DNA of 64,000 nt. It comes from Kitasatospora phosalacinea. Its GTDB lineage: Bacteria; Actinomycetota; Actinomycetes; Streptomycetales; Streptomycetaceae. The notes beneath the pieces were generated by a model. It saw only the letters and a program-made list of their open reading frames with translations. It searched no databases and was not told the DNA's origin. The translations under genes were made by a program, and so were the position numbers. Positions 1-64,000 of this stretch are shown in pieces (within the stretch, counting starts at the first letter, position 1; each line of letters begins with the position of its first letter). The stretch lies in contig NZ_JNYE01000019.1 of NCBI RefSeq assembly GCF_000717185.1, forward strand, positions 45,473 through 109,472, read 5' to 3'.

Positions 1-284
1 AGGGGCAGCCCGGGCAGGCGGAGCCGGAGCAGGACGGTGGTGCCGGGGTCGGTGCGGGCCGCCGCCGGGTGGACGGCGAATCCCGAGCCGAGCTGGGCGC
101 CCCAGCCCAGGACGTACCCGCCCGCACGCTCCAGGACGGCCCGGCCGCGGCCGAGGTGGACGCGGCGGCGGAGCCAGGAGTAGCCGGGGGGCAGGGCGGC
201 GTCCGCGGTGGCGCCGACCTCGGGGTAGCTGGGCGCGGCGGCGCGGGCGGCGAGGTGGCGGCGGTGCAGGTCGTTCGGCGGCAT
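1..284 (-). CDS. DUF1990 family protein, N-terminal part
   Basis: The frame runs open from an ATG at 284 to the window edge, giving 94 residues, so the gene is truncated by the window and not by a stop. The start of the protein contains a YPEVGAT segment, a P-P-G-Y-S-W-L-R-R-R stretch and a G-R-G-R-A-V-L-E-R stretch. These match the beginning of DUF1990 proteins as I remember the family. The function of DUF1990 is unknown. No strong ribosome binding site is visible before the ATG. The start lies 172 bases downstream of the neighbouring EF-hand gene on the same strand. Confidence 0.6.
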   Translation of the reverse strand, partial: MPPNDLHRRHLAARAAAPSYPEVGATADAALPPGYSWLRRRVHLGRGRAVLERAGGYVLGWGAQLGSGFAVHPAAARTDPGTTVLLRLRLPGLP

Positions 285-456
285 CCGTCAGTTGTACGCC
301 GCGCGGGGCCGGGCGGCCAGGGCCGGTGGTCGCTGCCGGTGGCCGCGTCCGCTGGTGTTCGGCCCGGTGGGGAGGGTGCGGCTGTGGTGCACCTCACCCG
401 CTGCGCCCTCCGGCCGGGGGCGGTGCCGCAGCGGCCGGAGGGGCGGGCTGCCGGGG

Positions 457-669
457 TCAGCCCTGGACGGAGGCCCAGAACTCCTCGAAGGAGAGCTTGC
501 CGTCGCCGTTGGCGTCCTTGGCGTTGATGATCGCCTGCGCGACCGTCTCGGTGACGTGGTAGTCGCCGAGCTGGGCCATGACCGTCTTGTACTCGCGCGC
601 GGTGACCCGCCCGTCGCCGTCGACGTCCAGGCGCGCGAATGCCGTCCGTGCCGCTTCGATGTCCGCCAT
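457..669 (-). CDS. Small two-EF-hand calcium-binding protein
   Basis: A 70-residue cytoplasmic protein with two canonical EF-hand loops, D-V-D-G-D-G-R-V-T-A-R-E at about 15-26 and D-A-N-G-D-G-K-L-S-F-E-E at about 52-63. All calcium-ligand positions are present, so it should bind two calcium ions. The reading frame continues further upstream, but the ATG at 669 is preferred because a GAGGGG-type ribosome binding site precedes it and the protein then starts right at the first helix. Size and architecture resemble the small Cab-type calcium-binding proteins of streptomycetes, which have been linked to aerial growth and germination; assignment to one of them is not possible by eye. It is divergent from another EF-hand gene 432 bases away. 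Confidence 0.88.
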   Translation of the reverse strand: MADIEAARTAFARLDVDGDGRVTAREYKTVMAQLGDYHVTETVAQAIINAKDANGDGKLSFEEFWASVQG

Positions 670-1101
670 CGGACCCACCCCTCTTCTTGCTCCAACACCG
701 GTCTTGACGCCGTGTTTCCGGCGCGCGGGCCACAATAGCCGCAGCTCCGGACGCACCGACAGGCCGGCCCCGGTCAACGGGGCCGCGGGGGGTGCGGCGG
801 GGCCGCGGGAGGGGCGGCGGCGGGTTCGGCGAAGGCCGCGCGGGCCGGGGCCGGGTCGTCGCCCCCGGGGAGGTGCCCGGTGTCATGGGGCGGTCAGGAA
901 CCGGGTGGAAGCGGCCGGTTGCATGTTCCGGCATGACGGACGTCGTGGTTCCGACCGGCGCGCGGGCAGGCGTGTGCTCCCCCGGCGTGCGGGCGGGGAC
1001 GGGGTGTGCGACCGCGCGCTGCCGTAGGGCGGGTGGGAGTGGAAAGGATCAGCCTCGCACGTCCGGGAGAGGTCCGGAGAGGTTCCAGGAGGGGCACGGC
1101 C
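670..1101. other. Divergent intergenic region between two EF-hand genes
   Basis: This 432-base stretch separates two divergently transcribed EF-hand genes and must hold both promoters. I see no convincing gene, hairpin or palindrome in it; the open frames across it lack ribosome binding sites and have shadow-type composition. Shared control of the two calcium-binding genes is possible but unproven. Confidence 0.5.
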
Positions 1102-1677
1102 ATGGCGAGCGAGTTCCAGCGCTACAAGTTGACCAGCATGTTCCGCGCGTTCGACACCGACGGGAACGGTTACCTCGACGAGGAGGACTTCCGGGCGCTG
1201 GCGGACCGCTGGGGGCGGCTGCCGCGGGTGGCGGCGGATCCGGAGCTGGCGGCCAGGGTGCAGCGGGTGATGCTCGGCTGGTGGGACGCGCTGTACGAGG
1301 CGGCGGACACCAACGGCGACGGACTGGTGGACATGGACGAGATCCTGGCCATGGTGGACCGGCTGCCGGAGATGCGGGAGGCCGTGACGGCGACGGCGGA
1401 CACCGTCTTCGAGGCCGTCGACGAGAACGGCGACGGCCGGATCTCGCGGGAGGAGCACCGCCGCCTGGTCGACGTGTGGAACGGTCAGCCGACCGACACC
1501 ACCGGCGTGTTCGAGCTGGTCGACCTGGACGGCGACGGCTTCCTCTCCCGGGAGGAGTTCACCGAGCTGTGGGCGCAGTTCTGGATCAGCGCGGACCCGG
1601 CGGACCCGGGCAACCACCTGTGCGGGGCGCTCGCCCCGGCGGCCGGGTCCGCGGCCGGGTCCGCCGCCGGGGCGTAG
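1102..1677 (+). CDS. Four-EF-hand calcium-binding protein (calerythrin-like)
   Basis: A 191-residue soluble protein with four EF-hand loops at about residues 18-29, 69-80, 107-118 and 141-152. All four carry the D-x-[DN]-G-[DN]-G pattern. The spacing, with a long helical insert between loops one and two, and the C-terminal D-P-A-D-P-G-N-H ending fit the sarcoplasmic calcium-binding/calerythrin group of actinomycetes, which buffers or senses calcium. The ATG at 1102 follows an AGGAGG ribosome binding site at about 1087. The last 20 residues are a low-complexity A-G-S tail. It closely resembles the protein at 48076 in size, loop pattern and C-terminal motif. Confidence 0.92.
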   Translation: MASEFQRYKLTSMFRAFDTDGNGYLDEEDFRALADRWGRLPRVAADPELAARVQRVMLGWWDALYEAADTNGDGLVDMDEILAMVDRLPEMREAVTATADTVFEAVDENGDGRISREEHRRLVDVWNGQPTDTTGVFELVDLDGDGFLSREEFTELWAQFWISADPADPGNHLCGALAPAAGSAAGSAAGA

Positions 1678-1686
1678 CGGGGAGGC

Positions 1687-2358
1687 TCAGCGCTTGGAGA
1701 TCCCGACGTTGCGGATGTTGACGGGCAGCGTCGGGAAGCCGTCGCCGGGGCCGTTCTGGTCGTCCTCGCCGCCCGCGGCGATCTTCTGCAGCACGTCGAG
1801 CCCGGAGGTGACGCGGCCGAAGGGGGTGTAGGCCGGGGAGAGCTTGGTGTCCTTCCAGACGATGAAGAACTGGCTGCCGTTGGTGTTCGGTCCGGCGTTG
1901 GCCATCGCGACGGTGCCCGCGGGGTAGGTGGCGCCCTCCAGGTTCTCGTCGGGGAAGGAGTAGCCGGGGCCGCCGCTCCCGGTGCCGGTGGGGTCGCCGC
2001 ACTGCAGGACGTAGATCCGCTGGGTGGTGAGGCGGTGGCAGTGGGTGCGGTCGAAGTAGTCGCGTTCGGCGAGGAAGCGGAACGAGTAGGTGGTGCAGGG
2101 GGCCTGATCGGTGAGCGCCCGGAAGGTGACGGCGCCCTGGCTGGTGCGGAGGGTGGCGTTGTAGGGCTTGGCGGCCTTCTTGGCGTCGAAGACCGGGATG
2201 CCCTTGAAGTTGTCGGCGGGGACGGCCGCGGTGTAGGTGCACGCGGCGGCGGCCCCGGCCGCGGGGGTGGCGGCGGTCGCCGTACCGGTGGTGGTGGTCA
2301 GGGCGAGCGACACCATGGCCAGGACGGTCAGTCCGGCGCCCCAGGTCGTGCGCTTCAT
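1687..2358 (-). CDS. Secreted cyclophilin-type peptidyl-prolyl isomerase
   Basis: A 223-residue protein with a Sec signal peptide (positive start, hydrophobic core, cleavage near residue 30) followed by a cyclophilin fold. Diagnostic motifs are the N-T-N-G-S-Q-F-F-I segment around residues 158-166 and F-G-R-V at 180-183. It would catalyse cis-trans isomerisation of proline bonds in exported proteins. The ATG at 2358 has a GGAGG ribosome binding site. The stop lies 9 bases from the convergent EF-hand gene stop, so the two genes meet end to end. A long opposite-strand frame over this gene is a shadow. Confidence 0.92.
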   Translation of the reverse strand: MKRTTWGAGLTVLAMVSLALTTTTGTATAATPAAGAAAACTYTAAVPADNFKGIPVFDAKKAAKPYNATLRTSQGAVTFRALTDQAPCTTYSFRFLAERDYFDRTHCHRLTTQRIYVLQCGDPTGTGSGGPGYSFPDENLEGATYPAGTVAMANAGPNTNGSQFFIVWKDTKLSPAYTPFGRVTSGLDVLQKIAAGGEDDQNGPGDGFPTLPVNIRNVGISKR

Positions 2359-2629
2359 TCGACAGCCTCCGTGGTGAGAAGGGGTGGGCAGTGGTGGGGA
2401 TCGAGCAGCGGGCGGGTTTGGCAGGGACCTGCCCACCGCACTTGCCGCCCGAACCTCCCGGCACCCTCGCCCCACCCTTCCGCCGACCCGCCCGGGGCGC
2501 TCCCGCCCCTCGTCGCTCCCCCGCCCCCGCGCGTCGCACCCCTGGCCCGCCGGTCTCCCCTCAGCAACGGTTCGTCCAGCAACCTTCTCGACCGCCTGTT
2601 CGATGTGACTCCATCGTCTGCTATCCGGT

Positions 2630-2805
2630 GAGCACGGTTCCGGGGAACGGGAGGGGCCGTGGAGTGCCCGCTGCCGCCGTGTGCGAGGACAGCGACGGCG
2701 ACGACGGCGGTGACCGCGAGACCGACCGACGCGGCCCACTGCTCACCGGGACGAGAGAACCACCGCGGAGATGATCCAGGGCAGGAAGGTGCGCAGGTGC
2801 GACAT
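2630..2805 (-). pseudogene. Frameshifted remnant of a small membrane protein
   Basis: From an ATG at 2805 the frame reads M-S-H-L-R-T-F-L-P-W-I-I-S-A-V-V-L-S-S-R and then hits a stop. A shifted frame immediately continues E-Q-W-A-A-S-V-G-L-A-V-T-A-V-V-A-V-A-V-L, a second membrane segment. The combined pattern matches the start of a small streptomycete integral membrane family whose members begin M-S-x-L-R-T-F-L-P-W-I. The copy therefore looks frameshifted and C-terminally lost. The insertion sequence at 2816 sits only 10 bases upstream of the ATG and separates it from any ribosome binding site and promoter. Confidence 0.55.
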
Positions 2806-2807
2806 GG

Positions 2808-2815
2808 TTTCGGGA
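2808..2815. repeat. 8-bp target-site duplication, left copy
   Basis: TTTCGGGA directly abuts the left inverted repeat of the insertion sequence. An identical TTTCGGGA abuts the right inverted repeat at 5223-5230. An 8-bp duplication is the length generated by ISL3-family transposition. Confidence 0.9.
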
Positions 2816-2848
2816 GGATCTGATCAACATTTCGGGATCGCCCAGCGT
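2816..2848 (+). repeat. Left terminal inverted repeat of the insertion sequence
   Basis: 33 bases identical to the reverse complement of 5190-5222. The passenger gene stop codon (2880-2882) lies about 30 bases inside this end. Confidence 0.95.
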
Positions 2849-2879
2849 AAGCGGCCCGTGAACAGGAAGGACCCGAAGA

Positions 2880-3542
2880 TCACGCTTCCTGTGCTGGTCG
2901 ACGGCGCTGTCCTTCTGGAGTGAAGGTGAAGCTCGTGGTGAACGGAGCGTCACCACGGCGGACTGCCAGGAGCAGTGGCTGCTCGTGGCTCGGCGGCCAG
3001 GAGGGCTCGGTGCCCGGGGCGGCGCCGTTCCAGAGGTGGAAGAACAGCATGGGCGCGGAGCGGTCGGCGGTCGCGTAGCCGAGCGTCTTCCCGTAGTAGG
3101 GGTTGGTGCTGCCGAAGAGCACTGATGGCGTGCCGAAGGCCGAGGTCACGTCGGGCCATGTCCGGTCTCGGGCGGCCCAAGGGTCGATCGCGGCAAGCAT
3201 CGTGGCGTACTCGTCCGCGCTTAGCGCCCTGTCGAGCTTGAGCCACCCCTGCCGGTGCGCGAACTCCGCGTAGACGGAGGCCACGCTGGTGCTGTGATCA
3301 GCTGGCAGGACGGCCTCGAAAGCGCCCTTCACGCCGGTCGCGGTCCGTGCCTCCCGCCGCTCCAGGGCGCGCTTCTCCTTGTCCCACGCTCCTTGCCGAC
3401 CCTCAACGAACAAGAGATGGTCCAGCGTCAGCCTGATGGCGAACTCCCCGCCCCACATCCCCGGCCGGCGGAGAACATCGTTGAGCTGGTCGACGAGGTA
3501 GGCGTGGATCTCGTCCGAGGACGCGAGCGTGTCGGCTGGCAT
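2880..3542 (-). CDS. Insertion-sequence passenger gene, unknown function
   Basis: A 220-residue soluble protein encoded inside the element, 32 bases after the transposase stop and in the same direction, so probably co-transcribed. The ATG at 3542 follows a GGGGAG ribosome binding site. I do not recognise the family with confidence. Visible features are an N-terminal segment with V-L-R-R-P-G-M-W-G-G-E, then L-T-L-D-H-L-L-F-V-E-G-R, and a C-terminal half with Y-Y-G-K-T-L-G-Y-A-T and F-F-H-L-W-N-G. The R-P-G-M motif near the start recalls immunity-type or stress-associated proteins, but this is only a resemblance. No membrane segments or signal peptide are seen. Confidence 0.75.
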   Translation of the reverse strand: MPADTLASSDEIHAYLVDQLNDVLRRPGMWGGEFAIRLTLDHLLFVEGRQGAWDKEKRALERREARTATGVKGAFEAVLPADHSTSVASVYAEFAHRQGWLKLDRALSADEYATMLAAIDPWAARDRTWPDVTSAFGTPSVLFGSTNPYYGKTLGYATADRSAPMLFFHLWNGAAPGTEPSWPPSHEQPLLLAVRRGDAPFTTSFTFTPEGQRRRPAQEA

Positions 3543-3574
3543 GCCGACAGTCTCCCCAAGACGGTCGAAGGAGA

Positions 3575-5158
3575 TCAGGATGCCAGGAGTATCCGTCGCC
3601 GCAGCAGGGCGAAGCTCGCGCGGCCGTAGCCCTGCCTTTTGAGGTATTTGATCCGGTTGACGTGGCCTTCGACGGGGTCGCTGTTCCAGCGCAAGGTGAG
3701 GCCGGCGGTCACTGCGTCGAGGTCTTGGCGCAGGTGGCGGGCGAAGTTGCGAAGGGGCGGCAGGTCGGTGGCCTCGGTCTGCTCGATCCACTCGGGTAGG
3801 TGCTCGCCGTCGAGGTTCTTCATCATCCGGGCGAAGTCGCGTACCCGCTCGGCGGCGGTGGCCAGTTCGGGGCATCGGGCGAGTAGGTGCTTGAGCTGGA
3901 GGGCTTCGTCGCTGGTCAGGGCGTCGGGGTGGCGGGTGAGCCAGCCGGTGGCCTGTCGGACGGTCGGTGTGGTCGGCAGTCGGGGTGCCGGTGCGGGCGA
4001 GGAACGGAGTGGCTCCAGCCAGCGTCTGACGCTGCGGTTGCTGCCCCGGTAGCCCAGGGCCTGGATCTCGCGGAAGAGCAGTCCGCTGTCGGTGCAGCCC
4101 TCGTTCCACCTCTGGTTCAGGTAGCCGGTCCACGGGGCGAGCGAGCGGCTACCCGGCCTGGACGGGACCAGCAGTTCCTCGACCGCGGGTGCGTGGGCGT
4201 ACTTGCGGACCGTCTTGCGGTCCAGGCCGAGCAGCTCGGCGATCCGGCCGATGCCCACCCCCTTGCCGTACAACTCCTCTACAGTGGCGAAGCGTTCGCG
4301 GGTCGTGCTGGCTCGTCTGCCGTCCGGGAGCTGCACCTGCGGTTCGGGGGCGGGGACAGGCTCCTGGACCTGGTCCTCCGGTTCCTTCAGGCAGGTGCGG
4401 TGGGCGATCACGCACTTCTCGACCGTCTCGGCAAGGTTCTTCCAGAGATGGAACCTGTCTGCCACCTGCACCGCGTCCGGTGCGGCGGTGCGGACCGCCT
4501 CGGCGTAGGCGCTGGCCCGGTCGCGGCACACGATCTCGGCGCCGGGGTGCCTGCGCAGCCAGTCGGACAGGGTCTCGGCGGTCCGGTCGGGCAGCACGTC
4601 GATGGGGCGGCCGGCCTCGATGTCGATGAGGACGGTCGCGTAGACGTGCCCGCGCTTGAGGGCGAAGTCGTCGACGCCGAGCACCCGCGGCGCCCGCTGC
4701 AGCGGCGGGTCGGGCAGCGTGTGTATGAGGTTGAGCAGGGTGTTCGCGCCGGCCCGGCAGCGCAGGTGCTCGGCGAGCCGGCTCCCGGCCCGGCCGGCGA
4801 GGGCGAGAGAGACCGCTTCCAGCAGCCCACGCTGGAGCAGACTACGGCGGCCGTAACGGAACGTCAGTCCTTCGACCTGCTCGGCGAATGTCCGGCGCGG
4901 ACAACCGGGCGTCTGGCAGCGGAACCTGCGAACCGACAAGGCGATCGTCGCAGCACGGCCGCCGACGGCCAGGTCGGCGATCCGCCGCCGGTAGCGGTCG
5001 TGCACCCGGGTAGAGCCGGCACCACACCCTGGACAACATGCCTGGTCGGAGGCCGTACGGGCAGTGATTCGCAGCCCTGTCTCCGCGACGCGAACCTCCT
5101 CGACCACCAAGCCGGACAGCTGTGGGAGCAGCAGCTTCAACGTCTGATCACATAGCAC
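3575..5158 (-). CDS. ISL3 family transposase
   Basis: A 527-residue transposase. The N-terminus has a zinc-binding region with C-C-P-G-C and a later C-x4-C-P-R-R-T-F-A pair. The central DDE core shows V-L-G-V-D-D-F-A, then V-Q-V-A-D-R-F-H-L-W-K-N, a helix-turn-helix insertion near E-L-L-G-L-D-R-K-T-V-R-K-Y, and the C-terminal glutamate block S-D-P-V-E-G-H-V-N-R-I-K ending L-K-R-Q-G-Y-G-R-A. These are classical ISL3 features. The start is a GTG at 5158, 32 bases inside the right inverted repeat. The frame is full length and intact, so the element could be active. Confidence 0.95.
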   Translation of the reverse strand: MLCDQTLKLLLPQLSGLVVEEVRVAETGLRITARTASDQACCPGCGAGSTRVHDRYRRRIADLAVGGRAATIALSVRRFRCQTPGCPRRTFAEQVEGLTFRYGRRSLLQRGLLEAVSLALAGRAGSRLAEHLRCRAGANTLLNLIHTLPDPPLQRAPRVLGVDDFALKRGHVYATVLIDIEAGRPIDVLPDRTAETLSDWLRRHPGAEIVCRDRASAYAEAVRTAAPDAVQVADRFHLWKNLAETVEKCVIAHRTCLKEPEDQVQEPVPAPEPQVQLPDGRRASTTRERFATVEELYGKGVGIGRIAELLGLDRKTVRKYAHAPAVEELLVPSRPGSRSLAPWTGYLNQRWNEGCTDSGLLFREIQALGYRGSNRSVRRWLEPLRSSPAPAPRLPTTPTVRQATGWLTRHPDALTSDEALQLKHLLARCPELATAAERVRDFARMMKNLDGEHLPEWIEQTEATDLPPLRNFARHLRQDLDAVTAGLTLRWNSDPVEGHVNRIKYLKRQGYGRASFALLRRRILLAS

Positions 5159-5189
5159 TACTGTTCAAAGATCGACCTGGCGAGCAGTC

Positions 5190-5222
5190 ACGCTGGGCGA
5201 TCCCGAAATGTTGATCAGATCC
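5190..5222 (-). repeat. Right terminal inverted repeat of the insertion sequence
   Basis: 33 bases, perfect reverse complement of 2816-2848, located upstream of the transposase start. It is followed directly by the second target-site copy. Confidence 0.95.
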
Positions 5223-5230
5223 TTTCGGGA
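5223..5230. repeat. 8-bp target-site duplication, right copy
   Basis: TTTCGGGA, identical to 2808-2815, directly flanking the right end of the insertion sequence. Confidence 0.9.
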
Positions 5231-5376
5231 TCCCCGTCGGCGGTCGGCCGGCATTCCCCCGGGCCGTGTTTCCGCAGGAAATCCACCGTGCGGCCCGCCC
5301 GTACCGCCCGTCGGCTGGACGGATCATGCCACCGGCGGACGGACGGGCGGGTGCGCGGCGAACCGGAGCGGGGCCC

Positions 5377-5625
5377 TCAACCGAGGGCAGCGGCGGCGAC
5401 GGCGGCGGCCACGGCGACGGTCACGCCGCCGTGCACGGGACCGGCTCCGTGCACGTCGGGGTCGGTGGCGGGCTCGGGGTCGGTGGCGGTGGCGTGCGCG
5501 TGGGGGCCGGTGGTGACGGTGCGGTCGGCGGGCGAGGAGTACGCCCGGGTGCTGGTCGCGGTGAGGACCGCGGCGACGGCGAGGGCGGCGGCCGCAGCGG
5601 CGGCGCGCCGGTGGAGGGGGTTCAT
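5377..5625 (-). CDS. Small exported or membrane protein, unknown
   Basis: An 82-residue protein starting at an ATG preceded by AGGAG. The N-terminus is a positively charged signal-like segment (P-L-H-R-R) with an alanine-rich hydrophobic core to about residue 30. The middle is rich in T, D, P and H, and the last 17 residues form a second short hydrophobic stretch. It may be exported or anchored at both ends. No family is recognised. It is 23 bases downstream of the I36-like inhibitor gene on the same strand and may be the last gene of that small operon. Confidence 0.6.
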   Translation of the reverse strand: MNPLHRRAAAAAAALAVAAVLTATSTRAYSSPADRTVTTGPHAHATATDPEPATDPDVHGAGPVHGGVTVAVAAAVAAAALG

Positions 5626-5648
5626 GCGGCTCCTGGGGGAGGACGGGG

Positions 5649-6125
5649 TCAGCACGGGCGGAGCGACTTGAGCGCGTTGTCGTGGGCGCTGCCCCGGGTG
5701 CCCGGGGCCATCGCGCCGACGGTGCCCCGGTAGTCCTTGCCGGGGTACCAGCAGTAGGCGACGGGCGAGTTGTTGACCCAGGCGGAGATGCCCTCCTCGC
5801 CGGTGAACCGGGAGCCGTCGGGCAGGTCCAGCCGCTCGGTGTCGGCGAGTTCGGTGCCGGGCAGCAGCGCGACGGCGGCGTGGTCGTAGTGGACGCCGTC
5901 GTAGAGGCAGAGCCACCCGGCCGGGCAGGCGACGTGCCGGGCGGCCCGGCTGTCGCCGTTGAGGACGTGCACGCCGGGCGGGTTGCTGACGGCGGCGTGG
6001 TGGACGGGGGGCGTGGGGGCGGGGGTGGCCAGGGCCGGGGCGGTCGCGGCGGCCAGCGGGGCCGCGGCCAGCAGCAGGGCGGCGGCGAGGGCGCGCAGCG
6101 GGCGGGCGGCGGTCAGGAGTTCCAC
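5649..6125 (-). CDS. Secreted peptidase-inhibitor-I36-like protein
   Basis: A 158-residue protein with a Sec signal peptide (about residues 1-30) followed by a cysteine-containing domain. The P-A-G-W-L-C-L-Y segment near the middle, W-V-N-N-S, and a paired C-W-Y/C-terminal C match the pattern of the peptidase inhibitor I36 (SMI-like, crystallin-fold) family of actinomycetes, which inhibits extracellular metalloproteases. The GTG start at 6125 lies inside the end of the upstream gene (13-base overlap), suggesting translational coupling. A possible physiological target is a secreted protease such as the snapalysin at 15263, but this is only inference. Confidence 0.75.
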   Translation of the reverse strand: MELLTAARPLRALAAALLLAAAPLAAATAPALATPAPTPPVHHAAVSNPPGVHVLNGDSRAARHVACPAGWLCLYDGVHYDHAAVALLPGTELADTERLDLPDGSRFTGEEGISAWVNNSPVAYCWYPGKDYRGTVGAMAPGTRGSAHDNALKSLRPC

Positions 6126-6631
6126 GGCGTCCCCAGGAGCTTGAGGTCGGTGGCCTGGTCGGTGCCGTCCGCGGTCCACCACACCTGGGCGTTGGCGCCC
6201 TTCGGGATGGCGAAGTCGGCGTGCACCGACTGCTTCGGCCCGATCTGCCGCCAGATCACGTCGCTGGTGCCCTTCAGGCTGGCGGCGCACTTCGCGGCGT
6301 CCACGGCGGGTGCCCGGCCGCCGTCGCAGTCGTAGACGACCAGCGAGAGGTCGGCGGGCGCGGGCCCGGTGGTGGTGAAGACCAGTCGGCCGCCCTCCTC
6401 GATCGGGCACCAGCTGACGGTGCCCCCGGTGACCGGGACGGCGGGCCCGAGCGGGCCGGTGCAGACCGGCTCGGTGTCACGGGCGGCGGGCGGCATCGCG
6501 GCGACGCCGCCGGGGCCCGCGGGGGCCGCCGGGGCTACGGGAGCGGCGGGGGCCGCGGCGGTCAGTGCGAGGACGCTCGCGGAAACGGCGAGGGCCGCCG
6601 GGAGGCGGTGTCGCCTGGGGGTGTGGGGCAT
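6113..6631 (-). CDS. Secreted protein of unknown function
   Basis: A 172-residue protein with a clear Sec signal peptide (R-R-H-R then a hydrophobic A/L/V core to about residue 35). The mature part has four cysteines and a beta-rich character, with segments G-G-T-V-S-W-C-P-I-E-E-G and V-V-Y-D-C-D-G-G. I do not recognise the family. The ATG at 6631 has an AGGAGA ribosome binding site. It overlaps the start of the I36-like inhibitor gene, so the two are probably made together. Confidence 0.75.
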   Translation of the reverse strand: MPHTPRRHRLPAALAVSASVLALTAAAPAAPVAPAAPAGPGGVAAMPPAARDTEPVCTGPLGPAVPVTGGTVSWCPIEEGGRLVFTTTGPAPADLSLVVYDCDGGRAPAVDAAKCAASLKGTSDVIWRQIGPKQSVHADFAIPKGANAQVWWTADGTDQATDLKLLGTPWNS

Positions 6632-6902
6632 GTCTCTCCTGCTCGGGTCCTGCTGGGGTGGGACGCCCGTGGAACGGGACGGCCGCCGAACCGGTCGACG
6701 GTCACGCTCAGTCATCACCAGGGCGGCCGCCCGCCTATCGCTCCGTTGACGCACTGTCACCCGATCGGCCAGCACCGGGGCCCGCCCGGACGAGCCGCCG
6801 ACCGGCCGCCTTCGGTGACGGAGCGTCAGCCCGTCGGCCCGGGCCCCGGAGTCTTCACGGGGGCCGGGCCGACGGATGCGGAGGGTGCGGGAAGCACCGC
6901 GG

Positions 6903-7523
6903 TCAGACGGCGAGGAGGTGCTGGAGCAGGTCGCGGTAGTCGCGGAGCGCCAGGCGCAGGTCCTCGGTGCGCGAGGAGCCGTCCTCCGTGCTCTCCGCGC
7001 TCTCCGCGCTCTCCGTGTTCCCCGCGCCCCTCGTACGCCCCGCGCTCCCCTGCCACGCTTCGCGCAGCGCCGTGCGGCGTCCGTCCAGGCTCTCGACCAG
7101 CTGCCGCACCGCCTCGTCCAGCGCCTCGTCGGCCTCCCGCACGGCCCGGCCCGGGTCGTCCACGAAGCCGGCCATCGCACGGTCCAGGCGGCGGGCCGAC
7201 TGCGCGGCGAGGTCGGGCGGGAGGAGGACGGGGGTGACGGGGGCGGTCGCGGTCGCGGCCTCCTTGGCGGGGGCGGGGGCGGTGCCGTGCGCGTCGCGGT
7301 CGGGCGCGGCCTCGCGGTCGGGCGCGGCCTCGCGGTCGGGCGCGGCCTCGTGGTCGGGCGCTTCGTGCAGGACGGGGTCGGTCGCCTCGCCCAGGCCGTT
7401 GCGCGGGAAGTGCCGTCCGCCGGTGGTGCCGCGGCGCGGGGTGTCGGTCCGGACGAACCTGCCGGCGGGGCGGGCTCCGGCGGGGTCGGTGCGGTGGTCG
7501 TGGTCGTGATCGCTGATGGTCAT
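6903..7523 (-). CDS. Soluble partner protein with helical repeat-like domain
   Basis: A 206-residue protein with no signal peptide. The N-terminal 90 residues are charged and disordered, including three exact copies of a six-residue E-A-A-P-D-R unit encoded by an 18-bp DNA repeat (7296-7349). The C-terminal half is helical, with A-R-R-L-D-R-A-M-A-G-F-V-D-D-P and V-R-E-A-D-E-A-L, and ends L-R-D-Y-R-D-L-L-Q-H-L-L. The F-V-D-x-P-x-x-A-V-x-E-A-D motif also occurs in the upstream gene product, so the two are related. They form an operon with a 68-base gap. Function unknown; the pair is common in streptomycetes. Confidence 0.8.
   Translation of the reverse strand: MTISDHDHDHRTDPAGARPAGRFVRTDTPRRGTTGGRHFPRNGLGEATDPVLHEAPDHEAAPDREAAPDREAAPDRDAHGTAPAPAKEAATATAPVTPVLLPPDLAAQSARRLDRAMAGFVDDPGRAVREADEALDEAVRQLVESLDGRRTALREAWQGSAGRTRGAGNTESAESAESTEDGSSRTEDLRLALRDYRDLLQHLLAV
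7296..7349 (-). repeat. 18-bp in-frame tandem repeat, three copies
   Basis: Three consecutive copies of an 18-bp unit (GCGGTCGGGCGCGGCCTC on the plus strand) inside the gene at 6903-7523. They encode repeated E-A-A-P-D-R. A diverged fourth copy follows. The length is a multiple of three, so copy-number change would not break the frame. Confidence 0.85.
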
Positions 7524-7591
7524 GCCGTCCTCCTCGGTGGGGATCGGGTCGGGTCGGTGGTCGGGTCGGTGGTCGGGGCCGCGGCGCGGGT

Positions 7592-8215
7592 TCAGGCGTG
7601 GTGCTCGCGCCGGAGCGAGAACTGGTGGTCCGGCGTCCGCGGCTTCGTCGCGGTGTCGGGCCGGGCCCGCTGCGGGTCGCCGTCCGTACCGACCAGGGCG
7701 GTGAACAGTTCGCGGGCGCCGAGCAGGGCCCGGCGCTGCTCCTCGGTGTCCGGGGCGACCCCGGCCGGGTCGGCCGCGGCGAGGGTGCGCAGCACCCGGT
7801 ACGACTCGACGTGTGCGCCGTGGTCGACGGAGATCGCGTCGATCTGGGCGTCGACGTCGGTGTCGGGGTAGCCGCGGTCGCGGGCCACCCGGGACAGCAG
7901 CGCGTCCGCTTCGGCCAGGGCCTGCCCGGGGGCGTCCACGAAGTGGGCCTGGGCTTCTCCCCACTGCTGTTCGGCGCGGGCCCGTTCGGCGTCGCCGAGC
8001 GGGGTGAGCGTCAGTTCCCGGTGCCGTTCGACGCGCCGGGCGAGTTCCCGTTCGGCCGCGGCGGTGTCGCCGTCGTACCGGGCGACGGTGCGCCCGTACT
8101 CGGGGCCGAAGCGGCGGCTCAGGCTGGGGTGCTGCTGGCGGCGGAGGGCGAGCACGCCGCACACCGCCGCCACCACCAGGACCAGGACGAGCGCCACGAT
8201 CAGACCGCTGGACAT
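7592..8215 (-). CDS. Single-pass membrane protein with RFGPEY domain
   Basis: A 207-residue protein. Residues 4-24 form one transmembrane helix, followed by R-R-F-G-P-E-Y-G-R-T-V and a long charged helical cytoplasmic domain. This domain contains the A-H-F-V-D-A-P-G-Q-A-L-A-E-A-D motif and V-A-R-D-R-G-Y-P. The combination is typical of a widespread uncharacterised streptomycete family. It is upstream of and co-oriented with the related soluble protein at 6903, suggesting a membrane anchor plus soluble partner. Function is unknown. Confidence 0.85.
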   Translation of the reverse strand: MSSGLIVALVLVLVVAAVCGVLALRRQQHPSLSRRFGPEYGRTVARYDGDTAAAERELARRVERHRELTLTPLGDAERARAEQQWGEAQAHFVDAPGQALAEADALLSRVARDRGYPDTDVDAQIDAISVDHGAHVESYRVLRTLAAADPAGVAPDTEEQRRALLGARELFTALVGTDGDPQRARPDTATKPRTPDHQFSLRREHHA

Positions 8216-8541
8216 GCTCTGCCTCCTCACCGCGGGCACCCGTCCGCCGGGCCGCCCTGTTGGGTTCGCTCGCGGATCCGGGTGACCCGAACGGCGGCCC
8301 GCAAACACCGCGGCGCCGCTGACGCCGGGTCAGCCCCCCACCGCCGACGGCTTGCCGAGCACAGGCCGCCGGGCGTCGGGCGTCGGACGTCGGGCGTCGG
8401 CCGCGGGCCACGGGCCACGGGCCGCGGGCCTTGGGCCGCCGAACGGGCGACACCTGCGGTGAAATCCGCGAACGCGGGTAGTCGGGCACCGCGTCACCGT
8501 GCAGCCCGTCCGTCTCCCCCGTCCGACAGTGAGGTCCGTCC
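8216..8541. other. Intergenic stretch with short degenerate repeats
   Basis: No gene is seen. From about 8370 to 8401 there are four copies of a 7-bp GCGTCGG-like unit, followed to about 8431 by GGGCCAC/GGGCCGC-type reiterations. The region lies between divergent genes and should hold their promoters. Confidence 0.5.
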
Positions 8542-8946
8542 GTGCCAGGTTTCACCGCCCTCGACACCACCGCCCGCCTGCCGTACAGCGCCCACCCGCA
8601 CATGCCCGTCCGGGCCCAGCTCCGCTTCGACACCGCGCTGCCGTACGGGGTGTGCCTGGTCCTCGGCCCGGACGGGATCGAGGACGGGGCGGTGACCTGG
8701 TACTTCGCGCGGGAGTTGCTGAACGACGGCTGCTACGGGCCCGCCGGGCTGGGCGACGTCCGGGTGGGGCCCGGGCGGGCGGGCGAGGTCCGGGTGACGC
8801 TGTGCTCACGCGCCGAGCAGGCGGTGCTCAGCCTTCCGGCGGCCGACGTGGCGGCCTTCCTGCACGACAGTTACGTCCTCGTCCCGCCCGGCACCGAGTC
8901 CGACTGGCTGGACCTCGATGCCGCCCTGGCCCGGATCACCGCCTGA
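8542..8946 (+). CDS. SsgA-like sporulation/cell-division protein
   Basis: A 134-residue protein of the SsgA-like (SALP) family, which controls septum-site localisation and peptidoglycan maturation in sporulating actinomycetes. Recognisable features are L-R-F-D-T-A-L-P-Y-G-V, the W-Y-F-A-R-E-L-L segment, G-D-V-R-V, and the conserved F-L-x-x-S-Y-x-x-V-P-x-G-x-E near the C-terminus. It uses a GTG start at 8542. The ending L-D-L-D-A-A-L matches the short L-D-xx-L tail of the family. It sits next to a convergent TetR gene without an obvious functional link. Confidence 0.93.
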   Translation: MPGFTALDTTARLPYSAHPHMPVRAQLRFDTALPYGVCLVLGPDGIEDGAVTWYFARELLNDGCYGPAGLGDVRVGPGRAGEVRVTLCSRAEQAVLSLPAADVAAFLHDSYVLVPPGTESDWLDLDAALARITA

Positions 8947-8953
8947 GGGGGCG

Positions 8954-9538
8954 TCAGCGCGGGGAGAGCCCGGCCAGCAGGAGGTCGACGACGGCGTCCA
9001 GGTCGGTGTCGTTGGCCGGGGAGGTCCAGTCGGCGGCGTGCGCGGGGTGGTGGAAGCGGGCCGTGGCCTGGAAGACGGTGCGGCCCGTGGCGGCCGGGTC
9101 GGCGGCGGTGAGGTCGCCCGCGGCGACTCCGGCCGCGACGATGCGGCCGAGCTGCCCGGCCAGTTCGGCCTCGTGGGCGGCGACGACGCCGGTCGTGGTG
9201 CTCATCAACTCCCGGAAGGTGCGCTGCAGTTCCGGGTCCTGGGTGGCGTAGTGCCGCTTGGTGGCGTTGAGCGTGCGGATCCAGTGGCGCAGCCGCTCGG
9301 GGGCGGGGAGGGCCGGGTCGTCGGCGACCGCGGCCATCGGGACGGAGGTGCGGCGCAGCCAGCGTTCGGCGACGGCCTCGCGCAGTGCGGCCTTGGTGCC
9401 GAAGTGGCGGTAGACGCTGCCGTGGCTGACACCGAGCGCCCGGGCGACGTCCACCACGGTCGCCTTGGCGGGGCCGTAGCGGCGCAGGACGTCCTCGGCG
9501 GTGTCGAGGATGCGCTCGGTGGTCAGCTGTTCGGTCAT
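8954..9538 (-). CDS. TetR family transcriptional regulator
   Basis: A 194-residue regulator. The N-terminal DNA-binding domain includes the helix-turn-helix at about residues 28-48 (V-D-V-A-R-A-L-G-V-S-H-G-S-V-Y-R-H-F). The C-terminal ligand-binding domain is helical. It lies 72 bases downstream of the aldo-keto reductase gene on the same strand. A 24-bp palindrome in front of that reductase (10623-10646) is a plausible operator for it. Its stop is 7 bases from the convergent SsgA-like gene stop. Confidence 0.93.
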   Translation of the reverse strand: MTEQLTTERILDTAEDVLRRYGPAKATVVDVARALGVSHGSVYRHFGTKAALREAVAERWLRRTSVPMAAVADDPALPAPERLRHWIRTLNATKRHYATQDPELQRTFRELMSTTTGVVAAHEAELAGQLGRIVAAGVAAGDLTAADPAATGRTVFQATARFHHPAHAADWTSPANDTDLDAVVDLLLAGLSPR

Positions 9539-9610
9539 GTCCCGAGGTTATCGTCCGGCTCCTCCCCCTCGCCCTCCTCGCCGTTTCGCCCCCTCGCCCT
9601 CCTCACCGCT

Positions 9611-10600
9611 TCACCGCTCGCTGTCGAGCATCCGCATCTGCGCGGGGTCGTAGCGGTCGCCGCGGGCCGAGTCGGCGGGCACCGCCGCTTCGATCGCGGC
9701 GAGGTCGGCCGCGTCCAGGGTCACGTCGAGGGCGCCGAGCGCCTCGTCGAGGCGGTCGCGGCGGCGGGCGCCGATCAGCGGGACCAGGCCGTCGCCGCGG
9801 CTGAGCACCCAGGCGATGGCGAGCTGGGCGACGCTGGCGCCCTTGCGGTCGGCGACCGCCCGCAGCGCCTCGACCAGGGCGAGGTTGTGGCCCAGGGCGT
9901 CGCCGCTGAACCGCGGCAGGTGGGCGCGGAAGTCTCCGGCGGCGGCCTGCGGCGTCCAGTGGCCGCTGATCAGGCCGCGGGAGAGCACTCCGTAGGCGGT
10001 GACGGCGACGCCGAGCTCGTTGGCGGTGGGCAGGATGTCCTTCTCGATGCCGCGGGAGATCAGCGAGTACTCGATCTGGACGTCGGTGACGGGGTGGACG
10101 GCGTGGGCCCGGCGCAGGGTCTCCGCGCTGACCTCGGACAGGCCGATGTGCCGGATCCAGCCCTTGTCGACCAGTTCGGAGAGGGCGCCGACGACGTCCT
10201 CGATCGGGTGCTCGGGGCTGATCCGGGCCGGGCGGTAGACGTCGATGTGGTCGGTGCCGAGCCGCTGGAGGCTGTAGGCGACGAAGTTCTTGATCGCGGC
10301 GGGGCGCAGGTCCACGCCCAGGAAGGCGCCGTCGGCGTCGCGCAGCGCCCCGAACTTGACGCTGACGACGGCCCGGTCGCGGTCGCGGCCGCGCAGCGCC
10401 TCCTGGAGCAGCATCTCGTTGTGCCCCATGCCGTAGAAGTCGCCGGTGTCGAGCAGCGTGACGCCGCGGTCGAGGGCCGCGTGCACGGTGGCGATGCTCT
10501 CGGCCCGGTCGGCCGGGCCGTACATGCCGGACATGCCCATGAGCCCCAGGCCGAGGCGCGAGACGGACGGGCCGGTGGTGCCGAGGGTGGTGTTCTCCAT
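9611..10600 (-). CDS. Aldo-keto reductase
   Basis: A 329-residue NAD(P)H-dependent oxidoreductase of the aldo-keto reductase superfamily (TIM barrel). The catalytic tetrad region is visible as L-L-D-T-G-D-F-Y-G (Asp and Tyr) and V-V-S-V-K-F-G (Lys). The usual histidine of the tetrad falls where D-V-Y-R-P-A is read, which is an atypical replacement shared with the K-F-G/R-P-A subgroup. The C-terminal cofactor region carries V-L-S-R-G-D-G-L-V-P-L-I-G-A-R-R. The ATG at 10600 is chosen over an in-frame ATG 36 bases upstream because the latter overlaps the operator. Likely co-transcribed with the TetR gene. Confidence 0.9.
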   Translation of the reverse strand: MENTTLGTTGPSVSRLGLGLMGMSGMYGPADRAESIATVHAALDRGVTLLDTGDFYGMGHNEMLLQEALRGRDRDRAVVSVKFGALRDADGAFLGVDLRPAAIKNFVAYSLQRLGTDHIDVYRPARISPEHPIEDVVGALSELVDKGWIRHIGLSEVSAETLRRAHAVHPVTDVQIEYSLISRGIEKDILPTANELGVAVTAYGVLSRGLISGHWTPQAAAGDFRAHLPRFSGDALGHNLALVEALRAVADRKGASVAQLAIAWVLSRGDGLVPLIGARRRDRLDEALGALDVTLDAADLAAIEAAVPADSARGDRYDPAQMRMLDSER

Positions 10601-10622
10601 GGCTCCACCGTACGCCCCTCGG

Positions 10623-10646
10623 CTGACATATTTCAAAATCTGTCAG
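10623..10646. promoter_or_regulatory. Palindromic operator before the aldo-keto reductase gene
   Basis: A near-perfect 24-bp palindrome with outer arms CTGACA and TGTCAG and inner arms ATTT and AAAT, unusually AT-rich for this genome. It lies 23 bases upstream of the reductase ATG. The position and length suit a dimeric TetR operator, presumably for the regulator encoded at 8954. It also overlaps the stop codon of the upstream NUDIX gene. Confidence 0.65.
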
Positions 10647-11104
10647 TCCAATTCTGCCCGACCGTGGTGCTCGGCCGGTCCGCCCAGGCGGGCGAGGAAC
10701 TCGGCGTGGTGGGCGCTGACGACCGGGAGGTCGTCGAGCGGCGCCCAGCGGTGGGCGTCGTGCTCGGTGAGTGCGACGGGCGTGCCGTCGGGGACGGCGG
10801 CGGTGAAGGCGAACTGGCGGGCCCGGACGCCGGCCCGGCCGGTGAAGTCGGCGGCGTGCAGGTAGACGAGGTCGAGCCCGGTCAGGCCGGTCTCCTCGGC
10901 GAGCTCGCGGGCCGCGCCGACCAGCGGGTCCTCGTCCGGTTCGAGCGAGCCGCCGGGGATCTCCCACAGGCCGCCGAAGTAGTCGTCCGCCTTCCGGCGG
11001 ACCGTCAGGACCCGCCCGCTGCCGTCCTGGACGACGACGCCGCCCAGGAGCGCCTCGATGCCCTCGGCCCTGGCCTGCCGGACGAGCTGCTGGAGATCGG
11101 TCAC
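10643..11104 (-). CDS. NUDIX hydrolase
   Basis: A 153-residue pyrophosphohydrolase with a perfect Nudix box: G then x5 E x7 R-E-L-A-E-E-T-G-L around residues 53-75. This box coordinates magnesium and cleaves nucleoside diphosphates linked to another moiety. The substrate cannot be told from sequence. The GTG start at 11104 (V-T-D-L-Q-Q-L) is preferred over upstream codons because the upstream sequence is low-complexity and a GGGGGC stretch precedes this GTG. It is co-oriented with the reductase gene downstream. Confidence 0.9.
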   Translation of the reverse strand: MTDLQQLVRQARAEGIEALLGGVVVQDGSGRVLTVRRKADDYFGGLWEIPGGSLEPDEDPLVGAARELAEETGLTGLDLVYLHAADFTGRAGVRARQFAFTAAVPDGTPVALTEHDAHRWAPLDDLPVVSAHHAEFLARLGGPAEHHGRAELD

Positions 11105-11292
11105 CGCGGTGCCCCCGTTCGTTCGTGTGTCTCCCGACCCTAGCGACGCCCACCGACAGCCCCGCGGGCCGCGGGCCGCGGCCGGGAGGCCCGACCGGGA
11201 GGCCCGACCGGGTGTCACACTCCGCTCCCCGGACGCCTCTCGGGTCCGGGCGGGGCGTCGGCACCGTCCGCGGCACCGGGAGGAGCGGGTAA

Positions 11293-12129
11293 ATGATCAT
11301 GGTGACGGGTGCGACCGGGACGGTCGGACGCGAGGTGGTGCGGCTGCTGGCGGCGCGCGGGGACGCAGTGGCGGCGGTGACCCGCGATCCGGCCGCCGCG
11401 TTCCCCGCCGGCGTGCGGCGGGTGGTGGGCGATCCGTCCCGGCCGCGCTCCCTGGACGGGGAGCTGGCGGGGGTGCGGGCCCTGCTGCTCTCCCCGCGGG
11501 CGGTGGGCGCGGCCGCGGCCGACCTGCTGGCGTCGGCGGCGGGGCACGGAGTGCGGCGGGTGGTGGTGCTGTCGGCGGTGACGGTCGAGTACGGGGGCGG
11601 GTACCGGCGCTTCGCCGCGGAGTTCGAGCGGGTCGAGGCCGCGACCCGGGACTCCGGCCTGTCCTGGACGTTCCTGCGCTGCGCCGACTTCGCCGCCAAC
11701 TCGCTGGCCTGGGCGCCGCAGGTCCGGGCGACCGGCACCGCCCGGGGCGTGCACGGCGCGGCGGCCACCTCGCCCGTCCACGAGCGGGACGTCGCCGAGG
11801 CCGCCGTCCTGGCCCTGCGCGACGAGGCCCACGCGGGCCGGGCGTACCCGCTCACCGGGCCGCAGTCGCTGACCCAGTACGAGCGGGCCCGGCTGATCGG
11901 TGCGGCCCTCGGCCGGGAGGTGCCGTTCGAGGAGGTCCCTCCGGAGGCGCTGCGCCGGGCGCTGCTCGCCCAGGGCCTGCCCGCGGACGTGCCCGACCGG
12001 CTGATCGGCTACGCGGCGGCCTGCCTGGCCGCCCCGGGCCCGACCACGGACGCCCTCCCCCGCCTGCTGGGGCGCCCCGCCCGCACCTTCGCCGCGTGGG
12101 CGGCCGAGCACGCGTCCGCCTTCGCCTGA
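11293..12129 (+). CDS. NmrA-like NAD(P)-binding oxidoreductase
   Basis: A 278-residue Rossmann-fold protein of the atypical short-chain dehydrogenase group. The N-terminal V-T-G-A-T-G-T-V-G is the dinucleotide-binding glycine motif. S-A-V-T-V-E-Y and R-C-A-D-F-A-A-N follow where NmrA/HSCARG members have their substrate side. The usual Tyr-x3-Lys catalytic pair is not evident, which fits redox-sensor or quinone-reductase-like members. The ATG at 11293 has a GGAGG-like site. It stands alone on the plus strand. Confidence 0.88.
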   Translation: MIMVTGATGTVGREVVRLLAARGDAVAAVTRDPAAAFPAGVRRVVGDPSRPRSLDGELAGVRALLLSPRAVGAAAADLLASAAGHGVRRVVVLSAVTVEYGGGYRRFAAEFERVEAATRDSGLSWTFLRCADFAANSLAWAPQVRATGTARGVHGAAATSPVHERDVAEAAVLALRDEAHAGRAYPLTGPQSLTQYERARLIGAALGREVPFEEVPPEALRRALLAQGLPADVPDRLIGYAAACLAAPGPTTDALPRLLGRPARTFAAWAAEHASAFA

Positions 12130-12449
12130 GCCCGGGTGCGCGCCCCGGTCGGGTCGGGGCCGGGGCAGCGCCGACGGGCCCGGATCGCGGCGTGGATGCC
12201 CTCGTCCCGGAAGGTCGGCGGCAGGCGGCAGGCGGCAGGCGGCAGGCGGACGTCGACGGTCGCCGCCGTCGGGGTGGTGGGCCCGCCCCCCACCCCCGGC
12301 TCAGGCTCGTGCGCCCGGTCGCGCCACGGTCTTGTCAGGTCGGTCCGGCAGTCGGGCAGCGGCCGGTCGTCACACGAACGGGTGGGCCGGGTGCGTCTCG
12401 GGCCGCTTCGGCCAAGGGAGTTGCCGTCGCGGGTCTAGAGTCCGTCGAC
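12130..12449. other. Intergenic stretch with 7-bp tandem repeat
   Basis: No gene is supported. About 90 bases after the NmrA-like stop there is a run of four to five GGCAGGC/GGCGGCA heptamers (about 12220-12245). The remainder precedes the methyltransferase GTG and presumably contains its promoter. Confidence 0.5.
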
Positions 12450-13283
12450 GTGGCACAGACGATCTCCGACGAGCCCGTTCCCCCGTACGTCGACCCGACG
12501 AAGCCGAGCATCGCCAGGGTGTACGACGCCTTCCTGGGCGGCACCGACCACTACGAGGTGGACCGCGAGGTGGTCCGCAAGGTCACCCGGGCCGCCCCCG
12601 AGGCCGTGGACCTCGCGGTCGAGAACCGCGCCTTCCTGATCCGCGCCTGCCGGTACCTGGCCGCCCAGGTCGGGATCACCCAGTTCCTGGACTGCGGCTC
12701 CGGCCTGCCCACCGCCGAGAACACCCACACCGTGGTGCAGCGCGCCGACCCGCGGGCCCGGGTCGTCTACGTGGACAACGACCCGATGGTGCTGGCCCAC
12801 AGCCGCGCCCTGCTGGCGGGCGACGAGCGGACCCCCGTCGTCGCCGGGGACATCTTCGAACCGGAGGCGCTGCTGCGGGACCCCACCGTGCGCTCCGCCC
12901 TGGACTGGGACCGGCCGATCGCCCTGCTGCAACTGGGCACGCTGCACCACTACAACGGCGAGGACGTCCGCACCCGCCGGGACGTCATGCGCGCCTACAC
13001 CGACGCGCTGCCGTCCGGGTCGTACGTGGCGATCAGCCACTTCCTGGACCCGGAGGACGAACACAGCGGCACCGCCCGGAAGATGGAGGAGATGTTCCTG
13101 CACAGCATGATGGGCAGCGGCACCTTCTCCACCCACGACGAACTGCTCCGGCTCTTCGACGGCCTGGAACTGCTCACCCCCGGCCTGGTCCGGTGCTGCG
13201 ACTGGCGGCCCGACGGCCCCCGGCAGGAGCCGCTGACCGCAGGCCGGCGCTGCATCGCGGGCGGCGTCGCACGGAAACCCTGA
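12450..13283 (+). CDS. SAM-dependent methyltransferase, DUF574 type
   Basis: A 277-residue protein of the actinomycete DUF574/Methyltransf_19 family. Typical features are the start P-S-I-A-R-V-Y-D-A-F-L-G-G-x-D-H-Y-x-V-D, the S-adenosylmethionine loop F-L-D-C-G-S-G-L-P-T, V-V-Y-V-D-N-D-P-M-V-L, and a late Y-V-A-I-S-H-F. The members are often multiplied in streptomycetes and the substrates are unknown. The GTG at 12450 is chosen because the family motif begins about 20 residues later, and no upstream start gives a better fit. Confidence 0.92.
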   Translation: MAQTISDEPVPPYVDPTKPSIARVYDAFLGGTDHYEVDREVVRKVTRAAPEAVDLAVENRAFLIRACRYLAAQVGITQFLDCGSGLPTAENTHTVVQRADPRARVVYVDNDPMVLAHSRALLAGDERTPVVAGDIFEPEALLRDPTVRSALDWDRPIALLQLGTLHHYNGEDVRTRRDVMRAYTDALPSGSYVAISHFLDPEDEHSGTARKMEEMFLHSMMGSGTFSTHDELLRLFDGLELLTPGLVRCCDWRPDGPRQEPLTAGRRCIAGGVARKP

Positions 13284-13451
13284 GCCGACGCCCGACGACG
13301 GTGGTGGTCGGGTCTCCGCCGGAGGCCCGGTCGTAGGCGGTCAGCGGGCCGAGGATGCGGTGGACCGGCTGCCGGGCTTCTTCCCAGCGCCCCGGGCTGC
13401 TCCCCGACGTTCTCTGCGGGCTGCGGCCGCCCCCGTCCGGTGGGCCCGGTC

Positions 13452-13982
13452 TCAGTGCGGTCGCAGCCCGGGGTAGTAGCCCAGTTGGTAGGTCGACAGG
13501 TCGGAGACGGCCAGCTCGCCGCCGCCCCGGCAGACGGGGCAGACGCGTCGCGCGAAGCAGACGCGGCAGCGTCGGCGTCCGGGAGGCTCGCCCGGCAACC
13601 AGCCGCGCCCGTCGCAGCTGTCGCAGGCGCCGAGGCCGTCGCACTCGTAGCAGAGCACGTAGCCGGGCGTGACGGTCTCCGCCGTCCGGACCGGTTCCGG
13701 CCGCCGGGGCTGCTCCGGTTCGCGCGGGGTCGCGGCGGGTGCCCGCCCGCGGTGGGGCGCGTTCGGGCCGCCGTCGTCCGGGCTGCCGTCGTCCGGGCGG
13801 GCTCGGGCGGCACCGGCCTCGGCGGGGCGTTCTGCGCGGGGCGCGGCCGCGCGGCGGCGCGGCGGCGGCTCGTGCCCCTGGTCGGCGCCCGGGGTCGGTT
13901 CCTCCGGCGGCTCACCGGGCTGCGCCCGCCGGGCGTGCCCGGACCGTTCCGGCTCCTCGCGCGCACCCGGCACCTCTCCCAT
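13452..13982 (-). CDS. Protein with DnaJ-like CxxCxG zinc-binding cluster
   Basis: A 176-residue protein. The first 100 residues are disordered and rich in P, E, R and A. The C-terminal third carries four cysteine pairs: C-Y-E-C-D-G-L-G, C-D-S-C-D-G-R-G, C-R-V-C and C-P-V-C-R-G-G-G. This matches the zinc-binding cysteine-rich domain of DnaJ but without a J domain. A chaperone-adaptor or redox role is possible; no specific function is known. ATG at 13982. It is 55 bases downstream of the LysR gene on the same strand. Confidence 0.8.
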   Translation of the reverse strand: MGEVPGAREEPERSGHARRAQPGEPPEEPTPGADQGHEPPPRRRAAAPRAERPAEAGAARARPDDGSPDDGGPNAPHRGRAPAATPREPEQPRRPEPVRTAETVTPGYVLCYECDGLGACDSCDGRGWLPGEPPGRRRCRVCFARRVCPVCRGGGELAVSDLSTYQLGYYPGLRPH

Positions 13983-14037
13983 GGGCTCCGTCCTTCCCCG
14001 GTCCGGCCGGGTGAATCCCGTGCGGGCCGGACGGGCG

Positions 14038-15045
14038 TCAGGTCGGCGGCCCCGCCGACGGCGCTGCCAGTGGCCCCGTCGGCGCGAGGAGGGTGTGCAG
14101 GGAGCGGTTGTGGCGGCGCAGCCAGTCCCGGTAGACGGGGTTGCCGCCGGCCAGGCCGAGGTAGGCGTGGCGGAGGTCGTCCCAGAGGCCGTCGAGGGCC
14201 GGGCCGCGGACGGTGTCGGGGCGCCAGGTGAGCAGCAGTCGGACGGCGAGCGGGTCGCCGTGGACGGGGCGCAGGACGGTGCCGGGGCCGGGCGGCGAGG
14301 TGGGCTGGCAGGGGCGGACGGCTTCGCCGGAGGCGACGAGTTCGGCGGCGGTGGCGTTGTCCCGGACCTGGATGACGCGCGGGTCGAGTCCGGCCTCGGC
14401 GAAGACGCGGCGCAGGGCGGCGTACTCGTGGTCGGCGGTCGGGTCGACCATCCAGGTGTCGCGGGCGAGGTCGGCGAGGCGGACGACCGGCCGTCCGGCG
14501 GCGGGGTGGGTCTCGGCGAGGGCGACGAACTGGGGTTCGCGGGCGAGCAGCACCCGCTGCTCGGTGCCGGCGGGGACGTGCAGCGGGAAGCCCTCGCTCT
14601 CGTGGACGAAGGCGGTGTCGAGCTGTTCGGCGGCGACCAGGTGGAGCAGGGCGATCGCCGAGATGTCGATGTGGATGGTGGTGTCGGTCTCCGGGAGCCG
14701 GTCGTGGATGCGGCGCAGCCAGGCGGGGACGGCGCGGCTGCCGACGCTGCCGATCCGCAGTCGGCGGCGGCCCGGTCCGGTGGCTTCGGCGCGGGCGGCG
14801 GCGACGAGGGCGTCCATCTCGGTGATCACGGGTCGGGCGCGGGAGAGCACCGAGTGCCCGAGGGCGGTGGGGCGGCTGCCGGTCCGTTCGCGGGTGAACA
14901 GCCGTCCGCCGACGGTGCGTTCGATGCGGTGGAGTTGGGTGGTCAGCGACGGCTGGGTCATGCCGAGTCGACGGGCGGCCTTCCGGACGCTGCCGGTGTC
15001 GGCGATCGCGCACAGCACCCGCAGGTGTCGGACGTCGAGCTCCAT
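14038..15045 (-). CDS. snpR: LysR family regulator of snapalysin
   Basis: A 335-residue LysR-type regulator: an N-terminal winged helix (about residues 4-62, with A-A-R-R-L-G-M-T-Q-P-S-L-T-T-Q-L-H-R-I-E) and a periplasmic-binding-protein-like effector domain. It is divergent from a snapalysin gene, which is the classical snpR-snpA arrangement in which SnpR activates the protease gene. The ATG at 15045 is preferred to the GTG one codon upstream. Assignment rests on family plus context. Confidence 0.88.
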   Translation of the reverse strand: MELDVRHLRVLCAIADTGSVRKAARRLGMTQPSLTTQLHRIERTVGGRLFTRERTGSRPTALGHSVLSRARPVITEMDALVAAARAEATGPGRRRLRIGSVGSRAVPAWLRRIHDRLPETDTTIHIDISAIALLHLVAAEQLDTAFVHESEGFPLHVPAGTEQRVLLAREPQFVALAETHPAAGRPVVRLADLARDTWMVDPTADHEYAALRRVFAEAGLDPRVIQVRDNATAAELVASGEAVRPCQPTSPPGPGTVLRPVHGDPLAVRLLLTWRPDTVRGPALDGLWDDLRHAYLGLAGGNPVYRDWLRRHNRSLHTLLAPTGPLAAPSAGPPT

Positions 15046-15072
15046 CACGGGAGCATAGCCAGGCGCCCCACG

Positions 15073-15087
15073 TATGCCAAGAGCATG
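15073..15087. promoter_or_regulatory. Candidate LysR box between snpR and snpA
   Basis: The short dyad ATGC-N5-GCAT lies within a T-N11-A arrangement, 28 bases upstream of the snpR start. A neighbouring direct repeat of CAAGAG follows (15078-15083 and 15089-15094). LysR regulators bind T-N11-A dyads and SnpR is described as doing so in this intergenic position. The assignment is by pattern only. Confidence 0.4.
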
Positions 15088-15262
15088 TCAAGAGATGCCC
15101 GCGAACCGTCAAACCGCCTGCCGGGCAAGGGCATTGCCCCGGGCTATCGCCGGTTGCCATCTCCGCGACCCGCCCGGCCTGCCCCAAGCTCGGTGCAACA
15201 ACTCGTCACCGCGTCCCGGACGTCCTCCCCACGGCGCCGGGACCCGCGAATGGAGTCCCCAC

Positions 15263-15925
15263 ATGAACCGCTCCATGACCGTGCTCGCCGCCGCCCTCGG
15301 ACTGGTCCTCGCGGCCGGGACCGCCGCCGTGCCCGCCGCCGCGGCCGCCCCGGCCCCCGCGGCCGCCCCGGCCCCCGCAGCCGCCGCCCAGGGCTACACC
15401 CCGTCCGCGGGCGTCGCCGCCAACTCCGCCGAGGCGGCCGGCAACAAGGCGTTCTACGAGGCCGTGATGAAGTCGGCCCGCGCCAAGCAGGCCGCCAACC
15501 CCTACCTGCTGGCCGTCACCGTCACCTACGACGCCAGCCAGGCCCCGACCTTCCGCACCGTGATCTCGCAGAGCGCGCAGATCTGGAACTCCTCGGTCAC
15601 CAACGTGCAGCTGCGCTCCGGCACCAGCGCCGACTTCCGCTACTACGAGGGCAGCGACTCCCGCGGCTCCTACGCCTCCACCGACGGCCACGGCCGCGGC
15701 TACATCTTCCTCGACTACGCGCAGAACCGGCAGTACAGCTCGCTGCGCGTGGTCGCCCACGAGACCGGCCACGTGCTCGGCCTGCCCGACCACTACACCG
15801 GCCCGTGCAGCGAGCTGATGTCCGGCGGCGGGCCCGGCACCTCCTGCACCAACCCGTACCCGAACTCCACCGAGCGGAGCCGGGTCAACAGCCTCTGGCT
15901 GTACGGCCTCGCCGCCGCGGGCTGA
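15263..15925 (+). CDS. snpA: Snapalysin, secreted small neutral metalloprotease
   Basis: A 220-residue preproprotein of peptidase family M7. The signal peptide occupies about residues 1-29, followed by an A/P-rich propeptide region. The mature protease carries the zinc motif [12 protein letters not shown] at 166-177, in which the third ligand is aspartate as in snapalysin. The following [11 protein letters not shown] and C-T-N-P-Y-P-N segments with a disulphide pair are also family hallmarks. The ATG at 15263 precedes a typical signal sequence. Expression is expected to be driven by the divergent snpR product. Confidence 0.95.
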
Positions 15926-15948
15926 CCCCGCCCCGGCCCGGCCCTCCT

Positions 15949-16006
15949 CCGACCCCGGCCGCTCCGACCCCGGCCGCTCCGACCACCGGCCGCTCCGACC
16001 ACCGGC
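15949..16006. repeat. 15-bp tandem repeat after snpA
   Basis: About four copies of a CGACCCCGGCCGCTC-like unit, the last with CGACCACCGG variants, beginning about 24 bases after the snpA stop. No gene uses this stretch. Confidence 0.7.
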
Positions 16007-16221
16007 CCCCGGCTCCGCGACCCGCGGAGCCGGGGGCCGACCCGCGTCCGGGAGGAGCGCTGCGGGGCCGACGGGGGCCGGTGGGGGCGGGTGGCGGGAA
16101 CCGTTCCGGCCGGTCACGTCGTCCGAGGCCGCGTAGGGCCTCGCACCGGCCCCGGGTCCTCCCCGGCGGCCCGGCTTGTAGGCTCGGACGGAACAGCTCT
16201 GATTCTTGGAGGGGGAGCCCG

Positions 16222-17541
16222 GTGCGCGCCCGTCGGTTGATAACTGTGGTTGCTGGAGTCGTCGCGCTGAGCACCCCGGCGGTCGCGCACGCCCGCGGCG
16301 GTGGCGGCAGCCACGGGTTCGGGGGCAGCGGGGGCAGCCACGGCGGTGGCTCGCACCGGTCGTCCGGCGGCGTCTACTTCTTCGGTGGCGGCGGCGGTGG
16401 CGGCGGCGGGTTGATCACCCTGCTGGTGATCGTGGCCGTCGTCCTGCTGGTCCTGTGGCTCATGCGCCGGCACCGGAAGGCGAAGCAGACGGCCGGTCTG
16501 AACACGGTCTCGGACCGCACGGCGCACCGCGCGGACGCGCAGGCCCGCGAGCGGGCCGTCCAGGTCGGGGCCCGGGTCGACGCCATCGCCGACACCGACG
16601 CGACCTTCGACCGCGCCGCGCTGGAGAGCCGGGCCGTCTGGCTGTACGAGACCGCCCAGCGCGCCTGGTCCCGGAACGACCAGGCCGTGCTGCAGGAGAT
16701 CCTGTCCCCCGTCCTGTACGGCAAGTGGGCCGACGAGCTGAACGACTACGCGTCGCGCGGCGAGGTCAACGTCGTGGAGATCCTCTCCGGCCCGGTGGTC
16801 GAGCTGGTCGACGTGGCGAACCGCGCGGGCGAGGTGAACGACACCGTGACCTTCCGGATCACCGCGACGCTCAACGACTACGTGCGCAGCAGCTACGGCG
16901 CGGACGCCGCGCGCAAGGACGGCTCGACCCGCCCGGTCGAGTACTGGACGCTGCGCAAGAACCGGGCCGGGGAGTGGATCGTGTCCTCGGTGGAGCAGGC
17001 GGCCGAGGGCGCGCACCACCTGACCGACGCCATCGAGACCGACGGCTGGGACCAGAAGGAGGTCGCCCGCGAGGCGGTGCTGGAGGTGGCCGGGAAGACC
17101 GCGGTCAGGGGCGCGGGCGACCTCCTGTCGCTCACCAACGTCTCGTGGAGCACGGACGCCGACGCCGCCGCCGGCGACCTGAGCGTGCTCGACGGCCGGT
17201 TCGACCGGGCGGTCCTGGAGGTCGCCGTCGAGCGGTTCCTCGAGGAGTGGGTCATGAACGACGGCAGCCTGGACTTCACGGCCGTGCGCACGGCCGACCG
17301 GACCGTCATGCGCGACGCCGTCGTCAGGTCGGTCACGGTGCGCTCGCTGGCCTCGCGCGAACCGGTGGTCTTCCGGGTCGCGGCCGAAGCGGAGGGCGTC
17401 TACTACGAGGTCGACCGGCGCAGCGAGCAGGTGCTGCGCGGCGACGCGCACGGCCGCAGGCCGATCACCCTGGTGTTCGACCTCCGGATGGACGACGCGT
17501 CGACCGACGCGTGGTCCGTGGTCGCCGCCCACGTGGAGTAG
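16222..17541 (+). CDS. Tim44-like domain membrane protein
   Basis: A 439-residue protein. The order is a signal-like start (residues 1-25), a glycine/serine/histidine-rich stretch, a G9 run, one transmembrane helix (about 64-84), then a large cytoplasmic part. The region around V-W-L-Y-E-T-A-Q-R-A-W-S-R-N-D to R-P-V-E-Y-W-T-L-R-K-N matches the Tim44-like (NTF2-fold) domain found in bacterial membrane proteins. Function in bacteria is uncertain; a membrane-associated binding role is possible. The GTG at 16222 follows GGAGGGGGAG. A much longer frame extending upstream is a composition artefact. Confidence 0.88.
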   Translation: MRARRLITVVAGVVALSTPAVAHARGGGGSHGFGGSGGSHGGGSHRSSGGVYFFGGGGGGGGGLITLLVIVAVVLLVLWLMRRHRKAKQTAGLNTVSDRTAHRADAQARERAVQVGARVDAIADTDATFDRAALESRAVWLYETAQRAWSRNDQAVLQEILSPVLYGKWADELNDYASRGEVNVVEILSGPVVELVDVANRAGEVNDTVTFRITATLNDYVRSSYGADAARKDGSTRPVEYWTLRKNRAGEWIVSSVEQAAEGAHHLTDAIETDGWDQKEVAREAVLEVAGKTAVRGAGDLLSLTNVSWSTDADAAAGDLSVLDGRFDRAVLEVAVERFLEEWVMNDGSLDFTAVRTADRTVMRDAVVRSVTVRSLASREPVVFRVAAEAEGVYYEVDRRSEQVLRGDAHGRRPITLVFDLRMDDASTDAWSVVAAHVE

Positions 17542-17652
17542 GCGTCAACTCCGGGGGCCCGTGGTGGCACGAACGGGGCAATTCTCCCTGCGGGCGTTAG
17601 CGGCTCCGAGCGGCGGGGGTAGTTCGTCCTCACACCACTGATCGGAGTGCCC

Positions 17653-18126
17653 ATGCGACCTGTCCGCACCACCACCGCCGCCACCGCTGCCACCGCTGCC
17701 GGAGCCGCCCTGCTCCTCGCCCTCGCCTCCCTGGCCGCCGCCCCGACCGCGTCCGCCGCCGACCGCACCGACCGCGCGGGGCGGGCGCCCGGCTGCACGG
17801 CCTCGGCCTGCAACGGGAGGGACCCGGTGGCCTCGCACTGCGACGACGACGGCAAGCTGGTCGAGAGCCGGACGCTGGGCGGGGCGTCCGGCGCGAAGGT
17901 CCAGCTCTTCTACAGCGCCGCCTGCAAGGCGAACTGGGCCCGCAGCGTGGACGCGCCGGACGGCGGCGCCGTGCTGGTGACCAGCCGCAACGGCCGCAAG
18001 TACGTGCGCGACACCGACGACGCGAAGAAGTACGTCTGGACGCCGATGGTGGACGGCACCGTCGCCGCGCAGGCCTGCCTGGGCCCGCAGAACAGCGACG
18101 CGCTGACCTGCACCTCCTACCACTGA
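17653..18126 (+). CDS. DUF2690 (YjfA-like) secreted protein
   Basis: A 157-residue protein with a Sec signal peptide of about 36 residues ending A-S-A-A. The mature part has paired cysteines: G-C-T-A-S-A-C-N-G-R-D-P, S-H-C, A-A-C-K and later C-L-G-P and C-T. The C-N-G-x-D-P and L-F-Y-S-A-A-C-K-A-N-W-A-R segments are diagnostic of DUF2690. These are small extracellular proteins of unknown role. ATG at 17653 preceded by GGAG; a GTG two codons upstream is less likely. Confidence 0.9.
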   Translation: MRPVRTTTAATAATAAGAALLLALASLAAAPTASAADRTDRAGRAPGCTASACNGRDPVASHCDDDGKLVESRTLGGASGAKVQLFYSAACKANWARSVDAPDGGAVLVTSRNGRKYVRDTDDAKKYVWTPMVDGTVAAQACLGPQNSDALTCTSYH

Positions 18127-18178
18127 CCGTAGGAGCTGCTGGGTCCGGCGGCCCCGACGGGCCCGACAGGCCCGCGAC

Positions 18179-18227
18179 GGTGCCCCGCCTCCCCCGCCGA
18201 GCGGCCTGGCGGGGGGGACGGGGCACC
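18179..18227. terminator. Bidirectional hairpin terminator
   Basis: A 20-bp stem (18 of 20 paired; 18179-18198 with 18208-18227) with a 9-base loop lies between the convergent DUF2690 and GH16 genes. It should end transcription from both sides. Confidence 0.75.
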
Positions 18228-18242
18228 TGGTGCGGGAGGGGG

Positions 18243-19706
18243 TCAGTTGGCGGGGACGGTGTCCTTGAACGCGGTGCCGGCCGTGCGCAGCGCGGCGACG
18301 TTGGTGGCGACCTGGGCGGGGCTGAGCACCTGGTCCTTGACGAAGTACACGTAGTCGACCTGCTGGTCGTACGAGCGCGGCGTCGTGGAGTACTGGCCCG
18401 CCAGGTCGATCAGCCAGTGGTTGAAGTCGATGAACTGCGGGGTCTCGGGCAGGTAGGGCTCGCCGTGGGTGGCGACGACCTGGCCGTCGATGTAGTAGGT
18501 GACGTTGCTGTTGTCGATGGTGAACTGCAGCAGGTGCCAGCCGTCGAAGGACTGGCGCTGCTCGCCGTGGGTGTTGACGGCGTTCCACGGGTCCGGGTTG
18601 TAGGTCTCCCAGGTGGTCTCGTACATGATGTTGCTCTGCTCGCCCCAGCCGCCGTTGGGCAGGTACTCGAAGTCCTGCTCGCTGTAGTTCGGGTCCATCG
18701 GGGCGTTGAGCGGGGTGAAGGCGAAGAAGGTCTGGTTGATGTGGTCGCCGTCGGGGCCGCTGTTGGGGGCGTCGGCGAACTTGACCCGGGCCGCGTAGGT
18801 GCCGTTCTTGAACTTCCGCGCGGTGGTCTGGATCTCGGTCTCCTTGGTGCCGGAGGCCGTGCCGTCGGTGGTCAGGCGCAGGTTGAGCACCTTGCTGCCG
18901 CCGACGGTGGGGAAGGTGACGTCGGCCGGGGACCAGGTGGCGCCGGAGACGCCGGGGCCGCCCTGGCCGGACTTGACGGTCCAGCCGTGCTGCTGGACGG
19001 CGGCGTCCGCGCTGGTGTTGTAGGAGAAGTCGTCGAACAGGACGGGCGCGTTCGGGTCGACCGGCGGGGTGGAGGTCGAGCCGGACGGCGACGGCGAGGC
19101 GGACGAACTCGGCGACGGGGACGGGTTGTTGCCGGTGGGGGCGGTGCCCCAGATCAGGGCGCCGTCCTCCTGGAGGGTGACCTTCTGCCAGTTGGCGTAG
19201 CCGGTCTGGGTGCCGCTGAAGGAGTAGTCGTCGGACTGGGTGAGGGTCTGCCAGTCGGAGCGGTAGAAGCGCAGCTGCATGTCGCCGGTGGACTGCCCGG
19301 GGGCGAGCGAGCCCGCTCCGGCGGTGAAGCCGATCTCCAGGTAGCGGTCGGCGGTGGCGGTGGGGTTGGCCAGGGTGCCGAAGGTGCCGGTGATGTTGCC
19401 GCAGCCCTTCACCGCCCAGGAGCAGGCGAAGCGGTAGCTGACGGACGGGCCGTCGGACTTGAAGTAGTAGCGCAGGGTGATCCGGTTGAGCGCGACGGTG
19501 GTGCTGCCGGTGTTGGTGACCTGCAGCCAGGGCTCGGTCTGGTCGGCGGTCGCGCCGGAGGCGCTGGTGCGGTACTGGACGCTGAACGCGTCGGCGGCGG
19601 ACGCCGGGGCGACGGTCAGCGCGGTGGCGGCCAGGCCGGCCGCGGCGATCGCGGCGGCCGCGGCGAGCCGGGCGCGGCGGCTGGTCGTGCGGGGGCGTGC
19701 GGACAC
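18243..19706 (-). CDS. Secreted GH16-like glycosidase with N-terminal CBM3
   Basis: A 487-residue exported enzyme. The order is a signal peptide (residues 1-38), a CBM3 carbohydrate-binding module (about 40-185, with W-L-Q-V-T-N-T-G and T-L-R-Y-Y-F-K), an S/P-rich linker, and a catalytic domain (about 235-487). The core motif E-Q-D-F-E-Y matches the E-x-D-x-x-E-type active site of family 16 glycoside hydrolases, which cleave beta-glucans or related polymers. The CBM3 suggests binding to crystalline polysaccharide. GTG start at 19706 with a GGAAGGAA ribosome binding site. It is downstream of the hexosaminidase gene, but the repeat-containing gap suggests its own promoter. Confidence 0.88.
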   Translation of the reverse strand: MSARPRTTSRRARLAAAAAIAAAGLAATALTVAPASAADAFSVQYRTSASGATADQTEPWLQVTNTGSTTVALNRITLRYYFKSDGPSVSYRFACSWAVKGCGNITGTFGTLANPTATADRYLEIGFTAGAGSLAPGQSTGDMQLRFYRSDWQTLTQSDDYSFSGTQTGYANWQKVTLQEDGALIWGTAPTGNNPSPSPSSSASPSPSGSTSTPPVDPNAPVLFDDFSYNTSADAAVQQHGWTVKSGQGGPGVSGATWSPADVTFPTVGGSKVLNLRLTTDGTASGTKETEIQTTARKFKNGTYAARVKFADAPNSGPDGDHINQTFFAFTPLNAPMDPNYSEQDFEYLPNGGWGEQSNIMYETTWETYNPDPWNAVNTHGEQRQSFDGWHLLQFTIDNSNVTYYIDGQVVATHGEPYLPETPQFIDFNHWLIDLAGQYSTTPRSYDQQVDYVYFVKDQVLSPAQVATNVAALRTAGTAFKDTVPAN

Positions 19707-19855
19707 GGTGGTTCCTTCCGTGGGGGGAGTGCCCCGCGGTGCGGCGGGGCGGCAGGACGTTCCGGCGGTGCACGTGCGGGGTGCGGCGGCGGAGGTGGTC
19801 CGCGTGCTGCGGGCGGTCGCTGACGGTGGGTCGGCGACCGGGTCTGTGGGTGCCG

Positions 19856-19945
19856 CTCGGGCGGCTCGGGCGGTGCGGGCCGCTCAGGTCGCTCGGGCGG
19901 TACGGGCGGTACGGGCCGCTCGGGCGGTACGGGCCGCTCAGGTGG
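19856..19945. repeat. 9-bp tandem array covering the hexosaminidase stop codon
   Basis: Ten consecutive 9-bp units alternate CTCGGGCGG, TACGGGCCG and CTCAGGTSG forms. The last unit contains the stop codon of the GH20 gene (19938-19940 on the minus strand). An equivalent stop-containing unit occurs at 19883-19891 within the array. The array starts in the last codons of the gene and extends downstream. Confidence 0.85.
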
Positions 19946-21473
19946 CGAGGAGTTCGCGTTCGGCGTGGTGGACGCCGAGGGCGGCGAGGCGGGGGCGGTG
20001 CGCGGCGAGGGCGGGCAGGAAGTCCCGGACGTAGTCGCTGTCGGGGTTCCAGGCCCGGTCGGCGATGGCGCACAGCCGCGGGTAGGCGAGGTAGTCGAAG
20101 TGCTCGGCGGTGGTGACGAACTCGCTCCACAGCTGGGCCTGGGTGCCGAGCACCCGGGCCCGCTCGGCGTCCTCCCAGTGCGCGGGGGCGGCCTGGTGGG
20201 CGTGGGCGGTGGCCAGGTCGACGACGTACTCGGCCTGGCCGAGCGGCTCGTCGGGGCGTCCGCTCTGCGGGTAGTCGAGGTAGGTGGCGCGGTGCGGGGC
20301 CATCACCACGTCGTGGCCGCGCCGGGCGGCCTCCCGGCCGTGCTCGGCGTCCCGCCAGGGCATCACGGTGAACTCGACGGGCAGCGTGGCGCCGTCGGTC
20401 TCGGCCCAGCAGACCGGGACGCGGCCGGCCGCCAGCAGGTGGCGGCCGACTTCGCCGAGGAACCAGCCGCGCAGCTGGGCGGGCGCGGCGAGGCCGAGTT
20501 CGGCGGCCCGGCGGCGGGCGGCGGGGCTGTTCTCCCACTCGACGGTGGGGCACTCGTCCCCGCCGAGGTGGACGTAGCGGGAGGGGAACAGCTCCGTCGT
20601 CTCGTCCAGCACGGCGCGGCAGAACGCCAGCGCCTCCTCGTGCACGCCGAGCACGGTCTCGCACACGCCCCAGTCGGTCCACACGTCGAGCTGCCGCTCG
20701 GGGTGGTTGCCCAGGTGCGGGTAGGCGGCCAGGGCGGCCCGGGTGTGGCCGGGCATGTCGATCTCGGGGACGACGGTGACGCCCCGCTCGGCGGCGTACC
20801 CGACCAGGTGGCGCAGTTCGGCCTTGGTGTAGGCGCCCTGGTGCGGCAGCGCGTCGTACGCGGTGGAGCCGGCGTGGCCGGTCATGCTGCGCTCGCGGCG
20901 GGCGCCGATCTCGGTGAGCCGGGGGTAGGCGTCGACGGGCAGCCGCCAGCCCTGGTCGTCGGTCAGGTGCAGGTGCAGGACGTTGAGCTTGTGCAGGGCG
21001 ATCCGGTCGACGGCGGCCAGCAGGCGGTCCAGCGGCTGGAAGTGCCGGGCGGTGTCGATCATGAATCCGCGCCAGGAGTGCCGCGGCCGGTCGGTGATCC
21101 GCACCGCGGGCAGGCTCCACTCGACGCCGGGCACCGGGGCCGCCGAGAGCGCCTCCGGCGGCAGCAGCTGGCGCAGCGTCTGCACCGCGTGCCGCAGTCC
21201 GGCGGGCCGGGCCGCGTGCAGGGTGACCTGGAACGGGTCCACCGTCAGCCGGTAGCCCTCCTCGCCCAGTTCCGCGCCGGCGGCGGGGTCCAGGGTCAGC
21301 GCCACGGTGCCCTCCGGCCCGGCCGCCAGCGGCAGCCCGGTCGCGGGGCGCAGCAGGGTGCGCAGCAGGTCGGCGACGGCGGCGGCCTCGCCGTCGGCGC
21401 GCACGGTGGTCCGTTCGGTCAGGGTGAACCGTCCGGCAGCGGGAACGAGATCGACCGGGGTCGGCAGGATCAC
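19938..21473 (-). CDS. GH20 beta-N-acetylhexosaminidase
   Basis: A 511-residue enzyme with an N-terminal GH20b domain (about 1-130) and the catalytic GH20 barrel. Visible features are D-T-A-R-H-F, H-L-H-L-T-D-D-Q-G-W-R, E-I-D-M-P-G-H and the catalytic pair in V-H-L-G-G-D-E-C-P. The enzyme releases N-acetylglucosamine from chitooligosaccharides by substrate-assisted catalysis. No signal peptide is seen, so it should act inside the cell on imported oligosaccharides, like DasD. It is the last gene of the sugar-transport operon, 68 bases after the second permease. GTG start at 21473. Confidence 0.94.
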   Translation of the reverse strand: MILPTPVDLVPAAGRFTLTERTTVRADGEAAAVADLLRTLLRPATGLPLAAGPEGTVALTLDPAAGAELGEEGYRLTVDPFQVTLHAARPAGLRHAVQTLRQLLPPEALSAAPVPGVEWSLPAVRITDRPRHSWRGFMIDTARHFQPLDRLLAAVDRIALHKLNVLHLHLTDDQGWRLPVDAYPRLTEIGARRERSMTGHAGSTAYDALPHQGAYTKAELRHLVGYAAERGVTVVPEIDMPGHTRAALAAYPHLGNHPERQLDVWTDWGVCETVLGVHEEALAFCRAVLDETTELFPSRYVHLGGDECPTVEWENSPAARRRAAELGLAAPAQLRGWFLGEVGRHLLAAGRVPVCWAETDGATLPVEFTVMPWRDAEHGREAARRGHDVVMAPHRATYLDYPQSGRPDEPLGQAEYVVDLATAHAHQAAPAHWEDAERARVLGTQAQLWSEFVTTAEHFDYLAYPRLCAIADRAWNPDSDYVRDFLPALAAHRPRLAALGVHHAERELLAT

Positions 21474-21541
21474 GGGGTGGTCTTCTTCCGGGGGTAGGGA
21501 GGTGGGTGGGGTCGGGCCGGGCCCCGTCCGGGGCGGCGGGG

Positions 21542-22438
21542 TCAGCCCTTGACCGCTCCGGCGGTCATGCCGGTGGTGACCTTGTTCTGCAGGAACAGGA
21601 AGACCAGCAGCACGGGGAGCATGAAGAGGCTGGCCGCGGCCATGGTGGCGCCCCAGTCGGTGCCGAAGACGTTCGCGAAGGAGGAGAGCCAGACGGGGAG
21701 GGTGCGGGCGTCCTGGTTCTTGATGATCAGCGTGTTGGCGAAGGCGAACTCGTTCCAGGCCGTGATGAAGCCGAACAGCGAGGTGGCGAGCAGGCCGGGG
21801 GCGAGCAGCGGGAGGGTGATGCGGCGGAAGGCGCCGGCCCGGGTGCAGCCGTCGACCTGGGCGGCTTCCTCCAGTTCGGCGGGGACGGCGGCGAGGAAGC
21901 CGCGCAGGGTGACGATGGTGAAGGGGAGGGTGGTCATGAAGTAGACCAGGGTGAGCATGCTGAGGCTGTCGAGCATGTCGGTGTCGCGGGCGATGACGTA
22001 CATCGGGATGAGCAGGGCTTCCCAGGGCGCCATCTGGGCGGTGAAGACCAGCAGCAGGAAGGCCCGGCGGCCGCGCCAGCGCAGCCGGCCGACGGCGTAC
22101 GCGGCGAGCAGGGCGACGACCAGGGAGAGCAGGACGGCGCCGAGGGTGACCAGCAGGCTGTTGCGCCAGTAGCCGCCGAAGCCGGGGGCGTGGATCGCGG
22201 TGGAGAAGTGTTCGAGGGTGGGGTGCAGGGGGAGGAAGGCGGGGGTGGCGGACTGGATCTCGGCGGTGGGCTTGAAGGCGGTGACCACCATCCAGTACAC
22301 GGGGAACGCGGCGGTGACCAGGACGGCGAGGGCGGCGAGGTTGAGCGGGAGGCGGCGCAGTCGGCGGGGGGTGAGGAGGCTGCGGGGGGCGGGGAGGCGG
22401 CGGGAGGCGGGGAGGCTGCGGGAGGCGGGGAGGCTCAT
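21542..22438 (-). CDS. Sugar ABC transporter permease (MalG/DasC type)
   Basis: A 298-residue inner-membrane permease with six predicted helices. The coupling EAA loop reads E-L-E-E-A-A-Q-V-D-G-C-T-R-A-G-A-F-R-R-I-T-L-P. The N-terminus has an S-L-P-A-S-R-type reiterated stretch encoded by GGAGGCGG-like DNA repeats. The start ATG overlaps the stop of the preceding permease (ATGA, 4 bases), showing translational coupling. No ATPase gene is present, as is usual for streptomycete sugar importers that share the MsiK ATPase. Confidence 0.94.
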   Translation of the reverse strand: MSLPASRSLPASRRLPAPRSLLTPRRLRRLPLNLAALAVLVTAAFPVYWMVVTAFKPTAEIQSATPAFLPLHPTLEHFSTAIHAPGFGGYWRNSLLVTLGAVLLSLVVALLAAYAVGRLRWRGRRAFLLLVFTAQMAPWEALLIPMYVIARDTDMLDSLSMLTLVYFMTTLPFTIVTLRGFLAAVPAELEEAAQVDGCTRAGAFRRITLPLLAPGLLATSLFGFITAWNEFAFANTLIIKNQDARTLPVWLSSFANVFGTDWGATMAAASLFMLPVLLVFLFLQNKVTTGMTAGAVKG

Positions 22439-23349
22439 GCCTCGGCTCCTTCCTGGCGGTGCATCCGCCGGAGGGTGGTGACGAGCGCGGCGAGCAGGAT
22501 CAGCACGGTGAGCGTGGAGGCCGCGGAGCCGAGGTCGTACTTGTGCAGGTTCTGGGCGATCTGGAAGGCGTAGACGGGCAGGGTGGTGGTGGCGCCGTTG
22601 GGGCCGCCCTGGCTGACCACCCAGATCTGGGCGAAGCACTTGAAGGTCCAGATCACTTCGAGCGAGGTGACCAGGGCGAACAGCGGGCGCAGCACGGGGA
22701 CGGTGACCAGGCGGAAGGTCTGCCAGGCGCTCGCGCCGTCGATCCGGGCGGATTCGTAGAGCTCGCCCGGGATGGTGGTGAGCCCGCCGTAGAGGGTGAG
22801 GGCGGCGAAGGGGACGGACTGCCAGACCACCAGCAGCACCAGGACGCTGAAGGTGGCGCCGGAGTGGGCGAACCAGGCGTAGTCGTGGTAGCCGTGCAGT
22901 CCCAACTGGTCAAGAGCCCAGTTGACCACCCCGAAGCGGGACTGGAACAGCCACTGGAACACCGTGGTGGCGGCGATCACCGGGGTCGCCCAGACCAGCA
23001 CCAGGGCGCTCATCACGGCCAGCCTCATCCGCCTGCCGAGCCGGACCAGCATCAGCGCGACCAGGGTGCCGAGGCCGGTGATCAGCAGGGTGTTGAGGGC
23101 GGTCCAGCCGAGGGTGCGGGCGGTGACCGTCCAGAACTTCGGGTCCGAGAGGAGCTCGGTGTAGTTGTCGAAGCCGACGAACGGGGCGCCGCCGCGGATC
23201 AGTTCGGCCAGCCGGAAGTGCTGGACGGAGATCACCAGGTTGCGGGCGACGGGGTAGAGCAGTAGGTACGCCGCGCCCACCAGGGTCGGGGCGATGAGCA
23301 GGTAGGGCCGGATCCGGGTGCGGAGCGGCGGTGACGCGTCGGTGGGCAC
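22435..23349 (-). CDS. Sugar ABC transporter permease (MalF/DasB type)
   Basis: A 304-residue permease with about six transmembrane helices and the EAA-loop signature E-L-Y-E-S-A-R-I-D-G-A-S-A-W-Q-T-F. The GTG start at 23349 is placed after a GACAGGAG ribosome binding site; the protein then begins V-P-T-D-A-S-P-P-L with the first helix at about 20. It overlaps the next permease by 4 bases. It sits downstream of the binding-protein gene, separated by a hairpin. Confidence 0.93.
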   Translation of the reverse strand: MPTDASPPLRTRIRPYLLIAPTLVGAAYLLLYPVARNLVISVQHFRLAELIRGGAPFVGFDNYTELLSDPKFWTVTARTLGWTALNTLLITGLGTLVALMLVRLGRRMRLAVMSALVLVWATPVIAATTVFQWLFQSRFGVVNWALDQLGLHGYHDYAWFAHSGATFSVLVLLVVWQSVPFAALTLYGGLTTIPGELYESARIDGASAWQTFRLVTVPVLRPLFALVTSLEVIWTFKCFAQIWVVSQGGPNGATTTLPVYAFQIAQNLHKYDLGSAASTLTVLILLAALVTTLRRMHRQEGAEA

Positions 23350-23430
23350 GGCGGGGGTACTCCTGTCGGGGACGTGCGGGGCGGGGCGGCGGACCGGGGC
23401 GGGCGGCGGGCCCGGCGGGCGGCGGGCCCG

Positions 23431-23458
23431 GCGGGCCGGACCGGGGAGCCCGGCCCGC
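23431..23458 (-). terminator. Hairpin between binding-protein and permease genes
   Basis: A 9-bp perfect GC stem (23431-23439 with 23450-23458) and 10-base loop directly follows the binding-protein stop. In sugar-importer operons such hairpins often attenuate or stabilise transcripts so that binding protein is made in excess; that role is inferred here. Confidence 0.5.
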
Positions 23459-23465
23459 GCGGGGG

Positions 23466-24746
23466 TCAGTTGCCGCTGAGCGCCTTGGTGATGGCCGCGC
23501 TCGCGGTCTTGCCCGCGGCGGACGGGTCGGCGCCGGTGAGGACCTGGGTCATGTACTGCTTGATCGGGTTGTCGGCCTCGACGGCGGCCCAGTCGGGCGA
23601 GTTGGGCGTGGCGCGGCCGTTGACGGCGCCCGCGGCCATCGCGGCGGCGCCCTCGTCGTCGCTGAGCACGGAGGCCAGGGTGGTCCGGTTGGGGACGTAG
23701 CTCATCTGCTTGGCGATCGCGGTCTGCCACTTGTCACCGGCCAGTGCCTTGACCACTTCGTAGGCGGCCTGCTGGTGGCGGGAGGACTCGGGGACGATCA
23801 GGTCGGAGCCGCCGGTGAACACCGCGCCGGGCTTGTCGGCGGTCTTGCCGGGGATCGGGAAGAAGCCGAGCTTGTCCTTGAGGTCCGGGTTGGCCTTGAG
23901 GATCGCGGCGGCGCCGCCGGGGGTGGAGATCACCTGGGCGGTGTGGCCCTGGGCGAACACCTCGGCCTGCGGGGGCTTGGCCTCGTCGGACTCCTTGGGG
24001 CCCTTGCCGAGGGCCTGGAGCTGCTGGTAGAAGCCGATCGCGGCCTTGGCCTGCGGGGTGTCCAGGGTGCCGGTCCACTTGCCGTCGGAGCCCTTGACGG
24101 CGAGGTCGCCGCCCTCGTCCCAGAGGAAGCCCGCGAGCACGTACCAGGTCTGGCCGGTCAGGTAGATGCCGTCGTTGCCGCCGGTGTTGAGCTTCTGGGT
24201 GTCGGTGATCCACTCCTCGCGGGTCTTGGGCGGGGTGGTGATGCCGGCCTGCTGGAACAGGTCCTTGCGGTAGATGACCACGCGGTTGGCGGCGTACCAG
24301 GGGATGCCGAACTGCTGGCCGCCGATGTTGCCGGGCTCGGCGAGGCCGGGGATCCAGTCCTTGCCGTTGAGCTCGGCGGTCTTGTCGCTGAGGTCGTGCA
24401 CGCCGCCGCTGGCCGCGTACTGGGCGACCTGGGTGTTGCCGACCTCGATCACGTCGGGGGCGTCCTTGCTGGCCAGGGCGCTGGTGACCTTCTGGCCGAT
24501 GCCGTCCCACTCCTGGATCTGCACGTTCAGGGTGAGACCGGGGTGGCCGGCCTCGAAGTCGGCCTCGAAGTCCTTCAGGAAGCCGTCGGTGACGCTGTCC
24601 TTCATGATCCAGACCGTCAGTTCGGCCGGCCCTGCCGACTCCTGGGAGCCCGAGCCGGAGCCGGAGGAGCAGGCGGTCAGGGTGGCCGCGCCGAGCAGCA
24701 GGGCGATCGCGGAGCGCAGGGTGGTCGTCAGTGCGGTGGATCTCAC
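23466..24746 (-). CDS. Sugar-binding lipoprotein of ABC transporter
   Basis: A 426-residue extracellular solute-binding protein (family 1). A lipoprotein signal peptide ends with the lipobox L-T-A-C followed by a serine/glycine-rich tether. The mature protein shows the typical W-I-M-K-D-S-V and later Y-A-A-N-R-V-V-I-Y-R-K-D-L-F, W-L-L-like and G-G-S-D-L-I-V-P segments of oligosaccharide binders such as DasA. GTG start at 24746. It is the first gene of the operon and is divergent from the GntR gene, with operator-like palindromes between them. Confidence 0.93.
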   Translation of the reverse strand: MRSTALTTTLRSAIALLLGAATLTACSSGSGSGSQESAGPAELTVWIMKDSVTDGFLKDFEADFEAGHPGLTLNVQIQEWDGIGQKVTSALASKDAPDVIEVGNTQVAQYAASGGVHDLSDKTAELNGKDWIPGLAEPGNIGGQQFGIPWYAANRVVIYRKDLFQQAGITTPPKTREEWITDTQKLNTGGNDGIYLTGQTWYVLAGFLWDEGGDLAVKGSDGKWTGTLDTPQAKAAIGFYQQLQALGKGPKESDEAKPPQAEVFAQGHTAQVISTPGGAAAILKANPDLKDKLGFFPIPGKTADKPGAVFTGGSDLIVPESSRHQQAAYEVVKALAGDKWQTAIAKQMSYVPNRTTLASVLSDDEGAAAMAAGAVNGRATPNSPDWAAVEADNPIKQYMTQVLTGADPSAAGKTASAAITKALSGN

Positions 24747-24810
24747 GGTGGGTGCCGCCTCGGGGTGCCTAGGGGTGCCTGTGGGGGTGTTCGAAGAAGA
24801 CCAAATATTT

Positions 24811-24829
24811 ACCAGTAGACTCAACTGGT
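24811..24829. promoter_or_regulatory. Operator-like inverted repeat before the transporter operon
   Basis: ACCAGT-N7-ACTGGT lies 65 bases upstream of the binding-protein start. Its half-sites match ACTGGT of the streptomycete dre element (consensus ACTGGTCTAGACCAGT as I recall it), but in the outward-facing order. Probably one of the sites used by the adjacent GntR regulator. Confidence 0.55.
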
Positions 24830-24968
24830 CCGGTCGGTGGTAAGAGAAGGTGGCACAGCCGCTGCGGCCCGTCAAGGCCCTGCACGCCCTCCCCATCCTG
24901 CCCCCCACCTGCAAAGAAGGTTTCCAGTTCGGGCCTTCCGGAGCCGCGGCGACAACTGGTAAGGTCCG

Positions 24969-24999
24969 CGAACTGGTCTGGTATGGTCTGACCAGTTCG
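24969..24999. promoter_or_regulatory. Operator palindrome before the GntR gene
   Basis: Perfect 10-bp arms CGAACTGGTC and GACCAGTTCG separated by 11 bases, ending 18 bases before the GntR start codon. Inside it, TGGTC-T-GACCA forms a tighter dyad. The half-sites equal those of the DasR dre element. A further AACTGGT half-site lies at 24954-24960. Likely autoregulation by the GntR protein. Confidence 0.7.
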
Positions 25000-25017
25000 A
25001 AGTGAAGGGATGGAACG

Positions 25018-25866
25018 ATGGCGACGGATTCGTCCGGCGGGGCAGGATTGAAGCGCGACCAGGTCCGGGAGTACCTGCGCGAACTGGTCGAGTCGCTGAC
25101 CCCCGGCGACCCGGTCCCGTCCGAGCGCGCGCTCTGCGCCCAACTCGGCGTCTCCCGCCCGACGCTGCGCGCCGGGGTGGACGAACTGGTGGCCGCGGGG
25201 CTGCTGGTGCGCGAGCACGGGCGCGGCATGTTCGTCGCCCCCGCCAAGATCGTCCAGGAGCTGACCCCGTCCGGCGGCGCCGCGCCGTCCTTCAACGTGC
25301 CGCGGGCCTCCGGCAGTTGGACCAGTCGGCCGCTGGAGTTCAGCTCACTGCCGGCCGGTGCGGCGATCGGCCGCAGGCTGCGCCTGTCCCCCGCCGCGCC
25401 GATCCTGCACATCGTCCTGCTGCGCCTGGTCGACGGCGAGCCGATGGCCATCGAGCACCTGCACGTCCCCGCCGAACTGCTGCCCGGGCTGGTGCCCGCC
25501 GATCTGGAGCACGGGGACCTCTACCAGCTCCTGGCCGTGCGCGGCGTCCACGTCCACGAGGCCGTCCAGGCGATCGAACCCACCGTGGTCAGCGACCGCG
25601 AGGCCCGACTGCTGGCCGTCCCCGCCCTCTCCCCCGCCCTGCGCTTCGACCGGCTCACCACCGACGCCTCCGGCCGCCCGGTCGAGTACACCCACTCGCT
25701 CTACCGCGGCGACCGCTACCGCATCGTCTCCCGCATCTCGCTGGCCGACCCCTCCCCCGCCACCCCCGGCGACTCCCGCCACCACCCCGGCATCCCCCCG
25801 GGCGACCAGACCACCCGCGGCACCGGCCCCACCGTCACCACGGGGGACATCCAGCCCGTGCTGTGA
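25018..25866 (+). CDS. GntR/HutC family regulator, DasR-like
   Basis: A 282-residue regulator. The N-terminal winged helix (about 12-75) contains P-S-E-R-A-L-C-A-Q-L-G-V-S-R-P-T-L-R. The C-terminal UTRA ligand domain (about 100-245) ends with Y-T-H-S-L-Y-R-G-D-R-Y-R-I-V-S-R, the hallmark of the HutC/DasR group, which senses amino-sugar phosphates. It is shifted in sequence from canonical DasR and carries a 35-residue P/T-rich tail, so I treat it as a paralogue or local regulator. ATG at 25018. Divergent from the transporter-hexosaminidase operon it should control. Confidence 0.92.
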   Translation: MATDSSGGAGLKRDQVREYLRELVESLTPGDPVPSERALCAQLGVSRPTLRAGVDELVAAGLLVREHGRGMFVAPAKIVQELTPSGGAAPSFNVPRASGSWTSRPLEFSSLPAGAAIGRRLRLSPAAPILHIVLLRLVDGEPMAIEHLHVPAELLPGLVPADLEHGDLYQLLAVRGVHVHEAVQAIEPTVVSDREARLLAVPALSPALRFDRLTTDASGRPVEYTHSLYRGDRYRIVSRISLADPSPATPGDSRHHPGIPPGDQTTRGTGPTVTTGDIQPVL

Positions 25867-25925
25867 CGCTCCGCTCCCCGGGACGGCGCGACGCCTCCCG
25901 GACGCGCCCGGCCCGTTCCGGGGCG

Positions 25926-26205
25926 CGGGGGCGCGCTCAGACGGACAGGTCCGTGTTCAGGCGCGCAGGTCCGCGCTCAGGCGGACGGGGCCGTGCTCAG
26001 ACGGGCAGGTCCGCGCTCAGGCGCACAGGTCCGCGCTCAGGTGGACGGGGCCGCGCTCAGGCGCACAGGTCCGCGCTCAGGTGGACGGGGCCGCGCTCAG
26101 ACGGGCAGGTCCGCGCTCGGACAGGCAGGTCCGCGCTCAGATAGGCAGGTCCGTGTTCAGGCGCGCAGGTCCGCGCTCAGGCGCACAGGTTCGTGCTCAG
26201 GCGCG
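25926..26205. repeat. 20-bp tandem array, about 14 units
   Basis: Fourteen contiguous, slightly diverged 20-bp units of the form CAGGTCCGCGCTCAGGCGCA or CGGGGCCGCGCTCAGRYGGR, without spacers. It fills the space between the convergent GntR gene and the gene at 26197. The last unit contains the stop codon of that gene (26197-26199, minus strand), and nearly every unit holds the same TCA at the equivalent place. Confidence 0.92.
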
Positions 26206-26880
26206 CGGGGCGCTGTACCACCGCCACTCGGCGGGTCGTTCGTGGCCGGGCAGTTCGCCCCGGCCGGTGGCCCACAGCAGGGTGGGCCAGGGGGCGGTGC
26301 CGGTCGGCGTCCCGGGGAAGAGCCGGGCCAGGACCCGGGCGCTGATCCCGGCGGGGGCCGTCCAGTCCAGGCCCAGGCCGAGCGCCAGGTCCTCGGCGTG
26401 GACGAAGAGTTCGACCAGTCCCATGGCGGCGCAGCCCTCGGCGTCCGCCGTCCCGAAGCCGTGGAAGGCCCGGTCCTGTGGCCGGGCCGTGCGCACCATC
26501 GCCACCAGCAGCGCCCCGCACGCCTCCAGCACCTGCAGCAGGCCCTGCGGCCCGGCCTCCCGTTGGGCGAAGACCACGCTGGCGGGCTTGCCCGGCCCCT
26601 CCCGCCGGTAGACGAACGGGACGAAGCCCTCGGCGGGCGGCGACTGCGGGCCGAGCTGGGCGGCGTAGGAGAACAGGTCGTCCGCCAGGTGCTCCGCGGT
26701 CTCCCAGCAACTCCACTCCAGCGTCCCGGCGGGTCGTTCCCAGTCGGCGGCCGCGTCTGCCCCGCGCAGCAGGGCGACGACCAGTCGGACGCCCTCGGCG
26801 AGGTCGTCGGCCGTCACCGAGCCGACGGCTCCCGGGTGTTCAGGATGTTCCGGGCGTTCCGGGCGTTCGTGATCGACCAT
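26197..26880 (-). CDS. DinB-like / mycothiol-dependent maleylpyruvate isomerase-type protein
   Basis: A 227-residue soluble helical protein. The segment T-L-E-W-S-C-W-E-T-A-E-H-L-A-D-D-L followed by F-S-Y-A-A-Q-L resembles the metal-binding helices of DinB/MDMPI-type four-helix bundles, in which histidines hold a divalent metal and some members use mycothiol. A later V-E-L-F-V-H-A-E-D-L supplies a further histidine. The substrate is unknown. The ATG at 26880 is used; its N-terminus has a short P-E-H-P-E-H-P repeat. Its stop codon is embedded in the tandem array downstream. Confidence 0.75.
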   Translation of the reverse strand: MVDHERPERPEHPEHPGAVGSVTADDLAEGVRLVVALLRGADAAADWERPAGTLEWSCWETAEHLADDLFSYAAQLGPQSPPAEGFVPFVYRREGPGKPASVVFAQREAGPQGLLQVLEACGALLVAMVRTARPQDRAFHGFGTADAEGCAAMGLVELFVHAEDLALGLGLDWTAPAGISARVLARLFPGTPTGTAPWPTLLWATGRGELPGHERPAEWRWYSAPRA

Positions 26881-26915
26881 GGGCCGAGCGTACCCGGCTG
26901 CCACGGCCACAACAT

Positions 26916-26942
26916 CTCGACATCAAGCATCTTGATATCAAG
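26916..26942. promoter_or_regulatory. Double operator before the MFS gene
   Basis: Two 12-bp dyads with related sequence, CTCGACATCAAG (26916-26927) and CTTGATATCAAG (26931-26942, perfect), are spaced 15 bases centre to centre. They lie in an AT-rich pocket between the divergent gene at 26880 and the transporter start at 27007. The pattern is like operators of MarR-type repressors of exporters, but no MarR gene is adjacent. Confidence 0.6.
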
Positions 26943-27006
26943 ACACTTCTCGGGCAGAGTTGCTCCCCGTACGGACGAACCACCCTCACCACGGACGGGG
27001 AACACC

Positions 27007-28308
27007 ATGCGCGAGCGCGCGGAGACGGAGGGGCTGCTGGCCCAGTTGCGACGTCCGCCGGGCGGGCGGGACGGGCGGACGATGCTGTGGACGCTGTTCG
27101 TCGACCGCACCGGAACGGGCGTCTGGGCGGCGGTCTGCGCGCTGTACTTCACCGAGCTGGACCGGCTGACGGCCGCCCGGGTCGGCCTGCTGCTGGGGGT
27201 GTCCTCGGTGGCGGGCATCGCAGGGACCCCGCTCGCGGGGCGGCTGGCCGCCTCGTACGGGGTGCGGCGGGTGCTGATCGGGTGCCACCTGCTGCGGGTG
27301 GCGGCGATGACGGCGGTGCTGGCCTGTTCGGCGTTCACGCCGCTGCTGCTGCTGGTCGCGCTGGCGACGCTCGGCGACCGGGCGGCCCGGGCGATGGAGA
27401 TGCTGTACGCCACCGAGGTCGCGGGCGAGCGGCGCAGCGCGTACCGGGCGCTGTCCCGCACCGCGATGAACGCCGGGTACGCGGCGGGCGCCGGTCTGGC
27501 CGCACTGGGGCTGGCGGTGGGCACCGCGGCCGCGTACCGGGCGCTGGTGGTGGTCGACGTGGCCTCCTTCCTGGTCGCGGCCGCCCTGGTGGCCTCCCTC
27601 CGCGAACCGGCCCGGGCCGGAGCCGGTGCCGAGTCCGAAGCCGGGGTCGAAGCCGGTGGCGGGGCCGGTGGCGGCGCGGCCGAGCCCCGTCCCGCTGCGG
27701 GTGCCCCGTCCCGGCCCAGCCCCTGGCGGGACGCCGGGTACCTGCGCTTCGTCGCCCTCGACGCGGTGCTCACCATCGACGACGCGATCCTCAACGTCGG
27801 CCTGCCGCTCTGGCTGATCCACTCCACCCGGGCCCCGCACGCCCTGGTCCCCGCCTTCCTGGCGGTGAACACCGTCGTCGTGGTGCTGGCCCAACTGCGG
27901 GTCTCGGCCCTGGTCAGCACCGCCCGCCAGGCGGTCCGGGTGGTGCCGCTGTACGGGTTCGCGGTCCTCGGCTGCTGCGCGGCGGCGGCCCTCGCCCACT
28001 GGACGGGGGCGCTGGCCGCCTCGGCGCTGCTCCTGGTCGCGGCGGTGCTGGTGACGCTGGCCGAACTGGTCCGCTCGGTGGTCTCCTGGGAGCTGTCGGT
28101 GGCCCTGGCCCCGGAGCGGGCCCGCCCCGAGTACCTCGGCGTGGCCGGCATGGCCCACTCCACGGAGAAGGCGGCGGGCCCGCTCCTGCTCACCGGCGCG
28201 GTCCTGGCCGCGGGCCCGCTCGGCTGGCTCACCCTCGGCGCGGCCACCACCGCGGCGGCCTACGCCCAACGCCACTACGGCGCGGACCGCCTGGCCCTCA
28301 CCCGCTGA
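27007..28308 (+). CDS. MFS transporter
   Basis: A 433-residue membrane protein with about 12 predicted helices and a central hydrophilic A/G/E-rich loop at about 200-240. It has the major facilitator architecture, with a motif-A-like L-A-G-R-L-A-A-S-Y-G-V-R-R after helix two. Probably an exporter of small molecules; the substrate cannot be told. ATG at 27007 within 70 bases of a double palindromic operator, so expression is likely inducible. Confidence 0.9.
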   Translation: MRERAETEGLLAQLRRPPGGRDGRTMLWTLFVDRTGTGVWAAVCALYFTELDRLTAARVGLLLGVSSVAGIAGTPLAGRLAASYGVRRVLIGCHLLRVAAMTAVLACSAFTPLLLLVALATLGDRAARAMEMLYATEVAGERRSAYRALSRTAMNAGYAAGAGLAALGLAVGTAAAYRALVVVDVASFLVAAALVASLREPARAGAGAESEAGVEAGGGAGGGAAEPRPAAGAPSRPSPWRDAGYLRFVALDAVLTIDDAILNVGLPLWLIHSTRAPHALVPAFLAVNTVVVVLAQLRVSALVSTARQAVRVVPLYGFAVLGCCAAAALAHWTGALAASALLLVAAVLVTLAELVRSVVSWELSVALAPERARPEYLGVAGMAHSTEKAAGPLLLTGAVLAAGPLGWLTLGAATTAAAYAQRHYGADRLALTR

Positions 28309-28334
28309 GCCCGCCGGGCCGTCGGAACGTCGAG

Positions 28335-28366
28335 CCGCCGGACCGCCGGACCGCCGGACCGCCGGA
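28335..28366. repeat. 8-bp tandem repeat downstream of the MFS gene
   Basis: About four copies of GACCGCCG follow the MFS stop by roughly 25 bases. They separate it from the convergent nucleotidyltransferase-like pseudogene. Confidence 0.7.
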
Positions 28367-28376
28367 ACGGCACCCC

Positions 28377-28824
28377 TCAGGGCGTGGACGCGTAGCCGAG
28401 GTGGCACCGCACCCGGGTCGCCGCATCGGCGCACAGGGTCCGGCGCCCCCGATGGTCCCGGTCACCGGTGGCGGGCAGGGGAACCGTTCGCCGCCCGGTA
28501 GTTGCTGCCGCCCGCCCCCGCGCAAGGAGCCGAGGATCCGCGGCCAGGGCGGTGGGGAGCCGGGGCGGCGGGGAGCCAGTCCCGCAGGGCCTCCGTGAAC
28601 CCGGCTCCGACCAGCGCGCCCCGTACCGCGTCGAGCCGGTCCGACCGGACGACCAGGTCGAGATCCGCTTGGGTCCGGGTCGTCCGCCCGATCAGGGCGT
28701 CCACGCCCCAGCCGCCGCCCACCCGGGCTGTCGCCCCTGCACCCTCGGGCGGGTCCAGCACTTCGAGTAGATCGGTTCCGTTCAGCGCCCGAGCGCTCTG
28801 ACGACGCGGGCGGTCCGCCGCCAC
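28377..28824 (-). pseudogene. Decayed ANT(2'')-like nucleotidyltransferase gene
   Basis: The 5' part reads as a nucleotidyltransferase: L-L-E-V-L-D, R-V-G-G-G-W-G-V-D-A-L-I-G-R-T-T-R-T and A-D-L-D-L-V-V, which is the catalytic G-G-x-G...D-x-D region of aminoglycoside 2''-adenylyltransferase-like proteins. After G-F-T-E-A-L-R-D-W-L-P the frame loses similarity. The alternative frame then reads T-A-L-A-A-D-P-R and ends R-C-H-L-G-Y-A-S-T-P at 28377, matching the family's C-terminal R-x-H-x-G-Y. The gene is therefore frameshifted, with an internal deletion, and should be inactive. Confidence 0.6.
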
Positions 28825-28840
28825 CGGGATACCCGCCTCG

Positions 28841-29485
28841 TCAGCTGAGCCCGGCGGCCGCCACCGGCCAGGTGAGGTCGGCGACCTCCGCCAGGACCGT
28901 CCCGTACAGGTCGCCGACGGTGGCCAGTGCCGCGGCGTGCAGGTGCGCTGCCGGTACGGTCCGGCCGTCCGGGCCCGGGAGCGGCCGGGTCGCGCAGGCT
29001 TCGGCGACCACCGTGGGCCGCCGGCCCTCGCGGAAGGCGCCCTGGGCGGTGGAGGCCACGCACATGTGGGTCATGAATCCGGCCAGCACCAGGTCGCGCC
29101 GCGGCCCGTCCGCGTCGAACCCGGCCAGCACCCGGGCCAGTTCGGTGCCGTGGAACGCGTCCGGGAAGGTCTTCACCACCACCGGCTCGCCCGCCGCGGG
29201 TGCGACCGGCGCACTGATCGCCCCGATCTCGGCCCGGATGTCGTAGGGCGTCCCCGGCCCGCCGTCGTTGACCACGTGCACCACCGGCGCGCCCGCGGCC
29301 CGGGCCGCCGCGAGCAGCCTGGCACCGGCGGCGAGCGCCTCCTCTGCGCCCTCCAGTGCCATCACGCCCTCCCGGTAGGTGTTCTGGTAGTCGATCAGCA
29401 CCACCGTCGCGTCGGCGAGCCGCGGCGGTGTGCCGTCCAGCCCGATCACGGTGCGCAGTGTCGCGGACGTTTCTTGCATGCTCAT
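28841..29485 (-). CDS. Isochorismatase-family cysteine hydrolase
   Basis: A 214-residue alpha/beta hydrolase of the isochorismatase-like group. The catalytic aspartate sits in V-V-L-I-D-Y-Q-N, and the nucleophilic cysteine in F-M-T-H-M-C-V-A-S-T-A-Q-G-A-F. The start ATG at 29485 has an AAGGAG site 9 bases upstream, which decides for it over a second ATG two codons later. The substrate is unknown; family members act on isochorismate, nicotinamide or ureido compounds. It is 85 bases downstream of a GlxA-type regulator, a recurrent pairing in actinomycetes. Confidence 0.92.
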   Translation of the reverse strand: MSMQETSATLRTVIGLDGTPPRLADATVVLIDYQNTYREGVMALEGAEEALAAGARLLAAARAAGAPVVHVVNDGGPGTPYDIRAEIGAISAPVAPAAGEPVVVKTFPDAFHGTELARVLAGFDADGPRRDLVLAGFMTHMCVASTAQGAFREGRRPTVVAEACATRPLPGPDGRTVPAAHLHAAALATVGDLYGTVLAEVADLTWPVAAAGLS

Positions 29486-29570
29486 GTCACAAATCTCCTT
29501 CTGGTTTTTACGGGGATTGGGTGCCCACGGTGCCCGCGGTGCCCACCCGGCGACCGTCCCGGCGGCCGTC

Positions 29571-30566
29571 CTAGCCGCCGTCCGCCACCCGGAAGCGCTT
29601 GCGGTACGCGGCCGGTGTCGTGCCCAGGCGGCGGCGCACCGTGCGGTGCAGGGTCTCGACGGAGCCGAGGCCGCTCGCGGCGGCCACGCGTGCGAGCGGT
29701 TGGTCGGTGCCCTCCAGCAGGCGCCGGGCGGCTTCGAGCCTCGCGGCTTCGACGTACGCCGCCGGTGTCGTCCCGGTCTCCTGCCGGAACACCCGCGCGA
29801 AGTGGCGTTCGCTGAGGCACATCCGGGCGGCCAGGGCGCTCGCGGAGAGGTCGGCGTCCGGGTGCTCGGCGATGTGCAGGCGCAGGTCGTCGATGTCCCG
29901 GCGGGAGGCGGGCGGGGTGCTGAGCGGGACGGAGAACTGGCTCTGTCCGCCCTGCCGCTTGAGGTACACCACCAGTTGTCGGGCGACGGCCATCGCGAGC
30001 TCCTCGCCGTGGTCCTCGGTGACGAGGGCGAGGGCGAGGTCCATGCAGGTGCTGATCCCGGCGCCGGTCCAGATCGCGCCGGAGCGGACGAAGATCGGGT
30101 CGGGGTCGACCGTCACCTCCGGGTGGTCGGCGGCGAGTTGGGCCGCCGTCGACCAGTGGGTGGTGGCGCGCCGTCCGTCGAGCAGCCCGGCGGCGGCCAG
30201 CAGGTGGGCGCCGACGCAGACCGAGGCGATCCGCCGGGCGGACGGTGCGAGCCGTCCCACCCAGGCGACCACGTCCCGGTCGATCCGGGCCCGGTAGCCC
30301 TTCCCGTCCGGTCCGGGTTCGACGGCGCCCGGCACCAGCAGGGTGTCGACGGGCCCGGCGACCTGGTCGAACGTCAGGTCGACGGCCAGCCGGACCCCGG
30401 CGGAGGTCCGGACCAGACCGTCCGCCGGTCCGGCCAGTTCCACCCGGTAGCCGGCCCGGCCGCCGCTCTCCCGGCCAGCCAGGGCGAACACCTCGGCCGG
30501 GCCGGTGACGTCGAGCAGGTCGACGTCCGGGAAGACCGCGATCACCACGCGGCGGTTGCTGGGCAT
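29571..30566 (-). CDS. GlxA-type AraC regulator with DJ-1/PfpI domain
   Basis: A 331-residue regulator. The N-terminal DJ-1/PfpI-like domain (about 1-190) has V-A-I-V-like start strands and the cysteine elbow A-S-V-C-V-G-A-H-L-L-A-A-A-G-L-L. The C-terminal AraC domain (about 220-325) has two helix-turn-helix motifs, including L-A-A-R-M-C-L-S-E-R-H-F-A-R-V-F and V-A-A-A-S-G-L-G-S-V-E-T-L-H-R. ATG at 30566. It probably controls the isochorismatase-like gene directly downstream. Confidence 0.93.
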   Translation of the reverse strand: MPSNRRVVIAVFPDVDLLDVTGPAEVFALAGRESGGRAGYRVELAGPADGLVRTSAGVRLAVDLTFDQVAGPVDTLLVPGAVEPGPDGKGYRARIDRDVVAWVGRLAPSARRIASVCVGAHLLAAAGLLDGRRATTHWSTAAQLAADHPEVTVDPDPIFVRSGAIWTGAGISTCMDLALALVTEDHGEELAMAVARQLVVYLKRQGGQSQFSVPLSTPPASRRDIDDLRLHIAEHPDADLSASALAARMCLSERHFARVFRQETGTTPAAYVEAARLEAARRLLEGTDQPLARVAAASGLGSVETLHRTVRRRLGTTPAAYRKRFRVADGG

Positions 30567-30698
30567 GCCCCCATCCTCGGCCGCCCCGGCGGGTGTCCGC
30601 AATGACACCGTTCTGTCGGATCCGGCCATCACCCCGCCGGGTCCGCGGAGCCGGCCGCCACCCCGCCCGGTCTGCCGCCACCCCGCCCGGCCGACGGG

Positions 30699-30762
30699 CG
30701 CCCCGCCCACTCGGTGCCCCGCTCAGTCGGCGCCCCGCCCAGTCGGTGCCCCGCTCAGTCGG
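30699..30762. repeat. 16-bp tandem repeat covering a stop codon
   Basis: Four 16-bp units alternate between CGCCCCGCCCASTCGG and TGCCCCGCTCAGTCGG. The last unit holds the stop codon of the NmrA-like gene (30755-30757), and unit two carries the same TCA at the same place (30723-30725). Confidence 0.85.
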
Positions 30763-31621
30763 CGGGCGTCCAGCACCCGGCCGCGGCGGCCGCGGCCACG
30801 TGGTCCTCGAAGGAGCGGGGCGGGCGGCCGAGCGCCTGCTCGACGCCGTCGCCGATCTCCGCGCCGCGGCCCTCGCGGACGTCCGTGAGCAGCCCGGCCA
30901 GTCGCCGGGCGGCCTCGGCGGGGGCGCCGTGCGCGGTCGCGGCGGCGACGAACTCCTCGGCGGTGACGTCCTGGTGGCGGACCGTCCGGCCGGTGGCGGC
31001 GGAGATCAGGGCGGCGGCCTCGCCGAAGTCGATCGCCCGCGGGCCGGTCAGCCGGTAGGCGCGTCCGGCGTGCCGGTCGCCGTCCTCGGCGAGGGCCGCG
31101 GCGGCGACCTCGGCGATGTCCTCGGCGTCGACGAACGGGGTGCGCCCGTCGCCGGTGGGCAGGGCGAGGAGGCCGGACAGGACCGCCGGGCGCCAGAAGG
31201 TCTCGCTGAAGTTCTGGGCGAACCAGCCCGGTCGCAGGATCGTCCAGTCGACGCCGCTGTCCTGCACGGCCCGTTCGGCGGCCTTCAGCGGGTGGCCGTC
31301 GTCGGCCTCGTCGACGCCGTACGCGGAGAGCAGGACCAGCCGCCGGGCGCCTGCCGCGACCGCGCGGTCCACCAGCAGCGGGAGGCGTTCGCGCCGGTCG
31401 GTGCCGGGTCGCAGGTCGGGTTCGACGAGGTAGAGGGCCCGCGTCCCGTCGAGCGCGGGCGCCCAGCCCGCGGGGTCGTCCAGGTCGAGGCGGTGGCCGC
31501 CGCCACCGGCGCGGGAGACGTTGCGGGAGGCGGTGCGGACGGGGTGGCCCAGGGCGGTGAGGCGGCGGGCGACGCGGCGCCCGGTGGTGCCGGTGCCGCC
31601 GAGCACGAGGATCTCGTTCAT
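30755..31621 (-). CDS. NmrA-like NAD(P)-binding oxidoreductase
   Basis: A 288-residue atypical short-chain dehydrogenase. It starts with L-V-L-G-G-T-G-T-T-G-R-R-V-A-R-R-L, an NADP-type glycine motif with arginines for the phosphate. The segments V-L-L-S-A-Y-G-V and I-L-R-P-G-W-F-A-Q-N-F-S-E are typical of the NmrA/ergot-alkaloid-reductase-like group. ATG at 31621. It is divergent from an AraC regulator 130 bases away, a common regulator-target arrangement. Confidence 0.9.
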   Translation of the reverse strand: MNEILVLGGTGTTGRRVARRLTALGHPVRTASRNVSRAGGGGHRLDLDDPAGWAPALDGTRALYLVEPDLRPGTDRRERLPLLVDRAVAAGARRLVLLSAYGVDEADDGHPLKAAERAVQDSGVDWTILRPGWFAQNFSETFWRPAVLSGLLALPTGDGRTPFVDAEDIAEVAAAALAEDGDRHAGRAYRLTGPRAIDFGEAAALISAATGRTVRHQDVTAEEFVAAATAHGAPAEAARRLAGLLTDVREGRGAEIGDGVEQALGRPPRSFEDHVAAAAAAGCWTPAD

Positions 31622-31751
31622 GCCCCCAGCCAACCCCGCCGGGCCTGGACGTCCCATGGGTGTCCGTCCGCGTTCCCTTCGCGATCGTCCCGCGGGGCCG
31701 ATCCCCCTCCGCCCGTGACGGGCGGCGGGCGGGGGCCTAACCTCGGCGGTC

Positions 31752-32726
31752 ATGGACGTCCTGAGCGATCTGCTGCACCGGGCCCGGGCCCGGCACACCC
31801 GGGTGCACCAACTCGTCCAGCGGCCCCCGTGGTCGATGGCCTTCGCGGACCCGCCGCCGCTCACCGTCGTCGCCGCGATGGACGGCCCGGCCTCCGTCCG
31901 CCTGACCGGGCCCCCGCCCGGCGGTCCCGCGCTGCTCGGTCCTGCACTGCTCGACCCCGCGCTGCTCGCCTCCGGGGACGTCGCCCTGGTCCGCGGCAGT
32001 GCCGGGCCGTACGTCCTGGCAGACCGGCCGGGGACGCCTCCGCAGGTGCTGGTCCGGGGCGGGACGAAGCAGGTCCTCGACCGCGGCGCGGGCGCCGACC
32101 GCAGCCTCGCGCCGCGCACGTACGGGGACGGCCTGCCCGGGGCGACCACGCTGCTGCACGGCGCCTACCGCTTCCGCGGTGCCGCGGGCGCGCACCTGCT
32201 GGGGCTGCTGCCGCCGCTGACCGTGGTGCCCGCCGGGGACGGGACGGAGGCGGCCCTGCGGCTGCTGGCCGCCGAGACGGCCCGGGAGGTGCCCGGGCAG
32301 GAGGCCGTCCTGAACCGGCTGCTCGATCTGGTCCTGGTCCTCGCCCTGCGCGCCTGGGGCACCCGTCCGGACGCCGAACTGCCCTCCTGGCCAACCGCGT
32401 TGGGTGTCCCGGCGATCGGCGAGGCGGTCCGGCTGCTGCACGCCGACCCGGCCCGCCGCTGGACGGTCGCCGAACTCGCCGCCCGGGTGGGACGCTCCCG
32501 CACCGCCTTCGCCGCCCAGTTCACCCGCGTGGTGGGCGAGCCCCCGCTCGCCCACCTCACCGCCTGGCGGATGGTCCTCGCCGCGGACCTGCTCCGGGAC
32601 ACCGACGCCACCGTCGCCGCCGTCGCCCGCCAGGTCGGCTACCGGGACGCCTTCGCCTTCAGCACGGCCTTCAAGCGCACCCGCGGCCTCACCCCGTCCG
32701 CCTGGCGCGAGCTGCGGGAGGACTGA
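31752..32726 (+). CDS. AraC family regulator with cupin domain
   Basis: A 324-residue regulator with an N-terminal AraC-type cupin domain (about 1-200) and a C-terminal AraC DNA-binding domain. The latter has W-T-V-A-E-L-A-A-R-V-G-R-S-R-T-A-F-A-A-Q-F and V-A-R-Q-V-G-Y-R-D-A-F-A-F-S-T-A-F-K-R, followed by G-L-T-P-S-A-W-R. Probably activates the divergent NmrA-like oxidoreductase gene. Confidence 0.92.
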   Translation: MDVLSDLLHRARARHTRVHQLVQRPPWSMAFADPPPLTVVAAMDGPASVRLTGPPPGGPALLGPALLDPALLASGDVALVRGSAGPYVLADRPGTPPQVLVRGGTKQVLDRGAGADRSLAPRTYGDGLPGATTLLHGAYRFRGAAGAHLLGLLPPLTVVPAGDGTEAALRLLAAETAREVPGQEAVLNRLLDLVLVLALRAWGTRPDAELPSWPTALGVPAIGEAVRLLHADPARRWTVAELAARVGRSRTAFAAQFTRVVGEPPLAHLTAWRMVLAADLLRDTDATVAAVARQVGYRDAFAFSTAFKRTRGLTPSAWRELRED

Positions 32727-32753
32727 CACCGGCCCCCAGTCCTCGCCCCCGTC

Positions 32754-32780
32754 CGGTCGTCCGGTCGTCCGGTCGTCCGG
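32754..32780. repeat. 8-bp tandem repeat after the AraC gene
   Basis: A run of about three to four GGTCGTCC octamers, starting about 27 bases downstream of the AraC stop and just before a terminator hairpin. Confidence 0.7.
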
Positions 32781-32784
32781 CGCA

Positions 32785-32832
32785 ACGGCAGGGCCCCGGG
32801 GACGGGTGCGTCGTCCTCCGGGGCCCTGCCGT
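32785..32832. terminator. Strong bidirectional terminator
   Basis: A perfect 15-bp stem (32785-32799 with 32818-32832) with an 18-base loop between the convergent AraC and MHYT genes. Confidence 0.85.
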
Positions 32833-32855
32833 CCGCGTACGGGCGGGCGCGGTGG

Positions 32856-33653
32856 TCAGTAGCGCTCCTGGCCGAACAGGTCGACCCGGATCGGCTCGAC
32901 CGCCTGGCCCTCGCCGGGCTCGGGGTCCTGCGGGGAGAGCGCGATCGCGATGCCCGCGACGGCGAGGACGACCATGATGCCGACGGCGAGCGGCAGGATG
33001 AACTGCGAGGCGGGCGTGCCGCCGCCGAGGGGGCGGCCGTCGAGGGTGACGGCGACGGCGGCCATCGCGGTGTAGTGCATGGCGACCACCGCGACGCCCG
33101 CGATCAGCGCGGCGCCGAGCGCGGACGACAGGCCCTTGACGTTGAGCGTCATCCACAGGGCGGCGGTGGCCGCGGCGACGGCGATCGCCACCGAGGCGAC
33201 GACCAGCAGGGTGTCGTAGGAGACCGCGCCCTCGACCTGCATCGCGGCCATGCCGAGGTAGTGCATGACGGCCACGCCGCAGCCGGTGAGGAGGCCGCTG
33301 ACCAGCAGGGTGCCGGTGCTCTTGCCCCGGTAGCCGACGATGCCGATGCCGAGGCCGACCACGACGACCGCCACCAGCAGGCTGAGCAGGGTGAGCGGGA
33401 TGTCGTAGACCAGGCTGGAGGAGTCGACCATGAAGCCGAGCATCGCGATGAAGTGCATGGACCAGATGCCGCAGCCGAACGCGCCCGCGGCCAGCGCCAG
33501 CCAGCCGAAGCGCTTGTTCGGCCGCAGGGTCATGGCCCGCGCGGTGCAGCGCAGTCCGATCGCGGCGCCCACGCAGGCGATGAGGTACGCCACCACGGGA
33601 TTCACCCACCCGTATTGAAAGCCGTCCAGGTGGGCCGTGGTGCCGTGGTTCAT
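32856..33653 (-). CDS. MHYT-domain integral membrane sensor
   Basis: A 265-residue membrane protein with seven predicted helices. Three copies of the MHYT-type motif are visible: M-H-F-I-A-M, M-H-Y-L-G-M and M-H-Y-T-A-M. These motifs are proposed to bind copper and sense gases such as O2, CO or NO. No output domain (GGDEF, kinase) is attached, so it is a stand-alone sensor or channel-like protein. ATG at 33653. The upstream region is relatively AT-rich. Confidence 0.93.
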   Translation of the reverse strand: MNHGTTAHLDGFQYGWVNPVVAYLIACVGAAIGLRCTARAMTLRPNKRFGWLALAAGAFGCGIWSMHFIAMLGFMVDSSSLVYDIPLTLLSLLVAVVVVGLGIGIVGYRGKSTGTLLVSGLLTGCGVAVMHYLGMAAMQVEGAVSYDTLLVVASVAIAVAAATAALWMTLNVKGLSSALGAALIAGVAVVAMHYTAMAAVAVTLDGRPLGGGTPASQFILPLAVGIMVVLAVAGIAIALSPQDPEPGEGQAVEPIRVDLFGQERY

Positions 33654-33836
33654 GAGGGTCCGATCGAAAACGTGTTCACGTGCGAGTTTGCCGCAGAGAC
33701 AATACCGCCCAGTAGGACTTGGTCTGCACCAAGGTCCGTGTTCGGCCTTTACCCCGCCTTTCCCGCTCCTCCGCATTTCCGCTTCTCCGTTCTCCCGCGG
33801 CGGGGGCCCCGGCCCGCTGTGGCAGGCTTGCCGACC

Positions 33837-34313
33837 ATGGAACAGCGCGCCGAAACCCCCGCCGGGCCCTCCGCCGAACCGCCCGGCCAACTCCCCGGCC
33901 CGCTCTTGGTGGTGGACGGCGCCAACGTGGTCGGCTCCGTTCCGGACGGGTGGTGGCGGGACCGCCGGGGCGCGGCCGAGCACCTGCGCGACGGGCTGGT
34001 GGCGGTCGCGGCGGCCGGAGTGCCGGGGGCGCCGGGGCCGTTGGCGGTGGTGCTGGTGGTGGAGGGGGCGGCGCGCGGCGTCGCGGGGGTGCCGGAGGTG
34101 CGGGTGGTGTCGGCGACGGGCAGCGGCGACGACCGGATCGTGGAGCTGGTCGCCGCGGAGTCCGCACTCGCCCCGGGCCGCCGGGTGCTGGTGGCGACGG
34201 CCGACCGCGGGCTGCGCGAACGGGTCGCCGCACTGGGCGCGGAGCTGCTCGGCCCGCGCACCGTCCGCCGCGACCCGCGTGCACCCCGGCCGACCGACCA
34301 CCCGCCCGAGTGA
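33837..34313 (+). CDS. PIN/NYN-like nuclease-fold protein
   Basis: A 158-residue protein. The V-V-D-G-A-N-V-V-G-S-V-P start of the fold, a central V-V-L-V-V-E-G-A-A strand, the G-S-G-D-D-R-I-V segment and V-A-T-A-D-R-G-L-R-E-R-V form the acidic triad of PIN/NYN-type ribonucleases. Such streptomycete proteins are often labelled NTP pyrophosphohydrolase, which the motifs do not support. An RNA-processing role is more likely but unproven. ATG at 33837. Confidence 0.75.
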   Translation: MEQRAETPAGPSAEPPGQLPGPLLVVDGANVVGSVPDGWWRDRRGAAEHLRDGLVAVAAAGVPGAPGPLAVVLVVEGAARGVAGVPEVRVVSATGSGDDRIVELVAAESALAPGRRVLVATADRGLRERVAALGAELLGPRTVRRDPRAPRPTDHPPE

Positions 34314-34446
34314 CCTTCCGGCCACCGGGCTGACGGTTCGCCGGGCTGGCGTGGTGTCAGCGTCCTTGCCCCACGGGCAAATCGATGGCCGGGACGACAC
34401 CGGTTCGGGTGTTCGACGAGTCAGGCGGGCCGGGTGGTTCGACGCA

Positions 34447-34812
34447 TCAGGCGAGTCGGGTCCGGGCGGCGGCCGGGCGGGTGCGGCCGCGGGAGCTGAC
34501 CGCGGGACGGGTGGGGCGGCGGTCGGGTCGGGACGGCTGCTCGGCTCCGGCGCCAGCTCCAGCTCCGACCCCAGCCCCGGCACCGGCAGTCGGCGGGGTC
34601 GGGCGGGCGGCGAGGGCCGCCTTGAGCGCGCGCACCGCCAACAGGACGGCCACGGCGGCGAGTTCGGCGGGTTCGGTGGCACCGCGCGCGGCGGCGTCGC
34701 GCTGGCAGGCGGAGCACCAGACCGCGCTGGCCCGGCCGCCGTCGGGGTAGTCCAGGCCGACCGGCACCAGGTAGTGGCAGCCGCAGGCCTGGCAGACGAA
34801 GAGCAGCCTCAC
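34447..34812 (-). CDS. Zinc-ribbon protein with C-terminal low-complexity tail
   Basis: A 121-residue protein. Two cysteine pairs, F-V-C-Q-A-C-G and V-W-C-S-A-C-Q, form a four-cysteine zinc ribbon in the first 37 residues. A hydrophobic helix A-A-V-A-V-L-L-A-V-R-A-L follows, then a G-A-G-A-type tail. The GTG start overlaps the stop codon of the upstream mini-protein, so the two are translationally coupled. Function unknown. Confidence 0.75.
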   Translation of the reverse strand: MRLLFVCQACGCHYLVPVGLDYPDGGRASAVWCSACQRDAAARGATEPAELAAVAVLLAVRALKAALAARPTPPTAGAGAGVGAGAGAGAEQPSRPDRRPTRPAVSSRGRTRPAAARTRLA

Positions 34813-34970
34813 CGCTGCACCACCCCCGATCCCCCGCACACCGAGCACGGCGACCAGTAGCTGCGCTGCACCGGTTGCTGTCTCCCCTGCGGGTCGGTCT
34901 CCACGGAGTGTTCCGTCTTCTCCGTTCCGCGCGCCCCACCGCAACCGGGGCAGGTCTGCTGCTCAGCCAT
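34809..34970 (-). CDS. 53-residue CxxCxG zinc-binding mini-protein
   Basis: ATG at 34968-34970 preceded by GAGGTGACCG. The 53-residue product contains C-P-G-C-G-G at residues 7-12 and C-S-V-C-G-G-S-G near residues 42-49, a DnaJ-type paired zinc knuckle. It is too short for usual gene finders. The stop overlaps the GTG of the next zinc-ribbon gene, supporting that it is translated. Confidence 0.72.
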   Translation of the reverse strand: MAEQQTCPGCGGARGTEKTEHSVETDPQGRQQPVQRSYWSPCSVCGGSGVVQR

Positions 34971-35230
34971 CGGTCACCTCCAGACCACAGACCGTAGCGT
35001 GCCGACCCCGTCCGCGACAGCCGTTCGCGCTCGGAGCACACCCGGGCTTTGTCCGTCCGCCGGGAGGGCGGCTGCCGAGGTGTCCTGACGGTGCGTCGGC
35101 CGTGCCGCACCGGGGGCTCGTGCGACGGCGGCGCGCGCCGGTGCGCTGCTCCGCGCGCCAGCGCGGCACCCCGTGCGCCGTGTCCGATTCCCGCCAGCCG
35201 GGCGGGCGGCGGTGCGCGATGATCACGCGC

Positions 35231-35869
35231 ATGACCACGAACTCGCAGGGCGTCCGGATCGAGCACCGCGGCGCCGTCCCCCAGGTCCACCCCACCGCGT
35301 ACGTCGCGCCGACGGCCACCCTGGTCGGCGACGTCCGGATCGGGCCGCGCGCCCGGGTGATGTACGGCGCGGTGCTGGACGCGGAGGGCGCGCGGATCGA
35401 GGTCGGCGAGGCCGCGGTGGTGTGCGAGCACGCGGTGCTGCGCGCCTCCGCCGTCGCCGCCGAGCAGCCGGTGCTGGTCGGCGACCACGTGTTCGTGGGC
35501 CCGCACGCGACCCTGCTGGGCTGCACCGTGGAGCGCGCCTGCTACCTGGCGGCCTCGGCCCACGTGCTGCAGGAGGCCGTGGTGGGGACCGGCTCGGTGG
35601 TCGCGGTGGCCGCCCTGGTGCACGCCCGCACGGTGCTGCCCCCGGAGTCCTTCGTCCCGCCGTACACCACGGCCGTCGGCGAGCCGGTGCAACTGCTGGC
35701 GCCGGGCGATCCGGAGCTGCCGCAGGCGATCGGGCGGCTCGGCTTCGCCGGGACGGCCTTCGGCGTCGACGCCGCCTGGACCGACCGCGTCGCCCGGCAC
35801 GAGCAGATCACCGAGATCCGCTCGGCGGAGTTCGGCGCGCACCTGGACGACCACCCCGCCACCGACTGA
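35231..35869 (+). CDS. Gamma-carbonic-anhydrase-like hexapeptide-repeat protein
   Basis: A 212-residue left-handed beta-helix protein with hexapeptide repeats such as V-A-P-T-A-T-L-V-G-D-V-R-I-G-P. The metal-binding histidine pattern is partly kept (C-E-H-A-V-L and later G-P-H-A-T-L-L-G). Family members are gamma-carbonic anhydrases or acyltransferases, often called YrdA/PaaY-like. An in-frame ATG four codons upstream (35219) is an alternative start; no clear ribosome binding site decides between them. Confidence 0.82.
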   Translation: MTTNSQGVRIEHRGAVPQVHPTAYVAPTATLVGDVRIGPRARVMYGAVLDAEGARIEVGEAAVVCEHAVLRASAVAAEQPVLVGDHVFVGPHATLLGCTVERACYLAASAHVLQEAVVGTGSVVAVAALVHARTVLPPESFVPPYTTAVGEPVQLLAPGDPELPQAIGRLGFAGTAFGVDAAWTDRVARHEQITEIRSAEFGAHLDDHPATD

Positions 35870-35906
35870 CCCGACGCGGGCCCCTCCGACGCCAGCCCCC
35901 TCCGAC

Positions 35907-35932
35907 GCCCGCTTCAGCCGCCCGCTTCAGCC
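35907..35932. repeat. Perfect 13-bp tandem duplication at a stop codon
   Basis: GCCCGCTTCAGCC occurs twice in tandem (35907-35919, 35920-35932). The second copy contains the stop codon of the gene at 35927. Confidence 0.9.
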
Positions 35933-36340
35933 ACCCGCGGGCCGCTTCGGCACGGCGTCAGGCGCGACCTCAGGCGCCGCACCCGACCCGGCGCCCGACG
36001 CAGCACCCCGCCCGGCGCCCGGTGCTGCGCCCGGCGTGGCGTCAGGAGTGGCGTCCGGCCAGTCCGCGGGGGACGCCTCGACGTCGTTGCCGCGCACCCA
36101 GACGGTGGAGACCCCGAGCAGTCGGCGCATCACCGCGAAGCCGCCCTCCCAGCCGTCGGGCAGCCGCAGGCGGCCGAACCGGACGCTGCCCGCGCTGAAC
36201 CGGGTGTCGCTGCTCTCCAGCATGCCGGTCCAGCCGGGCAGGCCCATCTCCGGGACGTTGCCGGTCAGTTCGGCCTGGACCTGGATCTCCAGTCCGTCGG
36301 TCAGCAGCAGGGCGGGGCCCCGGTACACGGGTGAGGTCAT
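35927..36340 (-). CDS. Small beta-rich hypothetical protein
   Basis: A 137-residue protein. Residues 1-90 contain Y-R-G-P-A-L-L-L-T-D-G-L-E-I-Q-V-Q-A-E-L, then W-T-G-M-L and F-G-R-L-R-L-P-D-G, suggesting a compact beta-barrel similar to DUF4873-type proteins. This is a weak resemblance. The last 45 residues are a disordered A/P/G/T/D-rich tail with D-A-T-P repeats. ATG at 36340. Function unknown. Confidence 0.7.
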   Translation of the reverse strand: MTSPVYRGPALLLTDGLEIQVQAELTGNVPEMGLPGWTGMLESSDTRFSAGSVRFGRLRLPDGWEGGFAVMRRLLGVSTVWVRGNDVEASPADWPDATPDATPGAAPGAGRGAASGAGSGAAPEVAPDAVPKRPAGG

Positions 36341-36545
36341 GCCTAGAGCGTGCGGGAGGCCCCCGGATCCGCGCAAATCACGCAATCCTGGTGGATCCGG
36401 GTTGATCCGGGCGGGCCGAGACCGTTTCGTTGGGTGGAGTATTCCGTTCCGTGGCCATTCGGCCACCTTCTGCCACCCCTCGTCATGCAATATGACATTG
36501 CACAGCCGGGAAGGACTCGGCTGGCGTAGCAACGGGAGAACCCTC

Positions 36546-36983
36546 ATGATCAAGCCCCTGGCCGTCCTGGCCGGTGCGGCAGCCCTGTCGGCGGCCCTCA
36601 CGGTCCCGGCGGCGGCAACCACCTCCGACACCGCGCAGAGCACCACCGTGTGCAGCCCGTACGCCCTCCAGGGCGGCCTGGCCACGCACCTCTGCGCGGA
36701 GCGGACCGGTGACCAGGTCCGGCTGTACGGCACCCTCGCCCTGGCCGGCCCGCCCTCCCCCGGCACCCCGCTGCCGTACCGGAAGGACGTGACCGTCAGC
36801 CTGACCGGCACCGCCCCCGCGGGCACGATCAACCAGTACGTCCTGTTCACCGGTTCCAACCAGGAGATCGGCGGCATCACCGGCACCGTTCCCTGCGACG
36901 TCCCGGTCCGGGGCAGCTTCTCGGTGTCCTCCTACCCGCTGGGCCCCGACCCGGTCCAGCTCGACACCGTCGTCCCCTGCTGA
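36546..36983 (+). CDS. Small secreted protein, unknown
   Basis: A 145-residue protein with a Sec signal peptide (cleavage near A-A-A-T-T, residue 24) and four cysteines in the mature part, probably two disulphides. The mature domain appears beta-rich. The family is not recognised. GGGAGA ribosome binding site before the ATG at 36546. A strong terminator follows its stop. Confidence 0.78.
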   Translation: MIKPLAVLAGAAALSAALTVPAAATTSDTAQSTTVCSPYALQGGLATHLCAERTGDQVRLYGTLALAGPPSPGTPLPYRKDVTVSLTGTAPAGTINQYVLFTGSNQEIGGITGTVPCDVPVRGSFSVSSYPLGPDPVQLDTVVPC

Positions 36984-36995
36984 CACCCGCCGACC

Positions 36996-37033
36996 GGGTC
37001 GGCCCGCCCCTCGCCGGAGGGGCGGGCCGACCC
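36996..37033 (+). terminator. Strong hairpin terminator
   Basis: A perfect 17-bp GC stem (36996-37012 with 37017-37033) and a 4-base loop, 13 bases after the stop of the secreted-protein gene. Confidence 0.9.
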
Positions 37034-37100
37034 CGGCGTTCCGTGTCCGCCCTCGGCGATACCGGTGCGTGGCGGCCCCGGGGCGGGGAAGGCTGACGGC

Positions 37101-37627
37101 ATGGCAGCGCGCATCGAAGTCGTCCTGGGCGACCTCGCCGAGCAGGACACCGACGCCCTCGTCACCGCCGCGAACGAGTCCCTGCTGGGTCCTGTCCGGC
37201 CGATCTTGTCGGATCAGCGCGCGGCGTCGGGCGCCCGGCTGGGAGTGCCGGCGGAACGCCCTCGTACTGGATGTACTTGGGTGTTTCGCCGGTGCTTCCG
37301 GTGGCGACCCCGGCCTTCGACCTGTTCCCGCCCGTCCGCCACGTGATCCACACCGTCGGCCCGGTCTGGGACGGCGGCGGGTACGGCGAGGCGGAGACCC
37401 TGGCCTCCTGCTACCGCCGCTGCCTGGCCGTCGCCGACGGCCTCGGCGCCACGAGCGTGGCCTTCCCGGCGATCTCCACCGGCGCGTACGGCTTCCCCGC
37501 CGACCTGGCCGCCCGGATCGCCGTCGACACCCTCACCACCGCCCCCACCGCCGTCACCCTGGTCCGCCTGGTCGCCTTCGACGCCCCGTCCCGCGACCTG
37601 CTGCGCGCCGCCCTCGCCGAACACTGA
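37101..37627 (+). pseudogene. Disrupted macrodomain (ADP-ribose-binding) gene
   Basis: The start [12 protein letters not shown] and [13 protein letters not shown] is the N-terminus of a macrodomain of the O-acetyl-ADP-ribose deacetylase type. After 37185 similarity stops for about 115 bases. It resumes in another frame at about 37300 with [17 protein letters not shown] and [13 protein letters not shown], the rest of the domain, to a stop at 37627. The missing part is the G-G-G-V-D-x-A-I-H catalytic loop. The foreign segment replaced it and shifted the frame, so no functional macrodomain is made. Confidence 0.75.
37186..37300. mobile_element. Possible mobile-element scar inside the macrodomain gene
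   Basis: This block is unrelated to macrodomain coding sequence and begins GTCCTGTCCGGCCGATC, a type of end seen in streptomycete transposable elements as I recall. Its reverse strand reads [12 protein letters not shown] in one open frame. It lacks recognisable inverted repeats or a transposase, so it is at most a fragment. Confidence 0.3.
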
Positions 37628-37687
37628 CCCCGCCGGGGCGGCGGATATTGCGTTGCCCGGTGCGGCGGGCGGGTGTTGGGTGGGCGG

Positions 37688-38500
37688 GTGCTGTTCCAGG
37701 AGGAGTTGATCGCGAGGGTCCGGCGGGCGTGCGAGGCGGACGGGGGGTTGGACGCTGCGCTGATGTACGGCTCGTTCGCCGCCGGGGAGGCGGACGAGCA
37801 CAGTGACGTCGAGTTCTGGCTGTTCTTCACGGCGCGCAGGCGCGCCGAGGTCGATCCGCGGGCCTGGTGCGAGGCGATCGCGCCGCTGAGCTACGGGCTG
37901 CTGAACGAGTTCGGCTCGTACGTGGCGTTCTTCCCCGGCCTGGTGCGCGGCGAGTTCCACTTCGCGACGGTGGACGAGATCGCCGGGGTGGCGGGCTGGC
38001 CGGCCCGCGGCGCCGCGGTGGAGCGGATGCTGGTGGTGGACCGCCGCGGGGTGCTGGCGCCGGTGCTGGCGGGCCTGCCGCAGCGGTACGTGCCGCCGGT
38101 CGACGGCCCGGGCGTGATCGCGGAGTACTGCGACCCGTTCGCCAACTGGCTGGTGCTGGCCCTGCACCTGGCGGCCCGGGGCGAGGAGTTGCGCGCGTGG
38201 GACGCGCTCGGGCACGCCCAGCGGCACCTGCTGTGGATGGCGCGGCTGGCCGAGGAGTCGACGGCGCACTGGCTGACCCCGTCGCGCGGCGCCGAGCGCG
38301 AGCTCTCGGCCGCGACGGTGGCCGGGCTGCGGGCGGCCACCTGCGCCGCGGCGCCGCGGGAGCTGACGGGGGCGCTGCGCGGCGCACTGGAGCTGGGCCG
38401 CCGCCTGTGGCCGGTGATCGCCGCCCGGTACGGGCGCACCGCCCCGGTCGAGCTGTTCGCCGAGGTCGACGCGGCCCTGGCCCGCCGTACGGGCGCCTGA
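37688..38500 (+). CDS. Lincosamide-nucleotidyltransferase-like protein (Lnu(F)/LinF type)
   Basis: A 270-residue nucleotidyltransferase. The catalytic block A-L-M-Y-G-S-F-A-A-G-E-A-D-E-H-S-D-V-E-F is the G-S-x10-D-x-E pattern of Lnu(F)/LinF-type enzymes, which add AMP to lincosamides. The following W-L-F-F and F-G-S-Y-V-A-F-F segments also fit. The GTG at 37688 aligns the start with that family; an in-frame GTG 15 bases upstream is possible. Whether it confers resistance or acts on another substrate is not shown. It is plus-strand and isolated. Confidence 0.82.
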   Translation: MLFQEELIARVRRACEADGGLDAALMYGSFAAGEADEHSDVEFWLFFTARRRAEVDPRAWCEAIAPLSYGLLNEFGSYVAFFPGLVRGEFHFATVDEIAGVAGWPARGAAVERMLVVDRRGVLAPVLAGLPQRYVPPVDGPGVIAEYCDPFANWLVLALHLAARGEELRAWDALGHAQRHLLWMARLAEESTAHWLTPSRGAERELSAATVAGLRAATCAAAPRELTGALRGALELGRRLWPVIAARYGRTAPVELFAEVDAALARRTGA

Positions 38501-38507
38501 CGGCGCC

Positions 38508-39119
38508 TCACCCCCCGTCCCCGGCCCCGCCCCCATCTCCGTCCCCGTCCTCGTCCTCCCCCTCGTCGAGGAGGCGGCGGACCAGCGCGTCGAGGTCGAC
38601 GTGGTCCCGTTCGCAGCCGACCGGGACGACGCACTCGGTGCGGCGCAGGAAGGCGTGCAGGGCGTGGGCGGGGACGCGCAGCAGGGCGTCGGCCTCCTCG
38701 CCGTGCAGGGAGAGCAGGACGTGTCCGCGGTCGGGGCCGTGGCCGGGGGTGACGGACATGTCGCCGAGGCCTGCGGGGCGGGTCAGTCCGGCGAGCAGGA
38801 CGTCGCGGGAGAGCGCCCAGGTGACGGGTTCGGGCAGGTCGACGTGGTTGTCGAGGTGGACGGTGTAGGGCTCGTCGGCGCGGTAGCGCAGGCGGGCGGC
38901 GACGGGGACGTGCAGCCCAGGGGCGAGGACGACCTCCACCACCAGGTGCACCGTGGGCCGGGTGGTGCTGCAGCGCTGCGGCGGGACGAGGAGCGGGTCG
39001 GGGCCGTCGGGGTCCTCCGGCTCCCCGTCCTCCGGCTCCCCGTCCTCCGGCTCCCCGTCCTCCGGCTCCGCGTCCTCCGGGTCGTCGTCCTCCGGCTCCG
39101 CGTCCTCGAAGGGGTTCAC
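38508..39119 (-). CDS. SsgA-like protein with acidic repeat extension
   Basis: A 203-residue protein. The core (about 55-185) is SsgA-like: A-A-R-L-R-Y-R-A-D-E-P-Y-T-V, W-A-L-S-R-D-V-L-L-A-G-L, G-D-M-S-V-T-P, and F-L-R-R-T-E-C-V-V-P-V-G-x-E. Before it lies an unusual acidic stretch of E-D-G-E-P repeats encoded by 15-bp DNA repeats. The C-terminus is a D/G/E-rich tail. SsgA-like proteins guide septation; the acidic additions are not usual for the family. GTG start at 39119 with a GGTGGAG site. Confidence 0.9.
   Translation of the reverse strand: MNPFEDAEPEDDDPEDAEPEDGEPEDGEPEDGEPEDPDGPDPLLVPPQRCSTTRPTVHLVVEVVLAPGLHVPVAARLRYRADEPYTVHLDNHVDLPEPVTWALSRDVLLAGLTRPAGLGDMSVTPGHGPDRGHVLLSLHGEEADALLRVPAHALHAFLRRTECVVPVGCERDHVDLDALVRRLLDEGEDEDGDGDGGGAGDGG
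39010..39075 (-). repeat. 15-bp in-frame tandem repeat in the SsgA-like gene
   Basis: Three to four copies of a CTCCGGCTCCCCGTC-like 15-bp unit encode repeated E-P-E-D-G. A copy-number change would keep the reading frame. Confidence 0.85.
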
Positions 39120-39316
39120 CGGGCTCCACCGCCGCCCGCCGCCCGCCCCGCACGGGGGAGAAACGATTCTTCACTTGCTCCGCGGTCACCCGCTGCGCGC
39201 CGCAGCGCCTCTCGAACGTGCACGTCAGGACAACGACGCCGGGCCCGATCGGTGACACCCCGTCCGCTCCGCCGTTCGTTCCGTCCCCGAACGGGCCCGC
39301 TGCGGCAGGGGAACCG

Positions 39317-39604
39317 CTAAGCCTGGGCGACCCGGCGCGCCAGGTCGTCCAGGTAGGCGTCCCCGTACGCGTCGGCCAGATCGTCCAGGTCGATCATCGG
39401 CGGGATGTCGATGACGGGCTGGCGCCCGACCAGGAACGCCACCGTCTCGCGGACGATCCGCTCCTCGTCGCCCCCGGCCAGGCCGGGCCGCTCCAGCACG
39501 CCGTCGGTGACCCGCACCTGCGTGGCCGCCTCGACCGGCCCGTCCGCGATCCGGACGAGGTACTCGCGGTCGCCCAGGGGCTCCACCCGGATGTCAACTG
39601 CCAT
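39317..39604 (-). CDS. Small acidic hypothetical protein
   Basis: A 95-residue cytoplasmic protein with no signal or membrane segment. Features include R-E-Y-L-V-R-I-A-D-G, an acidic patch G-G-D-E-E-R-I-V-R-E-T-V-A-F-L and a C-terminal D-L-D-D-L-A-D-A-Y-G-D-A-Y stretch. I recognise no family. ATG at 39604. Confidence 0.75.
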   Translation of the reverse strand: MAVDIRVEPLGDREYLVRIADGPVEAATQVRVTDGVLERPGLAGGDEERIVRETVAFLVGRQPVIDIPPMIDLDDLADAYGDAYLDDLARRVAQA

Positions 39605-39764
39605 GGCGCAGGTCGTCCTTCCGTCAGTGCTCGGCCGTGCGGCGGTCCCGACGCCGCGTCACCTGCCGGTTCTGCCGACGGGTGGCGGCCGCCTCCACCA
39701 TACGACCTGTGCGCACCGCCGCCGCCCGCCGCCCGCCCGGAGCCCGCCGAGAGCCCGCCGGGCG

Positions 39765-41126
39765 TCAGCTCCGGTCGAAGCAGCGCTCCAGCTCGTCCAG
39801 GTCGTAGAAGTAGGAGCCCTTGGCGATCGGGTGGCAGCCGGCCTTGAACGCGGTCTCCCGCTCGTTGTAGAGCATCCGCACCAGGTGGCTCGGCTTGCCG
39901 TCGGCGTCGGTGGCGGACCGGTACAGGTCCCACTGGACGTTCGCGGCCATCGGGGCGACCTGCGCGCCGCGCCACGGGTTGTTCGCGTAGCTGTAGGGCT
40001 CGGCCGGGTCGGCCTGCTCGGTGCTGCCGGGCAGGCCGAGCAGGGCGGCCAGCGGCTCGATCTCCTCGGCGTGGGTGAAGCGCAGCACGGCGCCCGCGGT
40101 GCCGGTGCCGTCGGCCTCGTGCTCGGCCTGCGCGAACAGGTCGTCGAGCAGGACGCCCGCCATCTGGTAGGTGACGGTGCGTCCGGTGAAGCCGGGGCCC
40201 TTCTGGTAGAACTCCTCGGCGTCGTCGAGGTAGCCGAACCACTGGGCGTCCGGGGGCGTCAGGAAGCGGTCCAGGTCGGTGCCGCGGGCTTCGACGGCCA
40301 GGTCGGGCGCGGCGCTGTAGAGCGCGTACAGCGAGCGGGCGAAGGCGGTCCGCTGCTCGGTGGTGAGGGTGGCGGCGAAGGCGTCGGTGAACAGGCGGCG
40401 GACGGTGTGCCCGGCGGCCTCGGCGGTGCGCGGGTCGGCGTCGACCGCGGCCAGGGCGGCGGCGAGCTGCGGGTCGTTCGCGACGTACGCCCGGTAGGCG
40501 GCGTTCTGCGGCTGCTTGTGGAAGTACAGCAGGTCCTTGTCGGTGACCGGGGCCGCGATCAGGCCCGCGAGGGCGGGTTCGCCCGCGACCAGCCCGGCGG
40601 TGAAGGCGTCGGCGCTGGCGGTGGCCCGGGTGACGCCGGAGGTCTCGACCACGATCGGCTCGCCCCGGGCGGCGATCGAGTCGAACAGGCCGGGCAGCCG
40701 CTGCTCCATCCGCAGCGCGGTCTGCCGCTGCTCGTCGGCGCCGCGGGCGGAGAGGTTGCCGTAGCCGATCGAGGCGCCCGCGGCGAGCAGCGTCCGCACC
40801 TGCGGGGCGAGTTGGGCGCCGAGGCCGGTCAGGCCGCCCGCCTGCTCGGCCCGGGCGAGCAGGGCGAGGACGGCGTCGCCGTCCTCGCTGTCGCTCATCG
40901 CGCGGGAGCCGTGCCGGGCGACGTTCTCGGTGAAGACCGGCGTGTAGCCCGCGGGGACCGGCTGGTAGCGCGCGAGGGCCTGCTGCGGGGCGTAGGGGGT
41001 CTTGGTGCCGTAGCTGTCGCTGCGGGCCGGGCCGGAGGGGGCCTGGGCGTCGGCGGTGCCCGCGGTCGCGAGGGTGGCGGCCAGGGCGGTGGTCAGGGCG
41101 GCGGCGAGCGCGGCGGTGCGGTTCAC
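39765..41126 (-). CDS. Secreted histidine acid phosphatase (MINPP/phytase-like)
   Basis: A 453-residue exported phosphatase of the histidine phosphatase superfamily branch 2. After a Sec signal peptide (about 1-28), the catalytic E-N-V-A-R-H-G-S-R motif appears near residue 68, with the nucleophilic histidine. The proton donor region reads R-F-T-H-A-E-E-I-E-P-L, as in multiple inositol polyphosphate phosphatases (H-A-E). It likely releases phosphate from inositol phosphates or other phosphomonoesters outside the cell. GTG start at 41126. Confidence 0.9.
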   Translation of the reverse strand: MNRTAALAAALTTALAATLATAGTADAQAPSGPARSDSYGTKTPYAPQQALARYQPVPAGYTPVFTENVARHGSRAMSDSEDGDAVLALLARAEQAGGLTGLGAQLAPQVRTLLAAGASIGYGNLSARGADEQRQTALRMEQRLPGLFDSIAARGEPIVVETSGVTRATASADAFTAGLVAGEPALAGLIAAPVTDKDLLYFHKQPQNAAYRAYVANDPQLAAALAAVDADPRTAEAAGHTVRRLFTDAFAATLTTEQRTAFARSLYALYSAAPDLAVEARGTDLDRFLTPPDAQWFGYLDDAEEFYQKGPGFTGRTVTYQMAGVLLDDLFAQAEHEADGTGTAGAVLRFTHAEEIEPLAALLGLPGSTEQADPAEPYSYANNPWRGAQVAPMAANVQWDLYRSATDADGKPSHLVRMLYNERETAFKAGCHPIAKGSYFYDLDELERCFDRS

Positions 41127-41373
41127 GGTGGGGAGCCTCTCGGAGCGGGGCCGACCGGTCCGTCCCGGTCGACCGCCGTACCCTGCCAGCCCCGTTCGAA
41201 CGGCTGCCCACCCGCGGCCGATCACCCGGTGTCCCCGGGGTGAACGCCGGTCCACGGCCCGGGTGGGGCGGGGGCACGAACGGGGACGGGGGGGCGGGGC
41301 CCCGGCCGGGTGCTGTCCGGGCCCCGGCCGGGAGTCTCCTGGGCCCCGGCGCGGGGCCGGGGCGCTCTTGCGG

Positions 41374-41403
41374 CTGTCAGCCGACGGCTGCTGTCAGCCG
41401 ACG
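41374..41403. repeat. Duplicated 13-bp stop-codon segment
   Basis: CTGTCAGCCGACG occurs at 41374-41386 and 41391-41403, 17 bases apart. The second copy holds the stop codon of the DUF1906 gene, and the first holds an identical unused TCA. Confidence 0.85.
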
Positions 41404-42494
41404 ACCGCGACCGGGGCGTCCCAGGCGTTGCGGTCGACGGTGACGGTGGCGCCGCCGTAGGTCTCCTTCTGGTTGACCTGGTACTGGTGCGCGCGGCGGT
41501 GCCCGCTCCACAGGCCGGAGGAGAACGGGAAGCTGCCGGTGGTGTCGGCGGCGCCGTCGTAGCGGGCGTACCACATCGCGTCGGGCAGGTCGGGGGCGTT
41601 CTTCCCGGCGGCCGCGGCGATGCCCGCGGCGCTGGAGGAGGCGAAGCCGTAGAACCCGGCCCAGTAGCCGGAGCCGTGCACGGCGCGGTTCCAGGACTGG
41701 ACGTAGGCGAGGACCGCGTCGGCGCAGGAGGTGTCGGCGGTGTTGTAGGCCTCGACGTCGAGGTAGAGGGTGCTGCCGGGGCGCATGCCGAGGGCGGCGG
41801 CCTTGGCGACGGCGTCCTTGCCGTCGGTGGTGCCGAGCGGGACGGCGGTGTCGGCGGTGAGCTTCTCGGGGCTGCTGCCGGTCTGGCAGGGCGGCTGGGC
41901 GCCGACGTACAGCGGGACGAGCTTCCAGCCGCTGCTGCTGACGGACTTGACCCAGTTGGCGGTGAGCTGGGGTTGGGCGCAGCCGCGGTTCTTGCCGCCG
42001 ATGTAGACGGCGGCGGCGCCGTAGGGGCTGGTGCCGTGCCAGGCGTTCATGGTGGCGAGGCTGGGGGCGGTGCAGGTGTCGAAGGCCAGGCCGGTGAAGG
42101 TCGCGGGGGCGGTGCCGGGCTTGGCGACGGGCGCGGCGGGCGGGGCGGCGGCGCCCTTGGCCGTCGGGCTCGACCCGGCGGCGGACGCCGACGCCGACGC
42201 CGAGGCGGGGGCCGACGCGGACGCGGACGCGGAAGCCGAGGTCGAGGGCGACGCGGACGCGGAGGTCGACGGCGAGGCGGAGGCCTCGGCGCTCCCGCCG
42301 GGTACCGGCGTGCCGGTGCCGCCCTCGGCGGTGGCGGCGGGCGCGACGGCCGCGGGGTGCTCGTCCCCGCCCCCGGCGGCGGCGAGCGCGGCGGCGCCGG
42401 AGCCGATCACCAGGACGGCGGCGGCGGAGAGCAGGACGGCGCGGCGGTTGCGGGGGCGGCGTCCGGACGACTCGCGGGCGCGGTGGTGCGACAC
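41394..42494 (-). CDS. DUF1906 (GH25-like) exported protein
   Basis: A 366-residue protein. The order is a cytoplasmic start, one transmembrane or signal helix (about 18-40), a long S/A/P-rich linker (about 45-120) and a C-terminal DUF1906 glycoside-hydrolase-like barrel. The latter begins G-L-A-F-D-T-C-T-A-P and includes L-Y-L-D-V-E-A-Y and W-Y-A-R-Y-D-G. This domain is thought to act on peptidoglycan or related cell-wall sugars. GTG start at 42494. Confidence 0.88.
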   Translation of the reverse strand: MSHHRARESSGRRPRNRRAVLLSAAAVLVIGSGAAALAAAGGGDEHPAAVAPAATAEGGTGTPVPGGSAEASASPSTSASASPSTSASASASASAPASASASASAAGSSPTAKGAAAPPAAPVAKPGTAPATFTGLAFDTCTAPSLATMNAWHGTSPYGAAAVYIGGKNRGCAQPQLTANWVKSVSSSGWKLVPLYVGAQPPCQTGSSPEKLTADTAVPLGTTDGKDAVAKAAALGMRPGSTLYLDVEAYNTADTSCADAVLAYVQSWNRAVHGSGYWAGFYGFASSSAAGIAAAAGKNAPDLPDAMWYARYDGAADTTGSFPFSSGLWSGHRRAHQYQVNQKETYGGATVTVDRNAWDAPVAVVG

Positions 42495-42653
42495 GTGCTC
42501 TCCACTGAGGGGGTCTTGTCGGGTGTTCCGCACACCATAACGGGTACTTGGTGAACCCTTTACCCTCCGTCCGGGCCGTGGGGGCGGCCCCCTAGGATGG
42601 GGGGCGAACTGTCCGAGTCGGGCGCGGGCGGCCGTGCCGGAGGGAGTCTCCCC

Positions 42654-43097
42654 ATGGAGTTGGCGGGCGTCGACCCAGGGCGCGGCGAGGGCGACGAGCA
42701 CGGGCGGCCGCGGCGCCGCGGGCAGGGCGAGCTGGCGACCGAGGTGCTGTCGGTGCTGCACCGGGCACCCGGGCCGGTCACCGCGTCCTGGGTGCAGGAG
42801 CAGCTGGGCGGCGAGCTGGCGTACACCACGGTGATGACCATCCTGTCGCGGCTGCTGGCCAAGCAGGCGGTGGTGCGCAGCCGGGCGGGCCGGGCGTACG
42901 TGTGGTCGGCGGCGGCGGACGCGGCGGGGCTGACGGCCCGTCGGATGCGCCGCCTGCTGGACACCGAACCGGACCGGGACGCGGTGCTGGCCTCCTTCGT
43001 GACGGCGCTGACGCCCGAGGACGAGCAGCTGCTGCGCTCGCTGCTGAACGCGGCGGAGTCCTCCCCGGAGGGCGGGAGCCGGGACGACGGGCGCTGA
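42654..43097 (+). CDS. BlaI/MecI family repressor
   Basis: A 147-residue winged-helix regulator. The G-E-L-A-T-E-V-L-S-V-L-H segment, Y-T-T-V-M-T-I-L-S-R-L and Y-V-W-S-A-A are the family hallmarks. The ATG at 42654 follows GGAGGGAG; a start 57 bases further upstream has no such site. It is 3 bases upstream of an M56 peptidase gene, the typical BlaI-BlaR1-like pair, but no beta-lactamase gene is nearby. Confidence 0.92.
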   Translation: MELAGVDPGRGEGDEHGRPRRRGQGELATEVLSVLHRAPGPVTASWVQEQLGGELAYTTVMTILSRLLAKQAVVRSRAGRAYVWSAAADAAGLTARRMRRLLDTEPDRDAVLASFVTALTPEDEQLLRSLLNAAESSPEGGSRDDGR

Positions 43098-43100
43098 GCG

Positions 43101-44033
43101 ATGGGCTTCTTCGTCTTCCTCCCGCTGGTGCTGCCGTTGACCTCGCTGCCGATCGCGCGGCTGGCCGAGCACCACCTGCACCCGCGCAACGCGGTGCGGC
43201 TGCTGTCCTGGATCGGCGTGACGATGGCGGTGTGCAGCACGCTGGCGCTGGGCCTGCTGTTCGTGGTGGGCACCGCGCAGATCCCGGGGAACCCGCTGCC
43301 GGACAGCTGGTCGGACCCGGAGATCCGGACGGCGGTGCCGTTCCACGAGGCGGTGGGTACGGCGGCGGTGGCGGGCCTGGTGACGGTGCTGACGGCCTGT
43401 GCGCGCTCGCTCCGCCGCCACCTGCGGATCCGGGCCCGGGCGCAGCGGGCGCTGGCCCCGGTGCCGCCGGGTTCGGAGCTGGTGGTGCTGCCCGACCCCG
43501 AGCCGTACGCGTACGCGGTGCCGGGCGGGCCGGGCCGGGTGGTGGTGTCGACGGCGATGATGGACAGCCTGGACGCGGACGAGCAGCGGGCGCTGCTGGC
43601 GCACGAGCGCTCGCACCTGGCCAACCGTCACCACCGCCACCTGCTGGCGGCGCAGTTGGCGAGCTGCGTGAACCCGTTCCTGCGGCCGCTGCAGAAGGCC
43701 GTCGGGTACGCGACGGAGCGCTGGGCGGACGAGGAGGCCGCCGGTTCGGTCGGCGACCGCCGCCTGACCGCCCGCGCGGTGGCCCGGGCCGCCCTGGTCA
43801 CCCGCGGCAGCGGCCCGGCCCCTTCCTTCGCCGCCTTCGCCGCCCCGGGCCCGGTGCCCCGCCGCGTCACCGCCCTCCTCAGCCCCGCCCTGGGCGAGGC
43901 CTGGCCCCCGCCCGCCTCACCCGCCGGCCTGGCCGCGATGGTCGCGGCCGCGGGCACCGCGGTCTCGGCGGTCTCGGCCCTGAACGCGGCGGTGGCGCTA
44001 CTGCTGCTGGTCAAGGCGGCGACACCCTGGTGA
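43101..44033 (+). CDS. M56 family (BlaR1-like) membrane metalloprotease
   Basis: A 310-residue membrane protein with about four helices. The zinc motif L-L-A-H-E-R-S-H-L-A-N-R-H-H contains H-E-x-x-H. The fold matches the protease module of BlaR1 without the penicillin-binding sensor domain. It probably cleaves or controls the BlaI-type repressor encoded immediately upstream. The signal it senses is unknown. Confidence 0.92.
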   Translation: MGFFVFLPLVLPLTSLPIARLAEHHLHPRNAVRLLSWIGVTMAVCSTLALGLLFVVGTAQIPGNPLPDSWSDPEIRTAVPFHEAVGTAAVAGLVTVLTACARSLRRHLRIRARAQRALAPVPPGSELVVLPDPEPYAYAVPGGPGRVVVSTAMMDSLDADEQRALLAHERSHLANRHHRHLLAAQLASCVNPFLRPLQKAVGYATERWADEEAAGSVGDRRLTARAVARAALVTRGSGPAPSFAAFAAPGPVPRRVTALLSPALGEAWPPPASPAGLAAMVAAAGTAVSAVSALNAAVALLLLVKAATPW

Positions 44034-44204
44034 GGACGGGCTGCCGCCACCGCACCTGAAAGGGCCTCCGGCTGGGCGCTCAGCCCGGCGGGCAGGCGCT
44101 CGCCGGGCCACGGCGTGCAGCACCGAGCGGCCGTCCACCAGCACGACCTGCCAGCGCCTCCGGCCGGGCAGGTGCCGCGGCGCGCCGTCTCCCCCGCGGG
44201 CGCA

Positions 44205-44238
44205 GAACCCCCTGCGGCGCGGGGTGCCGAGGGGGTTC
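44205..44238. terminator. Hairpin between convergent genes
   Basis: A 9-bp perfect stem (44205-44213 with 44230-44238) between the M56 and LCP genes. Probably terminates the LCP gene. Confidence 0.5.
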
Positions 44239-44252
44239 GCTCCTGGCCGGGC

Positions 44253-45920
44253 TCAGTCGACGCAGGGGACGCCGCCCGCCTTCACCGGTGGGCCCTGCAT
44301 CTGCAGGGTGGCCGCCGGGGTGGGTTGGGCGGGGGCGGTGGGGTCGCCGGTGGTGGCGCCGGTGGCGTGGTCGGCGCCGAGGAGGATCTGGACGTGGCCG
44401 GGGGCGATCGCGGTGGAGGCGGTGGCGGTGGCGCCGTAGCGGGCGGCGATCTGCCGGGCGGCGTCCTGGGCACCGGTGCCGTACTTGACGGTGGTGGTCC
44501 TGGGGCGGGTGTCGGCGGTGCCGACCTTCCCGGCGCGGTAGCCGAGCGCTACCAGGGCCTTGGACTCCTCGCCCGCCGCGCCGGAGACCGGCGACCCGTT
44601 GAGCACGTCGACGGTGGCGTCGGCGGCGGGTGCCTCACTGAAGCTGAAGCTGGGGCTGGGGCTGGGGCCGGGGCCGGGGCCGGGGCCGGAGGCAGTGGAG
44701 GTCGCGGGGGTGGCGGGGGTGGCGGCCGGGTCGGCGTCGACGGGGTGCCCGAACAGCTGCTTGACGATCCGGCGGAGTTTCACCGGGTCGACCTGGTTGA
44801 CCTCCTGGCCGCCGATGGTGGCGAACTTGTCGATCGGCAGGGTGTTGAACTCGACGTTGCCGCCGGTCAGGTTGGGCGCCTGCTGGACGAAGTCGAGGAT
44901 CTGCCACTGGTCGTCTATCACCACGTCCTTCTTGACCACGTCCAGCAGGTCCTGCATCCTGCCGAGGTCGCCGATGACGCCCTCCTGCTTGAGCTTGTAC
45001 TCGACGGAGGCGATGAACGCCTGCTGCCGGTGGGTGCGGTCGAGGTCGCCGTTGGTGAGGTTGTGCCGCTGCCGGACGAAGGAGAGCGCCTGGGCGGCGT
45101 TCAACTGGCTGACTCCGGCGGGCAGTTGGAGGCCGGTTCCGCCGCCGGGGCGGGTCACGTTGCCCTTGCTGTCGGTGATCCGGGAGACGATCGGGTCGTC
45201 GACGGCGTTGTTCAGGCAGACCGGGATCGGTTCGAGGGCCTTGGCGATGTCGTAGAAGCCGATCAGGTTGACCTCGGCGAAGTGGTCGATCGGGATGTCG
45301 AGCAGCTTCTGCACGGTCTGGATGGTGGCGGAGCGCCCGGCCTCCCGGCTCTGCTGCTCCAGTTCGGCGCCATTGAGGCCCTTGGCGCGCAGCTTCTCCT
45401 CGGCGGCCTCCTTGGCGTAGCCGTACGCCTCCTTGATCTTGTGCATCCTGCCGTCGGCGCCGTACGTCTGCACCCAGTCGTCGCGCGGGATGGAGACCGC
45501 CTGGGCCTTCCCGCTGGGCGGGATGTGGAGCACGATCAGCGAGTTGGTGTTGTAGCCGCCGATCTCGCTGGAGCCGGCGTGCAGTTCGTCCTGGACGAAC
45601 TCCTTGGGCAGGTCGGTGCCGTCCATGTTCTTCCGGCTGTCCAGGCCGATGAGCAGGATGTTGACCGAGGAGTCGAGGTGTGCGGGCGCGTCCTTCCTGG
45701 CGTCGTCGAGGGCGCGCGAGCGGTTGACGGCGTTGAGCTGGCTGGTGGTGTACCAGGCGAAGCCGCTGGTGCCGAGGACGGCCAGGGAGAGGCAGCAGGC
45801 GACGGCGCGGCCCGCGATGACGCCGGGGCCGGGGCGGCGGGGCACGACCCGGCGGGGGCCCCGGCGTTCGGCCGCGGGGCGCCCGGTCGCAGGACGCCCG
45901 GTCGTGGCGCGTTCAGTCAC
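44253..45920 (-). CDS. LytR-CpsA-Psr family cell-wall enzyme with LytR_C domain
   Basis: A 555-residue membrane-anchored protein. One transmembrane helix (about 38-60) is followed by the LCP domain (about 86-330) with N-I-L-L-I-G-L-D-S-R, S-I-P-R-D-D-W-V and A-L-S-F-V-R-Q-R-H. LCP enzymes attach glycopolymers such as teichoic acids to peptidoglycan. A P/S/G-rich linker then leads to a LytR_C domain (about 430-515) with V-D-V-L-N-G-S. The GTG at 45920 overlaps the upstream membrane-protein gene by 8 bases. Confidence 0.95.
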   Translation of the reverse strand: MTERATTGRPATGRPAAERRGPRRVVPRRPGPGVIAGRAVACCLSLAVLGTSGFAWYTTSQLNAVNRSRALDDARKDAPAHLDSSVNILLIGLDSRKNMDGTDLPKEFVQDELHAGSSEIGGYNTNSLIVLHIPPSGKAQAVSIPRDDWVQTYGADGRMHKIKEAYGYAKEAAEEKLRAKGLNGAELEQQSREAGRSATIQTVQKLLDIPIDHFAEVNLIGFYDIAKALEPIPVCLNNAVDDPIVSRITDSKGNVTRPGGGTGLQLPAGVSQLNAAQALSFVRQRHNLTNGDLDRTHRQQAFIASVEYKLKQEGVIGDLGRMQDLLDVVKKDVVIDDQWQILDFVQQAPNLTGGNVEFNTLPIDKFATIGGQEVNQVDPVKLRRIVKQLFGHPVDADPAATPATPATSTASGPGPGPGPSPSPSFSFSEAPAADATVDVLNGSPVSGAAGEESKALVALGYRAGKVGTADTRPRTTTVKYGTGAQDAARQIAARYGATATASTAIAPGHVQILLGADHATGATTGDPTAPAQPTPAATLQMQGPPVKAGGVPCVD

Positions 45921-46575
45921 GGCGGGCCCTCCGGGTGCGGAACCTGCGCAGGGCGACGGCCAGCAGGGCGGCGGCGAGGGCGGCGAGCATCCACGGGAAC
46001 TGGGCGCTGACCAGTTTCAGGCCCTCGGTGCCCAGCCCGGCGCCGCGGTACTCGTCGCCGCGCGCCAGGTAGTCGACGCCTCCGGCCGCGGCCAGCGTCA
46101 CCACCGGGGCGCCGCTGGCCACCCACCACCAGCCCGCCCGGCTGCTGACCAGTGCGGCCAGCACCGGCCCCAGCACGGCGCAGGCCCCGTACCCGGGGCC
46201 CAGGCCTGGTCCGGCCAGTTCGTCGGCGAGCGCGCCGAGCACGGGGAGGCCGAGCGCGGGCAGGACGGCGGGCATCCGGTTCGACGTCGGCGCCGTGCCG
46301 CCGCGTCCGGCCGCCCTCCCGCCCCGCCGCGCGTTCTCGCGCCCGCCTCCGCGGCCGCCTTCGCGTCCGTTCTCGTGCGCGTTCCCGCGCCCGCCGTCGC
46401 CGTCGCCGTCGCCGTCGGGGGCGCGCCGCTCGTCCCGGTGCGGGCCGCGCTGCGCGGGGACGGGGTGGCCGGGGGCGGCCGTCTCCTCCGTCCGCTGCGC
46501 CCGGCCCGCCCCGTCCTGCTCGTCCCGCCGCAGCGGTGCGTCGCCGCGCGCGCCGGCCGACCTTCGCCCCGTCAT
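45913..46575 (-). CDS. DUF6542-like membrane protein
   Basis: A 220-residue protein. Residues 1-95 are a disordered R/G/D/E-rich tail. The C-terminal half has three to four hydrophobic helices starting V-L-P-A-L-G-L-P-V-L-G-A-L-A-D-E-L. Such proteins usually lie next to LCP genes in streptomycetes, as here with an 8-base overlap, suggesting a role in envelope assembly. ATG at 46575 with a GAGAGGTGG site. Confidence 0.82.
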   Translation of the reverse strand: MTGRRSAGARGDAPLRRDEQDGAGRAQRTEETAAPGHPVPAQRGPHRDERRAPDGDGDGDGGRGNAHENGREGGRGGGRENARRGGRAAGRGGTAPTSNRMPAVLPALGLPVLGALADELAGPGLGPGYGACAVLGPVLAALVSSRAGWWWVASGAPVVTLAAAGGVDYLARGDEYRGAGLGTEGLKLVSAQFPWMLAALAAALLAVALRRFRTRRARRD

Positions 46576-46845
46576 CGCCACCTCTCGTCCACTGCCGCGC
46601 CGCGCCTGCGGCATCCGACCGTTCCGGGCTACAGACGCGTGGCGGCCGCCCCCGGTTCCTCTACATGGCTGTAGAGGTTTGAGCGAAGCATACAAATCCG
46701 CTCCGGGTACGTAAGCTCGCCACAGGTCGCCGCCCGGCTCCGGGCGACAACTGGCAGAACGCGACAGCCCGGTGGCAGGACACGGCCGCCGGGCGTCCTC
46801 GGGTCCGGAAACCCCCGGCCGCACGTGCGAGAGAAGGAGTCACCG

Positions 46846-47523
46846 GTGGCGGAACGCGGCGCGAAGTGGCCGTGGGCGGTACTGGCGCTGGCCGTCCTGG
46901 GGATCTGGCTCTACGAGCGCGGCGGCGACCACGCCCCGCCGCCCGCCGCCGCCCCGGCCGCCGCCTCCTCCCCCGCGACCGGTCCGGCCTCCGCCCCGCC
47001 CGCCGCCTCCCCCGCCGCCTCGCGGCCCCCGGGCGACTACGCGCCGAAGTACTTCGCGGCCGAGGTGGAGCAGTACGCGGCCGAGGCGGGGGTCAACCCG
47101 CAGCTGGTGATGGCCGTCCTGTTCAACGAGGCGTACAAGCCGCACGGCCCGGACGTCGAGCGCGCCTGGCAGAAGATGAAGCCCGAGGCCTCGTTCGGCA
47201 TCGCCAACATGCACCGCGCCGCCTACGAGGAGACCCGCCGGGGCCGCCCCTTCGCCGACCGCCCCTGGGAGGACCTCCCGGACGACCCGGCGCTGGCCGT
47301 CCGCGCCGCCGCCTGGCACCTGCACGACCTGGGCGCCCAACTGCCCGCCCGCCCGGCGACCTCGCTGAGCCGCGACGAGCTGATGGCCCTGGGCTACAAC
47401 ACCGGCGCGGGCAACATGCTGCTCTTCGCCCGCGGCACCAGGCCCGGCCCCGAGGCCCGCGCCTACCTCGACAAGCTGCACGACAACTGGTCCAAGTCCG
47501 CGGACGCCCTCGCCGCCCGCTGA
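46846..47523 (+). CDS. Membrane-anchored transglycosylase-like protein
   Basis: A 225-residue protein with an N-terminal membrane anchor (about 10-24), an A/P/S-rich linker to about 62, and a lysozyme-like helical domain. This contains A-E-A-G-V-N-P-Q-L-V-M-A-V-L-F-N-E-A-Y, with the candidate catalytic glutamate, then A-S-F-G-I-A-N-M-H and A-L-G-Y-N-T-G-A-G. The order resembles soluble lytic transglycosylases. GTG start with GAGAAGGAG upstream. Confidence 0.8.
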   Translation: MAERGAKWPWAVLALAVLGIWLYERGGDHAPPPAAAPAAASSPATGPASAPPAASPAASRPPGDYAPKYFAAEVEQYAAEAGVNPQLVMAVLFNEAYKPHGPDVERAWQKMKPEASFGIANMHRAAYEETRRGRPFADRPWEDLPDDPALAVRAAAWHLHDLGAQLPARPATSLSRDELMALGYNTGAGNMLLFARGTRPGPEARAYLDKLHDNWSKSADALAAR

Positions 47524-47636
47524 CGCCGCCGCCGTTACCGAATCGGGAGGACGTACTCCCCGGTCCGCCCGCCCGGCCCCGCCCGACCCCCCAGGGTGGC
47601 CGACGGACCATCAACTCGGCCCGGGGAGACGAACTG

Positions 47637-48041
47637 ATGAGGGCCCAGCACCGGGGGGCCGGTCAGGAGACCGTGTTCGAGGTCGGTCCGATCGAGATGG
47701 AGTTCGAGGTCGAGCTCCGGGCGGACGCGACGGCGGGCGGGAAGTCCAAGGTCTGGGCGCTGTCCGCGGAGGCCGCAGGGAGCGTCTCCCGCGACACGAC
47801 GCACCGGATCTCCTTCACCCTGCAGCCCCGGCGGGCCGACCGGACCGACCTCCGGATCTCCGGATCTCCGGATCTCCGGCGGGGACGACCGCGTGCGCGG
47901 GCCGGAGGACCTCACCGGCCACTACGAGAGCTGAGCCGCGACCGGGCCCGGGCGGCGGAGACCCAGGGGGGTGGAGCGCGTGCGGTGGCGGCCCGCCGGG
48001 GCACCCGGCCCGGTGGGCGGTGGCGCGGGCGGATAGGATGA
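47637..48041 (+). CDS. Trypco2-domain protein, C-terminus frameshifted by 8-bp repeat
   Basis: The start (ATG 47637, GGGGAG site) gives V-E-L-like E-V-G-P-I-E-M-E-F-E-V-E-L, V-W-A-L-S-A-E-A-A-G-S-V-S-R and T-H-R-I-S-F-T-L-Q-P, a trypsin-co-occurring domain (Trypco2). Around 47854 three GGATCTCC units are present. With one unit (or four) the frame would end G-D-D-R-V-R-G-P-E-D-L-T-G-H-Y-E-S and stop at 47934, a sensible family ending. With three units the frame shifts and runs on as low-complexity sequence to 48041. The gene is therefore probably an altered, perhaps phase-variable allele. Trypco domains accompany protease effectors in predicted conflict systems; none is seen beside it. Confidence 0.65.
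   Translation: MRAQHRGAGQETVFEVGPIEMEFEVELRADATAGGKSKVWALSAEAAGSVSRDTTHRISFTLQPRRADRTDLRISGSPDLRRGRPRARAGGPHRPLRELSRDRARAAETQGGGARAVAARRGTRPGGRWRGRIG
47854..47877 (+). repeat. 8-bp tandem repeat inside the Trypco2 gene
   Basis: Three copies of GGATCTCC, preceded by a CTCC partial unit. The unit length is not a multiple of three, so each gain or loss changes the downstream frame. Confidence 0.95.
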
Positions 48042-48075
48042 CGCTCCGTCAATTGCCGTCCACCGGAGGGTCACT

Positions 48076-48654
48076 GTGTCCGACGACCTGCTCATCGCGA
48101 AGATCAGCCACGGCTTCGACCACCTCGACGCCGACGGGGACGGGCGGCTGACCGAGCGCGACCACGTCCTGATGGGGCAGTCGGTGGCCCGCTCGCTGGG
48201 GCACCCGGCCGGGTCCGCGGAGGAGGAGCGGATCGTCGGGGCGTACGTGGCGATCTGGCGGGAGCTGCACCTGCCGCACCTGCCCGCGGGGGCGCAGGCG
48301 ATGGGCCGGGCGGAGTTCCTGGCGTCCACCGCCTCGCTGGCCGACGACCCGCGGGCCGCGGGGGCGACCCTCGGGGCGCTGGCCCGGGCGTTCCTGGCGG
48401 TGGCGGATGCGGACGGCAACGGGCGGGTCGACGCGGACGAGTTCTTCGCCTTCCAGCGCGGCCACTTCCCGCAGCTGCGGCGCAGCGACGCCGACACCGC
48501 CTTCGCGCACCTGGACCGGGACGGCGACGGGGCGCTGTCCGCGGAGGAGTTCGAGAGCGCGATCGTCGAGTACTGGACGAGCCGCGACCCGGACGCCCCG
48601 GGCAACTGGTGGACGGGCAGCCCGCAGGGCGACCCGGCCCCGACCACGCTCTGA
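48076..48654 (+). CDS. EF-hand calcium-binding protein (calerythrin-like)
   Basis: A 192-residue protein with canonical EF loops at about 18-29 (D-A-D-G-D-G-R-L-T-E-R-D), 111-122 and 147-158. The second of the four positions is degenerate. The ending S-R-D-P-D-A-P-G-N-W-W-T-G mirrors that of the protein at 1102. It should buffer or sense calcium in the cytoplasm. GTG start at 48076 with GGAGGG upstream. Confidence 0.92.
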   Translation: MSDDLLIAKISHGFDHLDADGDGRLTERDHVLMGQSVARSLGHPAGSAEEERIVGAYVAIWRELHLPHLPAGAQAMGRAEFLASTASLADDPRAAGATLGALARAFLAVADADGNGRVDADEFFAFQRGHFPQLRRSDADTAFAHLDRDGDGALSAEEFESAIVEYWTSRDPDAPGNWWTGSPQGDPAPTTL

Positions 48655-48734
48655 GCGCCCGTCCCCGGCGCCCGGCCGGTGAGCCGCCGGTTCCGGTTCG
48701 ACCGGGCGGCGGCGCCCGGGGAACCCTGGCCGGC

Positions 48735-49223
48735 ATGACGGAACACACTCTCGCGCCGACCGACGGCCCCGACGCGCTGGACGACCTGCTGGACGCGGCC
48801 CGCGCCGGGACGGTCGAGCGGGGTCACAACGAAGTCGCCACCGGGCACCTGCTGCTGGCGCTGCACGGGCAGGTGCCCGGTGTCGCGCCCGGCGCGCTGG
48901 CGGAGGCGGTCGGCCGGAGCCTGGCGGCGCACACCTGGTCGCGGTTCCCGGTACCGGCCGGCGAGTTCCCTCCGCTGTCCCGGTACGCGGGCGAGGTCCA
49001 CCAGCGGCTGGCCGACGGCGGGCCCGGCCCGCTGGCAGCGCGGCTGCCGCCGGCCGTCCTGGAGTGCGAACCGTCCGGCCCGGGCCGCCTGGCGCTGCAC
49101 GCGCTGGGCCTGACGACCCGGCGGGCCCACCGCGAGTTGGTCAGCGCTGCGGCCGGCCGGGTCTCGGCACCTGCCGGGCGGCGCGCCGGTGCCCGGCGAG
49201 GTCGGTCACGTCCCGCGTGGTGA
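48735..49223 (+). CDS. Stand-alone Clp N-domain-like protein
   Basis: A 162-residue protein. The segment L-D-D-L-L-D-A-A-R-A-G-T-V-E-R-G-H-N-E-V-A-T-G-H-L-L-L-A-L is like a Clp N-terminal repeat, where such repeats bind substrates or adaptors of Clp ATPases. There is no ATPase domain. The C-terminal 80 bases overlap the convergent zinc-protein gene at 49141. ATG at 48735. Confidence 0.7.
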   Translation: MTEHTLAPTDGPDALDDLLDAARAGTVERGHNEVATGHLLLALHGQVPGVAPGALAEAVGRSLAAHTWSRFPVPAGEFPPLSRYAGEVHQRLADGGPGPLAARLPPAVLECEPSGPGRLALHALGLTTRRAHRELVSAAAGRVSAPAGRRAGARRGRSRPAW

Positions 49224-49536
49224 GGGCGCGGACGGCGGGCAGGCCGGTCCCGAGCGAGGCGGCGAGGCGTTCGCGCACCTCGCGCGGGGTGCGCGGGCGC
49301 CAGCCGGGGCCGTCGCAGCAGCCGGACTCGAACCGGACACCGGCCCGCAGCAGCGCACCGAGCGCCCGCCAGGCGGCGGCGTCGGAGCGGCGCGGGACGT
49401 GCAGGTCCTGCCCGGCGTCGATCAGCGGGCCGCGGCAGCGCGGGCAGACCGCGGTGCCGCCCGCCCGCCGCTTGTAGGACGCGCGGCACGGCAGGCACAC
49501 GTGGTGCCGACTGCCCGTCCCTCCTCGGAAGCACAT
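49141..49536 (-). CDS. Zinc-ribbon protein, uncharacterised actinomycete family
   Basis: A 131-residue protein with C-L-P-C-R-A-S-Y-K-R near the start, C-P-R-C-R-G-P-L and a later G-C-C-D-G-P-G-W-R-P-R-T-x-R-E-V-R-E-R. This family is widespread in streptomycetes and often mislabelled as a deoxyxylulose-5-phosphate synthase, which nothing here supports. The ATG at 49536 (M-C-F-R) matches relatives; an in-frame ATG at 49545 is possible. Its end overlaps the convergent Clp-N-like gene by 83 bases. Confidence 0.75.
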   Translation of the reverse strand: MCFRGGTGSRHHVCLPCRASYKRRAGGTAVCPRCRGPLIDAGQDLHVPRRSDAAAWRALGALLRAGVRFESGCCDGPGWRPRTPREVRERLAASLGTGLPAVRALTTRDVTDLAGHRRAARQVPRPGRPQR

Positions 49537-49637
49537 GCCCGTCATCCTGACGCACCGTCACCACCTGCGGCAACGCGTTTTCCGGTGCTCCGCCCGGGCT
49601 GCGGGGCGGAGCGGCGTCCGGCGGGCACACTGGCGGC

Positions 49638-50381
49638 ATGAACGATTCCCGCAACCGGGGCGCGGGCCCCGTGCCGCCGCCGGAGCACGACGAGGCGCAC
49701 GGCGGGGGGCTGGGCGGGCGGTTGAACTGGCTGCGGGCCGCGGTGCTCGGGGCGAACGACGGCGTGGTGTCGACGGCGGGCCTGGTGGTGGGCGTGGCGG
49801 GGGCGAACGCCTCGTCCACCGAGTTGCTGACGGCGGGCCTGGCGGGGCTGCTGGCGGGTTCGCTGTCGATGGCGGCGGGCGAGTACGTGTCGGTGAGCAC
49901 CCAGCGGGACGCGGAGCAGGCGGCGCTGGCGCAGGAGCGGCGGGAGTTGCGGCTGACGCCGGAGGCGGAGCTGGCCGAGCTGGCGGGCCTGTACGAGGCG
50001 AAGGGGCTGGAGCCGGAGCTGGCCCGGCAGGTGGCCGTGCAGTTGACCGCGCACGATGCGCTGGCGGCCCACGCGGAGACCGAACTGGGCATCGATCCGG
50101 ACGAGTTGACGAATCCGTGGCACGCGGCGTGGGCGTCCTTCGCGGCGTTCACGGTGGGTGCGCTGCTGCCGCTGCTGGCGATCGTGCTGCCGCCGCAGTC
50201 GGTGCGGGTGTGGGTGACGGTGGTGGCGGTGCTGGCGGCGCTGGTGCTGACGGGGTGGGCGAGTGCCCGGCTGGGCGGGGCGGAGCCGCGGCGGGCGGTG
50301 CTGCGCAACGTGCTGGGCGGCGGGGTGGCGATGGCCGTGACGTACGCGGTGGGCGTGCTGCTGGGGGCGTCGACGGGCTGA
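49638..50381 (+). CDS. VIT/CCC1-like membrane transporter
   Basis: A 247-residue membrane protein of the vacuolar iron transporter-like family. The N-terminal helix contains L-R-A-A-V-L-G-A-N-D-G-V-V-S-T-A-G-L, the family signature, followed by A-G-S-L-S-M-A-A-G-E-Y-V-S-V. About five transmembrane helices are predicted with a charged cytoplasmic metal-binding loop between them. It probably moves Fe2+ or Mn2+. ATG at 49638. Confidence 0.93.
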   Translation: MNDSRNRGAGPVPPPEHDEAHGGGLGGRLNWLRAAVLGANDGVVSTAGLVVGVAGANASSTELLTAGLAGLLAGSLSMAAGEYVSVSTQRDAEQAALAQERRELRLTPEAELAELAGLYEAKGLEPELARQVAVQLTAHDALAAHAETELGIDPDELTNPWHAAWASFAAFTVGALLPLLAIVLPPQSVRVWVTVVAVLAALVLTGWASARLGGAEPRRAVLRNVLGGGVAMAVTYAVGVLLGASTG

Positions 50382-50394
50382 TCCGGGCACGCGC

Positions 50395-50434
50395 GAGGGG
50401 CCCGGCGCCGGGTGCGTCCCGGTGCGGGCCCCTC
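50395..50434. terminator. Hairpin between convergent genes
   Basis: A perfect 10-bp stem (50395-50404 with 50425-50434) and 20-base loop between the VIT-like and baeRF3 genes. Confidence 0.65.
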
Positions 50435-50448
50435 GGGGGCGGGCGGGG

Positions 50449-51546
50449 TCAGTAGCGCAGGTCGGCGGCGATCCGTCCGGCGTCGGAGAGGGTGCCGTCG
50501 GGGACGAAGCTGACGGTGGCGCCGGTGTCGAGGGCGCGTTCGATGACCTCGTCGACGACGTCCTCGCGGGCGCCGGACCCGCCCTCCTCGGCGGGGACGA
50601 GGTGGTCGCCGTCGTCGCGGGCGGTGGTGCGGAAGTTCTCCTCGACCACCAGCAGGGCGATCCGGCCCTCGGCGGCGGTCTGCCAGACCTCGTCGATCCC
50701 GGCGGCGAAGGCCGTCCGGCCGCGGGCCTTGTCGAGGCGGGCGAGGGCCTCGGTGATCTCCTGGTCGGCGTGCCCGCGGACGGCGGGCTCGACCGTCTGG
50801 CGGACGGTCTCGGCGGTGGCCTGGGCGAGGCCGCCGTGCGGGATCTGCGAGGTGGTGGCCTTGGCGATCGGGCCGACGGCGTCCAGCAGGGCGAGCGCGG
50901 GGGCGTCGCCGACCACGTACAGCGGGCGGGGGTCGGCGGCGAGGACCTTGCCGACGGCGGTGTCGGCCTGCCGCAGGAAGGTCTTGGTCTCCTCGTCGCG
51001 GAAGGTGCTGGGGGTGTCGCCGATCCGCTCCTGGCGCTCGGGGTCGGGGTTGTCGTGGACCCGCACCAGCGGGAGGCCGTGGGCCTTCTCCTCGGTGACG
51101 CGCTCCTGGTTGCCGCCCCACAGGACCACCCGGTCGGCGGCGACCGCGAGCACCCAGTAGGGGCGTTCGGCGATCTGCGAGGAGACCAGGTTGCGGGTGA
51201 GGAAGGTGTCGGACAGGACCACCCGGGCGGGGGCGGTGCGGCCGAGCGACCAGACCTGGTGCTCGCCGGGCGCGGCGAAGATCGCCAGGCCGTCCTCGGC
51301 GTGCACCAGGTCGACCTCGGCGAGCGCCTTGTCGAGCTGCTCCAGGACGTCGATCCGGTCGGCGCGGGAGACCTCGGGATCGGCCTGGACCTTCTCCTTC
51401 GCCTCCGCCACCAGGTTGCGCAGGCGCACCGGGTCCTGCGCGTTGTCCGGCTCGCGGCGGTGCGTGGGCATCAGGATCGACACCGCCGGGTAGGGGCGGG
51501 GCCGGCGCAGCTCGGCGAGGACGGCGGGGCTGAGGGCGGGGTGCAT
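50449..51546 (-). CDS. baeRF3-type (release-factor-like) protein
   Basis: A 365-residue protein of the bacterial/archaeal-eukaryotic-release-factor-like group 3. Features are V-S-I-L-M-P-T-H-R-R, V-L-A-V-A-A-D-R-V-V-L-W, L-Y-V-V-G-D-A-P-A-L-A and a final A-T-V-S-F-V-P-D-G-T-L. The domain is related to eRF1/Pelota L7Ae-type folds and is predicted to act on ribosomes, perhaps in stress. No direct function is established. ATG at 51546. Confidence 0.85.
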   Translation of the reverse strand: MHPALSPAVLAELRRPRPYPAVSILMPTHRREPDNAQDPVRLRNLVAEAKEKVQADPEVSRADRIDVLEQLDKALAEVDLVHAEDGLAIFAAPGEHQVWSLGRTAPARVVLSDTFLTRNLVSSQIAERPYWVLAVAADRVVLWGGNQERVTEEKAHGLPLVRVHDNPDPERQERIGDTPSTFRDEETKTFLRQADTAVGKVLAADPRPLYVVGDAPALALLDAVGPIAKATTSQIPHGGLAQATAETVRQTVEPAVRGHADQEITEALARLDKARGRTAFAAGIDEVWQTAAEGRIALLVVEENFRTTARDDGDHLVPAEEGGSGAREDVVDEVIERALDTGATVSFVPDGTLSDAGRIAADLRY

Positions 51547-51629
51547 GGAGACCCTTTCCGAAGGCGGTTCGGCCTTCTGTGCGTGGACGCGCGAAGCCTG
51601 TGTTCTGCTCCCGAATGTCCCAAATGTAC

Positions 51630-52238
51630 CTATTTGCCCTCCGGGACGTCGAACCGCCGGGCGCGGCGGCGGGCCAGTTGGTGGACGGCGACCAGGACGA
51701 CCGCGCCGAGGGCGTAGCCGAGCAGGTCGGGCAGGTCGAAGGTGGTGCCCAGGACGAGCCGGCTGAGCCGGCTGCTCCGTCCGAGGTCGGCGGGCAGCCC
51801 GCTGGCCTGGAACAGCTCCACCGCCCAGCTGGCGGCCAGCGCGGTGCCGCCCGCGGTCCACGGGCCGAGGCGGGGAGCGGCGGCCACCAGCACGGTGTAC
51901 AGCAACGCCGTGTACAGCGCCCCGCCGAGCAGGGCGGCCGCGCGCTGCGGCGCCGACGCGGGCAGCACCAGCCCGAGCAGCAGTACGGCGGCCGCGCCCG
52001 CCAGCCAGCACATCCGGGCCCGTCGCTCCCCCGGCGGCCCGGCGGAGCGCCGGGCGGCACCCCGCGGGACGCTCGGCGCGGGGCCCGGTTCGGCGCCCGG
52101 TCCGGTGCTCGGTGCGGCGCCCGGTCCGGCGCCCGGTTCGGCCTCCCGATGGGCCGTCACTTCCGGTGCGGGGGGCGCCCGGTGGCCTTCGGGGCGGGGG
52201 TTCGATCGGTGCGGCGGACGCCGGTCGGTGGTGCGCAT
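51630..52238 (-). CDS. DUF2809-like membrane protein
   Basis: A 202-residue protein. The first 70 residues are disordered and rich in P, G and A. Three to four hydrophobic helices follow, with W-A-V-E-L-F-Q-A-S-G-L-P and V-L-G-T-T-F-D-L-P-D-L-L-G-Y, typical of DUF2809. Function unknown. The ATG at 52238 is used; a GTG two codons upstream is possible. Confidence 0.78.
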   Translation of the reverse strand: MRTTDRRPPHRSNPRPEGHRAPPAPEVTAHREAEPGAGPGAAPSTGPGAEPGPAPSVPRGAARRSAGPPGERRARMCWLAGAAAVLLLGLVLPASAPQRAAALLGGALYTALLYTVLVAAAPRLGPWTAGGTALAASWAVELFQASGLPADLGRSSRLSRLVLGTTFDLPDLLGYALGAVVLVAVHQLARRRARRFDVPEGK

Positions 52239-52300
52239 CCGCACAGCCCATCACACGGGCCGGGCCGCACCGTCGCCGGGGCGGACCCTACGGTGGGGGC

Positions 52301-52825
52301 ATGCGGACCATCGAGTTGACCTGCGACCCGGCCTTCGACCGGGCGGTGCGGACGGTGTGGCGGCAGCTGGCCGACGGCGGGGTGGACTCGCTCGCGGACA
52401 ACCCGCACCCGGGGCACCGCCCGCACCTGACCCTGGCGGTGTGCGGGGGGATCGCGCCGGACCGGCTGGCGGCGGTGGACGAACTCCTGTCCGGTGCACT
52501 GCCGTTGCGGGTGCGGCTGTCGGGCCTGCTGTCCTTCGCCGCGCGCAGCCGCCGCCGGGTGCTGTCCTGGGGCGTGGTGCCGGGCCCGGAGCTGGTCGAC
52601 CTGCACCGCGAGGTGTGGCGGCTGCTGGCGGACGAGCCGGACCCCGACCCGCTGTACCTGCCGGGCCGTTGGATGCCGCACCTGGGCCTGACCCGCCGGG
52701 TGGAGCCGGACGCCCTGGCGCTGGCGCACCGGCTGCTGGGCCGCCATCCGGACCTGGTCGGGGTGTTCGACGCGGCCCGCTCCTTCGACGCGGACAGTCG
52801 GTCGACCGTCCCGCTCGGTGCCTGA
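52301..52825 (+). CDS. 2H phosphoesterase (2'-5' RNA ligase-like)
   Basis: A 174-residue protein with two H-x-[TG]-type motifs, R-P-H-L-T-L-A-V and W-M-P-H-L-G-L-T-R, arranged as in the 2H phosphoesterase superfamily. Members include LigT-like 2'-5' RNA ligases and cyclic phosphodiesterases. The second motif has glycine in place of the usual threonine/serine. ATG at 52301. Its stop is 8 bases from the convergent epoxide hydrolase stop. Confidence 0.85.
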   Translation: MRTIELTCDPAFDRAVRTVWRQLADGGVDSLADNPHPGHRPHLTLAVCGGIAPDRLAAVDELLSGALPLRVRLSGLLSFAARSRRRVLSWGVVPGPELVDLHREVWRLLADEPDPDPLYLPGRWMPHLGLTRRVEPDALALAHRLLGRHPDLVGVFDAARSFDADSRSTVPLGA

Positions 52826-52832
52826 CGGCTCG

Positions 52833-53918
52833 TCAGGGCGCTTCGGTGAGCGCGGTGAAGAACTGCCGGACGTCCTCGGCGAGCAGGTCGGGGACCTCCA
52901 TCGCGGCGAAGTGGCCGCCGCGGTCGAACTCCGACCAGTGCCGGACGTGGTAGCGCCGTTCGACCAGCGGGCGGACCGCCAGGGTGATGTCGTGCGCGAA
53001 GACCGCGACGCCGAGCGGGACGGGGCAGGGGGTGGCGCCGCGCGGGGTCTCGCGGGTGAGGCGGGCGGAGGAGGCGGCGGTGGCGGTCAGCCAGTACAGG
53101 CTGACGTCGGTGAGCAGGCGCTCGTCGTCGACGGGGGTGGCCGGGTCGGTCCAGTGCGCGAAGCGTTCGGCGATCCAGGCGAGTTGGCCGACCGGGGAGT
53201 CGGTGAGGGCGTAGCCGAGCGTCTGCGGGGCGGTGGCCTGGAGGGCCTGGTAGGGCGGCCGGTCGGCCTGGAGGGCGCGGACCTTGTCGAGCCGGGCCTC
53301 GTCGGCGGCGGAGAGCGTTCCGGCGTCCGGGTCGGGCGGCAGCGGCAGGTAGGTGACGTGCACGCCGACGACCCGGTCGGGGGCGTGCGCGGCGAGGGCG
53401 GTGGAGATGCCCGCGCCGAAGTCGCCGCCGTGGGCGCCGTAGCGTTCGTAGCCGAGGCGGTGCATGAGTTCGGCCCAGGCGCGGGCGACCCGGGGCACGC
53501 CCCAGCCGCGTTCGCGGGTGGGGCCGGAGAAGCCGAAGCCGGGGATGGACGGCACGACCAGGTGGAAGTCGCGGCGCAGCGGTTCGAGGACGTCCAGGAA
53601 CTCGAGGAAGGAGCCGGGCCAGCCGTGGGTGAGGATCAGCGGGAGGGCGTCGGGGCGGTCGGCGCGCAGGTGCAGGAAGTGGATCCGCTGGCCGTCGATC
53701 TCGGTGGTGTGGTGCGGGAGTCGGTTGAGCCGGGCCTCGTGGGCGCGCCAGTCGTAGCGGGTGCGCCAGTGGTCGGCGAGTCGGCGGAGGCGGGCCAGCG
53801 GGAAGCCGTAGTCCCAGCCGGCGCCGTCGATCTCGTCGGGCCAGCGGGTGCGGGCGAGGCGGTCGGCGAGGTCGTCGAGGTCGGCCTGCGGGACGTGGAC
53901 GCGGAAGGGCTCGATCAT
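52833..53918 (-). CDS. Epoxide hydrolase
   Basis: A 361-residue alpha/beta hydrolase of the epoxide hydrolase family with the N-terminal EHN domain (R-L-A-R-T-R-W-P-D-E). The oxyanion region is L-T-H-G-W-P-G-S-F, the nucleophile lies in H-G-G-D-F-G-A-G, and the catalytic histidine is in R-G-G-H-F-A-A-M-E. It opens epoxides to diols. The ATG at 53918 lies behind a set of palindromes shared with the divergent MarR gene, so it is probably repressed by that regulator. Confidence 0.93.
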   Translation of the reverse strand: MIEPFRVHVPQADLDDLADRLARTRWPDEIDGAGWDYGFPLARLRRLADHWRTRYDWRAHEARLNRLPHHTTEIDGQRIHFLHLRADRPDALPLILTHGWPGSFLEFLDVLEPLRRDFHLVVPSIPGFGFSGPTRERGWGVPRVARAWAELMHRLGYERYGAHGGDFGAGISTALAAHAPDRVVGVHVTYLPLPPDPDAGTLSAADEARLDKVRALQADRPPYQALQATAPQTLGYALTDSPVGQLAWIAERFAHWTDPATPVDDERLLTDVSLYWLTATAASSARLTRETPRGATPCPVPLGVAVFAHDITLAVRPLVERRYHVRHWSEFDRGGHFAAMEVPDLLAEDVRQFFTALTEAP

Positions 53919-53951
53919 GGGTGTCACCTCGGGTGCGGTCGGCGGCGCGAT

Positions 53952-54008
53952 CGTTAGCGCCATAAACGTTCGTCGCACTAACGAAGGTAGACTGTTAGTG
54001 GCACTAAC
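53952..54008. promoter_or_regulatory. MarR operators between epoxide hydrolase and marR-type gene
   Basis: A perfect 15-bp palindrome GTTAGTG-G-CACTAAC lies at 53994-54008. A second, longer dyad with CGTTAG (53952-53957) and CTAACG (53978-53983) precedes it. Both share the GTTAG/CTAAC half-site, suggesting two regulator dimers controlling both divergent genes. Confidence 0.75.
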
Positions 54009-54029
54009 GCAACAGTGGGAGGACCGAGC

Positions 54030-54503
54030 ATGAGCCCCGCACCCGAGGACGCCACGCCCGAACGGCTGCGCGCCATCCCCAGCCGCCTGCTGGCCGGGGC
54101 CGCCGCGGCCGCCGACCGGCTGGTGAACGAGCGGCTGGCCGCCGAGGGCGCCCGCAAGTGGCACTTCGCGGTCCTGGTCGCGCTCGCCGAGACCGGCCCC
54201 GCCAGCCAGTCGGACCTCAGCCGCCGCACCGGCGTCTACCGCAGCGACATGGTCGCCGTCCTGAACGAGCTCGCCGAGGGCGGCCACCTGGTCCGCGAGC
54301 CCGACCCGGTCGACCGGCGCCGCAACGTCATCACCCTCACCCCCGCCGGCCGCGACCGGCTGCACCGCCTGGACGCCCTGGTCACCGCCGCCCAGCAGGA
54401 CCTGCTCGCCCCCCTCTCCCCCGCCGAACAGGCCGAACTCACCCGCCTGCTCGCCCTGCTGGACACCCGCCACCGCCCCCCGCACGGGGGCGAGCACGCC
54501 TGA
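54030..54503 (+). CDS. MarR family transcriptional regulator
   Basis: A 157-residue winged-helix regulator. The recognition region reads A-S-Q-S-D-L-S-R-R-T-G-V-Y-R-S-D-M-V-A-V-L-N-E-L and the wing R-E-P-D-P-V-D-R-R-R-N-V-I-T-L-T. ATG at 54030, with a GGGAGGA site. It is divergent from the epoxide hydrolase gene and separated by GTTAG-type palindromes. Confidence 0.94.
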   Translation: MSPAPEDATPERLRAIPSRLLAGAAAAADRLVNERLAAEGARKWHFAVLVALAETGPASQSDLSRRTGVYRSDMVAVLNELAEGGHLVREPDPVDRRRNVITLTPAGRDRLHRLDALVTAAQQDLLAPLSPAEQAELTRLLALLDTRHRPPHGGEHA

Positions 54504-54553
54504 CGGGCCGTCGGGGCCCTCGGTCGGGGCCCCGGCGGTCCGTCAGGCGGCCG

Positions 54554-55828
54554 TCACCAGTCCGAGTTGGCCGCCCCCAGGCCCAGCAGCACCTGGTCGA
54601 AGCCGTTGCCGTCGCTGTCGTCGGTGTACGACAGCGCGAGGGTGCCGAACGGGGAGGAGGCCACCGCGAGCTGCTCCTGCCGTCCGGCGGTGTCCCGGCT
54701 GACGGACCGGGCGGCCAGGCGCCCGGTGGAGCTGCCGTCGGGGTTGAGGCCCCGGGCCCACACCGCGGGGTCGGCCCCGGCGACGCTCCAGCCGACCACG
54801 GCCGCGCGCCGGTCGTCGATGCCGATGCTCGGGCCGACCGCACCGGCGCCGGTGGAGACCTCGACCTCGGCCGAGCCGGGGGCGCCGGTCGCGGTGAAGG
54901 AGCGGGCCCAGACGCCGCGGGTGCCGGTGTGGTCGGACTCCCAGGCCACCGCGAAGTCGCCGTTGAAGTCGGCGGCCACCGCCGGGTGCTGCTGCTGCCC
55001 GGCACCGGCGCCGTTGGCGCTGCGGCGGGCGAGCGTGACGGCCCCGTTCGCCTTGGCCAGCCCCACCAGGCCGATCTGGTAGGAGCCGTTGCCGTCGGTG
55101 TCCTCGCCCCAGACCACCACGGCGTCGCCGGAGGCGGAGGTCGCCACGTCGGGGTCGTGGTGGGCACCGCCGGTCGCGTTGACCGTCACCTCGTACGCCT
55201 TGGTGGTCGTCCCGGTGTACCCGGCCGCCTTCACGGTGGCCGCCGCGGTGCCCTGGACGTCCTCCCAGACCACGGTGAACGCGACGGCGGTAGTGCTGCC
55301 CGGGGCGCCGTCCGGGTCGACCGCGACGTGCGGGCGGACCTGCTGGCCGTCGGCGTTCGCGTTGGCCCGGCCGGAGCCGAGCAGCGCGCCGGTCGGGGAG
55401 AGCACCCGGTAGACGACGTTGTAGTAGCCGTTGCCGTCCGGGTCCTCCGCCCAGACCACGACGGCGTTGCCCCGGTCGTCGAGCCCGACGTCGGGCTGGC
55501 GGTGCCGCCAGGCGGTGCCCGCCGTGCCGCCCGCCGAGAGCTTCTGCTCGTAGGCGGAGGTTCCGTTGCGGTGGACCCGCACCCACACGTCGCTGTGCGC
55601 GTCGTCGGCCGGGTCGGCGGTGTCGCGGTCGTCCTCCCAGACCACCGCGGTGTCGCCCAGGCGGTTGGCGGCGACCGCGGAGGTGTCCTGGTCGCCGGTG
55701 GCGTCGCTGTTGGCGGTCGTCCAGGAGGCGGGGCCCGCCGCCGCGGCCGGGCCGGCCAGGGCGAGGAGCGCGGCGAGGACGGCGGCGGGGAGCGCGGCGA
55801 GGGCGCCGGGTACGGAGGGCTTACGCAT
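54554..55828 (-). CDS. Secreted beta-repeat protein overlapping phoD
   Basis: A 424-residue exported protein (signal peptide about 1-30). The mature part contains repeats built on a V-V-W-x-x-D or V-V-W-x-E-D core: A-V-V-W-E-D-D-R-D, V-V-V-W-A-E-D-P-D-G-N-G-Y-Y, V-V-W-E-D-V-Q, V-V-V-W-G-E-D-T-D-G-N-G-S and V-A-W-E-S-D. The spacing suggests a beta-propeller with D-x-D-G-N-G-like calcium sites in some blades. The start ATG overlaps the phoD stop (8 bases), so the two are co-expressed and may act together at the surface. Confidence 0.82.
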   Translation of the reverse strand: MRKPSVPGALAALPAAVLAALLALAGPAAAAGPASWTTANSDATGDQDTSAVAANRLGDTAVVWEDDRDTADPADDAHSDVWVRVHRNGTSAYEQKLSAGGTAGTAWRHRQPDVGLDDRGNAVVVWAEDPDGNGYYNVVYRVLSPTGALLGSGRANANADGQQVRPHVAVDPDGAPGSTTAVAFTVVWEDVQGTAAATVKAAGYTGTTTKAYEVTVNATGGAHHDPDVATSASGDAVVVWGEDTDGNGSYQIGLVGLAKANGAVTLARRSANGAGAGQQQHPAVAADFNGDFAVAWESDHTGTRGVWARSFTATGAPGSAEVEVSTGAGAVGPSIGIDDRRAAVVGWSVAGADPAVWARGLNPDGSSTGRLAARSVSRDTAGRQEQLAVASSPFGTLALSYTDDSDGNGFDQVLLGLGAANSDW

Positions 55829-57362
55829 CGGCCAACCCCGGGTGTCCGTCGTGGATGGTGAAGGTCCGGGCGGTGGTCGCCGCGGCGCCGTGCTCGGTCA
55901 CCGTCGCCACCGAGCGGAAGTCCGCGGTGATCTGCGCGGGCGTGATCCGGGTGCGGACGTAGCCGCGCCGGTCGGAGTAGAAGCGCAGGTGCGGGTTGAG
56001 CGCCCCGTTGGGGACGGCCGTGGTGGCACTGCCGTTGCCGCCGCTGGTGATGGAGGTGCAGACCAGTTCGGAGCCGATCGTCGCCGACGACGGGTCCGCG
56101 TAGTCGGCCTTGAGGTCGTTGCCCCAGGAGGCGTGCACGTCGCCGGTGAGGACGACCGGGTTGCGCACCGCCCGGTCGACGATGCCCTGCTGGATCCGCG
56201 CCCGGCTGGCCCGGTAGCCGTCCCAGGCGTCCATGTTCATCGCGCCGGACGCGTTGACGTTGCGGGCGAAGAAGACCTGCTGGCCGATCAGGTCCCAGGT
56301 GCTCAGGTGCCGGCCCAACCCGTCGAGCAGCCAGGCCTCCTGGGCCGCGCCGGTGATCGAGCGGGAGGCCAGGTCGGCGTCGGCGCAGACCTTCGTCCCG
56401 TCGCCGCACGCCTGGTCGTCGCGGAACTGGCGGGTGTCGAGCATGTGGAAGGTGGCCAGGGTGCCCCAGCGGACCCGGCGGTAGAGCTGGATGCTGTTGC
56501 CGGAGGGGGTGGCGGCGGCGCGCAGCGGCATGTTCTCGAAGTACGCCTGGTACGCGGCGGTGCGGCGGGCCGTCCACTGGGCGGCCGTCAGCACGGGGCT
56601 GCTGTCGGCGCGGACCGTGTTGGCGTAGTTGTTCTCCACCTCGTGGTCGTCCGGCACCACCAGCCACGGCGCGATCGCGTGCGCGGCCTGCAGGTCCGGG
56701 TCGGTGCGGTAGAGCGCGTAGCGGCGGCGGTAGTCGGCCAGCGAGACGATCTCGCTGCCCAGGTGCCGGCGCACGCCGGTGGTGCCGGCGCCGCCCTCGT
56801 AGATGTAGTCGCCCAGGTGCAGGATCAGGTCCGGGCGGTCGTCGGCCATCCGGCGGTAGGCGGTGTAGTAGCCGCTCTCGTAGTGGGCGCACGAGGCGAA
56901 CGCCATCGTGAAGTCCCGCCCGACGGCGGTCGGCGACGGCGCGGTGCGGGTGCGGCCCACCGGGGACACGTGCCCCTGGGCGCGGAACCGGTAGTAGTAC
57001 TCCGCGTCCGGGGCGAGGCCGCCCGCCAGCACGTGCACGGAGTGGGCCTGGGCGTAGCGGGCGGTGACCGTGCCGGAGCCGACCAGGGTGGCGAAGCTCT
57101 CGCTGGCGGACACCTGCCAGTCGACGGCGACGTCGGCGTTGGGCATGCCGCCCTGGCCGTCCGCCTCGGTCGGGGCCGGGGCCAGGCGCGTCCAGAGCAC
57201 CACGCTGCTGTCGTCCGGTTCTCCGGAGGCGACGCCGAGCGTGAAGGGGAAGGGGGTGGTGGCGGCGGCCGACGGCTGTGCCGCCGCCCCGAGTTGGAGT
57301 GCGGCGGCACTCGCGGTGCTGAGCCCGCCGAGGAGGAAGATGCGGCGACTGAGGTTGCTCAT
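55821..57362 (-). CDS. phoD: PhoD-type alkaline phosphatase/phosphodiesterase
   Basis: A 513-residue enzyme of the PhoD family. The N-terminus has a Tat signal (S-R-R-I-F-L-L-G-G). The PhoD N-domain (about 38-130) is followed by the metallophosphatase core with S-C-A-H-Y-E-S-G-Y-Y, L-H-L-G-D-Y-I-Y-E, V-P-D-D-H-E-V-E-N-N and L-T-G-D-V-H-A-S-W, the iron/calcium ligands. It hydrolyses phosphate mono- and diesters, including teichoic acids. ATG at 57362. Overlaps the downstream repeat-protein gene by 8 bases. A Pho-box was looked for upstream but not convincingly found. Confidence 0.94.
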   Translation of the reverse strand: MSNLSRRIFLLGGLSTASAAALQLGAAAQPSAAATTPFPFTLGVASGEPDDSSVVLWTRLAPAPTEADGQGGMPNADVAVDWQVSASESFATLVGSGTVTARYAQAHSVHVLAGGLAPDAEYYYRFRAQGHVSPVGRTRTAPSPTAVGRDFTMAFASCAHYESGYYTAYRRMADDRPDLILHLGDYIYEGGAGTTGVRRHLGSEIVSLADYRRRYALYRTDPDLQAAHAIAPWLVVPDDHEVENNYANTVRADSSPVLTAAQWTARRTAAYQAYFENMPLRAAATPSGNSIQLYRRVRWGTLATFHMLDTRQFRDDQACGDGTKVCADADLASRSITGAAQEAWLLDGLGRHLSTWDLIGQQVFFARNVNASGAMNMDAWDGYRASRARIQQGIVDRAVRNPVVLTGDVHASWGNDLKADYADPSSATIGSELVCTSITSGGNGSATTAVPNGALNPHLRFYSDRRGYVRTRITPAQITADFRSVATVTEHGAAATTARTFTIHDGHPGLADA

Positions 57363-57461
57363 GGCCGCCCATGCTGGCGGGCCCGGGTGAACTCCCGCCC
57401 CTTCCGCGGGAACCGCCGAGTGACGCGGTGACGGCGCGAGTTGACATGAACTGGCAGGGCG

Positions 57462-58094
57462 TCAGTGGCGGTGCACCCGGCAGGGGGCGTACTCGTACGG
57501 GGCCTTGAAGCCCTGGACGGGGCGCAGTTCGGCCGTCCAGTCGCCGGAGATGACGCCGCGCCGCAGCAGGAACAACTGGTTGGCGCGGCGGCACAGTTGG
57601 GCGCGGTACTGCTCGACGGCCTCCTCGCCGTTGACGGCGAGCCCGGTGACGAACTCCTCCAGCAGGCAGCTGCCGCAGGCCCCGCCGAGGTGGTGGCGTT
57701 CGCGGCCGATCCCGACCGCCTCCAGGCCCCAGACGGTGACGGTGCCGTCCGGACCGACCCCGGTCAGCAGGGCCTCCGGGGGGCCGTCCGCGGTGCAGGC
57801 CGCCAGCAGGCGGGCCCGGAACGCCTCCGGGTCGACGGCGACCAGCGGCTGGTTCATCCGGCGGGCGGCCACCACCACCAGGTGCGCCAGCACCGTGGCG
57901 ACGGCGGTCACGCAACCCGCGGCCAGCAGCCAGCCGGGGCCGTCACCGAGGCCCAGGCCGACGGCGACGCCCGACCAGAACAGCGCGGAGAGGTAGTCCA
58001 ACGCGCGGGCGCCCTGCCGCGCGACGATCCGCAACGCGGACCAGCCGGCCAGCACCGGGATGACCACCAGCCCGACGGTCTGCCACACACCCAT
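57462..58094 (-). CDS. Membrane protein of unknown function
   Basis: A 210-residue protein with three predicted transmembrane helices in the first 80 residues, then a cytoplasmic domain. The latter has A-C-G-S-C-L-L-E-E-F and later L-C-R-R and P-C-R-V-H-R-H, so cysteines may bind metal or haem. The family is not recognised. The ATG at 58094 is the first plausible start after a low-complexity intergenic stretch. Confidence 0.75.
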   Translation of the reverse strand: MGVWQTVGLVVIPVLAGWSALRIVARQGARALDYLSALFWSGVAVGLGLGDGPGWLLAAGCVTAVATVLAHLVVVAARRMNQPLVAVDPEAFRARLLAACTADGPPEALLTGVGPDGTVTVWGLEAVGIGRERHHLGGACGSCLLEEFVTGLAVNGEEAVEQYRAQLCRRANQLFLLRRGVISGDWTAELRPVQGFKAPYEYAPCRVHRH

Positions 58095-58119
58095 GCCCGC
58101 CCCCTGACTCCCCCTCAGC

Positions 58120-58440
58120 TGAGGATTTCCGCCCGGGGGGAGTTCCAACCTTCGGACCGGGATCCGACACGAACGCAAGGCACTGCGCGCAGCGGGAACG
58201 GGTTCCCGCCCGCGGAGAACTCCAGCCCCGGGCCCGAACCACCCGAAACGGACGCGCTGCGCGCGGCAGGAACGGGCTGCCACCCGAAGGGAGTTCCAGC
58301 CCCAAGGCCCGGCACGAACACACGGCGCGCGGCGAAGCGGAGCAGGGCGGAGAGCGGACGCGAAGCGCTGCGCGCAGCGGGAACCGGACCCCGCCCGCGG
58401 AGAACCCCAACCCCCTGACCCGGGCCCGGCGCGGATGCGT
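58120..58440. repeat. Imperfect long intergenic repeats
   Basis: The 396-base gap between the membrane protein and the macrodomain gene contains three diverged copies of a 70-110 base unit. Each starts with CTGCGCGCRGC-GGGAAC (near 58183, 58257 and 58367) and carries GGAGAACYCCA or GGAGTTCCA and CCCGAACC/CCCGGCACG-like segments. No gene is seen in it. The units may form hairpins or bind a regulator. Confidence 0.6.
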
Positions 58441-58490
58441 GGCGGGGGGGAGCGCTGTGCGTTGTGTGCAGGGGTGCCCCCCGGGAGGGG

Positions 58491-59174
58491 TTAGCGGTGG
58501 CGGGTGCCGCGGGCCGTGGTGGGGACGGTGAGGCGGTGGGGGCGGTCGGCGGGGGCGGCGAGGAGGTCGTCGAGTTGGCTGGTGACGGTGGCGCGCAGGT
58601 CGTCCTCGTCGGTGAACTCGTGGTCCTCGAACAGGGAGTGGCCGGTCCACATCAGGTTGGCGCAGACCTGGGGCGGGACCTGGCCGGTCTGGGCGCCGAG
58701 GCCGACCAGGGCGACGGAGGCGATGCTGCCGGGGGTGGCGGCGTTCTGCCGGTGGACGGCCTGGAAGGCGGCGGCGCAGGCGAGGGCGACGTTCAGCGTC
58801 TGGCTGACGTCCTGCGCGGAGGTGCGCATGGTGGGGGTGGAGATCAGGAAGCGGGGCACGGCCGCGCCGGAGGGCACGCAGACGGCGCCGCCGACCTTGA
58901 GCTCGCCGCCGTGGCCGTCGCGGATGGCGCGCTGGACGCGCAGCTGGATGCCCGCGCCGAGGTGCCGCTTGATCACGGCGTCGAGGCCGCCGTCCATCCG
59001 TCCGCGGGAGTTGGTGGGCGTGACCCAGGCGTCGACGTCCACGTCCAGGATCGAGCCGGTGCGGATCTCCACGCCCGGGGTGCCGGCGAACGCGGTGCGC
59101 CAGGCGGCCACCACGTCGGTGTTGAGGTCGGTAAGGACCACGCGCAGCGGCTCGGGGGCGTGCTTGACGGTCAT
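58491..59174 (-). CDS. Macrodomain protein divergent from UDG-ART gene
   Basis: A 227-residue macrodomain protein. It begins L-R-V-V-L-T-D-L-N-T-D-V-V and G-V-E-I-R-T-G-S-I-L-D-V-D-V-D-A-W-V-T-P-T-N-S-R-G-R-M-D-G-G-L-D, which is the ADP-ribose-binding loop arrangement (N in the position of the macrodomain asparagine, G-G-x-D motif). Later V-P-R-F-L-I-S-T-P-T-M and A-S-V-A-L-V-G-L-G-A-Q-T-G fit the second ligand loop. Such domains bind or remove ADP-ribose. It starts 140 bases from the divergent gene encoding an ADP-ribosyltransferase fusion, suggesting a reversal or antidote role. ATG at 59174 with ACGGAG upstream. Confidence 0.88.
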   Translation of the reverse strand: MTVKHAPEPLRVVLTDLNTDVVAAWRTAFAGTPGVEIRTGSILDVDVDAWVTPTNSRGRMDGGLDAVIKRHLGAGIQLRVQRAIRDGHGGELKVGGAVCVPSGAAVPRFLISTPTMRTSAQDVSQTLNVALACAAAFQAVHRQNAATPGSIASVALVGLGAQTGQVPPQVCANLMWTGHSLFEDHEFTDEDDLRATVTSQLDDLLAAPADRPHRLTVPTTARGTRHR

Positions 59175-59314
59175 GCGGGTGAACTCCGTTCGGCCGGTGG
59201 CTCGTTGTCGGTTCCGACGCTACCGGCGGGCACTGACAGCTCCGGGTCGGCGGCCTGTCGGCGGCGGGGCCTAGCGTGATCTTCGATCGCACCGCCTCCC
59301 GGTTGGAGACCGCC

Positions 59315-60940
59315 ATGTCCGAACCCACCCCGTCCGCCGCCGACCCGAACGACCCGCTGGGGCTCGCCGAGCTGTTCAAGGGCGGTGGCGAGGAGTGGTT
59401 CCCGGTGCTGAAGCGGTCGATCGAGCTGCATCGGGACGCGGCCTCGTTCATCGGGCCGAACCGTCCTCAGGACGTGGTGCCGGTGCGGGAGTTGACGTTC
59501 CAGGCGCTGAAGCCGAACCCGCCGGGCAAGTGGAAGGTCGTGGTGTTCGGGCAGAACCCGTACCCGCGGCCGGAGAGCGCGACCGGCATCGCGATGTTCG
59601 ACAACACCTTCCAGGACTGGAAGGACAGCCAGTTCGGCCGGGTGGTGAGCATCCGCTGCATCATCAAGGCCGCGGCGATGTGGAAGTACGGCATCCCGAA
59701 GAAGACGCCGATCGCCGACCTGCGGGCGCTGCTGGCGCAGCACGGCACCGTGCAGCCGCCGGAGTGGTTCCAGGCGATGCTGACCCAGGGCGTGCTGCTG
59801 CTGAACGCGGCGCTGACGGCGAGCAGTGACGGGTCGACCTCCCCCGCGGTGCACACCAAGTTCTGGAAGCCCGTGGCGGAGAAGATCGTGGAGGAGGTCC
59901 TGCGGGCCAAGCAGGAGGGTCCGGAGGAGGACCGCGGGGTGGTGTTCGCCTGGTGGGGGACGCACGCGCGGGCGCTGAAGCAGTCGGTGGAGTGGATCGC
60001 GCGGCGCTACCCGGACGTGCAGGTGCGGCACATCGACCACCCGAACCCGGCGGCGCAGGGCGACGTCTTCTGCGACGGCGAGCACTTCGCGCAGGTCAAC
60101 GCGGCGCTGGAGGGCCTGGGCGCGGACCCGGTGGACTGGCTGCCCGGCGCGGGCTGGCAGGCCGCGGCCGCCGCCGAGGGCCGCGCCGACGAGGGGACGG
60201 CCTCCCGGATGGGCGCGTTCATCGCCTCCACCATGGAGCTGCACCAGCTGTACCTGGAGCGGCTCGCCTCGGTGAAGGACGAGGGCCTCGAACTGCCGCC
60301 CGTCACCGGCGTGTTCGACCTGGAGCGGTTGGGCTTCCGGGAGGCGGTGGAGCCGGTCGCGGCGCTGCTGCGCGGGCTGGAGCGGCACGTCGGCTCGGCG
60401 CACGAGTTCGGCAAGCGGCACGCGGACGCCGCGGCGGGCGCCACCGCGGGCGGGCTGGACGCGGAGGCGGTCGCGGCGCTGCACCTGTACACCTGCGAGT
60501 CGGCGTTCTACCGCGAGCTGAACGCGGCGCTGCGCCACCCGGACCGGGCCCGGCTGGCCCCGTACCTGCCGTACCTGCGGCTGCTGTTCGACGCGGTCGG
60601 CCGCCTGCCGGTGCGCCCGGAGCCGCTGTGGCGGGGCGTGGCGCTGGACCTGCGGGCGCAGTACCCGCTGGGGCGGACGGTGACCTGGTGGGGCGTCTCC
60701 TCGTGCACCTCGCGCCCGGCGGTGGCCCGCTCCTTCCTCGGCAGCCGGGGCCGGCGGACGCTGTTCGAGGTGCGCCCGGCCCGGGCGGTGGGGATCCGGC
60801 AGTTCTCGGCGTTCACCGAGGAGGAGGAGTACATCCTGCTGCCCGGCACCCAGTTGACCGTCACGGACGTGGTCGCGGAGCGCGGCGGGCTGTGCACGGT
60901 GACGCTCACCGAGTCGGCGGACGGGCCGCTGGTGTCCTGA
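59315..60940 (+). CDS. Uracil-DNA-glycosylase-like / ADP-ribosyltransferase fusion
   Basis: A 541-residue two-domain protein. Residues about 20-280 are UNG-like: V-V-V-F-G-Q-N-P-Y-P at 75-84 (canonical G-Q-D-P-Y-H, with the water-activating Asp replaced by Asn), L-L-L-N-A-A-L-T at 161-168, F-A-W-W-G-T-H-A at 211-218 and H-P-N-P at 242-245. After a linker, about 390-541 form an R-S-E ADP-ribosyltransferase: W-R-G (439-441), V-S-S-C-T-S (461-466), and F-T-E-E-E-E-Y-I-L-L-P-G-T at 500-512, with the E-x-E catalytic pair at about 503/505. The ATG at 59315 follows GGAGA; a GTG at 59276 is less likely. No signal peptide, so it acts in the cytoplasm, perhaps on DNA or RNA. Divergent from the macrodomain gene. 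Confidence 0.9.
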   Translation: MSEPTPSAADPNDPLGLAELFKGGGEEWFPVLKRSIELHRDAASFIGPNRPQDVVPVRELTFQALKPNPPGKWKVVVFGQNPYPRPESATGIAMFDNTFQDWKDSQFGRVVSIRCIIKAAAMWKYGIPKKTPIADLRALLAQHGTVQPPEWFQAMLTQGVLLLNAALTASSDGSTSPAVHTKFWKPVAEKIVEEVLRAKQEGPEEDRGVVFAWWGTHARALKQSVEWIARRYPDVQVRHIDHPNPAAQGDVFCDGEHFAQVNAALEGLGADPVDWLPGAGWQAAAAAEGRADEGTASRMGAFIASTMELHQLYLERLASVKDEGLELPPVTGVFDLERLGFREAVEPVAALLRGLERHVGSAHEFGKRHADAAAGATAGGLDAEAVAALHLYTCESAFYRELNAALRHPDRARLAPYLPYLRLLFDAVGRLPVRPEPLWRGVALDLRAQYPLGRTVTWWGVSSCTSRPAVARSFLGSRGRRTLFEVRPARAVGIRQFSAFTEEEEYILLPGTQLTVTDVVAERGGLCTVTLTESADGPLVS

Positions 60941-60944
60941 ACCG

Positions 60945-61006
60945 GGGGTCTCGCGACGTCCGGCCGGGGTCTCGCGACGTCCGGCCGGGGTTTCCGGCGT
61001 CCGGCC
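60945..61006. repeat. 21-bp tandem repeat after the UDG-ART gene
   Basis: Two exact copies and one diverged copy of a GGGGTCTCGCGACGTCCGGCC unit begin 5 bases after the UDG-ART stop codon. Confidence 0.9.
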
Positions 61007-61109
61007 GGGGCGGGGGTGCGCCCCCCGTTCCGGCGTACGCCCCTTGCCGCGGCCCCCGGCAGGTGCCGGGATCTTCCCTGACGGGGGCGGGTTTGATTGA
61101 CTGCGCGTC

Positions 61110-61886
61110 ATGACCTCCCGTGTGTTCGAGTCCGTGCCGCCCGATCCGATCGCCTACCTGGACCGGCTGGCCGTCTCCGAACTGGGCCGGGAGTACAAGT
61201 CGGCGATGCTGGCGGCGCTGGCGGTCGAACGGGGGCAGACGGTGGTCGACCTGGGCTGCGGGCCCGGCACCGACCTGTCCGCGCTGGCCGAGGCGGCCGG
61301 GCCGGAGGGCACCGTGCTGGGCGTGGACCACGACCGGGAGGCGGTGGACACCGCCGCCGAGCGGACGGCCCACCTGCTGCAGGTCGACGTCCGGCTGGGC
61401 GACCTGCACGAACTGCCGCTGGCGGACGGGAGTTGCGACCGGGCCCGCACCGACCGGGTGCTGCAGCACGTGGCCGATCCGGCGCTGGCACTGCACGAGG
61501 CCCGCCGGGTGCTGCGGCCGGGCGGGCTGCTGGTGCTGGGCGAGCCGGACTGGGGGACGCTGACCGTCGACCACCCGGACGCGGCGCTGACCGCCGCGTA
61601 CACCCGGTACGTCACCGACCAGGCGGTGCGCAACGCCCGGATCGGCAGCCAGCTCCCCCGGCTGGCCGCCGGGGCCGGGCTCGACGTGCTGGACGTGCGG
61701 CCGCTCACCCCGGTCTTCCGCGAGGTCTCCACCGCCGACCAGGTGCTGGGCCTGCAACGGGTCACCCGGCGCGCGGTGGCCGCGGGTTACTTCACCGCCG
61801 AGGACGCGGACCGCTGGCTGACCCACCTGGCGACCGGGCACTTCCTGGCCGCCGTCACCTTCCACGTGGTCACGGCCCGGGCCTGA
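61110..61886 (+). CDS. SAM-dependent methyltransferase
   Basis: A 258-residue class I methyltransferase. The S-adenosylmethionine motif I is V-V-D-L-G-C-G-P-G-T-D-L and motif II V-L-G-V-D-H-D. R-A-R-T-D-R-V-L-Q-H-V and R-R-V-L-R-P-G-G-L-L-V-L-G-E-P-D complete the Rossmann core, which resembles UbiE/COQ5-type small-molecule methyltransferases. The substrate is unknown. ATG at 61110. It is 170 bases downstream of the UDG-ART gene; a functional link is possible but not shown. Confidence 0.9.
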   Translation: MTSRVFESVPPDPIAYLDRLAVSELGREYKSAMLAALAVERGQTVVDLGCGPGTDLSALAEAAGPEGTVLGVDHDREAVDTAAERTAHLLQVDVRLGDLHELPLADGSCDRARTDRVLQHVADPALALHEARRVLRPGGLLVLGEPDWGTLTVDHPDAALTAAYTRYVTDQAVRNARIGSQLPRLAAGAGLDVLDVRPLTPVFREVSTADQVLGLQRVTRRAVAAGYFTAEDADRWLTHLATGHFLAAVTFHVVTARA

Positions 61887-62100
61887 GCCCCGGCCCCGCG
61901 GGGGCGAGGGCGAGGGCGAGCAGGTCGGTGAAGACGCCGAGCGGGTCGTCCCAGCCGCTGCCCGGGTCGGTCCGGTCGCCGTTGGTGTTGACGGTGGGCC
62001 GGCGGGTGCCGTCGGCGGTGGCGAAGGCGTACGTCCAGGAGCCGAGGGTGGCACCGCCCATGCCCCAGAGGCTCCCGGTGCCGCCGGACGCCCCCCCCCG
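61870..62100 (-). pseudogene. C-terminal remnant of a serine hydrolase
   Basis: An open stretch reads G-S-L-W-G-M-G-G-A-T-L-G-S-W-T-Y-A-F-A-T-A-D-G, then R-P-T-V-N-T-N-G-D-R-T-D-P and D-D-P-L-G-V-F-T-D-L-L. This matches the last 60 residues of beta-lactamase-related serine hydrolases (D-alanyl-D-alanine carboxypeptidase type). No catalytic S-x-x-K or Y-x-N part is present, so it is a relic. Its end overlaps the methyltransferase stop. Between 62130 and 62217 on the plus strand a further fragment, L-T-A-R-S-L-A-L-L-E-G-A-A-A-L-G, ends in a stop and looks like another gene tail. Confidence 0.5.
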
Positions 62101-62214
62101 GCGGTCGGGGCGGGACGGCCGGGGCGGGGCGAAGGGCTGACCGCCCGCTCGCTGGCCCTGCTGGAGGGGGCCGCCGCACTCGGCGCGCTGCTGGCCGGCT
62201 CCCGGCCCGGGAAC

Positions 62215-62277
62215 TGAGCCGGGGCGGGAGCCGGGCCGGGAGCCGGGGCGGGGCGGGAGCCGGGGCGGGGCGGGGCG
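62215..62277. repeat. GC-rich short repeat next to a stop codon
   Basis: Reiterated GGGAGCCGGGGC and GGGGC units end directly at the stop codon of the winged-helix gene at 62278. Confidence 0.7.
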
Positions 62278-62628
62278 TCAGGCGCCGTCGGCGGTCTCGA
62301 TCTGGTGGATCAGGCGCTTGAGTTGGGCGACCTCCTCGCGCAGGGCGCGCTCACCGGCCGGGGTGAGGGTGATCCAGGTGCGGGGGCGGCGGCCCTCGTA
62401 GCCCTTCTCGACGGCGACCAGGCCGGCCTTCTCCAGGACGGTGAGGTGCTGGCCGAGGTTTCCGGCGGTCAGGTCGAGGGTGGTGCGCAGGAAGCCGAAC
62501 TCGGCGCGCCGGGCCTGGTGGGCGACGGTGAGGATGCCGAGGCGGATGCGCTGGTGGACGGTGTCGTCGAGGGCCTTGGCGGGGTGCTGTCCGGCGTCGG
62601 CACCCTCTGCGGCTTCGGCAGGCGTCAT
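62278..62628 (-). CDS. Winged-helix transcriptional regulator
   Basis: A 116-residue ArsR/PadR-like winged-helix protein. I-R-L-G-I-L-T-V-A-H-Q-A-R-R-A-E-F-G-F-L, T-A-G-N-L-G-Q-H-L-T-V-L-E-K-A-G-L-V and R-R-P-R-T-W-I-T-L-T-P-A-G-E cover the recognition helix and the wing. This is the DUF-type family of transcriptional regulators often paired with a membrane protein. The ATG overlaps the upstream membrane-protein stop (ATGA), so they are translationally coupled, and it may regulate that gene. Confidence 0.9.
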   Translation of the reverse strand: MTPAEAAEGADAGQHPAKALDDTVHQRIRLGILTVAHQARRAEFGFLRTTLDLTAGNLGQHLTVLEKAGLVAVEKGYEGRRPRTWITLTPAGERALREEVAQLKRLIHQIETADGA

Positions 62629-63365
62629 GCGGCGGCCCGCGGGCGGGCGCGGCGGTTGGCGAGGGCGAAGAGGAGGGCGCCGGTGAGCAGGTAGAGGGCG
62701 GGGACGCCGTGGCGGCTCAGGGCGGACCAGGGGCCCGCGGCCGCGCCCCACCAGCCGAAGGTGACGGGGGTCAGTTCGATCAGCAGGTAGCCGAGGGCGA
62801 ACAGGGCCAGGGCGCGGCTGCGGTCGATCCGGGCGAGCACCAGCAGCGGGACGCCGATCGCGGCGGCCCCGCCGAGGAACTGCTGGACCAGCAGGGTGGC
62901 CCGGGCGTCGGCGGCCAGGTGCAGGCCCCAGAGGTCGAGGTCGGCGCCGGGTGCGGGCTGGGAGGCGCCCCACCAGGTGGTGACGGCGAGGGCGGCGACG
63001 GCCGCGGCCCCGGCGAGCACGTACGGGCGCACGGGGGTGCCGACGCCGCGGCGGCGGGAGCGGTGCAGGTACCACCAGGCGGTGGCGGCGTACGCGGCGA
63101 GCAGGCCGGCCGTCCAGTAGGCGGCGGAGCCCTGCCGCATCAGGGTGCAGGTGTCGCCGGGGGCGGCCGGGCCGCCGGGGCAGGGGACGGTCTCCTGGTG
63201 GAAGGTCAGTCGGCCGACCAGGACTCCGCCCAGGGTGACCAGGCCGAACAGCAGCAGCGGGATCCAGGAGTCGCGCTGGACGGCCCGCACCCGCCGGGTC
63301 AACTCGCCGAGGCCGGACAGGACTTCACGGGGGGTGCCGGGCAGCGGCACCGAGGCGTCTGTCAT
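62625..63365 (-). CDS. Membrane protein paired with regulator
   Basis: A 246-residue protein with about six predicted transmembrane helices; cysteines occur in an outer loop around P-C-P-G-G and T-C-T. The family is not recognised. ATG at 63365. Co-transcribed with the winged-helix regulator downstream, with a 4-base overlap. Confidence 0.82.
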   Translation of the reverse strand: MTDASVPLPGTPREVLSGLGELTRRVRAVQRDSWIPLLLFGLVTLGGVLVGRLTFHQETVPCPGGPAAPGDTCTLMRQGSAAYWTAGLLAAYAATAWWYLHRSRRRGVGTPVRPYVLAGAAAVAALAVTTWWGASQPAPGADLDLWGLHLAADARATLLVQQFLGGAAAIGVPLLVLARIDRSRALALFALGYLLIELTPVTFGWWGAAAGPWSALSRHGVPALYLLTGALLFALANRRARPRAAA

Positions 63366-63442
63366 GCAGTCAGCTTTGCATCACAGAGCTGTTGCCACAA
63401 GAGAGCGGAGGGGAAAGGGACGGAGGAGGGCGGGCGCGCGAA

Positions 63443-63471
63443 AGGGGCGGGTACCGGTGGCACCCGCCCCT
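63443..63471 (-). terminator. Hairpin terminator after the PPOX gene
   Basis: A perfect 10-bp stem (63443-63452 with 63462-63471) with a 9-base loop, located 20 bases beyond the stop of the PPOX-like gene on the minus strand. Confidence 0.75.
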
Positions 63472-63490
63472 GGGAACCGCGGTGGGGCCG

Positions 63491-63892
63491 TCAGGCGCGG
63501 CCGAGGGCGCGGTCGACGGCGATCTCGATCACCACCCGCTCGGGGTTCTCCCGGGGCTGGCGGTAGCGCTCGGCGTAGCGGCGTTCGGCGTCGGCGACGG
63601 AGGCGGCGTCCTGGCGGATCACGGCCCGGCCCTCCAGGGTCGCCCAGCGGGCCCGGTCGACCTGGCAGAGGGCGACCCGCTGTCCGGCTTCGCCCGCGGC
63701 GAGGACGTTGCGGACCTTGCGGCTCTCCCGGCTGCTGATCACCCGGGCGGTGCGGGTGGCCGGGTCGAAGGTCGCGCCGACCGGGACGACGTGCGGGGTG
63801 CCGTCGGGGCGCAGCGTGGTGAGGGTGCACAGCTGGTACTCGCGCCAGAAGGCGAGGTAGGCCGGGTCGAGGTCGTGGAGGTCGTGTGCCAT
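63491..63892 (-). CDS. PPOX-class F420-dependent enzyme
   Basis: A 133-residue split-barrel flavin/deazaflavin-binding protein. L-C-T-L-T-T-L-R-P-D-G-T-P-H-V-V-P-V-G-A-T-F-like strands and S-R-E-S-R-K-V-R-N-V are typical of F420-dependent PPOX-class oxidoreductases of actinomycetes. The substrate is unknown. ATG at 63892. Confidence 0.9.
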   Translation of the reverse strand: MAHDLHDLDPAYLAFWREYQLCTLTTLRPDGTPHVVPVGATFDPATRTARVISSRESRKVRNVLAAGEAGQRVALCQVDRARWATLEGRAVIRQDAASVADAERRYAERYRQPRENPERVVIEIAVDRALGRA

Positions 63893-63914
63893 GTCCGCAT
63901 GCTAGTAGGGCTTG

Positions 63915-64000
63915 GTCAGGTTCGCCTGAGTGCGGGTATGTCGCGGTGGCAGGTCGGGCAGTGTCCTGCCCAGGTGGCGAGGACCAGCTGCAGCTCGCGG
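63915..64000 (-). CDS. C-terminal fragment of an unidentified protein
   Basis: A frame enters from the window edge and ends at a TGA (63915-63917). The visible tail reads R-E-L-Q-L-V-L-A-T-W-A-G-H-C-P-T-C-H-R-D-I-P, with a C-x-x-C pair. The codon pattern suits a real gene end, but 28 residues do not allow identification. Confidence 0.45.

Follow-up and report, generated by a model that had tools for sequence, protein, structure and literature searches.

A uracil-DNA-glycosylase fold lacking its catalytic aspartic acid, fused to an ADP-ribosyltransferase and paired with a macrodomain gene: a candidate damage-linked ADP-ribosylation module in Kitasatospora phosalacinea

Introduction

Paired ADP-ribosyltransferase and macrodomain genes are already known, as in DarT/DarG. 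Among the ADP-ribosyltransferases (ARTs), ART2, Vis, Tre1, HopU1 and ExoT are arginine-specific, protein-directed enzymes with an ExE motif, and Tre1 is partnered by an immunity protein of the DraG/ARH type. Engineered inactive uracil-DNA-glycosylase (UNG) probes also exist. As for macrodomain genes of actinobacteria, published accounts describe SCO6735 of Streptomyces coelicolor as having a RecA-NDp promoter and being UV-induced (PMC5087735), and its product as removing thymidine-linked ADP-ribose (PMC5087735, PMC9411070).

The locus described here lies in a window of 64,000 nt of the Kitasatospora phosalacinea contig NZ_JNYE01000019.1, to which all coordinates refer (Table 1). It resembles DarT/DarG in having adjacent ART and macrodomain genes and in probably acting on or at DNA, but differs from DarT in its PF01129 arginine-type ART with an UNG-like reader fused to it, and from DarT/DarG as a locus in its RecA-NDp-type promoter motif. 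Whereas the Nitratifractor-type family-1 UDG (5x3g, 5x3h) keeps the catalytic Asp, the fusion family has lost it and gained a C-terminal ART. That ART shares its fold and R-S-ExE triad with ART2.2, Vis, Tre1 and HopU1; unlike these, it is UNG-fused and has a macrodomain partner in place of a DraG/ARH-type immunity protein. Like the macrodomain gene here, with its RecA-NDp-type motif, SCO6735 comes from an actinobacterium and stands behind a RecA-NDp promoter; SCO6735, however, is of the TARG1/ALC1-like class with an amino acid permease upstream, and the parts of the two papers at hand report no UNG-ART partner for it (PMC5087735, PMC9411070). As a functional analogy only, PARP1/PARG of eukaryotes likewise combine a lesion reader with a writer and an eraser, but here the putative reader is an UNG fold and no PARP family match was found.

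Results

The macrodomain gene and the fusion gene are divergent, with 140 bp between them. The sequence-only reading had proposed a UDG-like/ADP-ribosyltransferase fusion with a macrodomain gene 140 bases away on the opposite strand, and both parts held: the UNG fold and an ART with a complete triad lie in one chain, and the macrodomain gene is a constant partner across loci. A chance or mis-framed open reading frame was ruled out for the fusion, which keeps its full length across 80 loci.

Table 1. Features of the locus (positions in the 64,000-nt window)
Feature	Position	Strand	Remarks
Macrodomain protein gene, 227 aa	58491..59174	-	PF01661, phrog_2613, adjacency to fusion
RecA-NDp-type (DNA-damage) promoter motif towards macrodomain gene	59217..59239	-	14/17 consensus positions; ends 42 nt before ATG
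Second RecA-NDp-like motif, towards fusion	59255..59277	+	13/17 positions; weaker, less conserved
Fusion protein gene, 541 aa: pseudo-UNG and R-S-E ADP-ribosyltransferase	59315..60940	+	alternative GTG start 59276
UNG-fold domain	59342..60160	+	residues ~10-282 of fusion
UNG motif A, GQNPYP	59549..59566	+	E. coli Asp64 position is Asn81
LLLN, uracil-recognition Asn164	59795..59806	+	Ung Asn123 position; Asn in 86/88
UNG motif B, HPNPAA	60038..60055	+	Ung His187 position is His242; His in 80/89
ADP-ribosyltransferase (ART) domain	60275..60937	+	residues ~321-541 of fusion
ART catalytic Arg440, LWRG	60632..60634	+	Arg in 71/71
ART S-x-T motif, SSCTS, residues 462-466	60698..60712	+	S462 in 69/69; S463 in 69/70
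ART ExE motif, Glu503 and Glu505	60821..60829	+	Glu in 67/68 at each

The N-terminal domain of the fusion has the fold of a family-1 uracil-DNA-glycosylase; its best score against the NCBIfam uracil-DNA glycosylase models was 76.7 bits, below the cut-off of 162, and a Pfam scan of the fusion found no UDG family at E 0.1. At the position of the motif A aspartic acid, Asp was found in 0/65 relatives (Asn in 49, Ser in 11, Thr in 3, Ala in 1 and Cys in 1), residue counts here skipping rows gapped at the given site, which for this position are 30 of 95 rows; among the window's close relatives (alignment A1) it is Asn in 23/23 covering rows. For this reason the fusion is not classed as a glycosylase. 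An ordinary Ung was ruled out, the catalytic Asp being gone. The uracil-pocket residues are kept (Tyr66 in 62/65, Phe77 in 69/73 and Asn123 in 86/88, E. coli Ung numbering), as are Gln63 (65/65, same numbering) and, in motif B by the numbering of the fusion, Asn244 (80/89) and Pro245 (88/89). Because the corresponding stretch of the closest solved relative, 5x3g, carries Asp (GQDPYPRPESA), as do two other Ung paralogues found in the genome (GQDPYH and GQDPYP), the loss of Asp in the fusion family looks derived, with an ordinary Ung still in the cell. The UNG part, having lost the catalytic Asp but retained its pocket alongside an intact ART triad, probably serves to read a base rather than to excise it, the base recognised by this disarmed fold probably being one such as uracil; the base-presenting role suggested earlier for the UDG fold is consistent with this combination of kept pocket and lost Asp. 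TDG/MUG glycosylases, too, carry Asn at this place in motif A, and the window's close relatives, in which Asn replaces Asp, may therefore possess weak glycosylase activity.

The C-terminal domain matched PF01129 at 39.5 bits, above the Pfam gathering cut-off of 22.3, and this was the sole match in the Pfam scan at E 0.1, with no PARP catalytic domain found by sequence profile. Whether this domain folds as a transferase had been set beforehand as a point on which the proposal could fall, and it survived: the domain has the ART fold, and the alignment of relatives places the active-site Arg, S-x-T and ExE in it (Table 1), T465 being Thr in 65/70 and Ser in the remaining 5. ART chains recovered by profile search of solved structures were those of Vis, Tre1, ART2, HopU1 and ExoT; Foldseek matches agree with these, the list also including XopAI and C3 exoenzymes. 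An initial structure model based on 26 close relatives had a poor pLDDT of 54, and a second one was used in its place.

The macrodomain protein matched PF01661 with E 7e-11 (42.6 bits vs. the Pfam cut-off of 22, i.e. above it) and phrog_2613 with E 2e-37; the best solved structure by profile was macroH2A1.1 (E 0.001), and the DarG structure 5m31 scored E 0.037. A GG-x-D-A segment, which resembles that bearing the MacroD active-site Asp, is invariant in 17 aligned macrodomain rows, an alignment that omits L063, L084, L091 and L106. The protein, as the fusion's partner, is a candidate hydrolase or reader of ADP-ribosyl groups, and the partner gene probably removes the ADP-ribose mark. The comparison with DarT/DarG made in the sequence-only reading stood for the gene pairing, which is alike, and otherwise by analogy only: sequence profiles gave the fusion no DarT family match (Pfam at E 0.1, PADLOC at E 1) and the macrodomain protein a weak one to PADLOC DarG (E 0.039). 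Membership of DarTG is unsupported. The nearest relatives of the fusion's ART are of the arginine type, whereas no macrodomain is known to take ADP-ribose off arginine, which speaks against regarding any one acceptor as settled.

A macrodomain gene adjoins the fusion in 78/80 loci (the best 80 of 215 relatives, related to one another, so that these counts are not independent), the two others being cut by a contig end, and likewise adjoins it in all 38 genomes, among 150, that hold a near-complete fusion; this count leaves out G012 and G086, which have fusion fragments only. The macrodomain gene comes first on the same strand in 13/78 loci, and in 3 of these 13 macrodomain, UNG and ART form one open reading frame; a Streptomyces plasmid also encodes the three together, in a single CDS of 2406 nt. 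In one locus (L009) the macrodomain gene is apparently frameshifted beside an intact fusion, and in one genome (G056) the fusion is split into two frames with the macrodomain gene intact. Given adjacency in 78/80 loci and three domains that are sometimes one reading frame, the pairing is not due to chance. Homologues never accompanied by a macrodomain gene would have spoken against the original proposal, and the neighbour, once checked, proved conserved.

Promoter motifs were scored against a 17-position consensus of the RecA-NDp / PafBC regulon type. A macrodomain-directed motif with at least 13 positions is present in 60/77 loci, 47 of them among the 64 divergent loci, and in 59 of the 60 it lies 35-65 nt before the macrodomain ATG, i.e. 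at a fixed distance; the counts skip L094, with a zero intergenic stretch by start estimate, and the two records without a macrodomain gene (L058, L061). A score of at least 13 was reached in 0/1280 Markov-shuffled and 1/520 flank stretches, controls whose lengths match the divergent intergenic stretches and not the 300-nt stretches of the 13 co-directional loci. The fusion-directed motif reaches at least 13 in 14/64 and at least 12 in 29/64 divergent loci, at a variable distance. A genome pattern fitted to the macrodomain site and its relatives had 4 exact matches in 8.6 Mb, as against 0 when the genome was reversed as a control. Of the three matches elsewhere, one lies 44 nt upstream of the probable start of recA, which serves as positive control; a second pattern, from which the macrodomain site was excluded by design, had 6 matches, at recA, NUDIX, SWIM, C18, C29 and C105. 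The pair looks like one under a DNA-damage promoter, as judged from these motifs. According to a further account, the mycobacterial PafBC motif is seemingly not conserved in S. venezuelae (PMC9380542); this and the weaker fusion-side motif count against reading the pair as a damage module.

The fusion is near-complete in 38/150 genomes, and the 22 loci of other genera show 72-75% identity, values biased upwards by taking the best 80 of 215 relatives. Further relatives come from metagenome bins assigned to other phyla (planctomycetes, acidobacteria), from choanoflagellates and from algae; the 7 labelled eukaryotic rows of a 42-row tree do not fall in one clade. One relative bears a WWE domain, a known ADP-ribose reader. 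Neighbourhoods vary, with no further gene family in more than 8/80 loci (by a rough ORF caller). A descriptive PADLOC scan, run without a control set on 108 flank proteins (139 prepared) from 17/80 loci, matched 17 families at E 1e-8, each in 1-3 of the 108, the strongest being AbiLi (4e-90; one protein), AriA (1e-38; two proteins), AbiLii (2e-30) and mad3 (2e-26); Pfam gave mixed ordinary families, and no clear defence island was seen in these 108 proteins. When viral_contigs were scanned by pattern, no relative turned up, and 39 INPHARED records matched in the Ung region only, at <30% identity; this speaks against a phage-borne module without disproving one. Macrodomain relatives do occur in phages.

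Discussion

We surmise, with the balance standing about even, that the pair may be a DNA-damage-inducible, self-contained and reversible ADP-ribosylation module, which the pseudo-UNG would direct to DNA that contains uracil or is abnormal in some other way. The signal switching on the pair would be DNA damage or foreign DNA; the disarmed UNG domain would dock where DNA contains uracil, lacks a base or is otherwise abnormal, and would hold this DNA without excising the base; the tethered ART could then take ADP-ribose from NAD+ and attach it either to that DNA or to a protein located there; and the macrodomain protein would remove the mark or restrain the ART. More tentatively, the pair could be a lesion reader-writer-eraser, in which a non-cutting UNG reader of uracil or an abnormal base carries its own ART, with a co-regulated macrodomain eraser under damage control, and with relatives spread over actinobacteria, planctomycetes, choanoflagellates and algae; if true, ADP-ribosylation signalling at sites of damage would not be confined to the PARP family.

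A literature search found no description of the UNG-ART fusion/macrodomain pair, nor any case in which a disarmed DNA glycosylase serves to aim ADP-ribosylation. The newly found elements are the loss of the catalytic Asp throughout a family (0/65), the damage promoter motif and the relatives in other phyla and protists. If the module is real, 1) bacteria and some protists would possess a means, so far undescribed, of marking DNA that is damaged or foreign; 2) ADP-ribosylation at sites of damage could be studied in a bacterial model that is genetically simple and has just two genes; 3) the UNG part would be a naturally occurring reader of uracil in DNA and a counterpart of the engineered inactive probes; and 4) the pair might add a new layer to the DNA-damage response of actinobacteria or to their defence against unusual-base DNA, the protist homologues opening the same question in eukaryotes.

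Several observations have to be weighed against other uses of the same parts. The strict pairing, including the macrodomain-first same-strand form and the one-frame macro-UNG-ART, would also suit toxin-antitoxin or abortive infection, with the ART as a toxin modifying DNA or RNA, the macrodomain as antidote as in DarT/DarG, and the trigger being, e.g., a phage bringing uracil-rich or modified DNA or an UNG inhibitor. Patchy occurrence and a plasmid copy also fit a mobile element with a toxin or defence function, as do varied neighbourhoods, the AbiLi-like and the two AriA-like flank proteins and the phage macrodomain relatives; the broken fusion beside an intact macrodomain gene in G056 points the same way, but L009 shows the reverse. 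Identity of 72-75% across genera (22 loci among the best 80 of 215) is, moreover, high for a toxin module, and the missing DarT match and the weak DarG match also count against it. We regard this explanation as doubtful; the toxin-antitoxin or anti-phage role offered in the sequence-only reading found no specific support, the flanks being without a clear defence island and the promoter motifs pointing to a DNA-damage response.

The profile matches of the ART to arginine-specific ExE enzymes, with which its fold matches agree, would fit a protein-directed arginine-type mono-ART whose UNG fold serves only to bring it to proteins on DNA or to bind UNG-binding proteins, with the macrodomain reading or removing the protein mark and the DNA left unmodified. 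This is unlikely in our view, since a base pocket is needless for pure protein docking and yet is conserved, and the eraser candidate found as constant partner belongs to the macrodomains rather than to the ARH/DraG type. Very improbable is a glycosylase that is still active, TDG/MUG-like in its motif A Asn, and that uses its ART tail to modify either itself or the abasic site it has made: Asn at motif A in 49/65 and His at motif B in 80/89 speak for it, but 16/65 have Ser, Thr, Ala or Cys, so that the catalytic side chain is not maintained, and the genome already has two Asp-bearing Ung paralogues.

Results

The fusion of a UNG-fold domain with an R-S-E ADP-ribosyltransferase (ART) and the macrodomain gene (macro) form a genuine pair. 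By hand count, a near-complete fusion is found in 38 of 150 genomes (G000 included), as a single frame in 37 and in two frames in G056, and a macro ortholog adjoins it in all 38, with 30 of these genomes additionally verified by tblastn; two more genomes (G012 and G086) hold fusion fragments only and fall outside the 38, and G047 has a macro fragment alone, at a contig start. A contig scan yielded 215 relatives of the fusion, the best 80 of which were retained. The hosts among these best 80 of 215 are Streptomyces, Kitasatospora, Yinghuangia, another actinobacterium and, at 22 loci, other genera including Nocardia, Nonomuraea, Microtetraspora, Micromonospora, Catellatospora, Actinospica and Dactylosporangium. 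The macrodomain neighbour noted in the sequence-only reading was borne out by its conservation among these homologues, with macro adjoining the fusion in 78 of the 80 loci and the contig stopping at the fusion start in the remaining two. The genes are divergent at 65 loci and co-directional with macro first at 13, three of which have macro-UNG-ART as a single ORF; a 335-kb Streptomyces plasmid carries an annotated macro-UNG-ART CDS of 2406 nt (801 codons), also one ORF. In a plasmid collection, where some records are chromosome-sized, 4/4 records with a full-length fusion hold macro nearby. With a rough ORF caller, every further gene family occurred in at most 8 of the 80 neighbourhoods; the unit thus comprises two genes. 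At one locus (L009, ~887-896), macro is apparently frameshifted and the fusion intact, a surprising state if macro were an antitoxin the cell cannot do without, unless the frameshift is a sequencing error.

In alignment A2 (95 rows), 65 rows cover the catalytic position of motif A, and none of them has the Asp, its place being taken by Asn in 49 rows, Ser in 11, Thr in 3, and Ala and Cys in one each. Residues of the uracil pocket are conserved (Gln63 65/65, Tyr66 62/65, Phe77 69/73, Asn123 86/88), as is His187 in 80/89 rows, in E. coli Ung numbering. The UNG of Nitratifractor, the nearest solved relative, shares the PYPRPESA stretch with the fusion but has the Asp, which is also retained in both other Ung paralogues found in the K. 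phosalacinea genome (Table). From these comparisons, we infer that the UNG domain of the fusion has probably lost base excision while retaining base binding.

The macro-fusion intergenic region carries a predicted DNA-damage promoter. RecA-NDp promoters, of the actinobacterial damage response, have the consensus TTGTCAGTGGC-N6-TAGGGT, which the region matches twice, more closely in the direction of macro than in that of the fusion (Table). The macro-directed motif scored at least 13 in 60/77 loci (47/64 divergent, 13/13 co-directional) vs. 0/1280 Markov-shuffled and 1/520 flank stretches, these controls being matched to the lengths at divergent loci, and 59 of the 60 end 35-65 nt ahead of the macro ATG. 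The fusion-directed motif, variable in distance, reached at least 12 in 29/64 and at least 13 in 14/64, vs. 6/520 and 1/520 flank controls. The pattern TGTCRGTGSN7TAGSGT, designed to fit the window's own macro-directed site, occurred 4 times genome-wide vs. 0 in the reversed control; one of the four precedes the NUDIX hydrolase gene of the window, a second candidate damage-regulated gene. A variant pattern gave 6 genome matches, three of which were examined further. According to PMC8223512 and PMC6789036, PafBC uses RecA-NDp promoters in the damage response, and PMC5087735 describes SCO6735, with a RecA-NDp-type promoter, as UV-induced; however, according to PMC9380542, an initial search found the mycobacterial motif not conserved in S. 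venezuelae.

Table. Ung paralogues and damage-type promoter motifs in K. phosalacinea
Feature	Location	Strand	Detail
Classical Ung	L002		motif A GQDPYH
Second Ung-like gene	L003, contig C54 of own genome		motif A GQDPYP
RecA-NDp match towards macro	59239-59217	-	14/17 consensus positions
Weaker RecA-NDp match towards fusion	59255-59277	+	13/17 consensus positions
TGTCRGTGSN7TAGSGT site	ahead of recA		44 nt from likely start; RecA by Pfam, E 4e-143
TGTCRGTGSN7TAGSGT site	L149 866-887	+	directly ahead of SWIM zinc-finger gene
TGTCRGTGSN7TAGSGT site	window 11137-11158	-	~32 nt before GTG (start 11104) of NUDIX hydrolase gene
TGTCRGTGSN7TAGSGT site	ahead of macro		

Discussion

Our best reading, to which we give even credence, is a pair induced by damage or foreign DNA. 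Either trigger would switch on macro and the fusion, the pseudo-UNG domain would aim the ART by gripping DNA with uracil, abasic sites or other abnormalities, the ART would mark the gripped DNA or protein bound there, and the macro protein may erase the ADP-ribose mark or restrain the ART. The probable loss of base excision carries a caveat: the replacement in motif A is Asn in 23/23 covering rows of A1 (close relatives), and TDG/MUG enzymes employ Asn at this position. A glycosylase of that type, still active, seems to us highly improbable. The ART triad is conserved in A2 (R 71/71, S463 69/70, Glu503 and Glu505 67/68), and the nearest ARTs by sequence are enzymes specific for arginine. This is a poor fit with a macrodomain as eraser, since macrodomains are not known to remove Arg-ADP-ribose. 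We consider an ART of protein-arginine type unlikely. According to PMC9411070, PMC13036486 and PMC11833690, some macrodomains reverse thymidine-, uracil- or phosphate-linked ADP-ribose, which would suit a nucleic-acid acceptor for the fusion; those acting on thymidine and uracil belong to the TARG1/DarG class, to which macro could not be assigned.

Transferase-macrodomain pairs are already known, and we rate UNG-ART/macro as a novel form among them; that it serves as a toxin-antitoxin or phage-defence device is a tentative alternative of lesser probability. Databases name the fusion 'uracil-DNA glycosylase' or 'ADP-ribosyltransferase domain-containing protein', and full-text searches, with subscription papers and preprints outside their scope, found no description of a UNG/UDG-ART fusion, papers from the looser searches being judged by title and opening of the abstract and PMC11377751 also by passages. 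PMC13368585 concerns engineered, targeted DNA ADP-ribosylation via a DarT2 fusion, a related idea that, unlike the native UNG-ART, is man-made.

When only the UNG part served as query, 132 proteins matched at E 0.001. Among the 120 of 132 listed were Planctomycetota, Gemmataceae and Acidobacteria metagenome bins, together with eukaryotic relatives from Salpingoeca rosetta (58% identity), Monosiga brevicollis (54%), Prymnesium (52%) and Gracilaria (49%), a symbB (dinoflagellate) protein and MMETSP transcripts. An ART is also present in some relatives (P0182 by Pfam; P0228 and P0244 by precomputed domains) but Pfam gave no ART match in the reported Monosiga protein, so gene models or losses differ. 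In one relative, P0223 (392 aa), the UNG-like domain is joined to a WWE domain. Macro is ~30-36% identical to phage macrodomain proteins (records H67-H84), and several macro-like phage proteins adjoin tail-fibre genes (Gifsy-1, SEN4/5) or occur in Sinorhizobium phages.
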